In this document: positions 1-64,000 of the stretch, piece after piece | Numbering within the stretch: the stretch's first letter is position 1 | How the letters are laid out: each line of letters opens with the position of its first letter | Assembly: GCA_028293545.1 (NCBI GenBank) | Contig: JAQGOP010000018.1 | Span: forward strand, 1-64,000 | Length of the DNA stretch: 64,000 nucleotides | Direction: 5' to 3' | Source: Verrucomicrobiota bacterium | GTDB taxonomy: Bacteria > Verrucomicrobiota > Verrucomicrobiia > Opitutales > Opitutaceae | Program-made: the position numbers and the translations under genes | Notes under the pieces: model-generated | Database searches by the model: none | Seen by the model: only the letters and a program-made list of their open reading frames with translations | What the model was told of the DNA's origin: nothing

Positions 1-1142
1 ACGTCGCGGCGCTGCCGAAGAGCGGCATCCGCGATTTCTTCGAGCTGGTCGCCGCGTTGAAGGGCCAGGACGTCATTTCGCTCGGCGTGGGCGAACCCGA
101 TTTCGTGACGCCGCAGCACATCCGCGACTATTCGATCGCTTGTATGACCAAGGGCCGGACGTCGTACACGTCGAACCTCGGCTTGATCGAACTGCGCGAG
201 GAAATCTCGCGGTACGTCGAAAAACATTTCCACGTCAGCTATCGTCCGACGGACCAGATTCTCGTGGCGGTCGGCGTCAGCGAAGCGCTCGACCTTGCGT
301 GCCGCGCGTTCATCAACCCCGGCGACAAGGTCATGTACCACCAGCCGTGTTACGTGAGTTATTACCCGAGCATCGCCCTCGCGCATGGCGAGGCGATCGC
401 GGTGCCGACTTATGCGAAGGACGACTTCGCGCTCACCGCGGAAGCCCTCCGCGCGGCGTGGAAGCCGGGCGCGAAGATGCTGATGCTGAACCTGCCGTGC
501 AACCCGACGGGCGGAACGTGCAGCCGCGAGCAACTCGAGAAGATCGCCGAATTCTGCCGTGAAAAAGACCTGCTCGTGTTGACGGACGAAATCTATTCGG
601 AGCTCACATTCGAAGGCACGCACACCAGCATCGCCAGCCTGCCGGGCATGGCCGACCGCACCATTTTCCTGCACGGTTTTTCGAAGGCCTTCGCCATGAC
701 CGGCTGGCGCATCGGCTACGCCTGCGGGCCGGCGACGCTGATCGATGCGATGATGAAGGTGCACCAGTACACGATGCTCTGCGCCTCAATCATCGCGCAG
801 GATGCCGCGCTCGAGGCGCTGCGCAGCGGGTGGGATGCCGTGGTCAAGATGCGCGAGCAATATCACCGCCGCCGTGACCTCATCGTCCGTCGCTTCAACG
901 AAATCGGCCTGAAGTGCCATCTGCCGCGCGGCTCCTTCTACGCCTTTCCCAACGTCACCTCGACGGGCATGTCCGAGAAGGATTTCGCGGTGGGGCTCCT
1001 CGAGAAACACAAGGTCGCGCTCGTCCCGGGCACCGGGTTCGGCGAAGGCGGTCGCGGGCATGTCCGCGCCTGTTTCGCCACGAATTACGAGCAGATCGCC
1101 ATCGCCTGCGACCGGATCGAGCAGTTCGTTGCGGGCCGGTAA
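1..1142 (+). CDS. PLP-dependent class I/II aminotransferase, 5' truncated by window edge
   Basis: The frame is open to the window start (VAALPKSGIRDFFELVAALKGQDVISLGVGEPDF...). Contains LNLPCNPTGG, the [14 protein letters not shown] lysine motif and a C-terminal R motif. Confidence 0.9.
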   Translation, partial: VAALPKSGIRDFFELVAALKGQDVISLGVGEPDFVTPQHIRDYSIACMTKGRTSYTSNLGLIELREEISRYVEKHFHVSYRPTDQILVAVGVSEALDLACRAFINPGDKVMYHQPCYVSYYPSIALAHGEAIAVPTYAKDDFALTAEALRAAWKPGAKMLMLNLPCNPTGGTCSREQLEKIAEFCREKDLLVLTDEIYSELTFEGTHTSIASLPGMADRTIFLHGFSKAFAMTGWRIGYACGPATLIDAMMKVHQYTMLCASIIAQDAALEALRSGWDAVVKMREQYHRRRDLIVRRFNEIGLKCHLPRGSFYAFPNVTSTGMSEKDFAVGLLEKHKVALVPGTGFGEGGRGHVRACFATNYEQIAIACDRIEQFVAGR

Positions 1143-1277
1143 GGCACTACCTCGGAGCTCGCAGGTCGCCCATCGAAGTTCGTCCAGAGAACCAGCCAGC
1201 CCCGATTCGAAACCAAGGTTTTCGCGCTGCGCGAAAACCTCTCGCTACCCACTACGCGCTACACCCATCGTCTTCCC

Positions 1278-2789
1278 GTGAACCGTACCGTTGCCATCGT
1301 CGGCCGACCCAATGTCGGCAAAAGCCGCCTGTTTAACCGACTGGCCAGGAAACGCATTTCAATCGTCCATGACCAGCCGGGCGTGACCCGCGACGTGATC
1401 TCCGCGGAAATCGCCGAGGGCGATTACACGCTGCTCGACACCGGCGGCATCGGCTACAAGGGCAAGGACACGCCGGCCGCCCTCACGGCGGCCTCGGAGG
1501 AACAGGTCAATTTCGCGATCGCGACGGCCGCGCTGATCCTCTTCGTGATCGATGGGCTCGAGGGCCTGACATCGCTCGACGAGAAAATCGCGGCCATGCT
1601 GCGGCGCGGCAAAAAGACCGTCCGCTTGGTGATCAACAAGGCGGATTTCGACGACGAGAAAATTGACCTGGCGCAGGCCTATCGGCTCGGTTTCGGCGAA
1701 CCTCTCCAGGTGTCGGCCGAGCACGGTCGCGGCGAAGCCGACCTTCGCGATGCGATTTACGAGGTACTGGGCGCCCCCGATGACACCGTGTCGATCCGTG
1801 ATCCCTCGGTTTCGCTCGGCGTGTGTTTCATCGGCCGACCCAACGTCGGAAAATCCTCGTTGAGCAACCGCCTGCTGCAAAGCGACCGGCTGATCGTGAG
1901 CGAGGTCCCCGGCACGACGCGCGACGCGGTGGAGCTGCCGTTCGATTTCAAGGGGCGCAACGGGAAGCTCTATCCGTTCCGCCTGATCGACACCGCCGGC
2001 ATCAAGGCCGCGACCAAGCTGGCTTCGCCGGTCGAATATTTTTCCCGGCTCCGGTCGCTCGATGCGATCAAGAACACCGACATCGTTTTCCTCGTGCTCG
2101 ACGCGATGGACGGCGTCACGCAGCAGGACAAGGCGATCGCCGGCGAAGCCGTCAAAGAGCACAAGCCGATCGTGATCGTCGTCAACAAATGGGACCTCGT
2201 GAAATCGGCGTTCAAGCGCCAGGGCGGTTTCGAACCCTACAAGAGCGAGCGCGACTACCGGGAAAAATACGAGCACGCGTTGTTCGAGCGGCTTTACTTC
2301 ACCCCCGGCTCGCCGGTCATTTTTGTCTCGGCGGTCAGCGGTTACGAAGTCGACCGCATGCTCAACGCCGCGGTGAAGCTCAACCGGCAGCAGGACTTGA
2401 AGCTGCCGACCGCGAAGCTCAACGCCGTGCTCGGCTATCTCACAGAGCGCACGCCTCCGCCCGCCGTCAGCGGCCGCCGTTTCCGGATTTATTACGCGAC
2501 CCAAACCGGCACGCGTCCGTTCCGGATCAAATTATTCTGCAATCGCGAGGAGAAGTTGACTGAGCAGTACCGGCGCTACCTCGAGGCCGGGCTGGTCAAG
2601 GAATTCGATCTCGCGGGCTGCCCGGTTTATTTCGACCTCGTGGGGAAGGAAAAGCACGAGCCCGGCACGCCTTACACGGGCAAGGCGGCGCTCGCCGAGA
2701 AACTGGAGAAACCCGAGAAGCACGAACCGAAGTGGAAGACGAGCGAGGCGGCCAAGGATGATCTCCGCCATGAAACTCTCGAAGACTGA
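1278..2789 (+). CDS. der: Ribosome-associated GTPase Der (EngA), two G domains
   Basis: Two GRPNVGKS P-loops, DTGG/DTAG, NKAD and NKWD motifs, C-terminal KH-like domain. Confidence 0.97.
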   Translation: MNRTVAIVGRPNVGKSRLFNRLARKRISIVHDQPGVTRDVISAEIAEGDYTLLDTGGIGYKGKDTPAALTAASEEQVNFAIATAALILFVIDGLEGLTSLDEKIAAMLRRGKKTVRLVINKADFDDEKIDLAQAYRLGFGEPLQVSAEHGRGEADLRDAIYEVLGAPDDTVSIRDPSVSLGVCFIGRPNVGKSSLSNRLLQSDRLIVSEVPGTTRDAVELPFDFKGRNGKLYPFRLIDTAGIKAATKLASPVEYFSRLRSLDAIKNTDIVFLVLDAMDGVTQQDKAIAGEAVKEHKPIVIVVNKWDLVKSAFKRQGGFEPYKSERDYREKYEHALFERLYFTPGSPVIFVSAVSGYEVDRMLNAAVKLNRQQDLKLPTAKLNAVLGYLTERTPPPAVSGRRFRIYYATQTGTRPFRIKLFCNREEKLTEQYRRYLEAGLVKEFDLAGCPVYFDLVGKEKHEPGTPYTGKAALAEKLEKPEKHEPKWKTSEAAKDDLRHETLED

Positions 2790-3687
2790 TTACCGCGGGG
2801 GCGAAGCCCTGGTGCTCTCGACCCGCGCGATTGAACTCGTGCTCCCGACGCAGGTCGGGCCGCGCGTCACCTCGCTGCGCTCGCTGAAGGGAAAGGCGGG
2901 AAATCTCCTGCTGGAATTCCCGGCGGACGAGAAGCGCTACCACGGGGTTTTCCTCCGCGGCGGACATCGCCTCTGGCATTCGCCGGAGGATATTGTCCGC
3001 ACCTACCAGCCCGACGACGAGCCGCTCACCGTCAAGCTGCTGCCGCAAGGTGTCTCGCTGGTTCAACCGACGGAAAAACTCACCGGCCTCCAGAAGGGCC
3101 TGAAGGTTGAGCTGCTCGGCGAGCGCACCATCAAAGTCACGCACACGCTCACTAACCGCGGACCTTGGGCGGTCGAATGCGCGCCGTGGGCCTTGACGAT
3201 GCTGCGAGCCGGAGGGGTGGGGGTGATCCCGCTTCTGCCGAAAGGAGACCACGCGAGCGGGGACCTGCTGCCGAATTATGCGTTGGTGCCGTGGACGTTC
3301 ACCGATTTGTCGCTGCCGGTGTGGCAGGTGCGCCGTGATTTTATCGGGATCGATGTCAGCCGGGCGAAAATAGCGCAGAAGCTCGGCCTCACGAATTATC
3401 CGGGATGGTCGGCCTACTGGAACGCGGGCACGACCTTCGTGAAATATTCGCCGGTGATTTTGGGTGCGCGTTATCCTGATCTCGGCAGCTGCTTCGAGGG
3501 ATTTACCAACGGTGCGTTCATCGAATTGGAGACGCTCGGGCCGCTCCAGGCGATCGCCCCGGGGAAGACGTCGACGCACGTCGAGCATTGGGCCGTGCTG
3601 GAGGGCGTGGCCAAGCCGGCCACGAATGCGGCCTTCGCTCATTCGCTCGCGCCGGCGGTGAACGCATGGCTCCGGACGCTGAAGTGA
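2770..3687 (+). CDS. DUF4380-like / galactose-mutarotase-like protein
   Basis: Start chosen at MKLSKTDYRGGEAL; it overlaps the end of der. Beta-rich, resembles aldose-epimerase-like proteins. Confidence 0.6.
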   Translation: MKLSKTDYRGGEALVLSTRAIELVLPTQVGPRVTSLRSLKGKAGNLLLEFPADEKRYHGVFLRGGHRLWHSPEDIVRTYQPDDEPLTVKLLPQGVSLVQPTEKLTGLQKGLKVELLGERTIKVTHTLTNRGPWAVECAPWALTMLRAGGVGVIPLLPKGDHASGDLLPNYALVPWTFTDLSLPVWQVRRDFIGIDVSRAKIAQKLGLTNYPGWSAYWNAGTTFVKYSPVILGARYPDLGSCFEGFTNGAFIELETLGPLQAIAPGKTSTHVEHWAVLEGVAKPATNAAFAHSLAPAVNAWLRTLK

Positions 3688-3733
3688 TGGGTCGCCCGGC
3701 CACTCGTTCCTTGAGCGACGAAAAGAGCCAGCC

Positions 3734-4717
3734 ATGAGCGCGCCGCTTCGAATCGTTTTCCTGGGATCCGACGCGATCGCGCTCCCGCTGCTCAATTGGC
3801 TCGCGGGCGAAGGAAGACCCCTCGCGGAGGTCGTCGGCGTTTTCACGCAACCGGACCGTGCCGTGGGACGCGGCCAGAAGATCGCGGCCAACGAAATCAA
3901 GGGCTGGGCGCTGAACCTGGGCCTGCCGGTTTTCCAACCGGAGAAAATCACCGAGGCTGCCCGGCTCAGCCTGGCGGCGCTTAATGCGGACGTCGCGCTG
4001 GTCATGGCGTACGGCCATATTTTGCGCGACGACTTCATTGGTACGCCGCGATTGGGCACGCTGAACCTGCACACGTCGCTGCTCCCGAAATACCGCGGTG
4101 CGTCCCCGATCCAGGCCGCGATCGCGAGTGGTGAGCGGGAAACGGGGGTCACGCTCATGCGGATCGTGCGCAAGCTCGACGCCGGCCCCGTGGCCGATGT
4201 CGAACGGGTGAGCATCGACGGACTCGACACGGCGCTCGACGTGGAGGCTAAGCTCGCGCGGGCGTGCATTCCGCTGCTCGCGCGTTCGCTTCCCCCGCTG
4301 CGCGACGGCACGCTCGTTTTTTCCCCGCAGGATGAAACTGCCGTGACGTTCTGCCGGAAACTGGGGAAGGCCGACGGCGTCCTCGATTTTTCGGCGCCAG
4401 CCGGGGCCTTGGCCGCGCGCATCAACGGGCTCTTTCCCTGGCCCACCTGCACGATTTCCATCGGCGGCCAGCCGATCAAACTGGGCCTGGCCGATGCGAT
4501 CAAAGGGGCAGGGAATCCCGGCGAGGTGATCGGGCCGGATCATGCGGGCCTGCTGATCGGCACGTCCGCGGGTCTGCTCCGCTTGCGCCGACTACAGCGT
4601 CCGGGCGGAAGAATGCTTGCGGCGCCGGAATTCCTGCGTGGCTTCGCCGTGCCGATCGGCACGCCAATCGAATCCATCCCAATGCCCGAATTGGTGACGC
4701 TTCCCAAAATAGCGTAG
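3734..4717 (+). CDS. fmt: Methionyl-tRNA formyltransferase
   Basis: MRIVFLGSDAIALPLL-type start, LNLHTSLLPKYRGASPIQ motif. Confidence 0.97.
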   Translation: MSAPLRIVFLGSDAIALPLLNWLAGEGRPLAEVVGVFTQPDRAVGRGQKIAANEIKGWALNLGLPVFQPEKITEAARLSLAALNADVALVMAYGHILRDDFIGTPRLGTLNLHTSLLPKYRGASPIQAAIASGERETGVTLMRIVRKLDAGPVADVERVSIDGLDTALDVEAKLARACIPLLARSLPPLRDGTLVFSPQDETAVTFCRKLGKADGVLDFSAPAGALAARINGLFPWPTCTISIGGQPIKLGLADAIKGAGNPGEVIGPDHAGLLIGTSAGLLRLRRLQRPGGRMLAAPEFLRGFAVPIGTPIESIPMPELVTLPKIA

Positions 4718-4738
4718 CGCCGGTCTCCGACCGGCTCG
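4714..4738 (+). repeat. Palindromic intergenic repeat, family B (GTAGCGCCGGTCTCCGACCGGCTC)
   Basis: Imperfect palindrome. Similar copies at about 20107, 20702, 38677 and 60031. Confidence 0.75.
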
Positions 4739-5028
4739 TTCAACTCCGCCTTTCCGGCCGGTAGGAGAAATGGCCAGGGCCTCCGGAATATTTCGCCGTA
4801 AGGAAGCGCAGTTTTCAGCGGCTACCCAGGAGAACGGGGAGCGCTTATGAGCGCTCGGAAGTTTTGATGGCACCTTCAGGGACTCGCGCTTCTTTTTGCC
4901 TTCAATCCTGCGAGGTTCGATGCGGCATTCGCGTTCATTCGCGTCATTCGCAGTTAAAAAATCCGGGATTTACCCTCGGCTCAAGTAGTCGCTTGTTTTT
5001 GGGAACGCGTTTCCGCAAGCTCCGCGCC

Positions 5029-5583
5029 ATGTTGAAATGGCTGCTGTTGGGACTTGGCTTGAGCGTCGGCGCATTCGCGCAGGCGCCGTTATCACAGGTG
5101 GAAATTGCGAACATGCGCGAAGACATGCGCGGGCTGGTGCAGCGCGTCGGCGAGCTCGGCCTGCGGATTGAACAGCTCGAACGCCAGAACGCCGAGCTTC
5201 GCGAAAAGACCAACGCCGCGATGCCCGCCTACGCCACGCTCGCGCAGTTGAACGACGCCATCATCGACCTGAAGCACGCGATCGCGGCAGGCGATACCGC
5301 GGGCGCCGAGCGGACTTCCGCACAGATCAAGAAATTGGGCGAGGCGACCAACGCCGCGATCGACTCGCTTGCGAAAGGCATGGCAACGCGCCCGACCGTA
5401 CCCACGACTTTTAGCGATACCTTCCCGAAGGAAGGCGTCAGCTACACCGTCCAGAAAGGCGACACTCTTGCTGTGATCGCCAAGAAAACCGGCGCGCGGA
5501 CGCAGGACATCATCAATGCGAACAAGATCGTCGATCCTTCGCGCATTGTTGCCGGCCAGACACTCTTCATCCCCATCAAATAA
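5029..5583 (+). CDS. Secreted LysM-domain protein with coiled coil
   Basis: Signal peptide MLKWLLLGLGLSVGAFAQA; C-terminal YTVQKGDTLAVIAKKTGARTQDIINANKI...IVAGQTLFIP LysM. Confidence 0.85.
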   Translation: MLKWLLLGLGLSVGAFAQAPLSQVEIANMREDMRGLVQRVGELGLRIEQLERQNAELREKTNAAMPAYATLAQLNDAIIDLKHAIAAGDTAGAERTSAQIKKLGEATNAAIDSLAKGMATRPTVPTTFSDTFPKEGVSYTVQKGDTLAVIAKKTGARTQDIINANKIVDPSRIVAGQTLFIPIK

Positions 5584-5587
5584 TCGC

Positions 5588-6514
5588 ATGGCCGCAGCCT
5601 CCAAATCACGCCTCGGCCGAGGACTCGGCGGCCTCATCGCCAGCGCCGCTCCCGCCGCTGCTCCCACCCCCAAAACCGAGGCAGCCCCGGTCGCCGTGGT
5701 CACAGTGACGTCGGCTCCCGGTTACCAGGAAATCGCCGTGCACCTCGTCGAGCCCAGCCCATACCAGGCGCGCCGGGAAATTCCCGCCGACCAGCTCAGC
5801 GAACTCGCCGAGAGCATTCGCTCGGAAGGCCTGCTCCAGCCGATCGTGGTGCGGAAGTCAGGCGACAAATTCCAGCTGATCGCCGGCGAGCGTCGCTGGC
5901 GCGCATTCCAACAGCTCAAGCTCAAGGCCATCCCGGCGCGCATCGTCGAGGCGAGCAACGCCTCATCCGCCGCGCTCGGTTTGATCGAGAACCTCCAGCG
6001 CGAGGGCCTGAACCCGATCGAAGAGGCACATGGCTACGCGAGCCTGATCCGCGACTTCGACCTTACCCAGGAATCCGCCGCCGATCGCGTCGGCAAGGCG
6101 CGGGCGACCGTCGCGAACACGCTTCGGCTGCTTTCGCTCGATGCCGAGATCCAGGGGTTTGTCGGAAAAGATCTGCTCAGCGTCGGGCATGCTAAAGTCC
6201 TGCTTGGCATCGGCGACACCGCGCACCGGGCCGTGCTCGCACGCCGGGTGATCGAGGAGGGGCTCAGCGTCCGCGCCACCGAGAAACTGGTCCAGGAACG
6301 CAAGGCGACGTCCGGCTCGACCAAGGCTTCCAAGGCCAAGGGCGTATCCGCGAAGGACGCCGAGGCCGTCGCCGGGATCGAAAAGAAACTGAGCTCCCAC
6401 CTTGGGTCGCGCGTGGCGGTCCTGCACACGCCGAAAAAGGGTCGAATCGTCATCGAATACCATGGCAACGAGGATCTTCAGCGGTTGCTGGAGAAGCTGG
6501 GGATCGAAACCTGA
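5588..6514 (+). CDS. parB: ParB/Spo0J-type chromosome partitioning protein
   Basis: RLGRGLGGLI start, NPYQ/PSPYQAR, GERRWRA, IENLQREGLNPIEEA motifs. Confidence 0.95.
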   Translation: MAAASKSRLGRGLGGLIASAAPAAAPTPKTEAAPVAVVTVTSAPGYQEIAVHLVEPSPYQARREIPADQLSELAESIRSEGLLQPIVVRKSGDKFQLIAGERRWRAFQQLKLKAIPARIVEASNASSAALGLIENLQREGLNPIEEAHGYASLIRDFDLTQESAADRVGKARATVANTLRLLSLDAEIQGFVGKDLLSVGHAKVLLGIGDTAHRAVLARRVIEEGLSVRATEKLVQERKATSGSTKASKAKGVSAKDAEAVAGIEKKLSSHLGSRVAVLHTPKKGRIVIEYHGNEDLQRLLEKLGIET

Positions 6515-6581
6515 CCGCTCGCAACCTCCTGAACCCGGCATTGACAAGTTCCGCGCGCGGCTGATTTTCTGACCCTTTCAC

Positions 6582-6944
6582 ATGAGCATCCTCCTCTCCA
6601 TCCTGACGGTGGTCTTGATCATCATCTCGGTTTTCCTCGTCCTCGTCGTTCTCGCCCAGAAGGCCAAGACCGATGGCGGCGTGGGCGCGGCCCTGGGTGG
6701 CGGCATGACGGAAGCGACCTTCGGCGCTGACACTGGCAACGTGTTGAGCAAGGCGACGATCAACGCCGCCGTCGCGTTCTTCATCCTCAGCTTCGTGCTC
6801 TATCTCGGCCACATTTACGTTCGCAAGCATGCCGCCGTTTCCACTGGCGATGCCCTTCCGACGATTGCCGCTCCCGCGAGCACGTCACCCGCGCCGACCG
6901 TGCCCGGCGCGCAGCCCGCCCCGGTTCCGCCCGCGAAGCCCTGA
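6582..6944 (+). CDS. secG: Preprotein translocase subunit SecG
   Basis: Short two-TM protein, VLAQKAKTDGGVGAALGGG motif. Confidence 0.92.
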   Translation: MSILLSILTVVLIIISVFLVLVVLAQKAKTDGGVGAALGGGMTEATFGADTGNVLSKATINAAVAFFILSFVLYLGHIYVRKHAAVSTGDALPTIAAPASTSPAPTVPGAQPAPVPPAKP

Positions 6945-6948
6945 GCTC

Positions 6949-7836
6949 ATGCTCGTTTTGCCGCACACGCCCGCCTTTATTCGGCGGGCGTTTTTTATTT
7001 CCATCTCGCTCGCGACGCTGATCGCGCAGGCCGGGCCGCCGCCGACCGCGACGCCGCCCCCGGCCAATTACCTCCAGTTCGGCCAGCCCGACCAGGAGGA
7101 GGGGCGAAAAGTCCTCGCGGCATTTCGACGGGCCGGAATTCCGGGGCAGTATTATCTCGAATTCGATATCCGGGTGATGCCTCGTCGCGGCGAGGAACGC
7201 GTGCTCGCCGGCAAGCTTTGGGGCAGTCGCAACGACGAGGGACCGATCAGCCGCGTCGCGGTCACCGCGGAGAAAGGCGAACGTCGCCTGCTGATTCAAA
7301 ACGGTGAGGACGCCGCAGTCTGGAGCGTCGACCTTGGCGGCGCTTCGACGAACACGCGAATCGTCGATTCGTTTGAGCCGCTCGTGCCCGGGATCGAACT
7401 CACCGCCTTCGAACTCCAGATGCCGTATGTGTATTGGCCCGACGCAACCTTGGAACGGGTGAGCCGGGTCCGGAGCCGTCCCGCGCATGTCTTCTTCTTT
7501 CGCCCGCCAGCGGCCTGGGCGGCGCAGCATCCCGATATCCGGGGCGTGCGGGCGTATCTCGACACGCAGTTCAACGTACCGGTGCAAAGCGAAATAATCG
7601 GGCAGGACCAGCGGGTGTTGCGGACCTTGTCGCTGGTCGACCTGGCCAAGGTCGGTGACCAATACATCCCGAAGTCGATCGACCTCCGCAACGACCAGAC
7701 GCGCGACAAGGTGCGTTTCCAAGTGACGGGCGCCGCGTTGAATTCGTCGTTCAAGGCGAACATTTTTGAACCGGGCCAACTCACTGAACCGGTGCCGGCA
7801 CCGCCGCCAAAGCAGATCATGATCATCGGAGGGTGA
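6949..7836 (+). CDS. Outer-membrane lipoprotein-sorting-like secreted protein
   Basis: Signal peptide followed by a LolA-like beta-rich sequence; ATG at 6949. Confidence 0.6.
   Translation: MLVLPHTPAFIRRAFFISISLATLIAQAGPPPTATPPPANYLQFGQPDQEEGRKVLAAFRRAGIPGQYYLEFDIRVMPRRGEERVLAGKLWGSRNDEGPISRVAVTAEKGERRLLIQNGEDAAVWSVDLGGASTNTRIVDSFEPLVPGIELTAFELQMPYVYWPDATLERVSRVRSRPAHVFFFRPPAAWAAQHPDIRGVRAYLDTQFNVPVQSEIIGQDQRVLRTLSLVDLAKVGDQYIPKSIDLRNDQTRDKVRFQVTGAALNSSFKANIFEPGQLTEPVPAPPPKQIMIIGG
6968..7000 (+). terminator. Rho-independent terminator CGCCCGCC-TTTATTC-GGCGGGCG-TTTTTTATTT
   Basis: Perfect 8-bp GC stem, 7-nt loop, T run; 24 nt after the secG stop. Confidence 0.85.
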
Positions 7837-7995
7837 GCTGGGCGACGCAGTCGCGCGCGGAGCGGGTTGTCGCCGATGCGCTGAGATGCTCCGACCGGGT
7901 TCAACCTCGAGCTGCCTCGCCCGACGCGCTGTTTATCTTCGCCGAGTCTTAGGCTCCGACGGATCGCTCAACGCGATGGGACCGACGCGGTCCAA

Positions 7996-9126
7996 CTATT
8001 TCAGCACCAGCTCGGTCGTGGCGTCGAAGAGGTGCGCGGTGTCCATGCGCAAGGTGACCTTGACCTTCTGGTTCACTTCAAAGCGATCGGTGGGGCGCAC
8101 GCGCGCGATGAAAGAGTGGGCGCCGCTGTCGAGGTACAGGTAGGTTTCCGAACCCATCGGCTCGGAAACTTCCACGGTGACATCGATCGTGTGCGCCGGA
8201 TTCGGTGAGGTGAGCGTGAGGGAATCCTGGACGTCCTCCGGCCGGATGCCGAGGACCACGGGCTTGTCGACATGCCCCGCCGCCTTCGCCGCGAGGGCTT
8301 CGCCGAGTTGCACGGTGACCGGGGTGCCCTTGGTGTTGTCTTCGATGAAGGAAAGATGATTGCCGACGCGCCTGATCGAGCCCTTGAAGAAATTCATGGG
8401 CGGGCTGCCGATGAACCCGGCCACGTACATGTTTTCCGGGTGGTTGTAGAGCTCCAGCGGCGCAGCAACCTGCATGATATTGCCGTCCTTCATCACGCAG
8501 ATGCGGTCGCCCATCGTCATGGCTTCGACCTGGTCGTGCGTGACGTAGATCATCGTGGCGCCGAGGCGCGCATGGAGCTTGGAAATTTCCGTGCGCGTGG
8601 AGACGCGCATTTTCGCGTCGAGATTGGAAAGCGGTTCGTCGAAGAGGAAAACCTTCGGCTTGCGGACGATGGCGCGGCCGACGGCGACGCGCTGGCGTTG
8701 TCCGCCGGAAAGGGCCTTGGGCTTGCGCTCGAGGTAGTCGGTCAGCCCCAGCATCGTGGCGGCTTCGCGCACGCGCGCATCGATTTCCGCCTTGGGAAAT
8801 TTCCGCAGCTTCAGGCCGAACGCCATGTTGTCGTAGACCGACATATGCGGGTAGAGCGCGTAATTCTGGAAGACCATCGCGATGTCCCGGTCCTTCGGGA
8901 GCACGTTGTTGACGACCTTGCCGTCGATGGAAATGGCTCCGCCGGAAATTTCCTCGAGCCCCGCGATCATGCGCAGCGTGGTGGATTTCCCGCAGCCGGA
9001 TGGGCCGACCAACACCATGAACTCCCTGTCCTCGACCGTCAGATTGATACTGTTTACCGCCCGGACCCCCGGGCCACTTTTCTCAGGATAAATTTTTACG
9101 AGGTCTTCGATAATGACTTTGGCCAT
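7996..9126 (-). CDS. ugpC: MsmX/UgpC-type carbohydrate ABC transporter ATP-binding protein
   Basis: GPSGCGKST Walker [16 protein letters not shown] signature, TOBE-like C terminus; start at [15 protein letters not shown]. Confidence 0.92.
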
Positions 9127-9256
9127 GGGGTGGGGAAAAGTAGCTGACGCTGCGAAACTCGGGGAAAGCCGTAATGAGTCAATTTTTATGTCCGGCGATT
9201 TTTCATTGCTCCGCTGCAAACGCGCGCCCCTGATGTCGCTGCGCTGATCCACTGAC

Positions 9257-9574
9257 ATGGCCACTCGTTCCCCCAAGATTTCCGCGCCGTTAACGTTCGA
9301 TCTCCCGCTCGGGTTGATCGAAAAAATCCAGGCGATCCGCAAAGGTCGGAACCTAAAGACCGCGAGCGACGTGGTGCGCCTGGCGATCGAACAATTCGAT
9401 TTCGACGGCTGCGAGCCCGACCACGAACCGCATCAGCAAATTTCCGTGCGCATCGCCGCGCAGCAGCGCGCGACGTTGAAGCGATATTCGAAGACGAAGG
9501 ATTCCAGCGTCGGCGAACTCGTGCGCCTCGCCCTCGAAAGCCTCCCCGTCAAGCCACCGCGCGCCCGCCGTTAG
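9257..9574 (+). CDS. Putative tandem ribbon-helix-helix DNA-binding protein
   Basis: Two RHH-like units: [26 protein letters not shown] and [27 protein letters not shown]. Confidence 0.55.
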
Positions 9575-9809
9575 TTTGGCGCCCAAGGCGAGGCGCTTCG
9601 TTGCCTTCCGGGAAACTTTTTTTTGATCGGAAACGGACGCGTATGAACGCGAAATTTAGGACGATCACATTCGTGTCCATTCACGCGTGAGCCAGCGTTT
9701 GGAGCGGGCGGGCCGCCGGCGCGATGTGCCGAGCAATCCGCAATGCACGATCCGCAACTCCACCGTGGGGCTTGCTTTTCATTGCGGCGTTTCTTTTTAG
9801 TGAAGGCTC

Positions 9810-11003
9810 ATGAGCTCCGCTCCGCTTCCACTTTCCACCTGGGCCAGGAACATATCGCCGTCGCCGACGCTCGCCGTCGATGCGAAGGCCAAGGCACTCC
9901 AAGCCGCAGGCGAGGACGTCTGCAGCTTTGCCGCCGGCGAACCTGACTTCGATACGCCGGAGCATATCAAGGAGGCGTGCATCGCCGCGCTGAAGAGCGG
10001 GAAGACCAAATACGCGCCGACCCCCGGGATTGAACCGCTGCGCCAGGCCGTCGCCGAACGCTATGTCGCCGAATACGGACTCAAAGCCGCCGCGGCCCAG
10101 GTCATCGTTTCCCCCGGCGGAAAATTCAATTGTTACCTCGGCATCCTTGCCACGTGTTCGCCCGGCGACGAAGTCATTATCCCGGCTCCGTTCTGGGTCA
10201 GTTATCCCGAAATGGTAAAGCTCGCCGGGGCCACGCCGAAGTTCGTGCTCTGCGACGACCGCACGGGTTTCAAACTGACGCCCGCCCAGCTTGCCGCGGC
10301 GATCACCCCGAAGACGAAACTGCTCGTGTTGAATTCGCCCTCGAACCCGACCGGCGCCGTCTACACGCGCGAGGAACTCGCGGCCCTCGTCGACGTCGCG
10401 GTGAAACACAATCTCTACCTCCTCTCCGACGAGATGTATGAGCACCTGATTTACGACGGGGCGAAGCCGACGTGTGTCGCGACGCTCTCGCCCGAAGCGG
10501 AAGCGCGCACGATCACGGTCGCGGGTTTTTCCAAGACGTACGCGATGACGGGCTGGCGCATCGGGACCACGCTGGCGCCGCTGCCCATCGCCAAGGCGAT
10601 CTCGGAATTGCAGAGCCAGATGTCGTCGAACGTCACGACCTTCGCCCAATACGGCGCACTCGCGGCGCTCAAGGAAAAGGAAAAGACCAAGGCGTCGCTC
10701 GCGACGATGATGACCGCGTTCGACCGTCGCCGGAAAAACCTGCATGCGGAATTGAACCGGATTCCCGGCGTGAACTGCCTGCTGGCGCAGGGCGCGTTCT
10801 ATCTCTTTCCAAACATCTCGAGCTTCGGCCTGAAGGACACCGAGTTCTGCAGCCGTTTGCTCGAAACCGAGAAGGTCGCCGCCGTGCCCGGCAGCGCGTT
10901 CGGCGCGGAGGGCTACCTGCGGCTGAGCTATGCCACCAGCGACGAGATCATCGCCAAGGGCGTGAGCCGCATGGCGAAATTTTGCGCGTCGCTGCGAAAG
11001 TAA
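9810..11003 (+). CDS. Aspartate aminotransferase-like class I PLP aminotransferase
   Basis: [23 protein letters not shown] motifs. Confidence 0.93.
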
Positions 11004-11101
11004 CCGCGCGGGCAGAAGGGCAGGGACCACGCGTTCCACCCGCGCTCGCGATCGAAAATTAACGGTTAACTTCCGCGTCATTCGCGACTCATGCTGGGCT
11101 T

Positions 11102-11938
11102 ATGCTGATCAGCACCGCAGAGCTTCGCGCTCATCTCAATGATCCGACCTGGATCGTGTTCGATTGCCGCCATGATTTGATGACTCCCGCGCGCGGAGCT
11201 GCTCTCTACCGTGAGAATCATATTCCCGGGGCCTGCTTTGCCCCGGTCGACACGGCGCTCTCCGGAACGAAAAACGGGCGGAATGGCCGGCATCCGCTTC
11301 CGTTGCCGGAAGCATTTGCCGCTTTCCTGGGGCAGCAAGGAGTGACGGCGGCGACACAGCTGGTCGCCTACGACGACGCCGGCGGCCAATACTCCGCGCG
11401 CTTCTGGTGGATGGCGCGGTGGATCGGCTTGGAACGCGTGGCGGTGCTCGATGGTGGATTGGCCAAGTGGCTGGCCGATGGTTTCCCCGTGACCACGGAA
11501 GTCCCGCAATCGCGGGCGGGCGGTGGATTCACCGTGAAACTAAATGCTGGCCAGTTGGCGAACGTTGACGAGGTCGCGACGAGATCAAAATCCGGCTCCG
11601 GGCTCGTGATCGATGCGCGCACGCCGGAACGATTTCGCGGCGAGGTTGAACCGGTCGACCCGGTGGCGGGCCGGATTCCCGGCGCCAAAAACCGTCCATT
11701 CAAAACGAACCTGAACGCTAATTTGACGATGCGGCCGGCCGCCGAATTGAGATTGGAATTCGAATCATTGATCGACGGCCGGGAGCCATCGGAAGTGATT
11801 CACCAATGCGGTTCCGGGATCACGGCGTGCGCCAACTTGCTGGCGATGGAACACGCGGGGTTGAAAGGCTCGAAACTCTACGCCGGTTCGTGGAGCGAAT
11901 GGATCGCCGACCCATCGCGCGCCATTGCCCGCGGCTGA
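11102..11938 (+). CDS. Sulfurtransferase (tandem rhodanese)
   Basis: Two rhodanese-like domains; active-site loop CGSGITAC. Confidence 0.92.
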   Translation: MLISTAELRAHLNDPTWIVFDCRHDLMTPARGAALYRENHIPGACFAPVDTALSGTKNGRNGRHPLPLPEAFAAFLGQQGVTAATQLVAYDDAGGQYSARFWWMARWIGLERVAVLDGGLAKWLADGFPVTTEVPQSRAGGGFTVKLNAGQLANVDEVATRSKSGSGLVIDARTPERFRGEVEPVDPVAGRIPGAKNRPFKTNLNANLTMRPAAELRLEFESLIDGREPSEVIHQCGSGITACANLLAMEHAGLKGSKLYAGSWSEWIADPSRAIARG

Positions 11939-12022
11939 TACTCGCTTCGATCTCCGCCCGACCAGGTGATTCATATTTCCTGCCGCTTGAAATCCAATCG
12001 CATAGAGTAATTAATGCATAAA

Positions 12023-12065
12023 ATAATATCGTATAAACTGATTTAGTGGTTTCTATCGATATTAT
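12023..12065. promoter_or_regulatory. AT-rich inverted repeat (ATAATATCG...CGATATTAT) at the hipB-like 5' end
   Basis: Perfect 9-bp arms at 12023-12031 and 12057-12065; overlaps the ATG at 12064. Confidence 0.5.
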
Positions 12066-12366
12066 GTTATCTCTTAAAAGTGCACCTGAAGTCGCGCTCG
12101 AGCTCGCTGCCCGCGTTCGCGGGCGGCGGTTGCAGCGTGGTTGGACTCAGGCCGAGATCTCGCGACGTGCGGGGATCAGGGAGCCGACGTATGTGGTATT
12201 CGAGCGGACGGGAAAGATCTCGTTGATTCGGCTGCTGAAGATTTTCGACCTTCTCGGGTTGATGGAGTCGTTCGACCAAATCGCGCGTGAGCCCGATCTC
12301 GCCGGCATGACTCTCGAGCAAGTGACCAAGCCGACGCGCCAGCGTGGGAGCAGCCCGCGATCATGA
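12046..12366 (+). CDS. XRE-family HTH antitoxin-like regulator (HipB-like)
   Basis: RGRRLQRGWTQAEISRRAGIREPTYVVFERTGKISL HTH; start could be GTG 12046 or ATG 12064; overlaps the HipA-like ORF. Confidence 0.8.
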   Translation: MVSIDIMLSLKSAPEVALELAARVRGRRLQRGWTQAEISRRAGIREPTYVVFERTGKISLIRLLKIFDLLGLMESFDQIAREPDLAGMTLEQVTKPTRQRGSSPRS

Positions 12367-13568
12367 GCACGCTGGCCGTGAAGTACGCGGGAGAAAAAGT
12401 GGGGACGCTCGCCGAGGCGCCGAGCGGGATCGTCTTCGAATACGATCGCGCGTTTCTCACCAACGGTCTCGAGCTTTCGCCGATAAATCTGCCGCTGCGC
12501 GCAGGATTGAAGGCACGTGCCGGAGGGCGGCTTCCGGGACTCTTTGATGATTCGCTGCCCGACGCCTGGGGGCGACGCGTCATGCTGGAATGGTTCCGCC
12601 AGCAAGGGACGCCCGAGCACGCCGTGACGCCTCTCCTGATGCTCGCTTACGTCGGGTCGCGCGGAATGGGTGCGCTCACGTACGAGCCGGCCCGCGAAAT
12701 TGGTGAAGCCCCCGCCCAGGTCGTTTCGCTCGCTACGCTGCAGGATGCGGCGATGCGCGCCGAAGGCACCGGTGCCATCGATCTCGACGCTTTCGCCGCC
12801 GTGGGTTCGTCGGCAGGCGGCGCGCGCCCGAAGGCTCTGCTGGCACTGCCGAAATTGCCGGGAGGCAAAATTTTCAACGGTGTCGAAAATTTTCCCGGGA
12901 CCCACGATGCCTGGATGGTGAAATTCGACACCAGCGTCGACGGCACGCATGGCGCGATGGAGGAGGCCTTCGCGCAGATGGCGCGGGCCGCGGGAGTCGA
13001 CGTTCCGCCCACGCGCCTGCTCTCGACGGGGTCGGGCGTGAAAGCCCGCCGTCATTTCGCCGTCCAGCGTTTCGATCGCAGCGGAAATGCGCGCATTCAC
13101 CACCACACGCTCGCGGCGTTGCTTGAGCTCGGCGCGGCCGACATGGGTTATGAAACGTTCCTGCGCGCAACACGGCGCGTGACGGAGGACGAAGGGGAAG
13201 TGTGGAAGGCCTATCGTCGCGCGGTGTTCAACGTGCTGGCCAGCAATCGCGACGATCACGGGAAGAACCATGGTTTTGTCTACCAATGGGGCGCCTGGAA
13301 ACTCGGGCCGGCTTACGATTTGAATTTCACCAGTCCCGAGCAGCAGCGCGAACGCGGGATGTCCGTTTCCGGCGAACGGCGCGTGGTGACGCGGGATCAT
13401 CTCGCGAAACTCGCAGCTTCGGAAGCGCTCGATCGTCGGGCCGCGGCGGAAATTTTCGAGGAAGTGCGCGCGGCGGTGGTGCGCTGGCGGGAATTTGCCG
13501 CCGCGGCCAAAGTGCCGGAGATCAAGGCGGCGGAGGTCGAGCATTCGCTCCGCCGCGGGAACGCTTAA
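12363..13568 (+). CDS. HipA-like type II toxin kinase
   Basis: N-terminal LFDDSLPDAWGRRVM, kinase loop NRDDHGKNHGFVY, AYDLNF. Confidence 0.9.
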   Translation: MSTLAVKYAGEKVGTLAEAPSGIVFEYDRAFLTNGLELSPINLPLRAGLKARAGGRLPGLFDDSLPDAWGRRVMLEWFRQQGTPEHAVTPLLMLAYVGSRGMGALTYEPAREIGEAPAQVVSLATLQDAAMRAEGTGAIDLDAFAAVGSSAGGARPKALLALPKLPGGKIFNGVENFPGTHDAWMVKFDTSVDGTHGAMEEAFAQMARAAGVDVPPTRLLSTGSGVKARRHFAVQRFDRSGNARIHHHTLAALLELGAADMGYETFLRATRRVTEDEGEVWKAYRRAVFNVLASNRDDHGKNHGFVYQWGAWKLGPAYDLNFTSPEQQRERGMSVSGERRVVTRDHLAKLAASEALDRRAAAEIFEEVRAAVVRWREFAAAAKVPEIKAAEVEHSLRRGNA

Positions 13569-13957
13569 CTGCGGAAAGGGATCAGCGCGCGCAGGCGCGG
13601 ATCGCGCAGGTAAACTCCGCCCCAGAGCACGACGCCCAGGAGACCCTGCACGAAATAGGGATCGCCGACCCGGAGGTGCGTGAGGATCGCACCGCCAAGG
13701 TAGCCGGTAAGCAGGATCGCGCCCAAGACTGCGGTCCGCGGGATCAGGTAAATAACGGTGCAGGCCAGCTCGAGCACGCCCAGGCCGCCCGCCATCGAGA
13801 GCGGGATTTGGAGGTGGGCAAAGCCTTCAGCCATGCCGGCCGGTTTCGCGAATTTCATGACGGCACTGAACACCAGCAGCAGGGACGGGAGAATACTGAG
13901 GATCCATCCGATGATCGTGGCCTTTTTGGAGACGGGGGGAGTTTGGGGTGTGGACAT
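13565..13957 (-). CDS. DoxX-like membrane protein
   Basis: Four predicted TM helices, VFSAVMKFAKP...GVLELACTVIYLIPRTAVLGAILLTGYLGGAI. Confidence 0.8.
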   Translation of the reverse strand: MSTPQTPPVSKKATIIGWILSILPSLLLVFSAVMKFAKPAGMAEGFAHLQIPLSMAGGLGVLELACTVIYLIPRTAVLGAILLTGYLGGAILTHLRVGDPYFVQGLLGVVLWGGVYLRDPRLRALIPFRS

Positions 13958-13981
13958 AAATTGTGTACGGCGGCCGTTGAG

Positions 13982-15310
13982 TCATCCAGGCAGCGCCGTG
14001 GCGGTTTCCGAGCCGGGATCGTCGGCCGCGCGCTCCAACATGCGGGTGAGGTAGAGTTGCTCGGGTCCAACTTGGGCGAGACCCAGCGCGCGGCGATAAC
14101 TCCATGCGGCCGCCTGGTGGTTTTTCAGCCGCCAGTGCAACTCCCCGAGGACGGCATGAAGCAGGTAGTGGCCATCGAGCCGCTCGCGTTGCGGGATTTC
14201 CGCAATGGCGTCCAGGCCGGCCTGCGGTCCATGCAGATGGGCGACGGCGACGGCGCGATTCAATGCGACGATGGGCGAGGGCTTGATCCGGTTGAGCTCA
14301 TCGTAGTGCAGAAGGATTCGCTCCCAATCCGTCGAAGCATAATCCGGCGCGGTGCAATGGATCGCAGCGATGCCCGCCTGAAGGTGATACTCGCTGAGTT
14401 CCGAGCCCTGCGCCGCCTCGGCCAGGTGCATCAGCCCACGTTCGATAAGCCCTTGGTCCCACTTCGAACGGTCCTGGTCGTTGAGCCGCAGCAGCGCGCC
14501 GTGCTCGTCGAGGCGCGAAGGAAACCGCGCGGTGCTCAGCAGCATCAGCGCGAGCAGCGCCTGGCTGCGCGGCGTGCGTCCCGCGGGATGCGTCACGAGC
14601 ACCGACGCGAGGCGAATGGCCTCAGCGCAAAGATCTTCGCGCAACAGCCGGTCCCCGGCGGACGCCTTGTAGCCTTCATTGAAGAGCAAATAGAGTGCCG
14701 CGAGCACGCCATCGAGCCGTGCGCCAAGGTCGCTGCCTTCAGGAAGGACGAAGCCAATCCCGGACTCCGCGATGCGCTGTTTCGTGCGCGTGAGCTGTTT
14801 CTCAATCGCGGACTCGCTGCTCAGGAACGCGCGGGCGATTTCGCCGGTGCTGAACCCGCACAGCACCTTCAGCGCGAGGACGACTTGGGCGTCGGGCGCA
14901 ATCGAGGGATGGCAGCAGACAAACATCAAGCGCAGCGCGTCGTCGCGAATTTCATGCGACGCTTCCCACGCGACCGCCGGGGTGGAGCGCACCTGGTCGA
15001 AATGCGTGATCAACGCGGTTTCCTTCCCGGTCGACATCCGCTGGTGGCGCAACGCGTCGCGCGCGAGATTCATCGCGACCTGCGTGATCCAGGCGGAGGG
15101 ATTGGGCGGGACTCCGCCCATCGACCACGTGCGCAGCGCGCGCAGCATGGCTTCCTGCGCGACGTCCTCGGCGAGGGCGAGATTGTGCACACCGACCAGG
15201 CGAAGCAGCGCGCCGTGCAGGCGACCGGTCTCGTGGCGGAAAAAATTCTCCACCAACTGCGCGGGCTGCGCCAGGCCCGTCGGAACTGCTTGCCCGGATG
15301 ACATCGTCAC
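13982..15310 (-). CDS. ECF42-type RNA polymerase sigma factor with C-terminal extension
   Basis: Sigma-70 region 2 (DVAQEAMLRALRTW), SAWITQVAMNLARDALRHQR, long helical C-terminal part typical of the COG4941 group. Confidence 0.85.
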   Translation of the reverse strand: MTMSSGQAVPTGLAQPAQLVENFFRHETGRLHGALLRLVGVHNLALAEDVAQEAMLRALRTWSMGGVPPNPSAWITQVAMNLARDALRHQRMSTGKETALITHFDQVRSTPAVAWEASHEIRDDALRLMFVCCHPSIAPDAQVVLALKVLCGFSTGEIARAFLSSESAIEKQLTRTKQRIAESGIGFVLPEGSDLGARLDGVLAALYLLFNEGYKASAGDRLLREDLCAEAIRLASVLVTHPAGRTPRSQALLALMLLSTARFPSRLDEHGALLRLNDQDRSKWDQGLIERGLMHLAEAAQGSELSEYHLQAGIAAIHCTAPDYASTDWERILLHYDELNRIKPSPIVALNRAVAVAHLHGPQAGLDAIAEIPQRERLDGHYLLHAVLGELHWRLKNHQAAAWSYRRALGLAQVGPEQLYLTRMLERAADDPGSETATALPG

Positions 15311-15732
15311 CCCGCGATGGAAACTCGTGCGACCGAGCTTGCGTCGGTGTTTACCCCGAGGTGGCAGTGCGGCGTCATCTGCCGGATTTCAACAATGAGC
15401 CCGTAAGCCAGGCCGGGGTGGCGGCGCGCGATCGCGGTCGCTTCCTCCATGTCCTGCACGAGCAGTTTCACGTAACCGCCGATGGCTTCCTTCGCTTCCG
15501 GGAAGGGACCGTCGACCACGCGAGCGGCAGTGCCGCTGACGATGCGCGTCTCGACCTCGAGTGGCTGGCCCTCGACCGCCTTGCCCTGCGCCACCAAGCC
15601 CTCGAACCACGCATTCCAATTGGTGACGAGCTGCTGGCGCTGGTCAGGCGAAAGATGCTGGTGATTTTCCGCGCCGGTATTCCGGAACAGCAGCATGAAG
15701 GGAGTGAGCGAGGGGGAGGGGATGGAGTTCAT
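15307..15732 (-). CDS. YCII/DGPF-domain protein
   Basis: VVDGPFPEAKEAIGGY motif; start MNSIPSPSLTPFMLLFR; overlaps the sigma factor ORF. Confidence 0.88.
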   Translation of the reverse strand: MNSIPSPSLTPFMLLFRNTGAENHQHLSPDQRQQLVTNWNAWFEGLVAQGKAVEGQPLEVETRIVSGTAARVVDGPFPEAKEAIGGYVKLLVQDMEEATAIARRHPGLAYGLIVEIRQMTPHCHLGVNTDASSVARVSIAG

Positions 15733-15850
15733 GTTTCGGGAACTGTTTTCGGCGTTCAAAGGGACAACGATTGGGCCGGGCGCGGGCGGACAGTCTTTTT
15801 GGAATAATTTTCGAAGATGTCCAAAATCGGCGTCCCGGATCGTCGTATTG

Positions 15851-16099
15851 ATGAAGCAGCCTATGATCAGTCGAAATAACAAAATCAACGTCGTCCAGGA
15901 CGCGGCGACGCCGCAGCCGCTGGCGGCCGGCGACCAGGGAAAGATCGCGCGCCAGCTGGATGCCCTGCGGGCCGAACTCGTCGAACTGGCCTTTGCCCTC
16001 GATCGGCGCGGCAGCGCGGAAGCCGCCGACGTTGCGATCACCACCTCGGCGAAGGTCGAGGAACTCCGCGCCGAGCTTTGCTGCGAACCGAGCCCTTAA
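15851..16099 (+). CDS. Hypothetical small helical protein
   Basis: ORF MKQPMISRNNKINVVQDAATPQPL...; start uncertain (15851 or 15863). Confidence 0.4.
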   Translation: MKQPMISRNNKINVVQDAATPQPLAAGDQGKIARQLDALRAELVELAFALDRRGSAEAADVAITTSAKVEELRAELCCEPSP

Positions 16100-16123
16100 A
16101 ATCCCCGCCCGTTCGTTGGAAGA

Positions 16124-16219
16124 ATGAACCTGCCCACCATGCTCACCCCCGTTTTGATCCTCATCCTGCTCGTTGTGCTCGTCGCCACGGACGAGGTGGG
16201 CGCCGGGGAGAACAAGTGA
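16124..16219 (+). CDS. Candidate 31-aa single-TM microprotein (MNLPTMLTPVLILILLVVLVATDEVGAGENK)
   Basis: Complete small ORF with a GGAAG upstream, below the track length cut-off. Confidence 0.35.
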   Translation: MNLPTMLTPVLILILLVVLVATDEVGAGENK

Positions 16220-16261
16220 CCTCGGCGAAAATCCTCCTCAACCCAACCACCGCAACCAGCC

Positions 16262-16738
16262 ATGACCGCCGAAACTCCTCCCAGCTCAGCGTCTGACCGC
16301 GAGCTCGTGCTCACGCGCATGATCCACGCTCCCCGCGAACGAATTTTCGATGCCTGGACCAAGCGCCTGCCGGAGTGGTGGGGACCGCATGGCATGACCA
16401 CGCCGGTCTGCGAAATGGACCTTCGCCCGGGCGGTCTTTTTCGCACGGTGATGCGGACGCCCGACGGCACCGAATATCCGACTCGCGGGGTATTCCTCGA
16501 GGTGGTTGAGCCGGAGCGCATCGTGTTCACGGACGCGTTCGACGTGAGCTGGCAGCCTAATCCGGACATTTTTTTCACGGCCATCACGACGTTTGACGAT
16601 GTCGGGGGCAAAACCCGGTACACCGCCCGTGCGTTGCACTGGACGGTTGAGAACCGCGAAAAACACGAAAAGATGGGCTTCCACCAAGGTTGGGGCGAAA
16701 GCCTCGACCGCCTCGTTTTGCTTGTCATGAAAGGTTGA
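16262..16738 (+). CDS. SRPBCC (AHSA1-like) domain protein
   Basis: RMIHAPRERIFDAWT...WWGPHGMTTPVCEMDLRPGG. Confidence 0.88.
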   Translation: MTAETPPSSASDRELVLTRMIHAPRERIFDAWTKRLPEWWGPHGMTTPVCEMDLRPGGLFRTVMRTPDGTEYPTRGVFLEVVEPERIVFTDAFDVSWQPNPDIFFTAITTFDDVGGKTRYTARALHWTVENREKHEKMGFHQGWGESLDRLVLLVMKG

Positions 16739-16764
16739 TCCGTCGAACCCAAAATCCAGAACCC

Positions 16765-17301
16765 ATGCTTAAAAAAATCCTGCTCATCATCGCGGCCGCG
16801 CTCGTGATATTCCTCGTCGTCGTCGCATTGCAGCCCTCCGACTTCAAGGTCACGCGGTCGATCGCCATCGCCGCCCCGGCCCCGACCATCTTCAGCCGCG
16901 TGAATGATTTCCACCAATGGTCTGCATGGTCGCCGTGGGAGAAAATGGATCCCGCGATGAAGCGCACCTTTGAAGGCCCTCCGTCGGGCGTCGGCACGAT
17001 GTATGGCTGGGAGGGAAACAATGAAGTCGGCTCGGGCAAGATGACGATCACGGAGAGCCGGCCGTCGGATTTGATCCGGATCCAGCTCGATTTTCTCAAG
17101 CCCATGCCGAGCACCTGCGTGTCAGAATTCTCCTTCCAACCTTCGGGCGGCCAGACGCTCGTGACGTGGACAATGTCGGGGAAGAAGAACTACGTCTCCA
17201 AGGCCTTCTGCATGTTCATGAACATGGACAAGATGGTCGGTGGTGAATTCGAGAAGGGCTTGGCCGACCTGAAACGCGTCTCGGAAACGCCGGCAAAATA
17301 G
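16765..17301 (+). CDS. SRPBCC family membrane-anchored protein
   Basis: N-terminal TM, then FKVTRSIAIAAPAPTIFSRVNDFHQWSAWSPWE. Confidence 0.8.
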   Translation: MLKKILLIIAAALVIFLVVVALQPSDFKVTRSIAIAAPAPTIFSRVNDFHQWSAWSPWEKMDPAMKRTFEGPPSGVGTMYGWEGNNEVGSGKMTITESRPSDLIRIQLDFLKPMPSTCVSEFSFQPSGGQTLVTWTMSGKKNYVSKAFCMFMNMDKMVGGEFEKGLADLKRVSETPAK

Positions 17302-17448
17302 CCGCGCGAGAGGGTGGAACGCTTCTCCGACAGCGCCTTGGGAGAAGTAGCTTCATCCGATGCGCGGAAACCCGAACGGGAACGAGCGACACCACGACGG
17401 GTCTAGACCAGGTAATCGTTACAACCCAACCCGAAAGAAAATCATCCC

Positions 17449-17568
17449 ATGGCTAAACGAACCAGAGGCGGTCGAATGACCGCGGCAAAGAAACGCGCGG
17501 CCAAAACGACCGGCGGCAAAGGCCTCGTCAAAAATCGCCCGGCCGGTAAGCGCATCATGAAGACCTGA
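17449..17568 (+). CDS. 39-aa highly basic small protein (MAKRTRGGRMTAAKKRAAKTTGGKGLVKNRPAGKRIMKT)
   Basis: Complete ORF followed 29 nt later by a strong intrinsic terminator; absent from the ORF track. Confidence 0.55.
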   Translation: MAKRTRGGRMTAAKKRAAKTTGGKGLVKNRPAGKRIMKT

Positions 17569-17597
17569 TGGCCCTAACCGTCCGTCCCTGATCCCCG

Positions 17598-17626
17598 AAG
17601 GCCGTCGCACGACGGCCTTTTTTTTT
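17598..17626 (+). terminator. Rho-independent terminator AAGGCCGTC-GCAC-GACGGCCTT-T run
   Basis: 9-bp perfect stem, 4-nt loop, T run. Confidence 0.9.
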
Positions 17627-17677
17627 CGTGCCGGCCTCTGATCGCACCCCGCTTCTTCCCCAGCTGCGGCAACGCCC

Positions 17678-20071
<2,394 letters not shown>

Positions 20072-20106
20072 TCAACCGGGCAGTTGATTCACAGTCGGAC
20101 CCAAAT

Positions 20107-20131
20107 GAGCCGGTCGGAGACACGGCGCTAC
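20107..20131 (-). repeat. Palindromic intergenic repeat, family B
   Basis: GAGCCGGTCGGAGACACGGCGCTAC. Confidence 0.7.
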
Positions 20132-20160
20132 CTCGTCGAAACGCATTCAGATTTCGTCGC

Positions 20161-20664
20161 CTATTCGATCTTCACGATTTCGAGCTCGGTCGCACCGGTG
20201 GGAAATTTGAACGGGACGCGCTGGCCGACGGTGGCATTCATCAGCGCCCGCGCGATCGGAGCGAGCCAGCTGACTTCGTTACGGGCGAAATCCGCTTCGT
20301 CGACGCCGACGATCCGATAACTGGATTCGACGCCTTTTCGATCCTTCACCGTCACGGTCGATCCGAATTGGACTTTGCCCGTCGCCGCCGACGGTCCGAC
20401 GATTTCCGCCGAGGCCAGGCTTTGCTGGAGATAACGAATCCGCTGATCGAGCTGAGCGAGCTCGCGTTTCCCTTCCGCGTCTTTCGCGGCGGCCGTGACC
20501 AAAGCAGGGCGGTCCCCGTCGAGCAGACCCGCAAGTTGGGCCCGCAGGCGTTCCGCTCCGTCGGCGGTAAGATAATTCGTCGCACCGGGCGGAAGCGGCG
20601 AAATCAACGGCGGCAGGACCGGCAGGTCCGAAACGTCGTCTTCGCGGGTGAAGGCCTTGCTCAT
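20161..20664 (-). CDS. GreA/GreB-family transcription elongation factor
   Basis: N-terminal coiled coil plus a C-terminal FGSTVTVKD..YRIVGVDEAD..SWLAPIARALMNATVGQRVPF domain. Confidence 0.88.
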   Translation of the reverse strand: MSKAFTREDDVSDLPVLPPLISPLPPGATNYLTADGAERLRAQLAGLLDGDRPALVTAAAKDAEGKRELAQLDQRIRYLQQSLASAEIVGPSAATGKVQFGSTVTVKDRKGVESSYRIVGVDEADFARNEVSWLAPIARALMNATVGQRVPFKFPTGATELEIVKIE

Positions 20665-20701
20665 GGAAATAGCGTGATCGCATTTCAGGGATTAACAACC
20701 C

Positions 20702-20727
20702 GTAGCGCCGGGTCTCCGACCGGGTCG
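20702..20727 (+). repeat. Palindromic intergenic repeat, family B
   Basis: GTAGCGCCGGGTCTCCGACCGGGTCG. Confidence 0.7.
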
Positions 20728-20804
20728 TCAAGGCCTGGCTGGGAACGAAGGGCTTGCGCCGCGTGGGCGTTTTTGCGGCCATGCGGACTTCATTCGCATA
20801 CCCT

Positions 20805-22322
20805 ATGGCCCTTTTCATCGGCATCGATTCCGGAACCCAGAGCGTCAAGGCCGTCGTCCTCGACCTTGCGACGCGCCAGGTCGTCGCCGAGGCGCGCGCC
20901 CCGCATACCATGATCGCCGGCCTGCCGGTGGGTCACATGGAACAGCATCCGGCAGAGTGGGCCACGGCGCTCGATGCCGTGCTCCGCGAGGTGGCGGGGA
21001 AAATTGACGGCCGCCAGGTGCGCGGCATCGGGGTTTCCGGGCAGCAGCACGGGTTCGTGCCGCTCGACGAAAACGGCGAAGTGATCCGCCCGGCCAAGCT
21101 CTGGTGCGACACCAGCACCACAGCCGAGTGCGCGATCATCACGAAGAAACTGGGCGGTCCCAAGGCCGCGATCCGGGAAACGGGCAACCTGATCCTGCCG
21201 GGATTCACCGCCCCGAAAATCCTGTGGCTGAAACGACACGAGCCCAAAAACTACCGGCGCCTGCGCCACGTGCTTCTCCCGCACGATTACCTCAATTTTT
21301 GGCTGACCGGGAATTACTTCATGGAATTCGGCGACGCGTCCGGCACCGCGCTGCTCGATGTCCGGAAACGCTCCTGGTCGAGGAAGGCCATCCACGCGAT
21401 CGACGGAAAACTCCTGCAGTGGCTGCCTCCGCTTTCGGCCTCGCACGAATCCCCGGGCGCCTTGAAACCCGATCTCGCGCTGCGCTACGGGTTCACTGGC
21501 GAAGTCACGGTCAGCGCGGGCGGCGGTGACAACATGATGGGCGCGATCGGGACCGGGAACGTCACCCCCGGCGTGGTGACGGCGAGCTTCGGCACGAGCG
21601 GGACGATCTACGCGTACTCGGCCAAGCCCGTGATCGATCCCATCGGCGAGATCGCGGCGTTTTGCTCGTCGACCGGTGGCTGGCTCCCGCTGCTCTGCAC
21701 GATGAACGTCACCACCGTGACCGAACAGGTGCGAACGCTCTTTGGTCACGACTACGCCGCGTTGGAAGCATCCGTGGCGTCGACGCCGGCCGGCTCCGCG
21801 GGACTCTTGTTGCTCCCATATTTTTCCGGCGAGCGGACGCCAAATGTTTCGGACGGCACCGGGGTTTTGCTCGGGCTTAACCAGCAGTCGTTCCAGCCGG
21901 CCCACCTCGCGCGCGCCGCGATGGAAGGCGTGACCATGGGCATGAACTATGGCCTTCGCCGCCTGGCCGAACTCGGGATCAAGGCGAAGGAAATCCGCGT
22001 GACGGGCGGCGGCGCCAAGTCGGCGGTTTGGCGCCAAGTGATGGCTGACATTTTCGGCGTGCCGGTCGTCGCAATGGTGGAAGACGAAGGCGCGGCATTG
22101 GGCGGCGCCCTGCAAGCCGCCTGGTGCGTCGCGATTCGCGGGGGCAACACGAAGGCGAAGCTCGAGGATTTCACCAGGGGCACGGTGGCGCTCGATGAAT
22201 CGACCCGCTGCAAACCCAACCGGGCAAACGTCGCGCGCTACGCGAAACTGCAGTCCGTGCAGGACCAGCTGAGCCTGGCGTTGCGTGAGGTGTTCCGGGC
22301 GCATCGCGAACTGGCGGGGTAG
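20805..22322 (+). CDS. xylB: Xylulokinase
   Basis: MALFIGIDSGTQSVKAVV, GISGQQHG-like, FGTSGTIYAYS; FGGY kinase. Confidence 0.92.
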   Translation: MALFIGIDSGTQSVKAVVLDLATRQVVAEARAPHTMIAGLPVGHMEQHPAEWATALDAVLREVAGKIDGRQVRGIGVSGQQHGFVPLDENGEVIRPAKLWCDTSTTAECAIITKKLGGPKAAIRETGNLILPGFTAPKILWLKRHEPKNYRRLRHVLLPHDYLNFWLTGNYFMEFGDASGTALLDVRKRSWSRKAIHAIDGKLLQWLPPLSASHESPGALKPDLALRYGFTGEVTVSAGGGDNMMGAIGTGNVTPGVVTASFGTSGTIYAYSAKPVIDPIGEIAAFCSSTGGWLPLLCTMNVTTVTEQVRTLFGHDYAALEASVASTPAGSAGLLLLPYFSGERTPNVSDGTGVLLGLNQQSFQPAHLARAAMEGVTMGMNYGLRRLAELGIKAKEIRVTGGGAKSAVWRQVMADIFGVPVVAMVEDEGAALGGALQAAWCVAIRGGNTKAKLEDFTRGTVALDESTRCKPNRANVARYAKLQSVQDQLSLALREVFRAHRELAG

Positions 22323-22368
22323 GGCGAGGTTGGGACGGTTTCCAATATCTGCTCATGCCGAGCCCCTG

Positions 22369-22391
22369 AGCAGGCGGGCCGCCTGCGCTAC
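22369..22391 (-). repeat. REP-like palindrome, family A (GTAGCGCAGGCGGCCCGCCTGCT)
   Basis: Directly abuts the stop of the AraC-type gene. Confidence 0.8.
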
Positions 22392-22392
22392 T

Positions 22393-23190
22393 TCACCGGC
22401 GCGGCCGCGCCGAGCCGGGGCTTTTGCCGAAGCGCAACCGGTACGCGCGGCAGAAGGTGTTGCTGCTGGTGAAACCGCTCGCCAGCGCGATCTCCTCCAC
22501 GCTGAGCGCTGTGGCCGTGAGCATGGCCTTCGCGTGCTCAAGGCGCAGCCGCCGCAACAACAGTCCGGGCGATTCCCGGTAACGCGCGCTGAACTCACGG
22601 ATGAAATGCTCCCGACTCACGCCGCATTTCTGGGCCACGCCTTTCAGGTTCACCGGCGAGCGGAAATGATTTCGCACGTAATGATGGCCAAACTCGATCG
22701 GGTCGCTCGTGCGCGTGCCTTGGACCTGCTCGCGGTACAACGCGATGAGGAGCCGATAGACGAGTTCGGACTCCTGGAGCCGGTCGCGAAATTGCCGTTT
22801 CCGATAGCGCTCGATCGCCTCGTCGAACAACGAGGTCGCCTCCGATTCGTCGGGCATGCGCACGACCGACCCGAAGTCCTGGCGCAGCCGGTCGAATAAT
22901 TCCGCCACGCCGGTCGCCGAGAAGGCGAGAAACCTCAGGCGGTAGGGCTCCGATGCCTCCACCGGATAACCATAACCGGTCGCTTCCCGGTGGCTGAAGA
23001 GCATCGCGTGGCCCGCGGGGACCGGCTGGGTCGAGCGCTCATCGCGAAACCAGGCCGAGCCGCTGACCGTCCGCTGGATCACCAGCGCGAATTCACCTTC
23101 GCGGCGGGAGTTGTCGAAGCGGTAGGCGGGACTCGTCTGGACCTCCTCGGCCCCGACGTGGACCACGCTGAACGGATCGGGTGCAGGCAT
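22393..23190 (-). CDS. AraC-family transcriptional regulator
   Basis: C-terminal HTH: VEEIALASGFTSSNTFCRAYRLRFGKSPG. Confidence 0.93.
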   Translation of the reverse strand: MPAPDPFSVVHVGAEEVQTSPAYRFDNSRREGEFALVIQRTVSGSAWFRDERSTQPVPAGHAMLFSHREATGYGYPVEASEPYRLRFLAFSATGVAELFDRLRQDFGSVVRMPDESEATSLFDEAIERYRKRQFRDRLQESELVYRLLIALYREQVQGTRTSDPIEFGHHYVRNHFRSPVNLKGVAQKCGVSREHFIREFSARYRESPGLLLRRLRLEHAKAMLTATALSVEEIALASGFTSSNTFCRAYRLRFGKSPGSARPRR

Positions 23191-23306
23191 GGCTCCATAT
23201 CACATTATGCACATCGCGAATCAATCTTTTGCTATCTACCTGCTGCCCCCATTGGAGGTTTGGCTGGTGTTTTCCCCTGCGCCTTTAACCCCATCACATT
23301 ATTCCC

Positions 23307-24782
23307 ATGAGCGAAAAGAAAGCCAAACAGATCGGCCACGCCGACCACACCAAGGATGCCGCCGCCCGCGGTCTGCAGGGACAGATCCTGCGCCCGATCA
23401 AGATCACGATGCTGGGCGCCGGCAGCGCCTTCACCCCGCGCCTGATGAACGACATCCTGCGCATCCCCGGTGACAAGGGAGGCACGATCGCGCTCGTCGA
23501 CATCGACCGCGAGCGTCTCGACACGATGGTGAAGCTCATCACGCGCCTGGCGCAGCAGATCGGGAAACCCAACTGGCAGGTAGTCGGCTCCGTCGATCGC
23601 CGGAAGGTCATGGCGGATTCCGACTACATCGTGAACTGTATCGAAGTGAGCGGCACGGCGTGCGTGCGTTTCGACAACGATATCCCGGCGACGTACGGCA
23701 TCGACCAGTGCATTGGCGACACCATTGGTCCGGGCGGCTTGTTCAAGTCGATGCGCACCATCCCGGTTTTCCTGCAGGTTTTGAAGGACGCCGAGGAATT
23801 GTGCCCGAAGGCAATCGTCCTCAACTACACGAATCCGATGGCGATGATGTGCCTCGCGGCCGGGCGCTCGTCCTCGATGCAGATCGTCGGGTTGTGCCAC
23901 TCCGTGCAGGGCACAAGTCACCTTCTCGCCGAGCGCGCCGGAGTGCCGGTGCACGAAATGGAATGGGAGTGCGCGGGCATCAACCACATGGCGTGGTTCA
24001 CGAAGCTCGAACACAACGGCCGTGACCTTTATCCGATCCTGAAGCGGAAGGCTGCGAACGAAGTCACCCGCGCCCTCAAGGAGGGCCGCGCCAAGGATCC
24101 GAAGCGCCTCAACCACTGGCAGTGGGAAGCACCGGCCTGGCACCGGGACATCGTGCGGAAAGACATGATGCTCCATTTCGGCGCCTTCATCACGGAGTCG
24201 AGTGGGCACCTCTCGGAATATCTGCCCTATTACCGGAAGCGGAAAGACCTCATCCAGCGCTACAGCCGTGAAGGCTACGACGGCGGGACGAGCTTCTACG
24301 CCGACAACTGGCCGACGTGGCGCAAGGACGCGGACAAGCAGCGCGGGCGCATGCTCGCGGGCAAGGAGCCGATGGAGTGGGCGCGCAGCTGGGAGTACGC
24401 GAGCTGGATCATCGAAGCCCGCGAAAAGGACGCGCCGTTCCGGATCCATGGGAACGTGATGAACAACATCGCGGGCGCCGGGCAGCTGATCACGAATCTT
24501 CCCGCCGATGGCTGTGTCGAAGTCGCCTGCATGGTCGATCGCAACGGCATCAACCCGACGCGCTACGGCGCACTGCCCCGACAGATGGCCGCGCTCTGCG
24601 ATTCGAACATGCGGATGTTCGACCTCGGCGCGCAGGCGTGCATCGAGCGCAGCAAGGAACTCGCCATCTACGCGCTGATGCTCGATCCGCTGACCTCCGC
24701 CGTGTGCAGTCCGGAGGAAATCAAGAAGATGACCCTCGAGATGTTCGCGGCCGAGAAGGCATATCTTCCCGGCTATCGTTAA
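23307..24782 (+). CDS. GH4 family alpha-galactosidase/glucosidase
   Basis: ITMLGAGSAFTPRLMNDIL, LNYTNPMAMM, GLCHSVQGT, AGINHMAWF. Confidence 0.93.
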   Translation: MSEKKAKQIGHADHTKDAAARGLQGQILRPIKITMLGAGSAFTPRLMNDILRIPGDKGGTIALVDIDRERLDTMVKLITRLAQQIGKPNWQVVGSVDRRKVMADSDYIVNCIEVSGTACVRFDNDIPATYGIDQCIGDTIGPGGLFKSMRTIPVFLQVLKDAEELCPKAIVLNYTNPMAMMCLAAGRSSSMQIVGLCHSVQGTSHLLAERAGVPVHEMEWECAGINHMAWFTKLEHNGRDLYPILKRKAANEVTRALKEGRAKDPKRLNHWQWEAPAWHRDIVRKDMMLHFGAFITESSGHLSEYLPYYRKRKDLIQRYSREGYDGGTSFYADNWPTWRKDADKQRGRMLAGKEPMEWARSWEYASWIIEAREKDAPFRIHGNVMNNIAGAGQLITNLPADGCVEVACMVDRNGINPTRYGALPRQMAALCDSNMRMFDLGAQACIERSKELAIYALMLDPLTSAVCSPEEIKKMTLEMFAAEKAYLPGYR

Positions 24783-24793
24783 GCCGCGGCTGG

Positions 24794-25420
24794 GCGACGA
24801 AGTCGCAAGGTGGAGCGACTTCTCCGCAAGGCGCTGTTCGGCTCCGTCCACGTTCAAAGGCGGACGGAGCCGCTTCCATTCGACAGACTCAGGGTCTACG
24901 ACAACGCGTTAGGGACAACGCGTTCCGTCCCGGAAGATTTGGCCGCAAAGAAGCGCAAATTTTTCGAAGGCTCCGGAGGGAAACTTCCGCGCGCTTATAA
25001 GCGCTCTCAAATCCTCAGCAGCCTTGTTCAATCAAGCGACGAAGTCGCAAGGTGGAGCGACTTCTCCGCAAGGCGCTGTTCGGCTCCGTCTGAGTTCAAA
25101 GGCGGACGGAGCCGCTCCCATTCGACCGGCTCTGGGTCTACGACAACGCGTTAGGGACAACGCATTCCACCCCGGAAGATTTGGCCGCAAAGAAGCACAA
25201 ATTTTTCGAGGGCTCCGGAGGGAAACTTCCGCGCGCTTATAAGCGCTCCCAAATCTCCTCAGCAGCCTTGTTCAATCAAGCGACGAAGTCGCAAGGTGGA
25301 GCGACTTCTCCGCAAGGCGCTGTTTGGCTCCGTCCACGTTCAAATGCGGACGGAGCCGCTCCCGTTCGACAAGCTCAGGGTCTACGACAACGCGTTAGGG
25401 ACAACGCGTTCCACCACGTA
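24794..25420. repeat. Tandem ~242-bp hairpin-rich repeat, ~2.6 copies
   Basis: GCGACGAAGTCGCAAGGTGGAGCGACTTCTCCGC starts at 24794, 25036 and 25280. Each unit contains several palindromes. Confidence 0.9.
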
Positions 25421-25424
25421 GAGA

Positions 25425-25943
25425 TCACGGCGCCACGCGGAGGCCGAGGACGATGAGGTCGCGATCGATCCCATCGAGGCGGGCCACGCGCGGCAGATGC
25501 GCCCACTCGCTAAAACCTGCCGAGCGAAACAAGCGCAGGCTCGGTTCGTTGTGGCCGAAAATATAACCGGTCAACGAGTGAATTCCCATGGCCGGCGCGC
25601 GCTCGATCATCCGGCCCAGGAGCCAGCGGCCCAGCCCGCGACCGCGGACATTCTCCGCGAGGTAGAGTGCGATCATCACGGTGCCATCGTAGGCGGCGCG
25701 CGGATAAAACGTATCGAACGACGCCCAACCACAGATCTGCCCGGGAGCAGTCGCCTCCGTGACGACCCAAAGCGGGCGAGCCGGATTCTGGTGCGAGGCG
25801 AACCAGGCGCGGCGGCTTTCCACCGTCACGGGCTCGAGGTCGGCGGTCACCATGCGCCCCGGGACGATGCTGTTATAAATGGCGACGATGGCCGGAAGAT
25901 CCGCCTCGATCGCCGGCCGGAGCTGCACGTCAGGAGCGCTCAC
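25425..25943 (-). CDS. GNAT acetyltransferase (phosphinothricin acetyltransferase-like)
   Basis: AIVAIYNSIVPG.., YLAENVRGRGLGRWLL. Confidence 0.88.
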   Translation of the reverse strand: MSAPDVQLRPAIEADLPAIVAIYNSIVPGRMVTADLEPVTVESRRAWFASHQNPARPLWVVTEATAPGQICGWASFDTFYPRAAYDGTVMIALYLAENVRGRGLGRWLLGRMIERAPAMGIHSLTGYIFGHNEPSLRLFRSAGFSEWAHLPRVARLDGIDRDLIVLGLRVAP

Positions 25944-26209
25944 TTCTTGATGAAACGGAGGAGCCAGAGAAAGAGCAGGGCACCCAACACCGCGAAGATC
26001 AGCTGGCCGAGGAAGTTGTGCGCCGAAATACCGAGCAGGCCGAAAACGAAGCCGCCGAGGAACGCGCCCACGATGCCGACGATCATGTTGCCCACGAGCC
26101 CGAAGCCCTTGCCTTTGCAGATCAGCCCGCTGATCCAGCCCGCGAGCGCACCCAGCACGAGGAAAGTCAGGAAACTCTGCAGCGACATGGCCGGCAGCAT
26201 GCTTCGCAC
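25940..26209 (-). CDS. GlsB/YeaQ/YmgE-family membrane protein
   Basis: GALAGWISGLICKGKGFGLVGNMIVGIVGAFLGG; start may be internal (MSLQSF). Confidence 0.85.
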   Translation of the reverse strand: MRSMLPAMSLQSFLTFLVLGALAGWISGLICKGKGFGLVGNMIVGIVGAFLGGFVFGLLGISAHNFLGQLIFAVLGALLFLWLLRFIKK

Positions 26210-26256
26210 CTTCGAGGGCGCGAGCGAAAATCAGGACGCAGGCGCTGCTCCCGCCG

Positions 26257-26934
26257 TCACGGTTTCGCCGCGGCGGCCGCCCGCGGGAATTCCATCTTCT
26301 GCAGGATCTCCAGCAGGCGATCGCGCAGGATCACGTTCTCCTCCTGCGTGGTCTTTTTATACGTGCTCCGCTCGGTCACGCGCTCGGCGAGCTCGGTGCT
26401 GATCACATAAATCACGTTGTTGCGCACGAAAATGAGATTGCCGCGCTTCGCCACGATCGGGTTGTCGTCCGTGACCAGCGCGCGCTTCGCCCCGAACATC
26501 GAGCCGCCGGGCAACAGCGTGTAGGCGATGAACACGCCGTCCAAGATCTTCGGGAGAAACCCCGCGCTTTCCACGCCCCCGCCCGGGAACGCGTTGCGGA
26601 AATCCGGCATCACATACGTCGTGAAAAAATACCCGAGATAGTCCTGCGGCCCGCGCGTCGACAGTTCCCACCGCTGCGTCGCGTCCTGCTGGAAAACGCC
26701 GATGCTCACGTGCACGCTGAAGTTGTCCTGGAAGGTCACCACGTTTTCGGTGTCCTTGATCGTCCCGCCGAGTTCCGGCAGCACCGGCACCGGGATCCGA
26801 AAAAGCCCCGTCGGTGAAACATACATTCGACCTTCGACCCGACCCGCCAGCACCGGCGCAAAATCGTCCGTCTGCGCCAGCAGGGAGGCGCCGGTGAGCG
26901 CGAAGAGGAGGAGAACGGGGCGGATCATTCTCAT
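26257..26934 (-). CDS. Hypothetical secreted protein
   Basis: Signal peptide MRMIRPVLLLFALTGASLLAQ; long open frame, no family recognised. Confidence 0.6.
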   Translation of the reverse strand: MRMIRPVLLLFALTGASLLAQTDDFAPVLAGRVEGRMYVSPTGLFRIPVPVLPELGGTIKDTENVVTFQDNFSVHVSIGVFQQDATQRWELSTRGPQDYLGYFFTTYVMPDFRNAFPGGGVESAGFLPKILDGVFIAYTLLPGGSMFGAKRALVTDDNPIVAKRGNLIFVRNNVIYVISTELAERVTERSTYKKTTQEENVILRDRLLEILQKMEFPRAAAAAKP

Positions 26935-26980
26935 GATTGTTTAGGCCGAAGTCCTGAGCTTACAAGCTGAGGGTTATTAC

Positions 26981-27802
26981 TCATACCGCCAGCTGACGCC
27001 AAAGTTCCACCGGGATGGCTTCCGCCCGCGTCTGCGCCGAGAGGCCCGCCGCTTCCAATTTGGCGATCCACGCGCTCCCCTTGTCGGCGAGGAGATTCCG
27101 CAAAATTCCGCCCACTTGTTTTCGCCGCTGCTGGAAGCACGCGCGAATCACGGCCTTGACCTCACGCGGAAAAACGTGGGGCGCCGGCTTGCGCACGAGG
27201 TGGAGCAGGTAGGATTCGATCTCGGGCCGGGGATAAAAACATCCGGCGTCGACCTTGTGTCCCGGCGCGATGTCGTACGCCGCCTGGAGAAAAACCGAGA
27301 TGGCGCCGAACTGTTTCCCGCCCGGGTCGGCGGTGTACCGCTGCGCCGCTTCCTGCTGCAGCATCAGGACCATTCGTTCCGGCAAGGGGCCGCCGAGCAC
27401 TTCGTCCATCCACGGCGTTGAGATCGCGTAAGGGAGGTTGGCCACGACCTTGAACGCCCGTCCGTCCGGTTTGAAACCCGCGAGCGGATGTTCGATCGCG
27501 TCGCCTTCGAGCAGGTGCAGCCGTCCTTCCGCAGTCGGCACAATCGCCTCCTCCAGATGCAGGTGGAGGTTGCGGTCCTTTTCGACCGCCCAGACTTCCG
27601 CGCCCGCGGCCAGGAGCGCGCTCGTGAGGGTGCCGAGGCCCGGGCCGACCTCGATGACGGCGTCGCCGCTGCGGACCTCGGCGAGCTCGAGGGATTTTCG
27701 CACGATATTCCCGTCGACGAGGAAATTCTGGCCGAGGAAGCGCTTTGGTTGATGGCCGAGTTTGGCGAGCAACTCCCGCGTGGTGCTGGGGGAGAGCGGC
27801 AT
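26981..27802 (-). CDS. rsmA: 16S rRNA dimethyladenosine transferase
   Basis: LGQNFLVD, VIEVGPGLGTLT, VANLPYAISTP. Confidence 0.96.
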   Translation of the reverse strand: MPLSPSTTRELLAKLGHQPKRFLGQNFLVDGNIVRKSLELAEVRSGDAVIEVGPGLGTLTSALLAAGAEVWAVEKDRNLHLHLEEAIVPTAEGRLHLLEGDAIEHPLAGFKPDGRAFKVVANLPYAISTPWMDEVLGGPLPERMVLMLQQEAAQRYTADPGGKQFGAISVFLQAAYDIAPGHKVDAGCFYPRPEIESYLLHLVRKPAPHVFPREVKAVIRACFQQRRKQVGGILRNLLADKGSAWIAKLEAAGLSAQTRAEAIPVELWRQLAV

Positions 27803-28602
27803 CAGGCAGAGCGAAGTTCGGCCACCAGCGCCGAGGGATCGGCGGAACGCATCAACGCTTCGCCCACGAGCACGGCCTGGGCGCCGGCGGCCCGAACGCG
27901 CGCGGCGTCGGCGGCGGTGGCGATCCCGCTTTCGCTCACCGCGATCACGCCGGGCGGGAACTTCGGGATCAGGCGCTCGCTGAGCGCGAGGTCGGTCTTG
28001 AAAATGGCGAGGTCGCGGTTGTTGACCCCGATGATCTTCGCCCCGTGGCGCGCGGCGCGTTCGATTTCCGCTTCGTTGTGGATCTCGAACAGCGCGTCGA
28101 GGCCCGCCACCGTGGCCGCCGTCGCGAGAACGGCGATCTCCTCGTCGGTCAGCGCCCGGACAATGATGAGGATCGCGCCCGCGCCCGCTTCACGGGCCTG
28201 CAAGACTTGGATCGGGTGCACCATGAAATCCTTGCGGAGGCAGGGGATCGCGGGCGCGTTCGATCGGAAGTGCGCCGTCACGCCGCGGAGGTCGTCGAGC
28301 GTTCCGCCGAAATATTTCTCATCGGTCAGGATCGAAAGCGCATCGGCGCCCGCGGCCTGGTAGCGCCGGGCCTGTTCGAGCGAGGAGGCGCCGGCCTTGA
28401 TGTCGCCCGCCGACGGCGAGCGGCGCTTGATCTCGGCGATGACCGCGAGCCGGCCGTCGCTGCGCCGCAGCCCGGCCGCGAACGACGGCGGACGCGGCAG
28501 GCTCGCGTCGAGCCGCGCCAGTTCCGCCTCGGTGACGGGGCGGAGCAGGGGCGCGATTTCCCGGCGCTTCCAGGCCATGATCTCGGTGAGCTTGTCTGAC
28601 AT
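27802..28602 (-). CDS. trpC: Indole-3-glycerol phosphate synthase
   Basis: VIAEIKRRSPSAGDI, CLRKDFMVHPIQV, IIGVNNRDL, SESGI; start MSDKLTEIMAWK. Confidence 0.95.
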   Translation of the reverse strand: MSDKLTEIMAWKRREIAPLLRPVTEAELARLDASLPRPPSFAAGLRRSDGRLAVIAEIKRRSPSAGDIKAGASSLEQARRYQAAGADALSILTDEKYFGGTLDDLRGVTAHFRSNAPAIPCLRKDFMVHPIQVLQAREAGAGAILIIVRALTDEEIAVLATAATVAGLDALFEIHNEAEIERAARHGAKIIGVNNRDLAIFKTDLALSERLIPKFPPGVIAVSESGIATAADAARVRAAGAQAVLVGEALMRSADPSALVAELRSA

Positions 28603-28689
28603 CGGTTGCACACGAAGCACGCGAAGGCGGCGGAGGTAAATCCGTTTTTCTGCGTGCGCTCGGGGCACGGCATGCTTTCCTCCGAAAGC

Positions 28690-29358
28690 ATGAGCGCAAT
28701 CGAAGACCTTCGGCAGACCATGGCCCGGCTGCGCGAGCCGGGCGGGTGCCCGTGGGACCAGGAGCAAACCCATCAGACGCTCGTGCGCTGCCTGATCGAT
28801 GAAGTCAGCGAACTCATCGACACGATCGATCGCCAGGACATGCCCCACATGCGCGAGGAACTGGGCGATGTCCTGATCCAGATTGTCTTCCACGCGCGGC
28901 TCGCGGAGGAGGCGGGCCTTTTCAATTTCGATGACGTCGCCCGCGAGATCAACGAGAAGCTGGTGCGACGCCACCCCCACGTCTTCGGCACGGATAAACT
29001 CCAGACCTCCGACCAAGTCATCGCGCAGTGGGAAGTGATCAAGGCGACGGAAAAGAAGAACGGCCCGGCAAAGAGCGGAATTTTCAAGGCGCTTCCGCCG
29101 CGGTTGCCCGCGCTGATGTTTGCCGAGGCGGTTTGGAAGCAGATCGAAAAAAAGCAGCTGCCAGTGGGCGAGGGCGTGGACTCCCCGAAAATCCGCGTGC
29201 TGGGCGAGCAGCTGACCACGGAAAGCCTGGGTCGAATGCTGTTCGAGCTGGTCGCCGCGGGCCGCGCGAACGGGCTGGATCCCGAGGGCGCCCTGCGACT
29301 CCACACGACGAAGGTGATGCGCGATGTCGAGCAACGCCGCCAGCCAGCCGCGTCCTGA
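28690..29358 (+). CDS. mazG: MazG nucleoside triphosphate pyrophosphohydrolase
   Basis: GGCPWDQEQTHQTL, EVSELIDTID, EELGDVLIQIVFHA. Confidence 0.95.
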   Translation: MSAIEDLRQTMARLREPGGCPWDQEQTHQTLVRCLIDEVSELIDTIDRQDMPHMREELGDVLIQIVFHARLAEEAGLFNFDDVAREINEKLVRRHPHVFGTDKLQTSDQVIAQWEVIKATEKKNGPAKSGIFKALPPRLPALMFAEAVWKQIEKKQLPVGEGVDSPKIRVLGEQLTTESLGRMLFELVAAGRANGLDPEGALRLHTTKVMRDVEQRRQPAAS

Positions 29359-30277
29359 AGTCCCGGCGGAACTGCTGGCCAAGTGGTGGCAGCCGTTCGC
29401 GGAATATCTCGCGCTCGAGCGACGCTGTTCGCCGTACACGCTGCGAAATTACCTGCAGGCCTTCGAAGACTTCATCCGCTGGCTGCGGACGTCGGGCATC
29501 GCGGCCCAGGGCTTCGATGATTTGAGCTCGCGCGACATCCGCGACTTCGTGATCGAGGCGCAGGGGCGATATGGCGGCCGGACCTTGCACAACCACGTCT
29601 CGGGCTTGCGGGCCTTTTTCAAGTTCTGGCTCCGCCGCGAAAAAGTGCAGCGCAATCCCTTCATCGGCGTGCCGCTCCCGAAACTGGAACGACGGCTGCC
29701 GAAATTCCTGACGGAAGGGCAGATGGTCCTCTTGCTCGATGGACCCCGACGCCTGCTCACGAGCGAGGCCATCGACGCCTTCACCGCGTGCCGGGACCGC
29801 CTGGTCATGGAACTCCTGTATGGCGCCGGCCTCCGCGTCAGCGAGCTCGTGGGGTTGAACCATGCCGACATCGACTTCGACGCCGGCATTGCACGCGTCC
29901 TGGGCAAGGGAAAAAAGGAGAGGCTCAGCCCGGTTGGAAGCGTGGCGACCGCGCTCCTGCAAAAATTCACGACCGAGTTTGCCCGCGACGTTCAACCGGG
30001 CTCCCCGGTGATCGTCGACGCGCGCCAGCGTCGATTGCCGGTGCGGCAGGTCCAGCTGCTGCTCAAGCGCTACCTGGCGCTGGCGGAGCTGCCGATGGAC
30101 CTCACGCCACACAAACTGCGGCACTCGTATGCGACGCACCTGCTCAACGCGGGGGCGGACCTCCGGCTCGTGCAAGAATTGCTTGGCCATGCCCAGCTCG
30201 CGACGACCCAGGTCTACACGCACGTCAGCATCGCGCGCCTGAAAGATATCCACGCCAGAGCTCACCCCCGCGGATGA
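29324..30277 (+). CDS. XerC/XerD-type tyrosine recombinase
   Basis: LLYGAGLRVSELVGL, HKLRHSYATHLLNAGADLRLVQELLGHAQLATTQVYTHVS. Confidence 0.95.
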   Translation: MSSNAASQPRPEVPAELLAKWWQPFAEYLALERRCSPYTLRNYLQAFEDFIRWLRTSGIAAQGFDDLSSRDIRDFVIEAQGRYGGRTLHNHVSGLRAFFKFWLRREKVQRNPFIGVPLPKLERRLPKFLTEGQMVLLLDGPRRLLTSEAIDAFTACRDRLVMELLYGAGLRVSELVGLNHADIDFDAGIARVLGKGKKERLSPVGSVATALLQKFTTEFARDVQPGSPVIVDARQRRLPVRQVQLLLKRYLALAELPMDLTPHKLRHSYATHLLNAGADLRLVQELLGHAQLATTQVYTHVSIARLKDIHARAHPRG

Positions 30278-30780
30278 TGAAAACTTTTCCCAAGGCGATT
30301 TTATGGGGCGGCTGCATTGCGGGAACGCTCGACATCACCGCCGCATGCATCGACTCGTGGATTAACTTCAACGTTCCGCCCATGCGCCTGCTCCAGGTGG
30401 TCGCGGCCGCGCTTCTCGGCCCGGCTTCGCTCACGGGAGGAATCTTCACGGCGATCCTCGGGCTGGTGATGCACTTCAGCGTGGCCTTCACGTTTACCGC
30501 GATTTTTTACCAGCTCAGCCGGAGCTTTCCCGTGCTGCTTAAATGGGCCCTCCCGGCCGGCTTGGTGTACGGGGCGGTGATTTTTATCGTGATGTACCGC
30601 GGGACGATCCCGCTGACGATCGCGCTGAGGTCACTCTACTTGGACAATGTGAACCACACGTATCCGAAGCTGAGGTGGCAGCAGTTCATCATCCACCTGC
30701 TCTGCGTGGGACTCCCGATCGCGCTCGCGGCCCGCCGATTCCCGCCGAAGGCAAAATCCGCTTACGGTTTACCGCCCTAG
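30274..30780 (+). CDS. Hypothetical multi-TM membrane protein
   Basis: MMKTFPKAILWGGCIAGTLDITAAC..., four TM helices. Confidence 0.7.
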   Translation: MMKTFPKAILWGGCIAGTLDITAACIDSWINFNVPPMRLLQVVAAALLGPASLTGGIFTAILGLVMHFSVAFTFTAIFYQLSRSFPVLLKWALPAGLVYGAVIFIVMYRGTIPLTIALRSLYLDNVNHTYPKLRWQQFIIHLLCVGLPIALAARRFPPKAKSAYGLPP

Positions 30781-30808
30781 GCCAGGGCGCTTCCGGGGTT
30801 CCGAGGCC

Positions 30809-32092
30809 TCACAATTCCTGGATGGCCGAGGCGAACACTTCGCAGGCCCGGTCGATCGCCGAGCCTTCGTGGGCCGTGCTGATGAATCCCGCTTCATACG
30901 CGCTGGGGGCGAGGTAAACGCCCTTCGCCAGGCACGCGTGGAAGAAACGCGCGAAGAGCTTGGCGTCACCCTTGAGCGCAGTGTCGTAGTCGCGCACCGG
31001 GGTGTCCGTGAAGAAAATGCTGAACATCGATCCGCACTGCGGGACCTGCACCGGCAGACCCTTGGATTTCGCCGCGGAAACCACCGCATCGCGAAGCTGG
31101 CGACCGAGCGCGTCGAGACGGGCGTAAGGGTCAAGTTCCTCGAGCAATTCCAACGCGGCGATCCCGGCGGCCATGGCGAGCGGGTTTCCGCTGAGGGTTC
31201 CGGCCTGGTAAACCGGCCCGAGCGGCGCGAGGTAATCCATGATATCGGCGCGCCCGCCGAAGGCGCCCACGGGCAGGCCGCCGCCGATGATTTTACCCAG
31301 GCAGGTCAAGTCGGGCACGATTTGCTCGCGCTCCTGCACGCCACCTTTCGCGATGCGGAAGCCGGTCATGACTTCGTCGAAAATCAGCAGCGCGCCATGC
31401 TGGGCGGTGACTTCACGGACGAAGGCGAGGTAGCCGGCGTCGGGCATGATGAACCCCACATTGCCGCAATAAGGTTCGAGGATCACGCAGGCGATCAGCC
31501 CGGGATTGGCCGCGAAGGCCGCAGCGAGAGCCGCGCGGTCATTGAAAGGAAGCACGATGGTTTCCCGCGCAAACGAGGCCGGCACGCCGGCGCTGTCCGG
31601 ATGGCCGTGGGTGAGCGCGCCGGAACCGGCCTTGATGAGGAGCGAGTCGGAATGGCCGTGGTAACAGCCGGAAAATTTGATGAGCTTGTCGCGCCTGGTG
31701 AACCCGCGCGCGAGCCGGATGGCCGACATCGTAGCCTCGGTCCCGGAGTTGCACATGCGGACCTTCCGAATCGAAGGGAAAAACTTCACGATCAACTCCG
31801 CCATCTCGACCTCGTAAGGATTGGGCGTGCCGAAGGACGTGCCCTTTTCGAGCGCGGCGGCGATGGCGGCTTTGATCGCGGGATGATTGTGTCCGTGGAT
31901 CGCCGGTCCCCAAGTGCAGACGAAGTCGATCAACTCGCGGTCATCGGCCGTGATGAGCGTGGCCCCGCGCGCCGCCTTGGTGAAGAACGGCGTGCCCCCC
32001 ACGGAGCGAAAGGCGCGTACGGGTGAATTGACGCCGCCGGGAATAAGCTCCTTCGCGCGAGCGAAGAGGGAATCGGAGTTCGGAGAAGACAT
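30809..32092 (-). CDS. hemL: Glutamate-1-semialdehyde 2,1-aminomutase
   Basis: [27 protein letters not shown]. Confidence 0.96.
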
Positions 32093-32096
32093 TTTT

Positions 32097-32545
32097 TTAA
32101 CCACTAATTCGCGCTGATCTCCGCTAATTTGGGAGTGCGGACAAAACGCTTCCATTGGAGCCGGTCACGACTGCCGTAGTTCACAAGGTAACCTACAGTC
32201 TTTCCGCTCGCCTTCATATAATTAAGGACTTGGGCCTCGTGCTCGGGCGTCAGGGTCGAGACAGCTTTGAGCTCCACCAAAATCGTTTCCCTGATCATTA
32301 AGTCTGGCCGGAATTTTCGCCTAAGCGGTACGCCCTTGTAATAAATCGGTAGCTCTGACTGCGCGCTAAACGGGATTTTTCTCTCTCCCAGTTCTCGCTC
32401 TAACGATTCCTGGTAAACCTCCTCGGTGTAACCATTTCCCATTTCGTTATAGACCTCGAACGCCGACGCCATGAATTCGTAACCCTCCTGCTGGAATAAT
32501 TCAGTGTTCATGGATTAGCGCGTATCAGCGAAAATTAACGGTTAA
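32097..32545. mobile_element. Candidate GxxExxY cassette bounded by ~32-bp imperfect inverted repeats
   Basis: Left arm TTAACCACTAATTCGCGCTGATCTCCGCTAAT (from 32097); right arm, reverse-complemented, TTAACCGTTAATTTTCGCTGATACGCGCTAAT (32514-32545); 25/32 identical by hand alignment. Confidence 0.55.
32104..32511 (-). CDS. GxxExxY family protein (PD-(D/E)XK superfamily-like)
   Basis: [25 protein letters not shown]...YYKGVPL...[15 protein letters not shown]. Confidence 0.88.
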
Positions 32546-32580
32546 TACCTGCATTTTGGTCACACCGAAAATGCCGATTG

Positions 32581-34248
32581 TTAACTCACATATTTCTGGA
32601 CGATCGGAATGCGGCGGCCGACGCCGAAGGCGAGGGGGGTGATCTTCAACCCCGGGGCGGCTTGTTTTCTTTTGTATTCGTTGAGGTCAACTTTCCTCAC
32701 GACGTCGTTGACGACCGCTTCGCCGAATCCTTGGGCGACCAAGTCGGCGCGACTCAGTCCTTCCTCCACATATCCGCGCAGGATCGCGTCGAGCATGTCA
32801 TAGGGCGGCAGGGAGTCCTGGTCGGTTTGGTCGGGCCGCAGCTCGGCGCTCGGCGGTTTGTCGATCGTGTTCCGGGGAATGATTTCGCGCTCCCGGTTGA
32901 TCCAGCGCGCCAAGGCGTAGACTTGGGTCTTGAACACGTCGGAGATCACCGCCAATCCGCCGCACATGTCGCCGTAAAGCGTGCAGTACCCAACCGCGAC
33001 TTCGCTCTTGTTTCCCGTGGTCAGGAGGAGCGATCCAAATTTATTCGACAGCGCCATCATGAGGACGCCGCGGACCCGCGCCTGGATATTTTCCTCAGCG
33101 ACGTCGCGCGGGCGTCCGGCAAACAGCGGCTGGAGCGATTTCTCGGCGGCTTCGACCGCGCCGGCAATCGCGATGGTTTCAAAACGAATGCCGAGGTTGT
33201 CCGCGAGGATCCGCGCATCATCGCGCGAATGCTGCGACGAAATCGACGAGGGCAGGGAAACGCCGGTGATGTTTTCTTTGCCGAGCGCGGCGACCGCGAT
33301 GACGGCCACCAAGGCGGAATCGATGCCGCCGGAAAGAGCGATCAATGCACTTTTGAAGCCGCTTTTGTGGGCATAGTCGCGCAGGCCCAGCGCGAGGGCC
33401 TCGAACGTGTCCTTCATTTCATCCTGCGCGAAAGTCGGGTGCAGTGCGCCAGCGGGAGCGACAACGGGGGCCGAGCCCCGGGTGGGAACGTCGACGACCC
33501 TTAGTTCTTCCGCGAACGCCGCGAGGCCTGCGATCACTTTTCCCGTCGCGTCGCACACCAGGCTGCGTCCGTCGAAAATGAGTTCATCGTTGCCGCCGAC
33601 CGCGTTGATGTACGCCACCGGGCAGCCGAGCGAGCGCGCCGAGTCCGCAACGAGGCAGCCGCGAACGTCCTCCTTGTCGTGGTGCCACGGACTCGCCGAC
33701 AAGTTCAGCATCACGTCGCACTTTTGCACGGCGAGCTGTTCGAGCGGCATTTTTCCACTGTAAAGCCGCCGCGTGCTCAGCATCGGATCAGTCCAGATAT
33801 CTTCGCAGATCGTCACACCGATCCGCATTCCCGCGTGCTCAATCAGCGCCGGCGACGTCGCAGGCTCGAAATAGCGGTCCTCGTCAAAAACATCGTAGGT
33901 CGGCAGCAGGCATTTCCTCGCGGTGGCGACCACCCGCCCGCGATGGCAGAAGCCGGCGGAGTTGAAAAACGGCCGCCCGCGTCCCGAGGCATTCTTTTCC
34001 ACGTAGCCGATGAGCGCCGGGATCTCGCCGACCGCCGCTGCGATCTGGTTCAACGAGTCCACGACATCCGGCACGAAGCGGCGCTTGAACAAGAGGTCGC
34101 GCGGGGGATAACCGCACACCGCCAGCTCCGGGAAAACGACCAGCTCGGCGCCCTGTTTCACGAGCGAAACGTAGGCGTCGAGGATGCGGCGGCGGTTGCC
34201 CGCGAGGTCACCGACAATGGGATTAAGCTGGGCGAGGCCGAGGCGCAT
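32581..34248 (-). CDS. nadE: Glutamine-dependent NAD+ synthetase
   Basis: N-terminal nitrilase domain; C-terminal [16 protein letters not shown]. Confidence 0.95.
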
Positions 34249-34341
34249 GGTGAAAAAGGAGCGGCAACGTGGACGCCTTTCGGCAGCCTGACAACTCGCG
34301 TCTGCACCGCGCCCGCCTCCAGCCCGGGGGCACTGAAGTTT

Positions 34342-34806
34342 TTAACGGCGAATGGACGCGAATAAACGCGAATCCGGAGTCGACCTTTACGGAAGGTAAG
34401 GCAGGACGAATTCCGGGGCTTCGGATCGAAACTTCCGCGCGCTTATAAGCGCTCCCAATCTCCTTCGCAGTCTTGGCCAATCAAGCGACAGAGTCGCAAG
34501 GTGGAGCGACTTCTCCGCAAGGCGCTGTTTGGCTCCGTCTGCGTTCAAATGCGGACGGAGCCGCTCAACGCGTTTCACCCCCGGACGATTTAGCCGCAAA
34601 GAAGCGCAAATTTTTCGAGGGCTCCGGAGGGAAACTCCCGCGCGCTTATAAGCGCTCCCAATCTCCTTCGCAGCTCCGGTAAATTTTGCGCTTTTTTGCG
34701 GCCAACCCTCTGAATTTTGTCCTGAACTTCTGTGTTCCTCGGATCGACTCCTGTAAAAACTGCTCGTCCTCAAGATTCGCGTTCATTCGCGTCCATTCGC
34801 GGCTAA
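34342..34806. repeat. Composite repeat block bounded by inverted arms TTAACGGCGAATGGACGCGAATAAACGCGAAT
   Basis: Left arm 34342-34373, right arm 34775-34806 (inverted). Interior contains a diverged copy of the 24.8-25.4 kb repeat (~34489-34680). Confidence 0.75.
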
Positions 34807-34885
34807 AAAAACCGGAGCGGTCAGAGACGAAGCGTTACGCTGGGCTTGCGCCCTTGCCACCGTGACGGCTTTGCTGGGCCCCTTC

Positions 34886-35467
34886 ATGGCTGCTCACCCC
34901 CATCTTATCCTCGCGTCCGCGTCACCACGCCGCCGCGAACTGCTGGGGCAGCTCAGGATTCCGTTCGACGTGGTGGTCGCCGATGTCGTCGAGCACGAGG
35001 ACCCCGGCGCGGAGCCGCGGGCCATGGTGGCCCACAACGCCGCCCTGAAAGCCGACTGGGTCGCCGCCCGGCACCCGGAAGCTTGGGTTCTGGGCGCGGA
35101 CACGACCGTTTTCATCGACCGTCAGGTGCTGAACAAACCCCGGGACCTGGCCGAAGCCCGCGCCATGCTGCGCCAGCTCTCAGGTCGCACCCATACCGTG
35201 TTCACTGGCGTTGCCCTGCGCCGCCAGCGGGATGGCCTCCGGGTCGCCGACGGCGTCAGCAGCCAGGTCACCTTCAAGGTCTTCGACGATGCGGTGATCG
35301 ACGCCTACTTTAAACTGGTTAATCCATTGGATAAGGCCGGCGCGTATGGCATCCAAGAGGGCCGGGAGCTCATTATCGCGGGGTGGGAGGGATCGTTCAC
35401 AAATATTATGGGCCTCCCGATGGAAGCCACGAAACAAATTTTGACCCAACAGGGTCTGGTCACCTGA
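34886..35467 (+). CDS. maf: Maf-like nucleotide pyrophosphatase
   Basis: LILASASPRRRELLGQL, LGADTTVF, DKAGAYGIQE. Confidence 0.94.
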   Translation: MAAHPHLILASASPRRRELLGQLRIPFDVVVADVVEHEDPGAEPRAMVAHNAALKADWVAARHPEAWVLGADTTVFIDRQVLNKPRDLAEARAMLRQLSGRTHTVFTGVALRRQRDGLRVADGVSSQVTFKVFDDAVIDAYFKLVNPLDKAGAYGIQEGRELIIAGWEGSFTNIMGLPMEATKQILTQQGLVT

Positions 35468-35492
35468 CTTCGCTCGTCCAGCCGGGTCACCC

Positions 35493-36608
35493 ATGAGTCA
35501 AACCATCGTTTCTCCGCCGCTTACGGTTTCCCTTCGCCGCGCTTTGTCGCGGATGTGGAGCGACCCCGATTCACGGGGAATCATCATCGGCATCCTGGGC
35601 GTTATCCTCGTCCACCTTCTCCTTTTCCTGGTCGGGCCCGCTTTGCTGCACACCGACCCCGCCGCCATCGTACCGCGCACGCATGCGGCACCGCGCCAGT
35701 TCAGCATCGAACTCGCGCCCGACGCCTTCCTCCAGAAGCCGCCGCCGCCAAAGCCGCCGATGAAGTTCGTCGAGACCAATCCCGATGCACCGGAGAACAT
35801 CCCCGACCAGACCAACAATTTCGCGGCGCAAAACCAGCAGGTCGCGCAGTTAAAACCGTCGCCGGACACCAAGAGCGAGAAACCGGCGATCGAGGGACAG
35901 AAGGACATTCACTCCAGCCAGATTGTGACCGGCCAGCTCACGAAACCCGTCGAACAAACACCGGTGGCCCCGCCGATCGAGGCACCGCAGGAATCGAAGG
36001 TCATGACCACTCACCCGGAGCAGAACCCGCTCGCGGGCTTCGAAAAAAAGCTGGGGGAGGATGCCACCGCGTTTGGGAGCAACATCGCCAAGCCCGCCGA
36101 CAATTCGAAAAACATCCCCGAGAAAGTGGAGGGCGACAAGAACGTGCCCTTGATCGAAGGCGCGACGGCGATGCAGCCCGCGATCGACCCGCACCGTCCG
36201 CGACCGCGCCCGCAGATCGTGAAAACGCAGCATGTCCGGCCCGCGATTTTTGAGGAAAACAAAGTCGGCACCGCCAACATCGGGCTCACGGGAATCAACG
36301 CCAAGTTCAGCAATTACGGCGCCTACCTGCAGCGGCTCGTCGAGGCCGTGGACGTCCAGTGGAACCAGATGCTGATGGACAGCCATATTTCCCCGCCGTC
36401 GGGCACCATGGTCGAGGTCAAGTTCATCCTCGATTCCGCGGGGAAGGTCGCGCGGGTCGTCAACGTGGATAGCAAGTCCACCGAAGTCGCCGCCCGCGCC
36501 TGCGTGAACGCCATCACGTCCCGGTCGCCTTACGGCGAGTGGACCGACGACATGAAGGCCGTGCTCGGCGAAGAACAGGAAATGACTTTTACGTTTTACT
36601 ACCAGTGA
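35493..36608 (+). CDS. TonB-like periplasmic-spanning protein
   Basis: N-terminal TM, proline-rich linker, C-terminal TonB-like domain. Confidence 0.7.
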   Translation: MSQTIVSPPLTVSLRRALSRMWSDPDSRGIIIGILGVILVHLLLFLVGPALLHTDPAAIVPRTHAAPRQFSIELAPDAFLQKPPPPKPPMKFVETNPDAPENIPDQTNNFAAQNQQVAQLKPSPDTKSEKPAIEGQKDIHSSQIVTGQLTKPVEQTPVAPPIEAPQESKVMTTHPEQNPLAGFEKKLGEDATAFGSNIAKPADNSKNIPEKVEGDKNVPLIEGATAMQPAIDPHRPRPRPQIVKTQHVRPAIFEENKVGTANIGLTGINAKFSNYGAYLQRLVEAVDVQWNQMLMDSHISPPSGTMVEVKFILDSAGKVARVVNVDSKSTEVAARACVNAITSRSPYGEWTDDMKAVLGEEQEMTFTFYYQ

Positions 36609-37372
36609 CGACCCTGACCGAAAATTTTTGGAGCACGCTGCCGCTGGGGCGCGACGTGCGCCTGCTCATCCACGACGCCAACGGCCTCGCCGCTTTCGAC
36701 AAACCCGCGGGAGTGCTTTCGCACCCGAACGCCGGCGGCGACGAGCCCCGGTCGCTCCTCACGGTCCGCTACAAGCTGGAAGGCGAATTCTACGAGTGGG
36801 TCGGGGAGAAGGGCTCCCCCCCGCGCCGGCTGTGGCTGTTGAACCGCCTCGATTCGGCGACGTCCGGGGTCATCATCGTCGCTGCCGACGAAACGCTCGC
36901 CACCGAAATTCGCGCGCAGTTCCGCCGCAAGCAGGTCCGCAAGGTTTACCAGACGCTGGTTTTTGGAACGCCCCGCCTGCCGGTGGAAGTATGGCGGGAT
37001 ACGATGTCCGCGGTGAAAAAATCGGCGCAGGTTCGCGCCGTGACTGGCGTGGGACGCATCCCCGCTGTGTGTAACATGAACCTCGTGCGCACGGGCCGCA
37101 GCGAGCCCCGCGTCAGCCTGCTGCGCCTCGAACCGACCACTGGCCGCAGCCACCAGCTGCGCGTGCAATGCTCGAAGCGACATCTCCCGATCGTCGGCGA
37201 CCAGACGTACGGCGATTTCCAGGCCAACCGCGCCTTCGCGAAATTGAAAAAAACCAAGCGCCTCTTCCTGCATTCGCTGACAACCCAGTTCGACTACGAA
37301 TTCAAGGGCCAGCGGCACCATTTCTCCGTCGAGGCGCCGCTGCCCGAGGCGTTTGCCGAGGCGATGGCCTAG
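36605..37372 (+). CDS. RluA-type pseudouridine synthase
   Basis: LLNRLDSATSGVIIVA, GRSHQLRVQCSKRHLPIVGDQTYG; GTG start overlapping the previous stop. Confidence 0.92.
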   Translation: MTTLTENFWSTLPLGRDVRLLIHDANGLAAFDKPAGVLSHPNAGGDEPRSLLTVRYKLEGEFYEWVGEKGSPPRRLWLLNRLDSATSGVIIVAADETLATEIRAQFRRKQVRKVYQTLVFGTPRLPVEVWRDTMSAVKKSAQVRAVTGVGRIPAVCNMNLVRTGRSEPRVSLLRLEPTTGRSHQLRVQCSKRHLPIVGDQTYGDFQANRAFAKLKKTKRLFLHSLTTQFDYEFKGQRHHFSVEAPLPEAFAEAMA

Positions 37373-37432
37373 GGTCACGCCTGCCACGACGGAAGATTGA
37401 CATCGGCGCGCTGCGCCGGCACCCATCCCGTC

Positions 37433-37519
37433 GTGAACAGCAGCGGTTTTTATTTTTTCAGCTTTGCTTTCCGGGGGTATTTTACCCGGAAAAACACTGG
37501 CGGCTGCCGCGAAACCTGA
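37433..37519 (+). promoter_or_regulatory. Putative Phe/Tyr leader peptide VNSSGFYFFSFAFRGYFTRKNTGGCRET*
   Basis: 28-codon ORF with 6 Phe and 2 Tyr codons in a 12-codon stretch, just upstream of a terminator and DAHP synthase. Confidence 0.5.
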
Positions 37520-37542
37520 ATCCCTTTTCCCCTTCGCAAAAC

Positions 37543-37569
37543 AAGCCGCCCAACTAGGGCGGCTTTTTT
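37543..37569 (+). terminator. Intrinsic terminator AAGCCGCCC-AACTA-GGGCGGCTT-T run, candidate attenuator
   Basis: 9-bp perfect stem. GGCGGCT at 37499-37505 could pair with the 5' arm (AGCCGCC) as antiterminator. Confidence 0.8.
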
Positions 37570-37592
37570 ATTATCCAAAATCCACACCCGCC

Positions 37593-38624
37593 ATGATCCT
37601 CCCGAAATCGAATCGCCTCACGCCTGAGCAACTCACCGAGATCACCGCCATCGTCGGCGAGTTCGGCTGCAAGATCCAGCCGATCGTCGGCGCCGTGCGC
37701 ACCATCTACGCCATCGTCGGCGACGAGCGCGACGAGCTCATGATCAACCGGCTTGAGGGCCTGCCGTACGTCGACCGCATCGATCGGATCCAGTCGCCGT
37801 TCAAGCTCATGGACAAACGCTCCGATCTCGCGAGCCATCGCATCAAGTGCGGCGGCGTCACCCTCGGCGAGGAGCTCTTCGTCATAGCGGGCGCCTGCAC
37901 GATCGATCCCAAGAATCCGAATTACTTCTACGAAACCGCGGCCGCGGTGAAAGAAGCCGGCGCCCATGTCTTGCGCGGCGGCGTGTGGAAGCCCCGGACC
38001 AATCCTTACTCGTTCCAAGGCGACGTTAAATCCCTCGATGTCCTGATGGAGGCATCGCGACGCACCGGCCTGCCCGTCGACACCGAGGTCATGGAGGAGG
38101 CGCATATCAAACTCGCCCTCGATGCCGGCGTGCACTCGCTCCAGATCGGCGCCCGCAACGCGCTCAACTATTCGCTGCTCCGCTCCGTCGGACGCGCCAT
38201 CGCCGAGCGCGACACCGTCGTCCTCCTCAAGCGCAGCATCAACATGGGCCCGTTGAGCGAATTCATTACCGCCGCGGAATACATCGCCGCGTTCGGCAAT
38301 CCCAATGTCATCCTGTGCCCGCGCGGCACGACTCCGACCCTCGACGGCTACCGCAATCATCCCGACGAGAGCATCACGCCGCTGCTGAAGGAAAAAACGT
38401 GGGCCCCCGTCGTCGTCGATCCCTCGCACTCGGTCGGCAAGGCGATTTACGTCCCCGCCTGCGCCCTCGCTGCCGTAGCTTACGGAGCCGACGGCCTGTG
38501 CATCGAATCGCACGTGAGTCCCAGCCACGGCATCGGCGACGATCCCAAGCAGGCCGTCACGCCGGATGTCCTCGCAACCACCATCAAGCAGGCAAAACAA
38601 CTCTGGGCCATCCGTCGCGGATAA
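37593..38624 (+). CDS. aroF: 3-deoxy-7-phosphoheptulonate (DAHP) synthase with N-terminal regulatory domain
   Basis: FVIAGACTIDPKN, LRGGVWKPRTNPYSFQG, LCPRGTTPTLDGYRNHPDESI, DPSHSVGKA. Confidence 0.94.
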   Translation: MILPKSNRLTPEQLTEITAIVGEFGCKIQPIVGAVRTIYAIVGDERDELMINRLEGLPYVDRIDRIQSPFKLMDKRSDLASHRIKCGGVTLGEELFVIAGACTIDPKNPNYFYETAAAVKEAGAHVLRGGVWKPRTNPYSFQGDVKSLDVLMEASRRTGLPVDTEVMEEAHIKLALDAGVHSLQIGARNALNYSLLRSVGRAIAERDTVVLLKRSINMGPLSEFITAAEYIAAFGNPNVILCPRGTTPTLDGYRNHPDESITPLLKEKTWAPVVVDPSHSVGKAIYVPACALAAVAYGADGLCIESHVSPSHGIGDDPKQAVTPDVLATTIKQAKQLWAIRRG

Positions 38625-38643
38625 CCCCGAGCAGGATTGGCCT

Positions 38644-38701
38644 TAGGGCGCGGTCTTCGACCCGCCTCGGGAAAACGTAGCGCCACGTCTTCGACTGGCT
38701 C
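38644..38701 (+). repeat. Two consecutive palindromic repeats downstream of aroF
   Basis: TAGGGCGCGGTCTTCGACCCGCCTCGG followed by GTAGCGCCACGTCTTCGACTGGCTC. Confidence 0.65.
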
Positions 38702-38824
38702 GTTCGGATCCAACCACAAACCTGCGACGTCGTGATTGCGCGTTGGGTTTGAAGGATCGGTGTTTCGCGGCCCTAAACTTGGAAAATACTTGAGAAATAG
38801 CTTTGTGCAGCTACTTGTGGCCTC

Positions 38825-39148
38825 ATGAAGCGCAAGATCCCGGAATCAGATATCCCCAAGGGACTTAAACCTTGGATGGTGCAGGAAGCCGCACAAGCCG
38901 CTTATGGAGTCCAAGCGACCGTGAACGTGCGCACCGCGAAGGACCAACTGTCGTCACTGCTCGAACGGGCATCGATGGGCGAAGAGATCGTTATCACCAG
39001 CGATGGAAAACCCAAGGCGATGATCGTCAGGTACCGGCCAGTGATCACCGGCGCACCCGCCCGATCGATGGCAGCGGTGCGGAGCAAGATGGCGATGACG
39101 CCGGATTCGACGTCGACGCTGCGTGCAATGCGGGACAGCGGTTTCTGA
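38825..39148 (+). CDS. Phd/YefM-type antitoxin
   Basis: VNVRTAKDQLSSLLERASMGEEIVITSDGKPKAMIV. Confidence 0.88.
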   Translation: MKRKIPESDIPKGLKPWMVQEAAQAAYGVQATVNVRTAKDQLSSLLERASMGEEIVITSDGKPKAMIVRYRPVITGAPARSMAAVRSKMAMTPDSTSTLRAMRDSGF

Positions 39149-39157
39149 GGTCACACG

Positions 39158-39577
39158 ATGTACCTTGATACATCCACGCTGGTGAAGCGCTACGTCGCCG
39201 AGCCGGATTCGGAGCAGGTCGATGACGTGATCGTCGGCTACACGCTCGTGAGTTCGGAACTGGCCTTGGGTGAACTCTGGTCGGCGCTGCTGGCGAAGGA
39301 GCGCGGGAAATTTATTTCGGCGGACGATCGGACGAATGCGTGGAAAGCATTTCTCGGCGACATCGACGAAGGCGTGCTCCGCTTGATCCCGCTCGATGGC
39401 GTGATGATCCGCGAGGCGACTGAAATGATGTCGCGCGTCCACCCGGAAGTCCCGCTCCGCACCCTCGACGCCATCCACCTGGCGACCTTCGACTCAGTGA
39501 CGACCGGCCCGCTTTTCACCAAGGACAAGCGCATGATCGACGCGGCAAAGCTGCAGGGGTTCGCCACGGTGGAGTAG
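39158..39577 (+). CDS. VapC-type PIN-domain toxin
   Basis: MYLDTSTLVKRY, SELALGELWSAL, LDAIHLAT, FTKDKRMIDAAK. Confidence 0.92.
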   Translation: MYLDTSTLVKRYVAEPDSEQVDDVIVGYTLVSSELALGELWSALLAKERGKFISADDRTNAWKAFLGDIDEGVLRLIPLDGVMIREATEMMSRVHPEVPLRTLDAIHLATFDSVTTGPLFTKDKRMIDAAKLQGFATVE

Positions 39578-39603
39578 CTCCGGTTTCGAACAGTATTCGG
39601 CAT

Positions 39604-39749
39604 GTAGCGCAGGCATCCTGCCTGCTGACGCCGCGCCCGCGTGCTCGTTCCGCCGCAAACGGAAACTTCATCCCACCTGCTCCGAGGCGCGGGTTTCGTG
39701 GACGACGGTTAAGGCGGGCTGAGCGAAGCAGGCAGGATGCCTGCGCTAC
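39604..39749. repeat. REPIN-like pair of inverted family-A palindromes
   Basis: GTAGCGCAGGCATCCTGCCTGCT (39604-39626) and its exact reverse complement (39727-39749). Confidence 0.8.
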
Positions 39750-39808
39750 TTCAGCCTTCGGGTTTCGCGCCCTTTCAACTTTCAACTGCTCACTTTCAAC
39801 TCCTCCCG

Positions 39809-39831
39809 AGCAGGCGGGCCGCCTGCGCTAC
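39809..39831 (-). repeat. REP-like palindrome, family A, abutting the mutS stop
   Basis: AGCAGGCGGGCCGCCTGCGCTAC, one nt from the mutS TGA. Confidence 0.8.
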
Positions 39832-39832
39832 G

Positions 39833-42394
39833 TCAGAGCAAACTCAGCTGCGAGTCGTCCACCGGTGTCACGGTGATCTTTTTCTTCGGACGCGCCTGGG
39901 GCGCAGAAACCGTCACGCTGGTGTCGTCGCTCTCGAGTTTGCTGAGGATCGTCTTGGCGCGGTCGATCACGCTCAACGGCAGCCCCGCAAGGCGCGCGAC
40001 CTGGATTCCGTAGCTGCGGTCGGCGGCCCCGGGAATCACGCGGCGCACAAAAACGATTTCATCCTGCCACTCCTTCACCGCCACCGAGAAATTCCGCAGG
40101 CGCGGCAGGTGTTTATCGAGCTGCGTCAGCTCCTGGTAATGCGTCGCGAACAAAGTCCGGGGTCCCGACTCCGGCTCGCGATGCAGGTGCTCGACGACGG
40201 CCCACGCGATCGAAAGTCCATCGTAGGTCGAAGTGCCGCGACCGATCTCGTCGAGGATGATGAGGGAGCGGGAAGTCGCGTTGTTCAGGATGTTGGCGGT
40301 CTCGTTCATCTCGACCATGAAAGTCGAGTTGCCGCGCGCCAGGTCGTCGCTGGCGCCCACGCGTGAAAAAATCCGATCGACCAGTCCCACCCGGCAGGCC
40401 TTCGCCGGCACCCAGCAGCCGACCTGTGCGAGCAAAGTGATCAAAGCGACCTGGCGAATGTAGGTGGATTTGCCCGCCATGTTCGGGCCGGTGATCAGCG
40501 CGATCTGCGCGTCGTCGCACGCGAGGAGCGTGTCGTTCGGCACGAAGGACTGGCTCGTGCCGCGGGCGAGCGCGGCGTCGGGGGCCTTGAGCATCTGCTC
40601 GACCACCGGATGGCGACCGTCGGAAATTTCGAGGACGTTGCCCTCGTCGAGCGCGGGCTTGGTGTAGTTCCATTCGCGCGCGAGCACGGCCCAACCGGCG
40701 AGGACGTCGAGCTCGGCCAGGGCATCGGCGGCTTGGGACAGGGCGAGCGATTCGTCGAGCACCGCGGCGACGAGCTGGTTGAAAATTTCCAGTTCGCGGG
40801 CGAGTGCTTTTTCCTCGGCGTGAAAGATTTCCTTCTCCTTCAATCGCAGGCCCTCGGTCACGTAGCGTTCGCCGCCGACCGTGGTTTGGCGCCGAATGTA
40901 GTCGACGGGAACGAGGTGCAGGTTGGCCTTGGTAACCTCGATGTAATATCCGAAATTATTCGTGAACCTGACTTTCAGGCTGCGAATCGTGGTTCGCGCC
41001 TGCTCGGTGCGTTCGAGTTCGGAGAGCCAGGTTTTGTTGTCAGAGGTAAGCGAACGCAGCCGATCAAGTTCGGCATCGTAACCGGCGCGGATGTAATTCC
41101 CATCCGCCAAATCGTTCGGCAGTTCGTCCGCAAGTGAACTCGATAGCAGGTCGCGCAGGCTGGGCAATTCGGCGAGGCGGGGCACATAGTCCGCCGCCAG
41201 GCGTCCACCGTAGGCGGCCAGTTCGGCCCGGCTCGCGGGCAACTGGAGCAGGGTGTCTTTCACGCCGCCCAACTCGCGCGGGTTGCGCAGGCGATTCTGC
41301 AGGCGTCCAAGGATGCGCGGGATGTCGCGCACGCTCGCGAATTGCTCGCGCAGGGTCGCCAGTCGCGTGGGTTGGGCAAGCAATTCCCCGACAAGGTCCT
41401 GGCGGCGGGTGATCTCGAAAAGATCGAGCGTGGGTGATGCCAGCCAGCGCTCGAGTAGGCGCGTCCCGGTCGAAGTCGTCGTGCGATTGATCGCGCTGAG
41501 GAGGGATCCTTCCCGCGCACCGTGGCTCGAGGAAAAAATCTCCAGGTTCCGCAAGGTCGCGGGATCGAGGAGCAGCGTGCGGGCGCTGCGGTATTCCTGG
41601 AGGCCGCGGAGATTTTCAGGTTTGGCGCACAGGTTTTCGGTCGCATAAAAAACCAACGCCCCGGCGGGCCCGAGGGCGGGGTGCGAGTGCACCAGGCCGA
41701 AGCCCTGGAGATTCAGCACGCCGAGCGTGTCCATCACGGTTTTTGCGCCGGTGGCGGATTCGAAATGATAACCGGAAAGCTCCGTGCACAGCCGCGATGA
41801 CCCGAAGGCGTGCAGCGCATGCACGGCGGCCTGGTCGTGGGGCGCGCCCGCCCAGCGCCCGAGTTCACCTTCGATCACGAGCAATTCCGCCGGGTCCAAG
41901 GCGGTGAGGACCGGGAGCAGGTTCGCGATGTGGGCATCGGTCGCGATCTTGAATTCACCGGTGGACAAATCCAGCCACGAGGCGTGGAGGCCATGTTTGT
42001 CGAGGACCAGTGCGCAGAGGTAATGATTGCGCGCGGCGTCGAGCTGGTTGGCGGAGAGCGTGGTGCCGGGGGAGAGGATGCGGGTCAGCTGGCGCCGGAC
42101 GAGTCGACCGGGTTGGGCCGTTTCGGCCTGGTCACAGATCGCGACTTTTTTCCCGGCGGCGAGCAGCTTGGTGACATAATTGTCCGCGGAGTGGGCGGGA
42201 ATGCCCGCCATCGGTGTCTCCTGGCGCTTGGTGAGCGTGAGGCCGAGGAGTTTCGACGCGACGACGGCGTCGTCGAAAAACATCTCGAAGAAATCCCCGA
42301 GACGGAAGAGGAGCAGGGTGTCGCGCGGCAGGCCACGTCTCACCTCGAAGTATTGGGCCATCATCGGAGTCATAACTCGTTTATACCCGGTCAT
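39833..42394 (-). CDS. mutS: DNA mismatch repair protein MutS
   Basis: MTPMMAQYFEVRRGLPRDTLLLFRLGDFFEMF, TGPNMAGKSTYIRQ, DEIGRGTSTYDG; start 42394 or 42373. Confidence 0.97.
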   Translation of the reverse strand: MTGYKRVMTPMMAQYFEVRRGLPRDTLLLFRLGDFFEMFFDDAVVASKLLGLTLTKRQETPMAGIPAHSADNYVTKLLAAGKKVAICDQAETAQPGRLVRRQLTRILSPGTTLSANQLDAARNHYLCALVLDKHGLHASWLDLSTGEFKIATDAHIANLLPVLTALDPAELLVIEGELGRWAGAPHDQAAVHALHAFGSSRLCTELSGYHFESATGAKTVMDTLGVLNLQGFGLVHSHPALGPAGALVFYATENLCAKPENLRGLQEYRSARTLLLDPATLRNLEIFSSSHGAREGSLLSAINRTTTSTGTRLLERWLASPTLDLFEITRRQDLVGELLAQPTRLATLREQFASVRDIPRILGRLQNRLRNPRELGGVKDTLLQLPASRAELAAYGGRLAADYVPRLAELPSLRDLLSSSLADELPNDLADGNYIRAGYDAELDRLRSLTSDNKTWLSELERTEQARTTIRSLKVRFTNNFGYYIEVTKANLHLVPVDYIRRQTTVGGERYVTEGLRLKEKEIFHAEEKALARELEIFNQLVAAVLDESLALSQAADALAELDVLAGWAVLAREWNYTKPALDEGNVLEISDGRHPVVEQMLKAPDAALARGTSQSFVPNDTLLACDDAQIALITGPNMAGKSTYIRQVALITLLAQVGCWVPAKACRVGLVDRIFSRVGASDDLARGNSTFMVEMNETANILNNATSRSLIILDEIGRGTSTYDGLSIAWAVVEHLHREPESGPRTLFATHYQELTQLDKHLPRLRNFSVAVKEWQDEIVFVRRVIPGAADRSYGIQVARLAGLPLSVIDRAKTILSKLESDDTSVTVSAPQARPKKKITVTPVDDSQLSLL

Positions 42395-42753
42395 TATACC
42401 CGCCCAAAACAGTCTTCAATTGTTCGCCGATGTCTGGATGAAATTCGGACATTCCGACGATCTGAGACTAAAATCATCACCATCGCAAAACCCAAAACGG
42501 TGTGCAGAGTGAAGTGCTGGCGGAGAATTTTGGAATTAGCGGCGATGGCGGGTGCGGCGGTGGAATGCGGGACCGGCGAACCATACTTTGAAGACGGAGA
42601 ACAAAATTGAGGCGTAGACAGAATTTTTCCTGTCGATTCTCTCTCCAAGTCATAAACCCGTCGCAAGACCTCTCTGCCGCCCTTGCTATCCAGATCCGAT
42701 TTGCTGAAATCCAAGGCTAAAAACCACCTCAACTCTCGCCATCCTGCAGACTT

Positions 42754-44088
42754 ATGCCCGCTAGTGGAATCAAGCCCCGTCGACCGCCGTTCAAGGCGTA
42801 TGCGCCCTATGTCGCGCGCATTCAAGATTTGATGGCCGCGCCAGGCACAACACCACAGTGGGATGCGGCGGCCGATGCCGCTTTGGACGGCCAGGCAGGG
42901 GCTGAGCTTAGGCAGCTCGTGGGGCTTGCGACTCGCCGCCGGTTTGGCGCGTTCTTTACCGGGACATCGTTGAGCGCCCGCTTGCTCAAGAACTCACAGT
43001 CGTCAGGCATCGCCTATGACCCGACCTGCGGGATGGGTGATCTCCTGGTCGCCGCAGCGCGCAAATTACCGCTCGGCTGCAACCTCACGCAAACCCTCGC
43101 TCTGTGGGGGAAGAATCTGGCCGGCACGGACCTCCATCGCGAATTCATCGCCGGAACCAAAACCCGGCTCGTGCTCCTTGCGCGGCAGCGCCACGGATTG
43201 GCCAGCGGCTACCCGGTTAACACCGTGGAGAATCTATTCCCCCTGATCCGCGTGGGGAATGGGCTGCGGGCCCAAGAACAGTTCCGGAGAGCGGACCGGC
43301 TCCTCATGAACCCGCCCTTCGGCCAAAAAAGAGCCGCGAAAGGCTGTACGTGGGCCAGTGGAACGGTGTCCCGCGCGGCAGAATTCATCGTCAACGCCCT
43401 GGAGAAGGTGCGACCCGGTGCTGAGCTGCTCGCCATTCTCCCCGATGTGCTGCGGTCGGGCAGTTTTTCCGCAAGGTGGCGCGAGAAGATCAGCGATCTC
43501 GCAGAGGTGCATATCGTTCGTGCCTGCGGCCTGTTCGACGAGAGTGCCGATGTAGATGTTTTCCTGTTGCGGCTCGTGCGCCGGGCCAAGGGGGTATCGG
43601 TTCAGCGGAAGCGCTGGCCGTACACGCGCCACGCAGGGGCCTCGCGGCTCAGCGACCATTTCACCGTCAGCGTCGGGCGTGTGGTGCCGCACCGTGATCC
43701 GGAGACGGGCGCGTCCTACGCCTATATTCATCCCCGCGGCGTCCCGGCTTGGAAAACCATGCGCCAGTTTGCGGAGAGCCGCCGGCACGAGGGCGAGGCG
43801 TTCCAAGCCCCGTTTGTCGTGATCCGCCGCACCTCGCGGCCCGAGCATCCCCATCGAGCCACGGGCAGCGTGATCGGCGGGCGGCAGAAAATCCTCGTCG
43901 AAAATCACCTGCTGGTCTGCGCGCCCAATGATGGCACGGTGCGGACATGTCGCAAACTGCTGCGGCAACTCAAGACCGTGAAAGTGAACCAAGTTCTGAA
44001 CCGGCGTATCCGCTGCCGCCATCTTACAGTGACAGCGGTGAAAGGGATTCCTTTTTCAGCCGGCGGCCGGCGGAGGAAAAAGAAATGA
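42754..44088 (+). CDS. HsdM/Eco57I-like N6-adenine DNA methyltransferase
   Basis: Motif I DPTCGMGDLL, motif IV LLMNPPFGQ. Confidence 0.85.
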   Translation: MPASGIKPRRPPFKAYAPYVARIQDLMAAPGTTPQWDAAADAALDGQAGAELRQLVGLATRRRFGAFFTGTSLSARLLKNSQSSGIAYDPTCGMGDLLVAAARKLPLGCNLTQTLALWGKNLAGTDLHREFIAGTKTRLVLLARQRHGLASGYPVNTVENLFPLIRVGNGLRAQEQFRRADRLLMNPPFGQKRAAKGCTWASGTVSRAAEFIVNALEKVRPGAELLAILPDVLRSGSFSARWREKISDLAEVHIVRACGLFDESADVDVFLLRLVRRAKGVSVQRKRWPYTRHAGASRLSDHFTVSVGRVVPHRDPETGASYAYIHPRGVPAWKTMRQFAESRRHEGEAFQAPFVVIRRTSRPEHPHRATGSVIGGRQKILVENHLLVCAPNDGTVRTCRKLLRQLKTVKVNQVLNRRIRCRHLTVTAVKGIPFSAGGRRRKKK

Positions 44089-46439
44089 GCGAGGGCGAAA
44101 CCCAGCCGGCTGGAAAGGAAGGCATCAATCCGTCCGGACGCACGCTGCTCGGCAACACGGCGTTCTCCGTGAGCGCGCGGGTCGCCCTCCAACTCGGACG
44201 GGAGAGCATTTCCAGCTCAGTTACCGCGATTTTGGAACTGGTGAAGAACGCCTACGACGCGGATGCCGATGTCGTGCGCATCCGCTTTGGCAATCTCAAG
44301 GTCGGTCCCGCCTCGATGGTGGTGGAGGACGACGGCAAGGGAATGACGGCCGAAGACCTGCAGAAAAACTGGATGGTGATCGGCACCTCTAACAAGCTTG
44401 TCGCCCGACGCTCCGTGGGGCGAAACCGCGTGCTGACTGGCGAGAAAGGCCTGGGCCGACTCGGTCTCGACCGTTTGTGCCGGCGCACGCGGGTGCAAAG
44501 CCTCCAGGAGGGAGGTCCCGGCGTTGAACTAGATGTCGATTGGACGAAATACGAAGTGGCCAAGTCCCGGCTCGAGGAGATCGCGCATCCTTTCTACAAG
44601 ATTGACGGCCTCGGTGCCGACCCGATCACCGGGGAATCGCGCGATTTCCCGCACGGCACGCGGCTGGTCCTGGAGAATCTCACCGATCCGTGGAACGAGG
44701 CGGCCGTGGCCGAGCTGCATGGCGAACTCTCGCTCCTCATCTCGCCGTTCCACGGGAAGAATGACTTCCGCGTGGAGCTGGAGACAGGCGGGGCATATCC
44801 GCAATACGACGGCGTGGTGCAGCCGGATGCCGTCATCCTGCAGAAAGCCTATTGGCGCATCGTGGCGACCATTGATGAACACGGTGTGGTCGACCGCCGC
44901 ATGGATTCGCGGCAGCATGACCGCGTCTTCCATCCTCCGGCGGTGCCATGGGCGGACTTCGCGAAATACGAAGGGGACGAGCCGAAGTGCGGTCCTCTCA
45001 AGTTCGAATTTTTCTTTTTCAATCGCGGTGAATGGGATTCGGAGACGCAGACGATTTCGCTCACCCAGCTCGGCGAGTTCCTCAAGAGCAACCAGGGCGT
45101 GCGAATCTATCGCGATGGTTTTCGCGTCAAGCCCTACGGCGAGCCGTCGGGGGAAGGGGACTGGCTCCGACTCGGCTACCGCCGCACCATCAATCCCGAG
45201 GGTGTCAAACAGGGCACCAACTGGAAGCTGGGCTATAATCAGGTGGTCGGCGCGGTCTTTCTGGAGCGGGAGCGCAACACGGCGCTCATCGACCAGACGA
45301 ACCGCGAGGGACTCGTGGTGGGCGAACCGTTCCGCCATCTCTATATATTCGCCGACAAGATCATCCAGTTTTTCGAGAAGAATCACCAAAAGTTCGAAAA
45401 AGAGCGTGCGGCTATCGAAAAAGCCAAGGCACCGACCGAGGCCGACCAGGATGCGGCCGCCGCCGCGTCGTCGGCCGAGAAGGCCTTACGCGAGCTCACG
45501 GAACTGGCGCAGCGCTTCGAGCAACTTACCACGCCACCGCCGGCAGGAGCCCCGCCGCCGCCGGCGCCTGGCACCATCGGCCGGACTTTGGAGCAGGCCA
45601 ACGCCGCGCTGGGCCAGGCGGTGCGCACACTGGAGCAAAAGGCCCGCACCGAGACGGACCGTCGGGAGCAGGTAGAGCGCGAGAAGAACACCCTTGCGAA
45701 CCTTGCCTCGCTCGGAATTCTTTCCGCGTGTTTCGGCCACGAAACCTCCGGCTGGTCCAACACCGTGCAGGTGCACGCCCTGTGGCTGACTCGAAACCTC
45801 AAGAGCCAGCTCTACATGGTGAATCCGGAGGTGGAGGGGAAAGTTTTGGAAATCCTCGGTCACCTCGGGACGGACGCCCGCAAGCTGAGCACATTTGCCT
45901 CGTTTGCACTCGGCAACGTGCGGCCCGACAAACGCCGCCAGCGGACTTTCTGCGTCAAGACCCTGGCCCTCTCGGTTTTCAAGGCGTTCGAGGATTCCCT
46001 GCAGCACCAGAAGCAGATCACGACCGACCTGACGCAGCTGCCCGCGCACACGTGCATGATCCACGCCTATCGCATCGACTGGGAGAGCATCTTCGCCAAC
46101 CTGATTACGAATTCCATGTGGGCGCTCACGCGGCAGCAGGCGGCCCGGAAGATCGGATTTTCCATCGTGGCTGAACCCGACAAACTCACCCTGACCTTCG
46201 AGGACAGCGGCCCCGGGCTGGAGGCCGGCACCGAGGAGCAGGTGTTTGAGGCCGGCTTTTCGACCAAGCGAAACAACAAGGGCGAGCAGGAAGGCACCGG
46301 CATGGGCCTCTTCATCGTGAAGTCCTTCGTCGTCGATAACAGCGGCGGCACCATCCGCGCCATCGCCAAAGGCGGACTTGGCGGCGCGACATTCATCATC
46401 ACCGTGCCCCGGGCCGAAGAGCCCGCCAATGCCCCATGA
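44085..46439 (+). CDS. Dual-GHKL protein: N-terminal Hsp90/MORC-like ATPase plus C-terminal histidine-kinase module
   Basis: N-terminal ILELVKNAYDADADVVRI, VVEDDGKGM, GEKGLGRLG. C-terminal SACFGHETSGW (H box), FANLITNSMWAL (N box), FEDSGPGLE, GTGMGLFIVK. Confidence 0.88.
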   Translation: MSEGETQPAGKEGINPSGRTLLGNTAFSVSARVALQLGRESISSSVTAILELVKNAYDADADVVRIRFGNLKVGPASMVVEDDGKGMTAEDLQKNWMVIGTSNKLVARRSVGRNRVLTGEKGLGRLGLDRLCRRTRVQSLQEGGPGVELDVDWTKYEVAKSRLEEIAHPFYKIDGLGADPITGESRDFPHGTRLVLENLTDPWNEAAVAELHGELSLLISPFHGKNDFRVELETGGAYPQYDGVVQPDAVILQKAYWRIVATIDEHGVVDRRMDSRQHDRVFHPPAVPWADFAKYEGDEPKCGPLKFEFFFFNRGEWDSETQTISLTQLGEFLKSNQGVRIYRDGFRVKPYGEPSGEGDWLRLGYRRTINPEGVKQGTNWKLGYNQVVGAVFLERERNTALIDQTNREGLVVGEPFRHLYIFADKIIQFFEKNHQKFEKERAAIEKAKAPTEADQDAAAAASSAEKALRELTELAQRFEQLTTPPPAGAPPPPAPGTIGRTLEQANAALGQAVRTLEQKARTETDRREQVEREKNTLANLASLGILSACFGHETSGWSNTVQVHALWLTRNLKSQLYMVNPEVEGKVLEILGHLGTDARKLSTFASFALGNVRPDKRRQRTFCVKTLALSVFKAFEDSLQHQKQITTDLTQLPAHTCMIHAYRIDWESIFANLITNSMWALTRQQAARKIGFSIVAEPDKLTLTFEDSGPGLEAGTEEQVFEAGFSTKRNNKGEQEGTGMGLFIVKSFVVDNSGGTIRAIAKGGLGGATFIITVPRAEEPANAP

Positions 46440-47074
46440 CAACGCATACCATGCTGCTGGTGGACGAGAACGAGCAACAGCGCCATGCCTACGGCCTGGT
46501 GCTCAACGAGCTTTTCCACGGGACGGGGGTTGTGGTCAAACCGATCGTGCCGCTGCCCCAGCCGGTGGACTATAACGTCCTGGTGGCCGGCGAGAACGTC
46601 TCGGCGTTGATCCTCGACCAGAAAATGGAGGACGGCAGCGTCGGCTACACCGGCACGCAGCTCTCGACGTTCGTGCGCGGCGTGGTGCCGAAGCTGCCGA
46701 TCTTCATCCTCTCCAACTACACGGAGGAAAAGGAGCTTTTCGAAGCGGGTGAAAGCGATGTCGAATACATCATCGACAAGAAGCACCTCAACGATCCCAC
46801 GTCGCGGGAGGCGCAAATTTTCAAAGCCCGGGTGTTGCGGCGCCTCAACGTCTTCGCCGACGTCCTGGCGGAGCGCGCCCAGCGCTACCACGACCTGCTC
46901 GTGAGAAGCCTCACCGCCCGCCTGAGCGCGGACGAGGAAAAGGAACTTGGCCTGCTTGACGTGGAACGGGCCGTGCCGCAGCAGGCGGCCGAGATTGTGG
47001 ACATCAAGACGCTGGACACGGCGATCGCGGATATTCGCAAGCGGCTGGAATCGGACGGGCCGGCGAAGCCATGA
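46436..47074 (+). CDS. Stand-alone response-regulator receiver-like protein
   Basis: LLVDENEQQRHAYGLVL, ALILDQKMEDGSVG, PIFILSNY, YIIDKKHL; helical C-terminal tail. Confidence 0.78.
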   Translation: MTTHTMLLVDENEQQRHAYGLVLNELFHGTGVVVKPIVPLPQPVDYNVLVAGENVSALILDQKMEDGSVGYTGTQLSTFVRGVVPKLPIFILSNYTEEKELFEAGESDVEYIIDKKHLNDPTSREAQIFKARVLRRLNVFADVLAERAQRYHDLLVRSLTARLSADEEKELGLLDVERAVPQQAAEIVDIKTLDTAIADIRKRLESDGPAKP

Positions 47075-47757
47075 GCAAGGTCTCCGAATTCTTCGGCCCG
47101 CTCAAGCGGCGCCCGAAATACACCACGAAGCCAGACGGCACATTCTACTCCTTCACGTATTTCCGGGAGAATTTCCGCGCGGAGATCGTCGAGGATTGCC
47201 AATACCGGTGCGTGTATTGCGATTGCCACGAGGCCGAGATGGGCGGCAACGAAGTAATGGAGCTCGACCACTTCCGACCCTGGTCCCGCCCGGAATTCGC
47301 GGGACTGAAAAATGACCCCAATAATTTAAATCACGGCTGCCCGCGGTGCAACCGCCTCAAGGGGCCGCATTGGCCGTCGACCAAGGCCGGGTCGCCCCAC
47401 GACAGCAAGGTAGGGTTTGTCGATCCGTTCAACGAGAAGCGCGCGGACTATTTCAGCGTGAACGACGACGGCACGCTCGTCTGCCGTCAGGATCCCGGCC
47501 GTTACATCGCCGACCTGCTCCAGCTTCATCGGCCGCTTTTGCAGCGCCTCCGGCTGCGACGCGTGTTGCGACGTGCGGTCAACACCTACATAGCGAAGAT
47601 GCTCCCGGAGATCGAGGCCGCCAAGGCGGGTGGGGGCACGCTGACCCGCGAGCAGCTCGCCGCGGAATGGCTGAAGCTGAAAGACTATCAGCGGCTCCTT
47701 GATCTTTGTGACGCACCGCTCAAGGAGCTCAAAACGCTCCTGAGTGCAGCTGCATAG
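47071..47757 (+). CDS. HNH endonuclease
   Basis: CQYRCVYCDC...VMELDHFRPWSR...NLNHGCPRCNRLKG, a zinc-knuckle HNH. Confidence 0.9.
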   Translation: MSKVSEFFGPLKRRPKYTTKPDGTFYSFTYFRENFRAEIVEDCQYRCVYCDCHEAEMGGNEVMELDHFRPWSRPEFAGLKNDPNNLNHGCPRCNRLKGPHWPSTKAGSPHDSKVGFVDPFNEKRADYFSVNDDGTLVCRQDPGRYIADLLQLHRPLLQRLRLRRVLRRAVNTYIAKMLPEIEAAKAGGGTLTREQLAAEWLKLKDYQRLLDLCDAPLKELKTLLSAAA

Positions 47758-47958
47758 TTCCGTACCCGGCGAGCGGCATGACCAAGTTCCGCGTATACCG
47801 TGCGCTCAGTAGTCCTCGCGTGAATAACGCTGAGGTCGCTCCGCCCGTTATCGGCGATGACGTTCCGGTCCCCGCTACACCTAGAAAAAGGAAGGAGTCT
47901 GAATCGAGCGGATAGAGAAAAGTATTCTGACGTCCCGCTGCGGTCGCAGGGGTGGTGG

Positions 47959-48618
47959 CTAAATTGGATCCCGACGAGAACGCTCAATGCGCGCGAGGAT
48001 TTTTTGCATCGGCAGAAAATCTCGAATTAGATAGCGACCGAAATCTCCCAATAGGTCGTCGCCGCAAATTCGTTCCAGCGTGGCGTCTGGATTCTGAAGC
48101 AAGCGCCTTGCAACGATTGCTGTGGGCGGCGTTGCTTCGCCTTGTGCTAGAATCACTGCCCGCTGCATATCGAGAACAGCCGGTGCCAAGAGTTCGGCCA
48201 TCGTTTCTTCGCGAAGCAGCCGGCGTTTCAGGTATACTCGTGAAATCCGGATTAGAATCCGCTCGCATTTATTACTCACGGAAAAGTCGCCAATGAAAAC
48301 CTCGCTGCGCCACTTTCCATCTCCCTTGAGCCACTTGCCGTACCGGGCTGCGTGGTTGGCTAGTTCTGAACCGAGCCAGCTTTGAGCAGACAATTGCTTT
48401 GGCCGTACCCACATGAAATCTAGGCGACGTGTTTTCAACCTCTTGCCGTCTCCGATAAATATTAGGTCGAGGTCGGAGTACGGACCAATGGAACCATCTG
48501 CTCCGCTTCCAATTGCGATCACCTCAGAAGCTTGACGGATTGCTAGGTCGAAGACCGCGACATGCTCAGGTTCAGTTGAGGCTACGAACGCCCGTAAAAT
48601 TGAAATATCCGAATTCAT
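47959..48618 (-). CDS. MNT-like nucleotidyltransferase
   Basis: IGSGADGSIGPYSDLDLIFIG and downstream RLDFMWV (third Asp). Confidence 0.75.
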   Translation of the reverse strand: MNSDISILRAFVASTEPEHVAVFDLAIRQASEVIAIGSGADGSIGPYSDLDLIFIGDGKRLKTRRLDFMWVRPKQLSAQSWLGSELANHAARYGKWLKGDGKWRSEVFIGDFSVSNKCERILIRISRVYLKRRLLREETMAELLAPAVLDMQRAVILAQGEATPPTAIVARRLLQNPDATLERICGDDLLGDFGRYLIRDFLPMQKILARIERSRRDPI

Positions 48619-49019
48619 TCGGCGAGAAGCGCTGGCAGTTGTTCGTCCAAGAAGGTGGAAAAAGAGTCTTCGAAATCGGGGACGAGTTCGAGCAGCTCTT
48701 CAGCTTCCTCGTCTTCAAATGGATCACCGGAGCTGCCAGCGGAAAGCTCCTCCATGTTTTTCACAAGATCGATCAAGTCGTCGAGATTTACTCCTTCATC
48801 TTCGTTCAGCGCAGTCAGAACCGGAGTGAGATGGGGACCCCATTTTTTCTTTGGATCGCGCTCGACCGATATCGGCTCACGAAACTTCATGTCGGCGAGA
48901 AGATCCGCGACAGTAGACCAGCGTGTGTCTAGGTCAGAAATGTCTCCGTATTGGATCTGAGAAATAATGGCGTACATCGAGTTGTTGAGCCTTTCGATAA
49001 TCTTTGCGCGCTCGCTCAT
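48615..49019 (-). CDS. Acidic hypothetical protein
   Basis: Asp/Glu-rich ORF with ATGA overlaps to both neighbours. Confidence 0.65.
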   Translation of the reverse strand: MSERAKIIERLNNSMYAIISQIQYGDISDLDTRWSTVADLLADMKFREPISVERDPKKKWGPHLTPVLTALNEDEGVNLDDLIDLVKNMEELSAGSSGDPFEDEEAEELLELVPDFEDSFSTFLDEQLPALLAE

Positions 49020-49720
49020 TGGATTTCCTCTTCCTGCTTCGGTTTGGAAACATCTACTCGAACCGGGACAACCTTGGTTTTGTGTATGCCGACATTTACT
49101 GAGCGATCGACACTGACTTGGTTGATGACAGTGGTTGATTGATTTTTCTCCGGCTCAGGTCGCTGCCGTGATAGATGAAGGTAACCTAGGGCAATAAATC
49201 CGATAATCGTCAGCCCGTATTGAATTAAATAGAGACTGTTGAGTTTGAGCCTGAACATGTGCCGAATCTTATCCCAATATGACGTGCGCGCTGCCTGCTG
49301 CATCGTCGCGGCAATACGCGGACTCGTAAGCAGTTTTTCTCTTGCCTGTTTCTTAATCGCTTCGAGGCGGCGTGCCGGCCATTCGTCGTGGGGATTCACT
49401 GACGAATCGATATACTTCTCCAAAATGAACGCGCGGTCGCGCAGGCCCTTGCTGATAAATTCCTGCTCCTGCTCAAGGCCGTGGAAGATAAAGATTGTGC
49501 CGAGCACCATCACCAAGGCCAAGGTCAGGGCGACGTAAATAACCGTCGTCGATGCGCCGTCGGGGATTTTCCCGGTAAAGAGCCCCGCAAGAACTGCTGT
49601 TTGAAGAGTGAGCGACCATCCGCGCACCCGGAACTTGAATTCACCGATGCTATCGATCTTCTTTTGAATCTGCTCGTACTCTGCTCGCGCAACATCAAGC
49701 AGGGTTGTGTCGGTGCTCAT
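49016..49720 (-). CDS. Membrane protein with ~3 predicted TM helices and a charged C-terminal tail
   Basis: SLTLQTAVLAGLF, VIYVALTLALVMVLGTIFIF, LYLIQYGLTIIGFIALGYL. Confidence 0.7.
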   Translation of the reverse strand: MSTDTTLLDVARAEYEQIQKKIDSIGEFKFRVRGWSLTLQTAVLAGLFTGKIPDGASTTVIYVALTLALVMVLGTIFIFHGLEQEQEFISKGLRDRAFILEKYIDSSVNPHDEWPARRLEAIKKQAREKLLTSPRIAATMQQAARTSYWDKIRHMFRLKLNSLYLIQYGLTIIGFIALGYLHLSRQRPEPEKNQSTTVINQVSVDRSVNVGIHKTKVVPVRVDVSKPKQEEEIQ

Positions 49721-50077
49721 TGGGATGATCGCAAGTGTTGGATCATGAATCCCACGCCCGATGAAGCAATCTTATCGGGAAGTCGGTTGACCGCTCCTAT
49801 CCAACAAATGCATCAAGCTGCCGAATTACGTTCAGATGCTTGAAAAAAAAGGCAGCTCTTTTCGCGTTCGGATTCGAAGCTGCCGCGGAAGCCATCGGAA
49901 AGTTGCTTGCTGCGATATTCGCCGAAAGGGATCGAGTGCGTCCATTTTAACTCAGGATTCCGTCGAAATTTCTTCAACTTGCTCCGACGATTTTATACCC
50001 GGCCACTTATACCCACCCTTGCCAAACTAGGCGTTTTCCCAGAAATCGCGGCGAACATCCGGAATGCGTTTTCGCTC

Positions 50078-50182
50078 TAGGAAACGTCGGCGAACAATGT
50101 TTCGAACATCCACGAAAATGCTTGTTCGGTCACCTCGAAGTACTGCTGCATCATCGGCGTGAGTTTCGTATCCGGGCTCATT
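50078..50182 (-). pseudogene. Orphan MutS N-terminal fragment MSPDTKLTPMMQQYFEVTEQAFSWMFETLFADVS*
   Basis: Matches the start of the in-window MutS (MTPMMAQYFEV) and then stops. Confidence 0.75.
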
Positions 50183-50244
50183 GGGCCGGAAAACGCTCAC
50201 GGAATGCGGGCGAGGCGCAAAGGAAAAATCAGTTCACGCGTGAA

Positions 50245-50500
50245 GTAGCGCAGGCGGCCCGCCTGCCTGGGGGATCGAACCTCAATCCATTTGAACAGAA
50301 GGCAACCAAGGTAACGAAGAGATTCAGGTTCGCGAAACCGATCGTGCCATCGACGACGTGGTATCGAGAGTTCTCAAAACCTTTTCGTGAAGGGCCACGA
50401 AGGACTTCGCCGATCAGAACCGCTTCGTTACCTTCGTTGCCTTCTGTTCAAAAAGGAGTGGATGGCCCGATCTCCGGAGCAGGCGGGCGGCCTGCGCTAC
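50245..50500. repeat. Large composite inverted repeat (family-A REP plus GAACAGAAGGCAAC..AAGGTAACGAAG arms)
   Basis: Arms of ~80 nt in inverted orientation around a ~100-nt centre; boundaries +/- a few nt. Confidence 0.75.
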
Positions 50501-50542
50501 TTCGGACATTGCCCGGCGCGTTTTTGCGTGCGACAAGGCGCG

Positions 50543-54459
<3,917 letters not shown>

Positions 54460-54470
54460 GGATCGGAAAA

Positions 54471-54651
54471 GTAGCGCAGGCGGCCCGCCTGCTCCGGAAG
54501 TAGCGAGTAGTGAGTAGCGGGTAGCGAGTAGACGGACCCGGATCCGGACTTTCCGGGGAGCCGTGCACCGTTACCGTAGGGGGATCCGCTACTCGCTACT
54601 CACTACGCGCTACTCGCTACTTCGCAGAAGCAGGCGGGCCGCCTGCGCTAC
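54471..54651. repeat. Nested inverted repeat: family-A REPs enclosing GTAGCGAGTAGTGAGTAG / CTACTCGCTACTCACTAC arrays
   Basis: Left arm 54471-54532, right arm ~54588-54651, inverted. Confidence 0.85.
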
Positions 54652-55607
54652 TTCTGTGTCCAAAGCCGCAGGGAGCTGAGCATGAAATCCTCGAGCGCGG
54701 CCGACACGTTCAAGTTCAGCCGCAGCAGCCCGACGTCGTGCTCGAGCTTTTCAATCGCGGCCGGGTAGGAACGCCGCGTGCGTTCGTCGCCCGCGGTCAG
54801 CCGAGGGAGGGAAAATGCCCGCGTCGCGTTCTCGATCTCGGCAAACAGCCGCGAGCGAAGCCCGTTCGCAATCCCGGTTTCGATCGCGACCTGCTCGTCG
54901 TCGTCCAGGTCGGGCGGAAGTTTTTCCTTCTGCTCCTTCCACACGACATCCGTGGCCGCGTCCAGCACCGCGCCAAAGCGCGCGACCAACCCATAGAGCG
55001 TGAAGACCTGGTCCGCGATGGCGGCCTTGCCGCTCACGCCTTCCACCAGGCGCGCCAGCCACGCACTGTAATCTTCCAGCCACGGCGTCCAACCGTCGGC
55101 CTTGATCACCGTGCCGGCCGACGGAAACCGGAAATGCAGCACGCGGCTGCGGATCGTCGGCAGCAGCGCGTACGGGCGCGTCGTCAGCAGCAGCAGGGTC
55201 GTGTTGGCCGGCGGCTCCTCCAAGGTCTTCAGGAAGACATTGGCCGCCGCCGTGTTCATGCGATCGACCTCGTGGAGGATCGCGACCTTGCGCGGTGCGA
55301 CCGCCGGTGAAACCTGCACCTTGCCGATCAGCTCGCGCGTCGCGTCCGCCGAGATCTGCCGCATTTTCCCGGCGGGGCGCAGCATGAAACAATCCGGATG
55401 GTGATCGGGCGGGAAATTTGCCGTCGCGCCCTCGACGTTCAGCAGCCGATCCGCGATCGCGAGCGCGACCGCGGACAGCGTCTCATAGTCGTCGCCGTGG
55501 ATCAGCAGGCTATGCGACAGGCGCTGCCGGGCGATGGCTTGCTCGATCACCGCAACGGCCGGAGTGCCGGCGAGGGACGCGGGCCATGGAGTCGCGGCAG
55601 TCATCAT
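54648..55607 (-). CDS. holB: DNA polymerase III delta' subunit-like protein
   Basis: LSHSLLIHGDDYETLSAVA, ILHEVDRMNTAAANVFLKTLEEPPANTTLLLLTTRPYALLPTIRSR. Confidence 0.9.
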   Translation of the reverse strand: MMTAATPWPASLAGTPAVAVIEQAIARQRLSHSLLIHGDDYETLSAVALAIADRLLNVEGATANFPPDHHPDCFMLRPAGKMRQISADATRELIGKVQVSPAVAPRKVAILHEVDRMNTAAANVFLKTLEEPPANTTLLLLTTRPYALLPTIRSRVLHFRFPSAGTVIKADGWTPWLEDYSAWLARLVEGVSGKAAIADQVFTLYGLVARFGAVLDAATDVVWKEQKEKLPPDLDDDEQVAIETGIANGLRSRLFAEIENATRAFSLPRLTAGDERTRRSYPAAIEKLEHDVGLLRLNLNVSAALEDFMLSSLRLWTQK

Positions 55608-55634
55608 GGGAACAAAGCGACGGTCGCCGCCGCC

Positions 55635-56282
55635 TCAGGCGAGCCGTTCCTTCACCGTAGCCCAGATTTTTTTCTCCAACGCGTCGAGGCTCAGGGTTCC
55701 GTCGAACACCACGAAGCGGTCCGGCATCCCCTTGGCGAGGACCAGGTAGCCTTCGCGGATCTTCTTATAGAAATCGATGTTCTCACGTTCCATCCGGTCC
55801 GGCAGGTCCGAGGCGCGCTGGCGGATGCGGGCGAGGCTGACTTCCGTGGGCACGTCGATCACGACCGTGAGGTCGGGCATGACATTGCCGACGGCGAAAC
55901 GGTTGATCTGCGCCACCGGGTCGGCGGCGAGGTTGCGGCCGATGCCCTGGTAAACGGTCGAGGAATCCAGGTACCGATCCGTCAGCACCACCGCGCCGCG
56001 GGTCAGCGCCGGGACGATGACCTCGCGCACCACCTGTGCCCGCGCCGCGGTGAAAAGCAGCAGCTCGGTCTCCGCGCACATTTCGTCGCCCTTGGAATTA
56101 TGGACGATGATGTTCCGGATCTGCTCGCCGATTTCGGTGCCACCGGGTTCGCGCGTCGAGATGACCTCGCGCCCGGCCTTCTGGAGATGTGCCGCGAGCC
56201 GGGAGATCTGCGTGGACTTCCCGCTTCCTTCCGAGCCTTCGAAGGAGATGAGTTTGCCGGTCGGTTTTGATTTCAGGGGCAT
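55635..56282 (-). CDS. tmk: Thymidylate kinase
   Basis: LISFEGSEGSGKSTQISRLAAHL, TREPGGT, LTDRYLDSSTVYQG. Confidence 0.95.
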   Translation of the reverse strand: MPLKSKPTGKLISFEGSEGSGKSTQISRLAAHLQKAGREVISTREPGGTEIGEQIRNIIVHNSKGDEMCAETELLLFTAARAQVVREVIVPALTRGAVVLTDRYLDSSTVYQGIGRNLAADPVAQINRFAVGNVMPDLTVVIDVPTEVSLARIRQRASDLPDRMERENIDFYKKIREGYLVLAKGMPDRFVVFDGTLSLDALEKKIWATVKERLA

Positions 56283-56375
56283 GGCGGAGAGGACGGACGG
56301 GCGGGATTTACGAGCGACGATTTACGGGGGACGATTGGGCGGAGTGCAAGCGTGGCGGCGGAGAGTGCCGGGGCG

Positions 56376-57488
56376 TTATTTCCAGTTGGCCAGGAAAGTC
56401 TCGAGATCGGCGAGGGTGGGGCTCTTTGCCGTGCGGACGTAGTGCCCGCTGGTGCAGACGCCGAGGCCGAGCGCGGCTTCGGGAGTGAAGCCCATCAATT
56501 GGGCGGCGGCGAACCCCGCGTTGAAATGATCCCCGGCGCCCGTGGTGATCAGCGGCTGCGCGAAATAAGGCCCGGGAACCCAGAAAGTGCCGTCGCGGGT
56601 GGCGCACGCGGCCGATTCCTTCGGATGCACCACGACGACCGTGAGATCGAGGCGCGCGCGGATCTTCGCCGCCATCGCGCGCAGGCCGCTTTCGGTCTCT
56701 GTCTCAACGCCAAACCCGAGGGTGGTGAAGACCTGCTGCGCTTCCTTCAGGTTCAGCCCGAGCGTCACCCGGCCGAACTGCTCAAACTGCGCAATCGTCT
56801 CCAGCGCATAAACCAGGTCCGCCGCGGAACGTTTTTCCGGGTCGGCGAGGTCGAAGAAAAACACGCGGCCCGGACGCACCGCCGCCTGGGGGAGGACGCG
56901 GGTGACGAGGTCGGTGAAGACCGCGGTCATGTTCGGGATCATGGTCCAATTGACGAGGCCCACGAGGTCGGCGCGCCCGAGCGCGTCGCGGAAGGCGGCA
57001 TCGCCCATTGCGGCGGAAATTTTTTCCGGCGTGATCTCGTCGAGGCTCTTCATCATGCCGAGCATCAGCTTGCCGTCGTTGAATTCGACCGCAGTGGTGG
57101 CCGCGGGATCGCACAGCGACACGACCTTGGCGCGCTGCGCAAAATCCGTGAAAGCCGGGTGGATCGAATTCTTGCCCAACGCCCCGATGTACGTGACCTG
57201 CGCGCCGTGCGAGAGGAGGGCGCTGGCCATGATGGGGCCGTTTCCGCCCAGCTTGTCCATGCGCGGGTAGAACTCGATGTTCGTGCTCTTGCCCGCGGCC
57301 CCGAGGACGCGCTGGCCAAACTCGGTGATCGTGCTGATCGGGGTGAAATTGTCGCCCTGACCGGCCCGCATAGCCACCGGGGTGACGATGGTGTCGACGA
57401 AACCGTCGAAGCCGAGCACGGCTTGCTTGGAAGCGAGGCTGCCGCGGTGTTGTCGAAGTTCCTGCAGCGTGCTGGTTTTGAAATTCAT
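56376..57488 (-). CDS. PfkB-family carbohydrate kinase
   Basis: LGGNGPIMASALLSHGAQVTYIGALG, TTGAGDHFNAGFAAA; start MNFKTSTLQEL. Confidence 0.9.
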   Translation of the reverse strand: MNFKTSTLQELRQHRGSLASKQAVLGFDGFVDTIVTPVAMRAGQGDNFTPISTITEFGQRVLGAAGKSTNIEFYPRMDKLGGNGPIMASALLSHGAQVTYIGALGKNSIHPAFTDFAQRAKVVSLCDPAATTAVEFNDGKLMLGMMKSLDEITPEKISAAMGDAAFRDALGRADLVGLVNWTMIPNMTAVFTDLVTRVLPQAAVRPGRVFFFDLADPEKRSAADLVYALETIAQFEQFGRVTLGLNLKEAQQVFTTLGFGVETETESGLRAMAAKIRARLDLTVVVVHPKESAACATRDGTFWVPGPYFAQPLITTGAGDHFNAGFAAAQLMGFTPEAALGLGVCTSGHYVRTAKSPTLADLETFLANWK

Positions 57489-57602
57489 CGGTGGAAGCGG
57501 CCCAGCGAAAAATCCCCGGGGTCGCCCCGCAAACAGATTCGCTGCCGCGTCGCGGGAATTTCCGTTGAATGAGCCCGCCAAAACCTCCAACTCTTGCACG
57601 CG

Positions 57603-58304
57603 ATGCCTGACATGCACCCTTTCTCACCCCTTTTCGCCACCGCCAACCTGATCGATATCTTCGTAAACTGCGACGCCGCCGGCCAGGTGATCACGAGCGG
57701 CTTGGCGTTGTTCAGCATCATCGCCTGGTCGATCATGATCGGGAAACATTTCGAATTGAAACGCCTCCGCGAGATGAACGGGCAGTTCGAGTCCCACCTC
57801 GGCGACCAGAAAAGCCTGCTGAACCTCCCCGAATCGTTCCGCAGCAAACGCGCGATTCCCTATGCCGACCTTTTCTCCGACGCAGTGGAAGCCTACTGGC
57901 GGGCCGCGGCGATCGGGAAAGAGAAGGGCGACACCTCGACGCGGGCGCGGCTCGAGCACGCCGAGAACGCGCTTCAGCGCGCCCTCTCGCGGCAGACGCT
58001 CCGCTACGAATCGAGCATGATCTTCCTGGCGACGATCGTCACCGGCGCACCTTTCCTCGGGATGCTCGGCACCGTCTGGGGCGTGATGGTGGCGTTCAGC
58101 GCCGTGGCCGTGCAGGAGTCAGCGACGATCAAGACCCTGGCCCCCGGCGTGTCCGCCGCGCTGCTCACCACGATCGCCGGCCTCGTCGTCGCGATCCCGT
58201 CCGTGTTCGGCTACAATTTTCTCCTCGGCAAAACGAAGCAGCTGATCACTGAGCTGGAGAATTACGCCAGCGCGCTCGCCGACCGCCTGGAGCTCGAGAG
58301 CTGA
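57603..58304 (+). CDS. MotA/TolQ/ExbB proton channel protein
   Basis: GAPFLGMLGTVWGVMVAF..., APGVSAALLTTIAGLVVAIPSVFGYN. Confidence 0.93.
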   Translation: MPDMHPFSPLFATANLIDIFVNCDAAGQVITSGLALFSIIAWSIMIGKHFELKRLREMNGQFESHLGDQKSLLNLPESFRSKRAIPYADLFSDAVEAYWRAAAIGKEKGDTSTRARLEHAENALQRALSRQTLRYESSMIFLATIVTGAPFLGMLGTVWGVMVAFSAVAVQESATIKTLAPGVSAALLTTIAGLVVAIPSVFGYNFLLGKTKQLITELENYASALADRLELES

Positions 58305-58321
58305 GCGGAAAAACGCTGGCC

Positions 58322-58750
58322 ATGGCACGCACCTTTCGACGCCGTCATTCGCAGCATCCGATCTCGGAGCTGAACGTGACCAATCTCATCGACCTGGGTT
58401 TCACCCTGCTGATTATTTTTATGATCACGAGCCAGGTCATCAAGGAGGAGCAGACGATCCCGGTTAATCTCCCCAACGAGTCCAAGAGCGCGCAGTCGAA
58501 GCCGGACAAGGATGCGCGTTTCGTTTCCGTTTCGATCGACGCCCGCGGCAATTTCTACGTCGAGAACCGCGCGGTGTCATTCAACGAACTCAAGACCACG
58601 CTGCGCGGCTTTGCGGTCGAGCCCAAGGTCCCGATCATCCGCGTCCGCGGCGACGCGAAGCTGCCGTACGAGAAAATCGTCCAGCTGATGGACGAACTGA
58701 AGAAGAACAATCTCCTGAAGTTCACGCTCGATACCCAATCGCCGAACTAA
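58322..58750 (+). CDS. ExbD/TolR biopolymer transport protein
   Basis: ISELNVTNLIDLGFTLLIIFMIT. Confidence 0.93.
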   Translation: MARTFRRRHSQHPISELNVTNLIDLGFTLLIIFMITSQVIKEEQTIPVNLPNESKSAQSKPDKDARFVSVSIDARGNFYVENRAVSFNELKTTLRGFAVEPKVPIIRVRGDAKLPYEKIVQLMDELKKNNLLKFTLDTQSPN

Positions 58751-58881
58751 GAAATCACCGCGGGGAACGTAGAACAAACGGGCGCCGCGCGCGGTCAGTC
58801 CAGATCGCGCAACGCCACGCCCCCGACTTTCCGGCCTACCCATCCGCAATCCGCAATCCGAAATCCGCCATCCGAAATTGC

Positions 58882-59793
58882 ATGACCGCCCGCTCGCCCA
58901 GCGCCCTGATGGTTTCGGCCGCCCTGCACGGCGCGGTCGCGGCGCTGATTTTGCTCTTTAGCTATGCGATCGGGCGGCACGTGACCGAGGCGCCGAAGGT
59001 ATTCGAACTCGTCGCGGGCGAAGGCGATAATTACGGCGCGCTTGAAGCCCCCGCAGCGGGTGTCGCGGGTGGAATTAAGATCGATCTTCCCGAGCCGCCG
59101 GCTCCGATCCCGACTCCGGCAATGCCTCCGCCGTCTGCGGTGACGCCCCCGAGCCCCGTCGAAGCGGCGCCCGAACCGCAGATCACCAAAGTCCCGGTGG
59201 AAAAAAAGCCGGTCGTGACGAAGCCGGCCGACACGGTGATCCCGAATTTCTCGAAGCAGATCACGCGGACAATTAACCGCAAGGAATCGAAGGCCAAGCA
59301 GGAGGTTAAGAAGGAGCGCGAGGCCGAGCAGAAGCGCATCAGCAAGCTCGAGTATGACCGGCTCAACAAGACGGCCAAGGCTTCCACCGCGAGCGGCAAC
59401 CCGAAGGTCAAGCGGATCGATGCCGAGGGCATTGCGGGCGGCGTCACGGGCGGGTCTACTGCCAATAAAACCGGCGGCGCCGGCGGCAAGGCGCTCACCC
59501 GCGAGCAGGGTGAGCTGATGGACGCATATTTCTCGTTGGTGAAGCGGAAGCTGAAGGACAACTTGGACAAGCCGCCGGGGTTGAGCGACTCGATCTCCGC
59601 GACCGCCGAGTTCCGGGTTGGCGCGGACGGTTCGATTTCCGGCGCGAGAATATCCTCCTCATCGGGCAGCGACGAATTCGACCGCGCGGTCCTGGATGCG
59701 ATCTCGCGTTTTCGATCGATCGGGCCGCGGCCCGATCACAAGGGAGAAACCGTGAACCTGATCTTCCGCATGCGCGAAGAGGACAGCGGCTAA
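58882..59793 (+). CDS. TonB/TolA-like protein
   Basis: N-terminal TM, Pro- and Lys/Glu-rich linker, C-terminal TonB-like domain. Confidence 0.85.
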   Translation: MTARSPSALMVSAALHGAVAALILLFSYAIGRHVTEAPKVFELVAGEGDNYGALEAPAAGVAGGIKIDLPEPPAPIPTPAMPPPSAVTPPSPVEAAPEPQITKVPVEKKPVVTKPADTVIPNFSKQITRTINRKESKAKQEVKKEREAEQKRISKLEYDRLNKTAKASTASGNPKVKRIDAEGIAGGVTGGSTANKTGGAGGKALTREQGELMDAYFSLVKRKLKDNLDKPPGLSDSISATAEFRVGADGSISGARISSSSGSDEFDRAVLDAISRFRSIGPRPDHKGETVNLIFRMREEDSG

Positions 59794-59852
59794 AAAGTCC
59801 TTGCCTTCGGGCGGGGAAGTTTGATTTTCCACACCTCCCTTCGTTGGGAAAC

Positions 59853-59928
59853 GGGCTCTTAGCTCAGTTGGTAGAGCGCCTCAATGGCATTGAGGAGGTC
59901 AGCGGTTCGAACCCGCTAGGGTCCACCA
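59853..59928 (+). tRNA. tRNA-Ala(GGC)
   Basis: Cloverleaf: acceptor GGGCTCT/AGGGTCC with G3-U70, D-arm AGCTCAGTTGGTAGAGC, anticodon loop ATGGCAT, T-arm GGTTCGAACCC, encoded CCA. Confidence 0.96.
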
Positions 59929-59934
59929 AATTTC

Positions 59935-59956
59935 AGGCCGCCAGCAATGGCGGCCT
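59935..59956 (+). terminator. Hairpin AGGCCGCC-AGCAAT-GGCGGCCT after the tRNA, weak T tract
   Basis: 8-bp perfect stem. Confidence 0.5.
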
Positions 59957-60030
59957 GTTCCGTTTGGGTAGAGCCGCGTTTTCGCCCGGCTTGTTGCGCG
60001 CGGCCGGGAAATTCCGGCGCCAATTTCCCG

Positions 60031-60054
60031 GAGCCGGTCGAAGACGCGGCGCTA
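60031..60054 (-). repeat. Palindromic repeat, family B, containing the M50 gene stop codon
   Basis: GAGCCGGTCGAAGACGCGGCGCTA. Confidence 0.75.
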
Positions 60055-60843
60055 TGGACCGATCAGCGGCGGTTCTTCCCGCATTGGCATCGGCGGTCTG
60101 CTCCCGTAGACCCGGTTCAACATCTCCCGCCATTCCTCATTTTCCGCTTCGCGGCGTTTCACGGCCCGGTACTCGGCCTCGCCCGCAAAGAAAATAAACG
60201 TGAACAGCACCGCGGTGAGCGTTTGGTGGAAAATCGCCAGGGCGGCGAGCGCGCCGACGATCGCGAGCACCTTGCCCACGTTGGCCGCCCAAAACGTGGC
60301 ACGCAGATAGGGGAGGCGGGTCGCCAGCAAGGCCCGCAGGATTCGGCCGCCATCCATCGGGAAAACCGGCAGCAGGTTGAACGAGCCCATCAACAGGTTC
60401 CAATGCAGGAGCAGCTGCATGAACCCGCGGGCCGTATCCGGGAAGTCGTAAAAGCCGAACGCATGCCAGCCTTTGGGCAGGCGGAAGAAAACCCAGAGCA
60501 GGCCGGCGATGACGAAGTTCACGGCGGGACCGGCAAGCGTGATCAGCAGTTCGCGCGAGGGCTCGCGCGGGATCGAGTCGAACTCCGCCATCCCTCCGAT
60601 CGGCATCAGCAGGATGCGCCGGACGCCCACGCCGAAACTCATCGCGGTGAACGAATGCCCGAGTTCGTGCAGCACCACGCAGACGAAGAACGCCAGGACG
60701 ATCGCGACATTGAGCAGCAGGCCCGCCCAGCCGCTCTCGCGATAGGCCTCCGCGGCGACGTACGCCACGAGCAGGAAGAAGCTGGCGTGCACCGCCAACT
60801 GGATGCCGCGGATGCGGAACAAGTTGATTGACCACCTAAGCAT
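60052..60843 (-). CDS. Site-2 protease-type M50 metallopeptidase
   Basis: VVLHELGHSFTAM zinc motif, NLLPVFPMDGGRILRALLA. Confidence 0.94.
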   Translation of the reverse strand: MLRWSINLFRIRGIQLAVHASFFLLVAYVAAEAYRESGWAGLLLNVAIVLAFFVCVVLHELGHSFTAMSFGVGVRRILLMPIGGMAEFDSIPREPSRELLITLAGPAVNFVIAGLLWVFFRLPKGWHAFGFYDFPDTARGFMQLLLHWNLLMGSFNLLPVFPMDGGRILRALLATRLPYLRATFWAANVGKVLAIVGALAALAIFHQTLTAVLFTFIFFAGEAEYRAVKRREAENEEWREMLNRVYGSRPPMPMREEPPLIGP

Positions 60844-60916
60844 GTGACGTAATCAGAAATCCGGCTTCACCAAAGCGCCAGTGTTCTTTGGCACTTCGTG
60901 AGCCACATTGTCGTCC

Positions 60917-62434
60917 ATGCCCGAACCTGTCGCCAAAGCCCCCACGATTCTCGTCGTCGATGACGACGCTGAAATCCGCTACTCGCTCACGCGGGTGTTT
61001 TCCTCTCGGGGTTACCAGGTTTCCGAGGCGGCAAGTGGTGAACAGGGCCTGGCGCTGGTAAAAAAGGGCCCGGCCCCCGATGTGGTTTTCCTCGACGTGC
61101 GCATGGGCGGCATGGGCGGGATCGAAACGCTCCGCCTGATTCGCTCGGCCAACCCGCGCCAGCTGGTCGTGCTCATGACCGCTTTCGGGACCGCGCAGAC
61201 CGCGATCGAGGCAATGAAATACGGCGCTTTCGACTACGTGATGAAGCCGTTCGACCCGCCGAAGGTCCTCGCGCTCGCGGAAGCCGCGCTCAAGACGCAC
61301 GCCGACCTGCGCGCCGCCGGGGATTACAAACCGGCGCTCAACACCGAGGACTACAAGGAAGGCATCGTGGGCAATTCCCCGGTGATGCAGGAAGTCTTCA
61401 AGGTCATCGGGCAGGTCACCGCGAGCGACGTCACCGTGATGATCACCGGCGAGAGCGGCACGGGCAAAGAACTTGTCGCGCGCTCGATCTGGAAACATTC
61501 GCACCGCGCGGGGAAGCCGTTCATCGCCGTCAACTGCGCCGCGATCCCGGACAACCTGATCGAGAGCGAACTCTTCGGCCACGAGCGCGGCTCGTTCACC
61601 GGAGCGACCGGCCAGCGGATCGGCAAATTTGAGTTGTGCGACGGCGGCACGATCTTCCTCGATGAAATCGGCGACATGGCGCCGGCGACGCAGACCAAGA
61701 TCCTGCGCGTGCTGCAGACGGGCGAGATCCAGCGCGTCGGGGGTGTTGAAACGCTGAGGGTCGACGTGCGCGTAATCGCCGCGACCAACAAGGACCTCGA
61801 GGCGATGGTGAAAGCGAAGACCTTTCGCGAGGATCTCTATTACCGGCTCAACGTGGTGCGGATCAAAATGCCGACGCTGCGCGAGCGCGCCGAGGATATC
61901 CCGCCGATCATCGATTTCTGCCTGCAGACTTTGGCGAAGCAGCGGAAGACGCACGTCACGAGGGTTTCGGCGGAAGCGCTGGCGGTGCTGACCACTTATA
62001 CCTGGCCGGGAAATGTGCGGGAATTGGAGAACGTGATTTACCGCAGCGCGGTCATTGCCCAGGGCGACGCGATCCTCGTCAAGGACCTGCCGGTCGAGAT
62101 CCGCCGCGCCACGAGTGCCGAAGGCGTGATGGGCGAAGCGGTCGATGTGAGCAGTTCGCCGTTCGACGGCATTCGCACGGCGAACGCCGAACACCTCGCG
62201 CTGGCCACCGCACGAGTGGTGGCCGAAAGCGTCGCCTCCGGGGAGCCCGCGCTCACGGTGACGCGCGCGTTGGATTTTCTTCACGCCGAGCTTCGCCGCG
62301 GGGAAACACCTCTGCTCGAAGCGATCAGCGGGGAAATGATCCAGCGCTCGGTGACCGCCGCGAACGGCGACCTGAAAGCAGCCGCGGCCGAGCTCGGGTT
62401 GACGCTTCCCGCGCTCAAGAAGCGAGTGAAGTAG
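60917..62434 (+). CDS. NtrC-family sigma-54-dependent response regulator
   Basis: Receiver [27 protein letters not shown]+ [29 protein letters not shown]; Fis-type C terminus. Confidence 0.94.
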
Positions 62435-62466
62435 CGCGCCAGATTTGAACGGAAGGCAACGAGCGT

Positions 62467-62551
62467 GAGCGCGTTGTCCCTAACGCGCTTTCGGCTCCGC
62501 CGACGTTTAATGGTGGGCCGAGTCGCTCAGCGCGTTAGGGACAACGCGCTC
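62467..62551. repeat. Perfect 23-bp inverted repeat GAGCGCGTTGTCCCTAACGCGCT
   Basis: Arms 62467-62489 and 62529-62551; shares the ACGCGTT(AGGGACAA)CGCG motif with the 24.8-25.4 kb repeats. Confidence 0.85.
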
Positions 62552-62647
62552 CACCTAAACTCCTTTGGACGTCGTTAGCCTCGTGACATTCGTTGGGCCG
62601 AGTCTTTCAACTTTCGGCTTTCAACGGATTGACCTTCGTGTTTCCGA

Positions 62648-62670
62648 AGCAGGTGGACCGCCTGCGCTAT
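62648..62670 (-). repeat. REP-like palindrome, family A, containing the galE stop
   Basis: AGCAGGTGGACCGCCTGCGCTAT. Confidence 0.75.
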
Positions 62671-63659
62671 TTTTTCGCGTAGCCCTGCGGATGCGACGCG
62701 TGCCACTTCCAGGCGGTCGCCACGATCGAGTCGATGTCGGGGAATTTTATTTTCCACCCGAGTTCCCGCTGGGCCTTCGATGAATCCGCATATAGCGCCG
62801 GGGGATCGCCCGCCCGCCGCGGACTTTCGACCAGCGTGATTTTCCGGCCCGTGATTTTTTCCACGGCGCGAATCACTTCACGGTTGGAAGTGGGCCGACC
62901 GGTGCCGAGATTGTAGAACAGCGCCGCGCCCGGGGTCGCCAGCTTCGGGAAAACGGCAATATGCGCGCGGCTCAAGTCGTCGACGTGCACATAGTCGCGC
63001 AGGCAGGTGCCGTCCGGGGTGGGGTAGTCGGTCCCGAAAACCTGGAGATGCTCCCTGCGGCCGGTCGCGGCGTCGAAGGCCAGCGGGATCAAATGGGTTT
63101 CGGGCGCATGGTCTTCACCGATGACGCCGTCCTCCGCCGCGCCCGCGGCGTTGAAATAGCGAAACGCGGCGAAGCTCAGCCCATGCGCGACCGCGATCGC
63201 CTTGAGTGCGTTCTCCACGTCCAGTTTCGTCTGACCGTAGGGATTGATCGGCGCCTGCGGCATGGCCTCGGTGATCGGGAGCGTCGCCGGGACGCCGTAG
63301 GTGGCGCAGGTGGACGAGAAGACGAATTTTTTCACGCCCGCGGCCAGCATCGCGCGGAGGAGATGCAGCGTGCCGACCGAGTTGTTGAAATAGTACTTGA
63401 GCGGGTCGGTCACCGATTCGCCGACGTAGCAGTACGCCGCGAAATGCATGACGAGCTCGATCTTCTCGGCGCGCAGGACGCGCTCAACCGCGGCTTCATC
63501 GCCGAGGCTCAACTCATGGAGCGCCACGTCGGCGGCGACGGCCGCACGATGGCCGTAGACCAGGTTGTCGAGCACGACCGGCCGGTGACCCGCCGCGATG
63601 AGCTGCCGGACGCAATGACTTCCGATGTAACCGGCCCCACCGACGACAAGCACGTTCAT
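62667..63659 (-). CDS. galE: UDP-glucose 4-epimerase
   Basis: MNVLVVGGAGYIGSHCVRQL, FSSTCATYG, NPYGQTKLDVE. Confidence 0.95.
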   Translation of the reverse strand: MNVLVVGGAGYIGSHCVRQLIAAGHRPVVLDNLVYGHRAAVAADVALHELSLGDEAAVERVLRAEKIELVMHFAAYCYVGESVTDPLKYYFNNSVGTLHLLRAMLAAGVKKFVFSSTCATYGVPATLPITEAMPQAPINPYGQTKLDVENALKAIAVAHGLSFAAFRYFNAAGAAEDGVIGEDHAPETHLIPLAFDAATGRREHLQVFGTDYPTPDGTCLRDYVHVDDLSRAHIAVFPKLATPGAALFYNLGTGRPTSNREVIRAVEKITGRKITLVESPRRAGDPPALYADSSKAQRELGWKIKFPDIDSIVATAWKWHASHPQGYAKK

Positions 63660-63717
63660 GGAGAGGCTTGTATTGCTTTCAGCGCGGTCTTGGCTAGCGA
63701 TTTCCGTTTACTCACGA

Positions 63718-64000
63718 ATGAAGCCTGCCCGCATCGTCATCACTGGAGTCGGTTTGACCGCGCCGAACGGTAATTCCCTCGGCGAATTCCGCCAAAACCT
63801 CCTCAACGGTGTCGCGGGCGTGGAACGGATGGAAATCCGCTACATGGGCCAGCAGCTGGCGGGCGTCTGCCATTACGACCCATTGCGCCACCAGACCAAG
63901 AAAGAGGTCCGTGTCGGCACGCGCGCCGGGAGCATCAGCATCTATTGCGCGCGCGAAGCGGTGAAGGACAGCGGCCTCGATTGGGCGAAGCAGGCGAAGG
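63718..64000 (+). CDS. Beta-ketoacyl-ACP synthase-like protein, 3' truncated by window end
   Basis: MKPARIVITGVGLTAPNGNSLGEFRQNLLNGVAGV. Confidence 0.85.
   Translation, partial: MKPARIVITGVGLTAPNGNSLGEFRQNLLNGVAGVERMEIRYMGQQLAGVCHYDPLRHQTKKEVRVGTRAGSISIYCAREAVKDSGLDWAKQAK

Follow-up and report, generated by a model that had tools for sequence, protein, structure and literature searches.

A putative Phe/Tyr transcription attenuator with a probably leaderless leader peptide upstream of the DAHP synthase gene aroF in Opitutaceae

The aroF Locus

The window analyzed here is a stretch of 64,000 nucleotides (contig JAQGOP010000018.1, positions 1 to 64,000, forward strand) from a Verrucomicrobiota bacterium of the family Opitutaceae. 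In it, an aroF-type DAHP synthase gene follows a pseudouridine synthase gene on the same strand, with 220 bases between the two. The gap contains, in order, a TTGACA hexamer, an ORF of 28 codons, a hairpin within that ORF, the motif GGCGGCT and an intrinsic terminator, after which aroF begins. The features are:

Ends at 37372, + strand: pseudouridine synthase gene (PF00849)
37397..37402, + strand: TTGACA, −35 hexamer of the leader promoter (present in 33 of 33 leaders)
37420..37425, + strand: CACCCA, weak −10-like element at a spacer of 17, placed by analogy
37433..37519, + strand: leader peptide ORF, GTG start, 28 codons, TGA at 37517-37519, probably leaderless (translation, coding signature)
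37448..37483, + strand: control codons 6-17, FYFFSFAFRGYF, six Phe and two Tyr (translation, conserved aromatic columns)
37468..37492, + strand: hairpin within the ORF, TTTCCGGG / CCCGGAAA, candidate pause hairpin (folding, covariation)
37499..37505, + strand: GGCGGCT, 5′ strand of the predicted antiterminator (complementarity, near-invariance in relatives)
37509..37537, + strand: predicted inner helix of the antiterminator, GCGAA at 37509-37513 with TTCGC at 37533-37537 (folding)
37543..37569, + strand: intrinsic terminator, stem 37543-37565, T tract to 37569 (prediction, co-occurrence with the leader)
37593..38624, + strand: aroF-type DAHP synthase gene, 343 aa, ATG at 37593, the putatively regulated gene (Pfam)

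The aroF product matches Pfam DAHP_synth_1 (4.6e-41) and has an N-terminal ferredoxin-like domain (DAHP_snth_FXD, 5.7e-9). Its top NCBIfam matches are 3-deoxy-7-phosphoheptulonate synthases, at scores under the curated cut-offs. Immediately 3′ of aroF, at 38825-39577, lies a pair of genes for a Phd/YefM antitoxin and a PIN-domain toxin (PF02604, PF01850).

The leader ORF translates as VNSSGFYFFSFAFRGYFTRKNTGGCRET. An earlier note on this DNA had proposed an aromatic amino acid attenuator here, and its coordinates and complementarities, checked base by base, are all right. The count of six Phe and two Tyr within 12 codons is exact, a strong terminator does stand just 5′ of aroF (23 bases from the ATG), and GGCGGCT and the AGCCGCC at 37544-37550 are exact reverse complements.

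Distribution of the Leader

Matches to aroF were found in 199 of 200 Opitutaceae genomes, and 110 full-length aroF upstream regions (L001-L110) were examined. They were scanned for TTGAC, a start codon 24-41 nt further on, and five or more aromatic residues in the short ORF that this codon opens. The layout of the window, i.e., TTGACA, start codon, aromatic-rich ORF, GGCGGCT-type segment and terminator, recurred in 33 of the 110. Most of these leaders (26) are of the window type, with 23 to 28 codons and a consensus near VNRFxAYYFSFGFWGYFTRKxxGGCREN. The other seven are shorter, with 18-23 codons (e.g., MSFARAFFAYFWFGYRLAD); the GCGGC strand comes directly after the stop codon in six of them and inside the ORF in L084. 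In L004, L007 and L104 (TGA) and in L110 (TAA), the codon after GGCGGC has turned into a stop, which shortens the peptide and retains the RNA strand GGCGGCT.

A covariance model built from the promoter and ORF was used to search 252 Opitutaceae genomes. It matched 54 of them at E ≤ 0.01 and 50 at E ≤ 2e-6, one match per genome at the latter value. Wherever the position of aroF was listed on the same contig, the matches at E ≤ 2e-6 were just 5′ of the gene and on the same strand; weak matches in two genomes (G121 and G101), and a second one in G189, were away from aroF. Strong matches were confined to Opitutaceae among 388 Verrucomicrobiota genomes. Counting the shorter type of genus g20, which the model missed, the leader is present in at least 12 genera. 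In the window's own genus it is present in nine of 12 genomes and absent in three, which implies that it is dispensable.

The Leader Reading Frame

The earlier note cautioned that the T-rich tract gives Phe codons in the other frames as well. For the window the caution is valid: the first 18 codons hold 8, 2, and 6 Phe/Tyr codons in the three frames, so that the window by itself leaves the question of frame unsettled. Among the 33 leaders, the ORF frame is the richest in Phe/Tyr every time, with a mean of 7.0 per 18 codons vs. 1.2 and 3.1 in the other two. It is also stop-free across the 18 codons in all 33, the other frames being so in only 8 and 20 of the 33.

The manner in which the codons vary points the same way. 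Where codon pairs differ (codons 2-20, in 21 sequences of the window type that are under 90% alike), the ORF frame has a mean BLOSUM62 score of +0.50, compared with −0.30 and −0.38 for the two other frames and a value below zero for the opposite strand. None of 500 column shuffles, which preserve column conservation but not relatedness, matched the ORF-frame value, the top shuffle reaching 0.483. In a set of 23 leaders, 12 have Phe and nine have Tyr at codon 8, codon 16 is Tyr in 18 and Phe in five, and codon 17 is Phe in 18 and Tyr in five, and in several aromatic columns of the alignment T and C are both used as third base. Aromatic identity thus appears to be preserved while the bases vary, with Phe and Tyr interchanging at codons 8, 16, and 17. 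The frame statistics and this interchange across relatives answer the worry about the T-rich tract, and the ORF frame, and only that frame, bears the signature of coding sequence. The earlier note had named a leader frame not conserved in relatives as something that would refute its reading; the frame is conserved, in at least 12 genera.

The Promoter and the Start Codon

Although the search demanded TTGAC, it allowed the start codon anywhere from 24 to 41 nt on; the distance found, counted from TTGACA, is 29-32 nt in 33 of 33 leaders. This includes L081, where an initial start lies at 36 nt and a second one at 31 nt is the conserved one. The −10-like element is weak. Its first two positions are conserved (C in 97% and A in 79%), and a consensus −10 sequence is absent at 37420..37425; promoter prediction of the window did not yield one either. 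Because the constant distance places the start codon where transcription is expected to start, the leader is probably leaderless, with transcription starting at the start codon or 1-2 bases from it. The same position would account for a GTG without a clear Shine-Dalgarno sequence, which the earlier note had counted as a caveat.

The same spacing is found elsewhere in the family. Recurrent genes whose products start with MANKADKW, which we take to be ferredoxin-like, have TTGACA 29-32 nt 5′ of their ATG (e.g., G107:C34:7514-7658 and G052:C1:508220-508364). Leaderless genes may therefore be common in Opitutaceae.

RNA Elements of the Leader

The leader region folds better than its shuffles (z −4.3). 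In the hairpin within the ORF, 87% of cells are paired over 23 sequences and three of the eight pairs have changed on both sides. Two of 500 shuffles equaled its covariation score, and sliding the pairing by +1 scored nearly as high; the compensatory changes thus lend the hairpin moderate support.

The terminator 5′ arm, 37544-37550, doubles as the 3′ strand of the antiterminator. When the stretch from the GGCGGCT strand through this arm is folded, the minimum free energy structure pairs the two in 32 of 33 leaders, typically near −20 kcal/mol, a value to which the inner helix contributes along with the outer pairs. Even on its own, the linker gives a more stable fold than its dinucleotide shuffles in all 33 leaders (mean z −1.77). 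The support for the outer helix comes from invariance and not from covariation, as would be expected of a strand committed to two pairings; GGCGGCT itself is nearly invariant. By folding and distances, a mutually exclusive antiterminator is predicted in the window and in 32 of the 33 leaders. When the nascent RNA is folded, the antiterminator does not form in L029 and L087, and forms weakly in L066, L098, L081, and L100. A consensus from RNAalifold on a MAFFT alignment paired the wrong arms, the terminator loop being misaligned, and was discarded.

Peptide conservation outside the aromatic codons (FxFWGYFTRK..GGCRE) is what one would expect if the nascent peptide sensed a free amino acid or a drug and arrested the ribosome, instead of the ribosome stalling codon by codon. 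The conserved non-aromatic stretches, however, are the RNA pairing strands. At the aromatic positions Phe and Tyr swap freely, and the early stops of L004, L007, L104, and L110 remove the end of the peptide and leave the RNA strand in place. Peptides also differ in the shorter leaders and in other families. We consider arrest by a specific peptide very improbable, and codon-by-codon stalling remains the preferred reading.

The Terminator and Its Company

An intrinsic terminator lies between leader ORF and gene, and leader and terminator keep company: with two short contigs excluded, both were present in 32 upstream regions, the leader only in one, the terminator only in two, and neither in 73. 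The leader without a terminator is L055, whose T tract is interrupted. In L054 (G014), the last 84 bases 5′ of aroF hold a different strong terminator, GCCCCCGC..GCGGGGGC followed by a T tract; it is at a contig end and any leader would fall on the missing side.

These counts bear on the more mundane idea that the terminator merely ends the pseudouridine synthase transcript and that the T-rich tract happens to yield an ORF rich in Phe/Tyr. The pseudouridine synthase gene does end nearby, at 37372 on the same strand, and the tract is T-rich enough to give six Phe/Tyr codons in the third frame of the window. But the 23 nt from the terminator to the aroF ATG leave no space for a promoter, a conserved TTGACA precedes the leader ORF, the terminator is absent from 73 of the 75 upstream regions that have no leader ORF, and the codons of the ORF frame are conserved despite base changes. 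This account is in our judgment even less probable than peptide arrest, and we keep to an attenuator of aroF. Ahead of aroF in 12 or more genera, the reading frame is conserved together with the Phe/Tyr positions, the antiterminator strand, and the terminator, which supports the aromatic attenuation proposed in the earlier note.

Other Families and Other Genes

Aromatic-rich leader ORFs are not peculiar to Opitutaceae. Of 20 regions 5′ of DAHP synthase genes in other Verrucomicrobiota families, three have an unrelated aromatic-rich ORF followed by a terminator: L255 (MMTGTAERFFNFYFYYFAFQKRGSSAAA), L260 (MSRQYYYSEFSFSSRFAVYYYYRKSDRASLCFDPPQTTPAS), and L263 (MHQTLSYASFYFYYGYWWFSSRGMVAHALKG), which come from two families. 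Their ORF frames hold 9, 11, and 10 aromatic residues, respectively, vs. 0-4 in the other frames. This suggests that Phe/Tyr attenuation arose repeatedly in Verrucomicrobiota from unrelated sequences.

Within Opitutaceae, the device seems confined to aroF among aroF, pheA, and trpE. A terminator with a Phe/Tyr or Trp leader was not found within 450 nt upstream of the domain match for pheA (PF00800) or trpE (PF04715) in 12 genomes. Across the window's own genome, the aroF leader was the one match to the pattern TTGACA-N29-31-RTGA that combined a short aromatic ORF and a terminator. A wider pattern, TTGACA-N29-32-RTG-N95-125-TTTTTT, returned aroF leaders and scattered matches from the 252 Opitutaceae genomes, among which a second attenuator was not recognized; its N95-125 gap was slightly too short, and it missed the window's own leader.

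A Model for Attenuation

We consider it very probable that the leader is a ribosome-mediated transcription attenuator that tunes DAHP synthase expression to the availability of charged tRNA-Phe and tRNA-Tyr. We infer the following course of events. Transcription would begin at the GTG or within 1-2 bases of it, and the leader would be translated as a leaderless mRNA. The hairpin within the ORF probably delays RNA polymerase long enough for the ribosome to draw level. When Phe and Tyr are plentiful, the ribosome would reach the stop codon and cover both GGCGGCT and the 5′ half of the inner helix, whereupon the terminator would form and transcription would end 5′ of aroF. When either amino acid is scarce, the ribosome would stall at codons 6-17 and leave GGCGGCT exposed, free to pair with the terminator 5′ arm once that arm is made and so to allow read-through into aroF. 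The role would also explain a 28-codon ORF of a kind that gene finders would pass over.

The distances along the leader suit these positions. With positions numbered from the start codon's first base, the last Phe/Tyr codon begins 18 nt 5′ of the GGCGGCT-type strand in 25 of 33 leaders, both types being represented. Because the window-type leaders share descent, their common spacing amounts to one observation; its recurrence in the shorter type lends further weight. The footprint of a bacterial ribosome is about 30 nt, roughly 15 nt on each side of the P site. A ribosome stalled with the last Phe/Tyr codon in its A site would therefore end just short of the GGCGGCT strand. The stop codon lies 18 or 6 nt past the first base of the strand, or 3 nt ahead of it, and a ribosome there would cover the strand.

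What the leader would do when untranslated is a separate matter. In folds of the ribosome-free nascent RNA, the mean pairing probability of the antiterminator is 0.75; that of GGCGGCT with the leader 5′ end is 0.08. Sequestration of GGCGGCT by the 5′ end as a default state was considered and is not general, L066 and perhaps L100 and L081 being the exceptions. Since another factor could in principle block an antiterminator that folds so readily, a trans-acting protein or a ligand-binding RNA might be thought to make the choice in place of the ribosome, but all Rfam matches to the leader are below gathering score and neither the coding signature nor the Phe/Tyr content would have a role, which makes this the least probable of the alternatives. 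For the ribosome-controlled attenuator, transcription starting at the start codon and an ORF hairpin that leaves the antiterminator untouched would together invert the default: an untranslated leader would read through, and termination would require a finished peptide. The read-through is predicted by thermodynamic folding only. This inverted default, taken together with several independent origins in Verrucomicrobiota, is a tentative proposal that we would place somewhat short of even.

Relation to Known Systems

The attenuation mechanism itself is textbook; what the Opitutaceae leader would add is a new phylum for it. For a long time leader-peptide attenuation was recorded chiefly in Proteobacteria and Actinobacteria; a 2010 survey stated that it had not been shown before outside these groups, and itself added Firmicutes (PMC2965389). 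Our literature search, which did not extend to subscription papers, found no relevant report on leader peptides or attenuation in Verrucomicrobiota. The leader region has no match to any Rfam family at gathering score, only sub-threshold ones, and does not belong to the Phe_leader family RF01859 (22.8 bits vs. a gathering score of 55). New with respect to the earlier note are the probable leaderless start, the compensatory changes in the hairpin, the inner helix of the antiterminator and the 18-nt codon spacing. The result is a well-supported family of putative attenuators, of which 33 were inspected nucleotide by nucleotide, that would govern the entry step of aromatic synthesis.

The nearest functional relative appears to be the aroR-aroF attenuator of Corynebacterium glutamicum, where a leader ORF with Phe and Tyr codons likewise precedes a DAHP synthase gene (Mentz et al., 2013, PMC4046766); the likeness is one of function, and a relation by sequence is not claimed. 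The C. glutamicum peptide has Phe-Tyr-Phe vs. about seven Phe/Tyr codons in 18 here, and the phylum is different. Its read-through rises with Phe shortage, Tyr being reported without effect (Neshat et al., 2014, as summarized in PMC11802643), whereas interchange of Phe and Tyr in the Opitutaceae leader suggests that both are read. The leader peptide of ilvBNC in C. glutamicum is also described as lacking a ribosome binding site (reference cited in PMC4046766).

With the enterobacterial pheA leader and the trp attenuator, the Opitutaceae leader shares a peptide rich in the sensed amino acid and competing antiterminator and terminator. It differs from the former in its target, DAHP synthase and not pheA, and in having no Shine-Dalgarno sequence. 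In contrast to both, its hairpin within the ORF shares no strand with the antiterminator, and the untranslated leader is therefore predicted to read through rather than terminate, unlike the trp leader of E. coli.

The probable leaderless start would have a counterpart in trpL of Sinorhizobium meliloti, a transcription attenuator in which the leader mRNA has the start codon of the peptide as its 5′ end (PMC7298713). That system senses Trp, uses AUG, belongs to another phylum and has a known 5′ end; here the 5′ end is deduced from promoter spacing. Given such a start, coupling between transcription and translation could be tested directly at the very 5′ end.

Follow-up and report, generated by a model that had tools for sequence, protein, structure and literature searches.

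A mobile methyltransferase operon with a MORC-type histidine kinase, a receiver and an HNH nuclease: a candidate restriction-modification module gated by a phosphorelay

Detocs is a phosphorelay defence system in which a kinase and a receiver control an effector, a likeness to the operon described here; we know of no methylase, MORC domain or HNH nuclease in Detocs. A literature search for a named phosphorelay restriction system returned only two relevant papers. Iyer (2008) described paraMORC ATPases in restriction-modification (R-M) operons, noting an HNH with paraMORC1; their function was not established, and a receiver is not named in that paper (PMC2292703). Bellieny-Rabelo (2021) linked a HATPase_c_3-kinase protein and its receiver partner to methyltransferases, mostly C5, and suggested that they form a two-component system connected with R-M, with no functional test reported; the corresponding domains are PF19191 (HEF_HK) and PF19192 (Response_reg_2) (PMC8011034).

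We analysed a 64,000-nucleotide stretch of a Verrucomicrobiota genome (the window), in which a same-strand quartet at 42754-47757 encodes an N6-adenine methyltransferase, a dual-GHKL protein, a receiver and an HNH nuclease (genes 1 to 4; Table 1). The four frames and their ATGA overlaps lie exactly where a sequence-only reading of this DNA had placed them. Its domain assignments also hold, by Pfam, by profile matches and, for the GHKL protein and the receiver, by predicted fold, and the translational coupling that it proposed is well supported by conservation of the whole module. An 830-aa reading of gene 2 was rejected, as the longer frame begins within gene 1. We propose, with a probability of roughly 0.58, that the operon is a mobile R-M module in which a cytoplasmic two-component phosphorelay gates the HNH nuclease.

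Table 1. Features of the operon, of the gene 2 protein and of the surrounding island (nucleotide positions counted from the first letter of the window)
Feature	Position	Strand	Length	Remark
Gene 1, N6-adenine DNA methyltransferase	42754..44088	+	444 aa	
ATGA start/stop overlap, methyltransferase-GHKL	44085..44088	+		
Gene 2, dual-GHKL protein	44085..46439	+	784 aa	counted from the ATGA start
Gene 2, MORC/paraMORC-type ATPase	about aa 19-413			
Gene 2, long coiled coil	aa 414-573			joins both halves
Gene 2, DHp phosphoryl-accepting His	H552			
Gene 2, CA kinase domain	about aa 667-777			
ATGA start/stop overlap, GHKL-receiver	46436..46439	+		
Gene 3, response-regulator receiver	46436..47074	+	212 aa	
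ATGA start/stop overlap, receiver-HNH	47071..47074	+		
Gene 4, HNH nuclease	47071..47757	+	228 aa	
Left direct repeat, att-like	42340..42370		31 bp	within the mutS 5' end
Island	42371..50129		~7.8 kb	holds the operon and three minus-strand genes; congeners lack it at this site (mutS 5' end)
Right direct repeat	50130..50160		31 bp	84% to left copy; resembles the congeners' native mutS 5' end

We compared the operon with the described systems. Like the HEF_HK/Response_reg_2 pair (PMC8011034), it combines HATPase_c_3, DHp and HATPase_c domains beside a receiver-like protein, with an adjoining methylase, and HNH or Vsr occurs in some neighbourhoods of that pair; it differs in its stand-alone 212-aa receiver, an N6 rather than C5 methylase, a fixed HNH and a separate clade. 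With paraMORC (PMC2292703) it shares the N-terminal GHKL-S5 ATPase, intact ATP motifs and the R-M neighbourhood, but here a histidine-kinase half, served by a receiver of its own, is joined to the ATPase, and there is no helicase. PF19191 matched none of 59 dual-GHKL proteins and nothing in 15 genomes, and PF19192 matched neither the window's receiver nor any of the loci tested. The PF19192 model itself works (two true matches elsewhere), and the kinase-like proteins beside those matches are, by profile, distant homologues of gene 2. Because of this homology and the two published precedents, the operon is not of an undescribed kind. The sequence-only claim of novelty thus holds in part: the broader kind is published (PMC2292703, PMC8011034), whereas PF19191 and PF19192 fail on the present form and PADLOC has no system for it. 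Judged from sequence, the form with an N6 methyltransferase, stand-alone receiver and HNH is set apart from the published pair, as the Pfam models miss it and its kinases form a separate clade.

Scans of the four genes with Pfam, NCBIfam and PADLOC-DB 2.0.0 gave no named system; zero PADLOC-DB systems fit the set, and no match to Detocs came up in that scan. The sequence-only reading had likewise not recognised the composition as a named system. Partial likenesses were found to several systems. Gene 4 resembles PtuB of Septu and retron PtuAB, but there is no PtuA-type ATPase here; the HNH adjoins the receiver and its partner is the GHKL protein. BbrUII/HgiDII restriction enzymes (NF050001) have a MORC-like GHKL N-terminus, yet gene 2 scored 75.5 bits against the NF050001 cut-off of 550, with only residues 28-216 matched. 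The methylase nearest to gene 1 in PADLOC is mad2 of MADS, and no other MADS gene was matched in the operon. Unlike Type I R-M, the island lacks the HsdS specificity and HsdR motor subunits.

Gene 1 passes the Pfam cut-off for N6_Mtase only barely. A profile built from 14 relatives found EcoKI M, BseCI and BpuSI among PDB structures, which makes the protein clearly type I/BseCI-like; the core is gamma/type I M-like, with motif I (DPTCGMGDLL) and motif IV (NPPF) intact. A C-terminal block, VENHLxV...RCRHLTV, is almost invariant among relatives, and the conserved domain around it (VENHLxV...RCRHLTV...IP) probably serves in target recognition, a presumption that counts against the phosphorelay-gated R-M reading.

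Gene 2 carries the Pfam domains HATPase_c_3 and HATPase_c. In structure matches of its AF2 model (mean pLDDT 85.5), the N-terminal half resembled the ATPases of human MORC2 and MORC3, some of them in DNA-bound structures, and the C-terminal half resembled active histidine kinases (HK853, CpxA and WalK-type). As modelled, the gene 2 protein is chimeric, with a MORC-type ATPase fused to a DHp-CA histidine kinase. Across the 59 dual-GHKL proteins, whose columns are only ~20% identical, both ATP sites are kept and E51, K121, H552, N672, N676, G739 and G741 are invariant.

The receiver (gene 3) is weak by Pfam and strong by profile and fold; its model (pLDDT 85) has a (beta/alpha)5 fold and matches REC domains. 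The receiver has D10, the phospho-acceptor D61 and K115, followed by a C-terminal helical extension (aa 124-206). D10 and D61 are invariant in 20/20 receivers, and the Asp equivalent to D61 in 42/42 other downstream proteins of the wider family. The hallmarks of a two-component system (conserved DHp His, kinase N and G boxes, receiver Asp) are present, and, since H552, the kinase boxes and the receiver Asp are invariant, the data support a working His-Asp relay, which we predict to be functional. The same residues weigh on another explanation, in which the GHKL ATPase would drive restriction by looping or clamping DNA between sites, with the kinase and receiver as a scaffold without phosphotransfer. 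The match of the MORC-like half to DNA-bound MORC2 and the looping or clamping proposed for paraMORC in 2008 (PMC2292703) fit such a role. Nevertheless, H552, the N and G boxes of the kinase half and D10 and D61 of the receiver would be unlikely to stay invariant over deep divergence if the relay were dead, and we hold this to be the least probable of the readings considered.

No DNA-binding domain was recognised on gene 3 or on the other receivers examined. This argues against the possibility that the kinase and receiver regulate how the R-M genes are expressed or established, for instance by delaying the nuclease after entry into a new host, instead of gating the nuclease protein itself. R-M systems commonly require late expression of their nuclease, a need with which such control would agree, and signalling as a control of R-M has been the subject of speculation. 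That speculation (PMC8011034) notwithstanding, the single polycistron with overlapping starts and the match between kinase clade and effector type (see below) also speak against control of expression, which we consider very unlikely.

Gene 4 has the residues of an HNH with a Zn-type Cys4 (C47, C50, C90 and C93), D66-H67, N85 and N94, and is closest to Cas9-like HNH and PtuB. Given this likeness, the nuclease might cut DNA or RNA, whether of a phage or of the cell itself, an ambiguity that counts against a phosphorelay-gated R-M system. In 72,556 plasmids we found only four homologues, each adjoining a dual-GHKL gene. Likewise, in 388 genomes of the phylum all four matches above 110 bits adjoin such a gene, as distinct from seven weaker ones (<84 bits). 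The HNH subfamily of gene 4 is, thus, nearly exclusive to the dual-GHKL module.

The operon recurs with its gene order unchanged in two further genomes of the family, at 27-45% protein identity per gene. Near full-length dual-GHKL genes with >40% identity occur in only 3/150 family genomes; this search used the whole of gene 2, ordinary kinases dominated its output, and only full-length matches were counted. Family relatives also have a more distant dual-GHKL protein (L011 and L012), which adjoins a small Cys-rich protein resembling a PAPS-reductase fragment. A genome-wide scan, which was pattern-seeded and is not a census, returned at least 80 loci with dual-GHKL relatives. Together with plasmid and phylum searches it gave 27 HNH-type loci, 26 of them independent because L041 and L092 are near-identical. 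The GHKL, receiver and HNH genes are contiguous and in the same order in all 27, and an N6 methyltransferase adjoins them, upstream or downstream, in 27/27 (of the window's own family in 9 and Eco57I-like in 18). The operon is far beyond chance, its gene order being kept in the two family genomes and the module in the 27 loci. Hosts include Planctomycetota, Kiritimatiellales, Pseudomonadota, Deinococcota, Bacteroidota, Gastranaerophilales and Clostridia. Some copies are on plasmids, with plasmid versions of the four-gene operon in Deinococcus gobiensis and Bacteroides finegoldii. The Klebsiella variicola copy, in which the GHKL gene is broken into three, may have decayed. No full-length copy was found in phage records, and no near copy of the Klebsiella plasmid operon in E. 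coli genomes.

Six sister operons (L039, L044, L045, L049, L051 and L112) combine the window's methylase family, a dual-GHKL protein and a receiver with a metallo-beta-lactamase (MBL)-fold protein, marked by an SHADxDHLAG motif, instead of the HNH. A receiver-MBL fusion in L051, considered as Rosetta-stone evidence, was discarded because it had arisen by extension in the wrong frame; the receiver at this locus is a separate protein of 232 aa. In further dual-GHKL operons the receiver is part of a larger fusion; many of these operons contain C5 methylases and some contain Vsr. In L031 and about 24 similar loci, the downstream receiver is fused to an uncharacterised domain that may be another effector and that shares the conserved motif GDxx...TPxCD. 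In the kinase tree, grouping follows the effector: HNH operons (SH-aLRT 93) and MBL operons (100) each fall together on one side of a branch, and two Pfam HEF_HK-type proteins stand apart from both (quick LG+G4 search, SH-aLRT support without bootstraps, five odd rows removed by hand). Since kinase clade and effector type go together, we argue that the effector is the target of the relay.

Swapping of effectors (HNH, MBL, receiver fusions) around a constant kinase-receiver core, as in signal-effector defence, and receivers without a recognisable DNA-binding output would also suit an abortive, toxin-like defence. There, the relay would keep the HNH off until infection, signalled by loss of ATP, a change in methylation or phage DNA, flipped it, leading to degradation of host and phage DNA, and the methylase would mainly protect or sense. 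The presence of a methylase partner in every one of the 27 loci, however, points to self/non-self marking, and we regard abortive defence as unlikely.

In the phosphorelay-gated R-M module that we favour, the methyltransferase would place N6-adenine marks on host DNA. The input would be the MORC-like N-terminal half of gene 2, which would dimerise and act on DNA, reading foreign or unmodified DNA or a methylase-DNA complex, and the coiled coil would relay this to the kinase half, setting it to autophosphorylate H552. Transfer of the phosphoryl group to D61 would alter the C-terminal helices of the receiver, which would directly hold or free the HNH nuclease, so that DNA is cut. We infer the input signal, phosphotransfer, receiver-HNH contact, sign of control and anti-phage function alike. 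The idea of phospho-signalled restriction, already put forward in the sequence-only reading, is well supported by conservation of the module, its intact catalytic residues (with invariant His and Asp), effector swapping and mobility. We see an even chance that a MORC-type DNA clamp-histidine kinase, acting through a receiver on an interchangeable nuclease (HNH, MBL fold or other), defines a distinct R-M class. If true, two-component signalling, best known in gene regulation, would directly control a DNA-cutting enzyme in a self/non-self system, and the bacterial MORC module would gain an input role, which bears on MORC ATPase function generally. The multi-phylum set with its swappable effectors is testable in laboratory strains, and the module set yields search profiles for what existing Pfam domains of the same kind miss.

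The operon belongs to a mobile module, found in an island at mutS here and on plasmids elsewhere. In 10/10 informative congeners (in an eleventh, a contig end splits the mutS site) mutS directly abuts the sequence found from 50132 onwards in the window, and the stretch between the repeats is therefore an insertion. The repeat is the mutS 5' end, and its left copy supplies mutS with a replacement start. No integrase was recognised within the island. The three minus-strand genes (47959-49720) are low in GC and encode proteins of 219, 134 and 234 aa; the first has a nucleotidyltransferase-like GSGADGSIGPYSDLD stretch, the last is a probable membrane protein, and none matched a family in Pfam or PADLOC. 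These function-unassigned genes (0/3 with a PADLOC match) count against the phosphorelay-gated R-M reading. Palindromic dispersed repeats (50241-50507 and 54468-54654) have dozens of copies in this genome and far fewer in most congeners. Elsewhere, plasmids of K. variicola (L108) and Enterobacter mori (L114) carry different dual-GHKL operons with the same PTS sorbitol neighbours, and thus share an insertion site beside these genes. In Lysinibacillus, the gene for a TnsE_C protein comes immediately before dual-GHKL and receiver-like genes (L090:6365-12220), which suggests that the latter are Tn7-like cargo.
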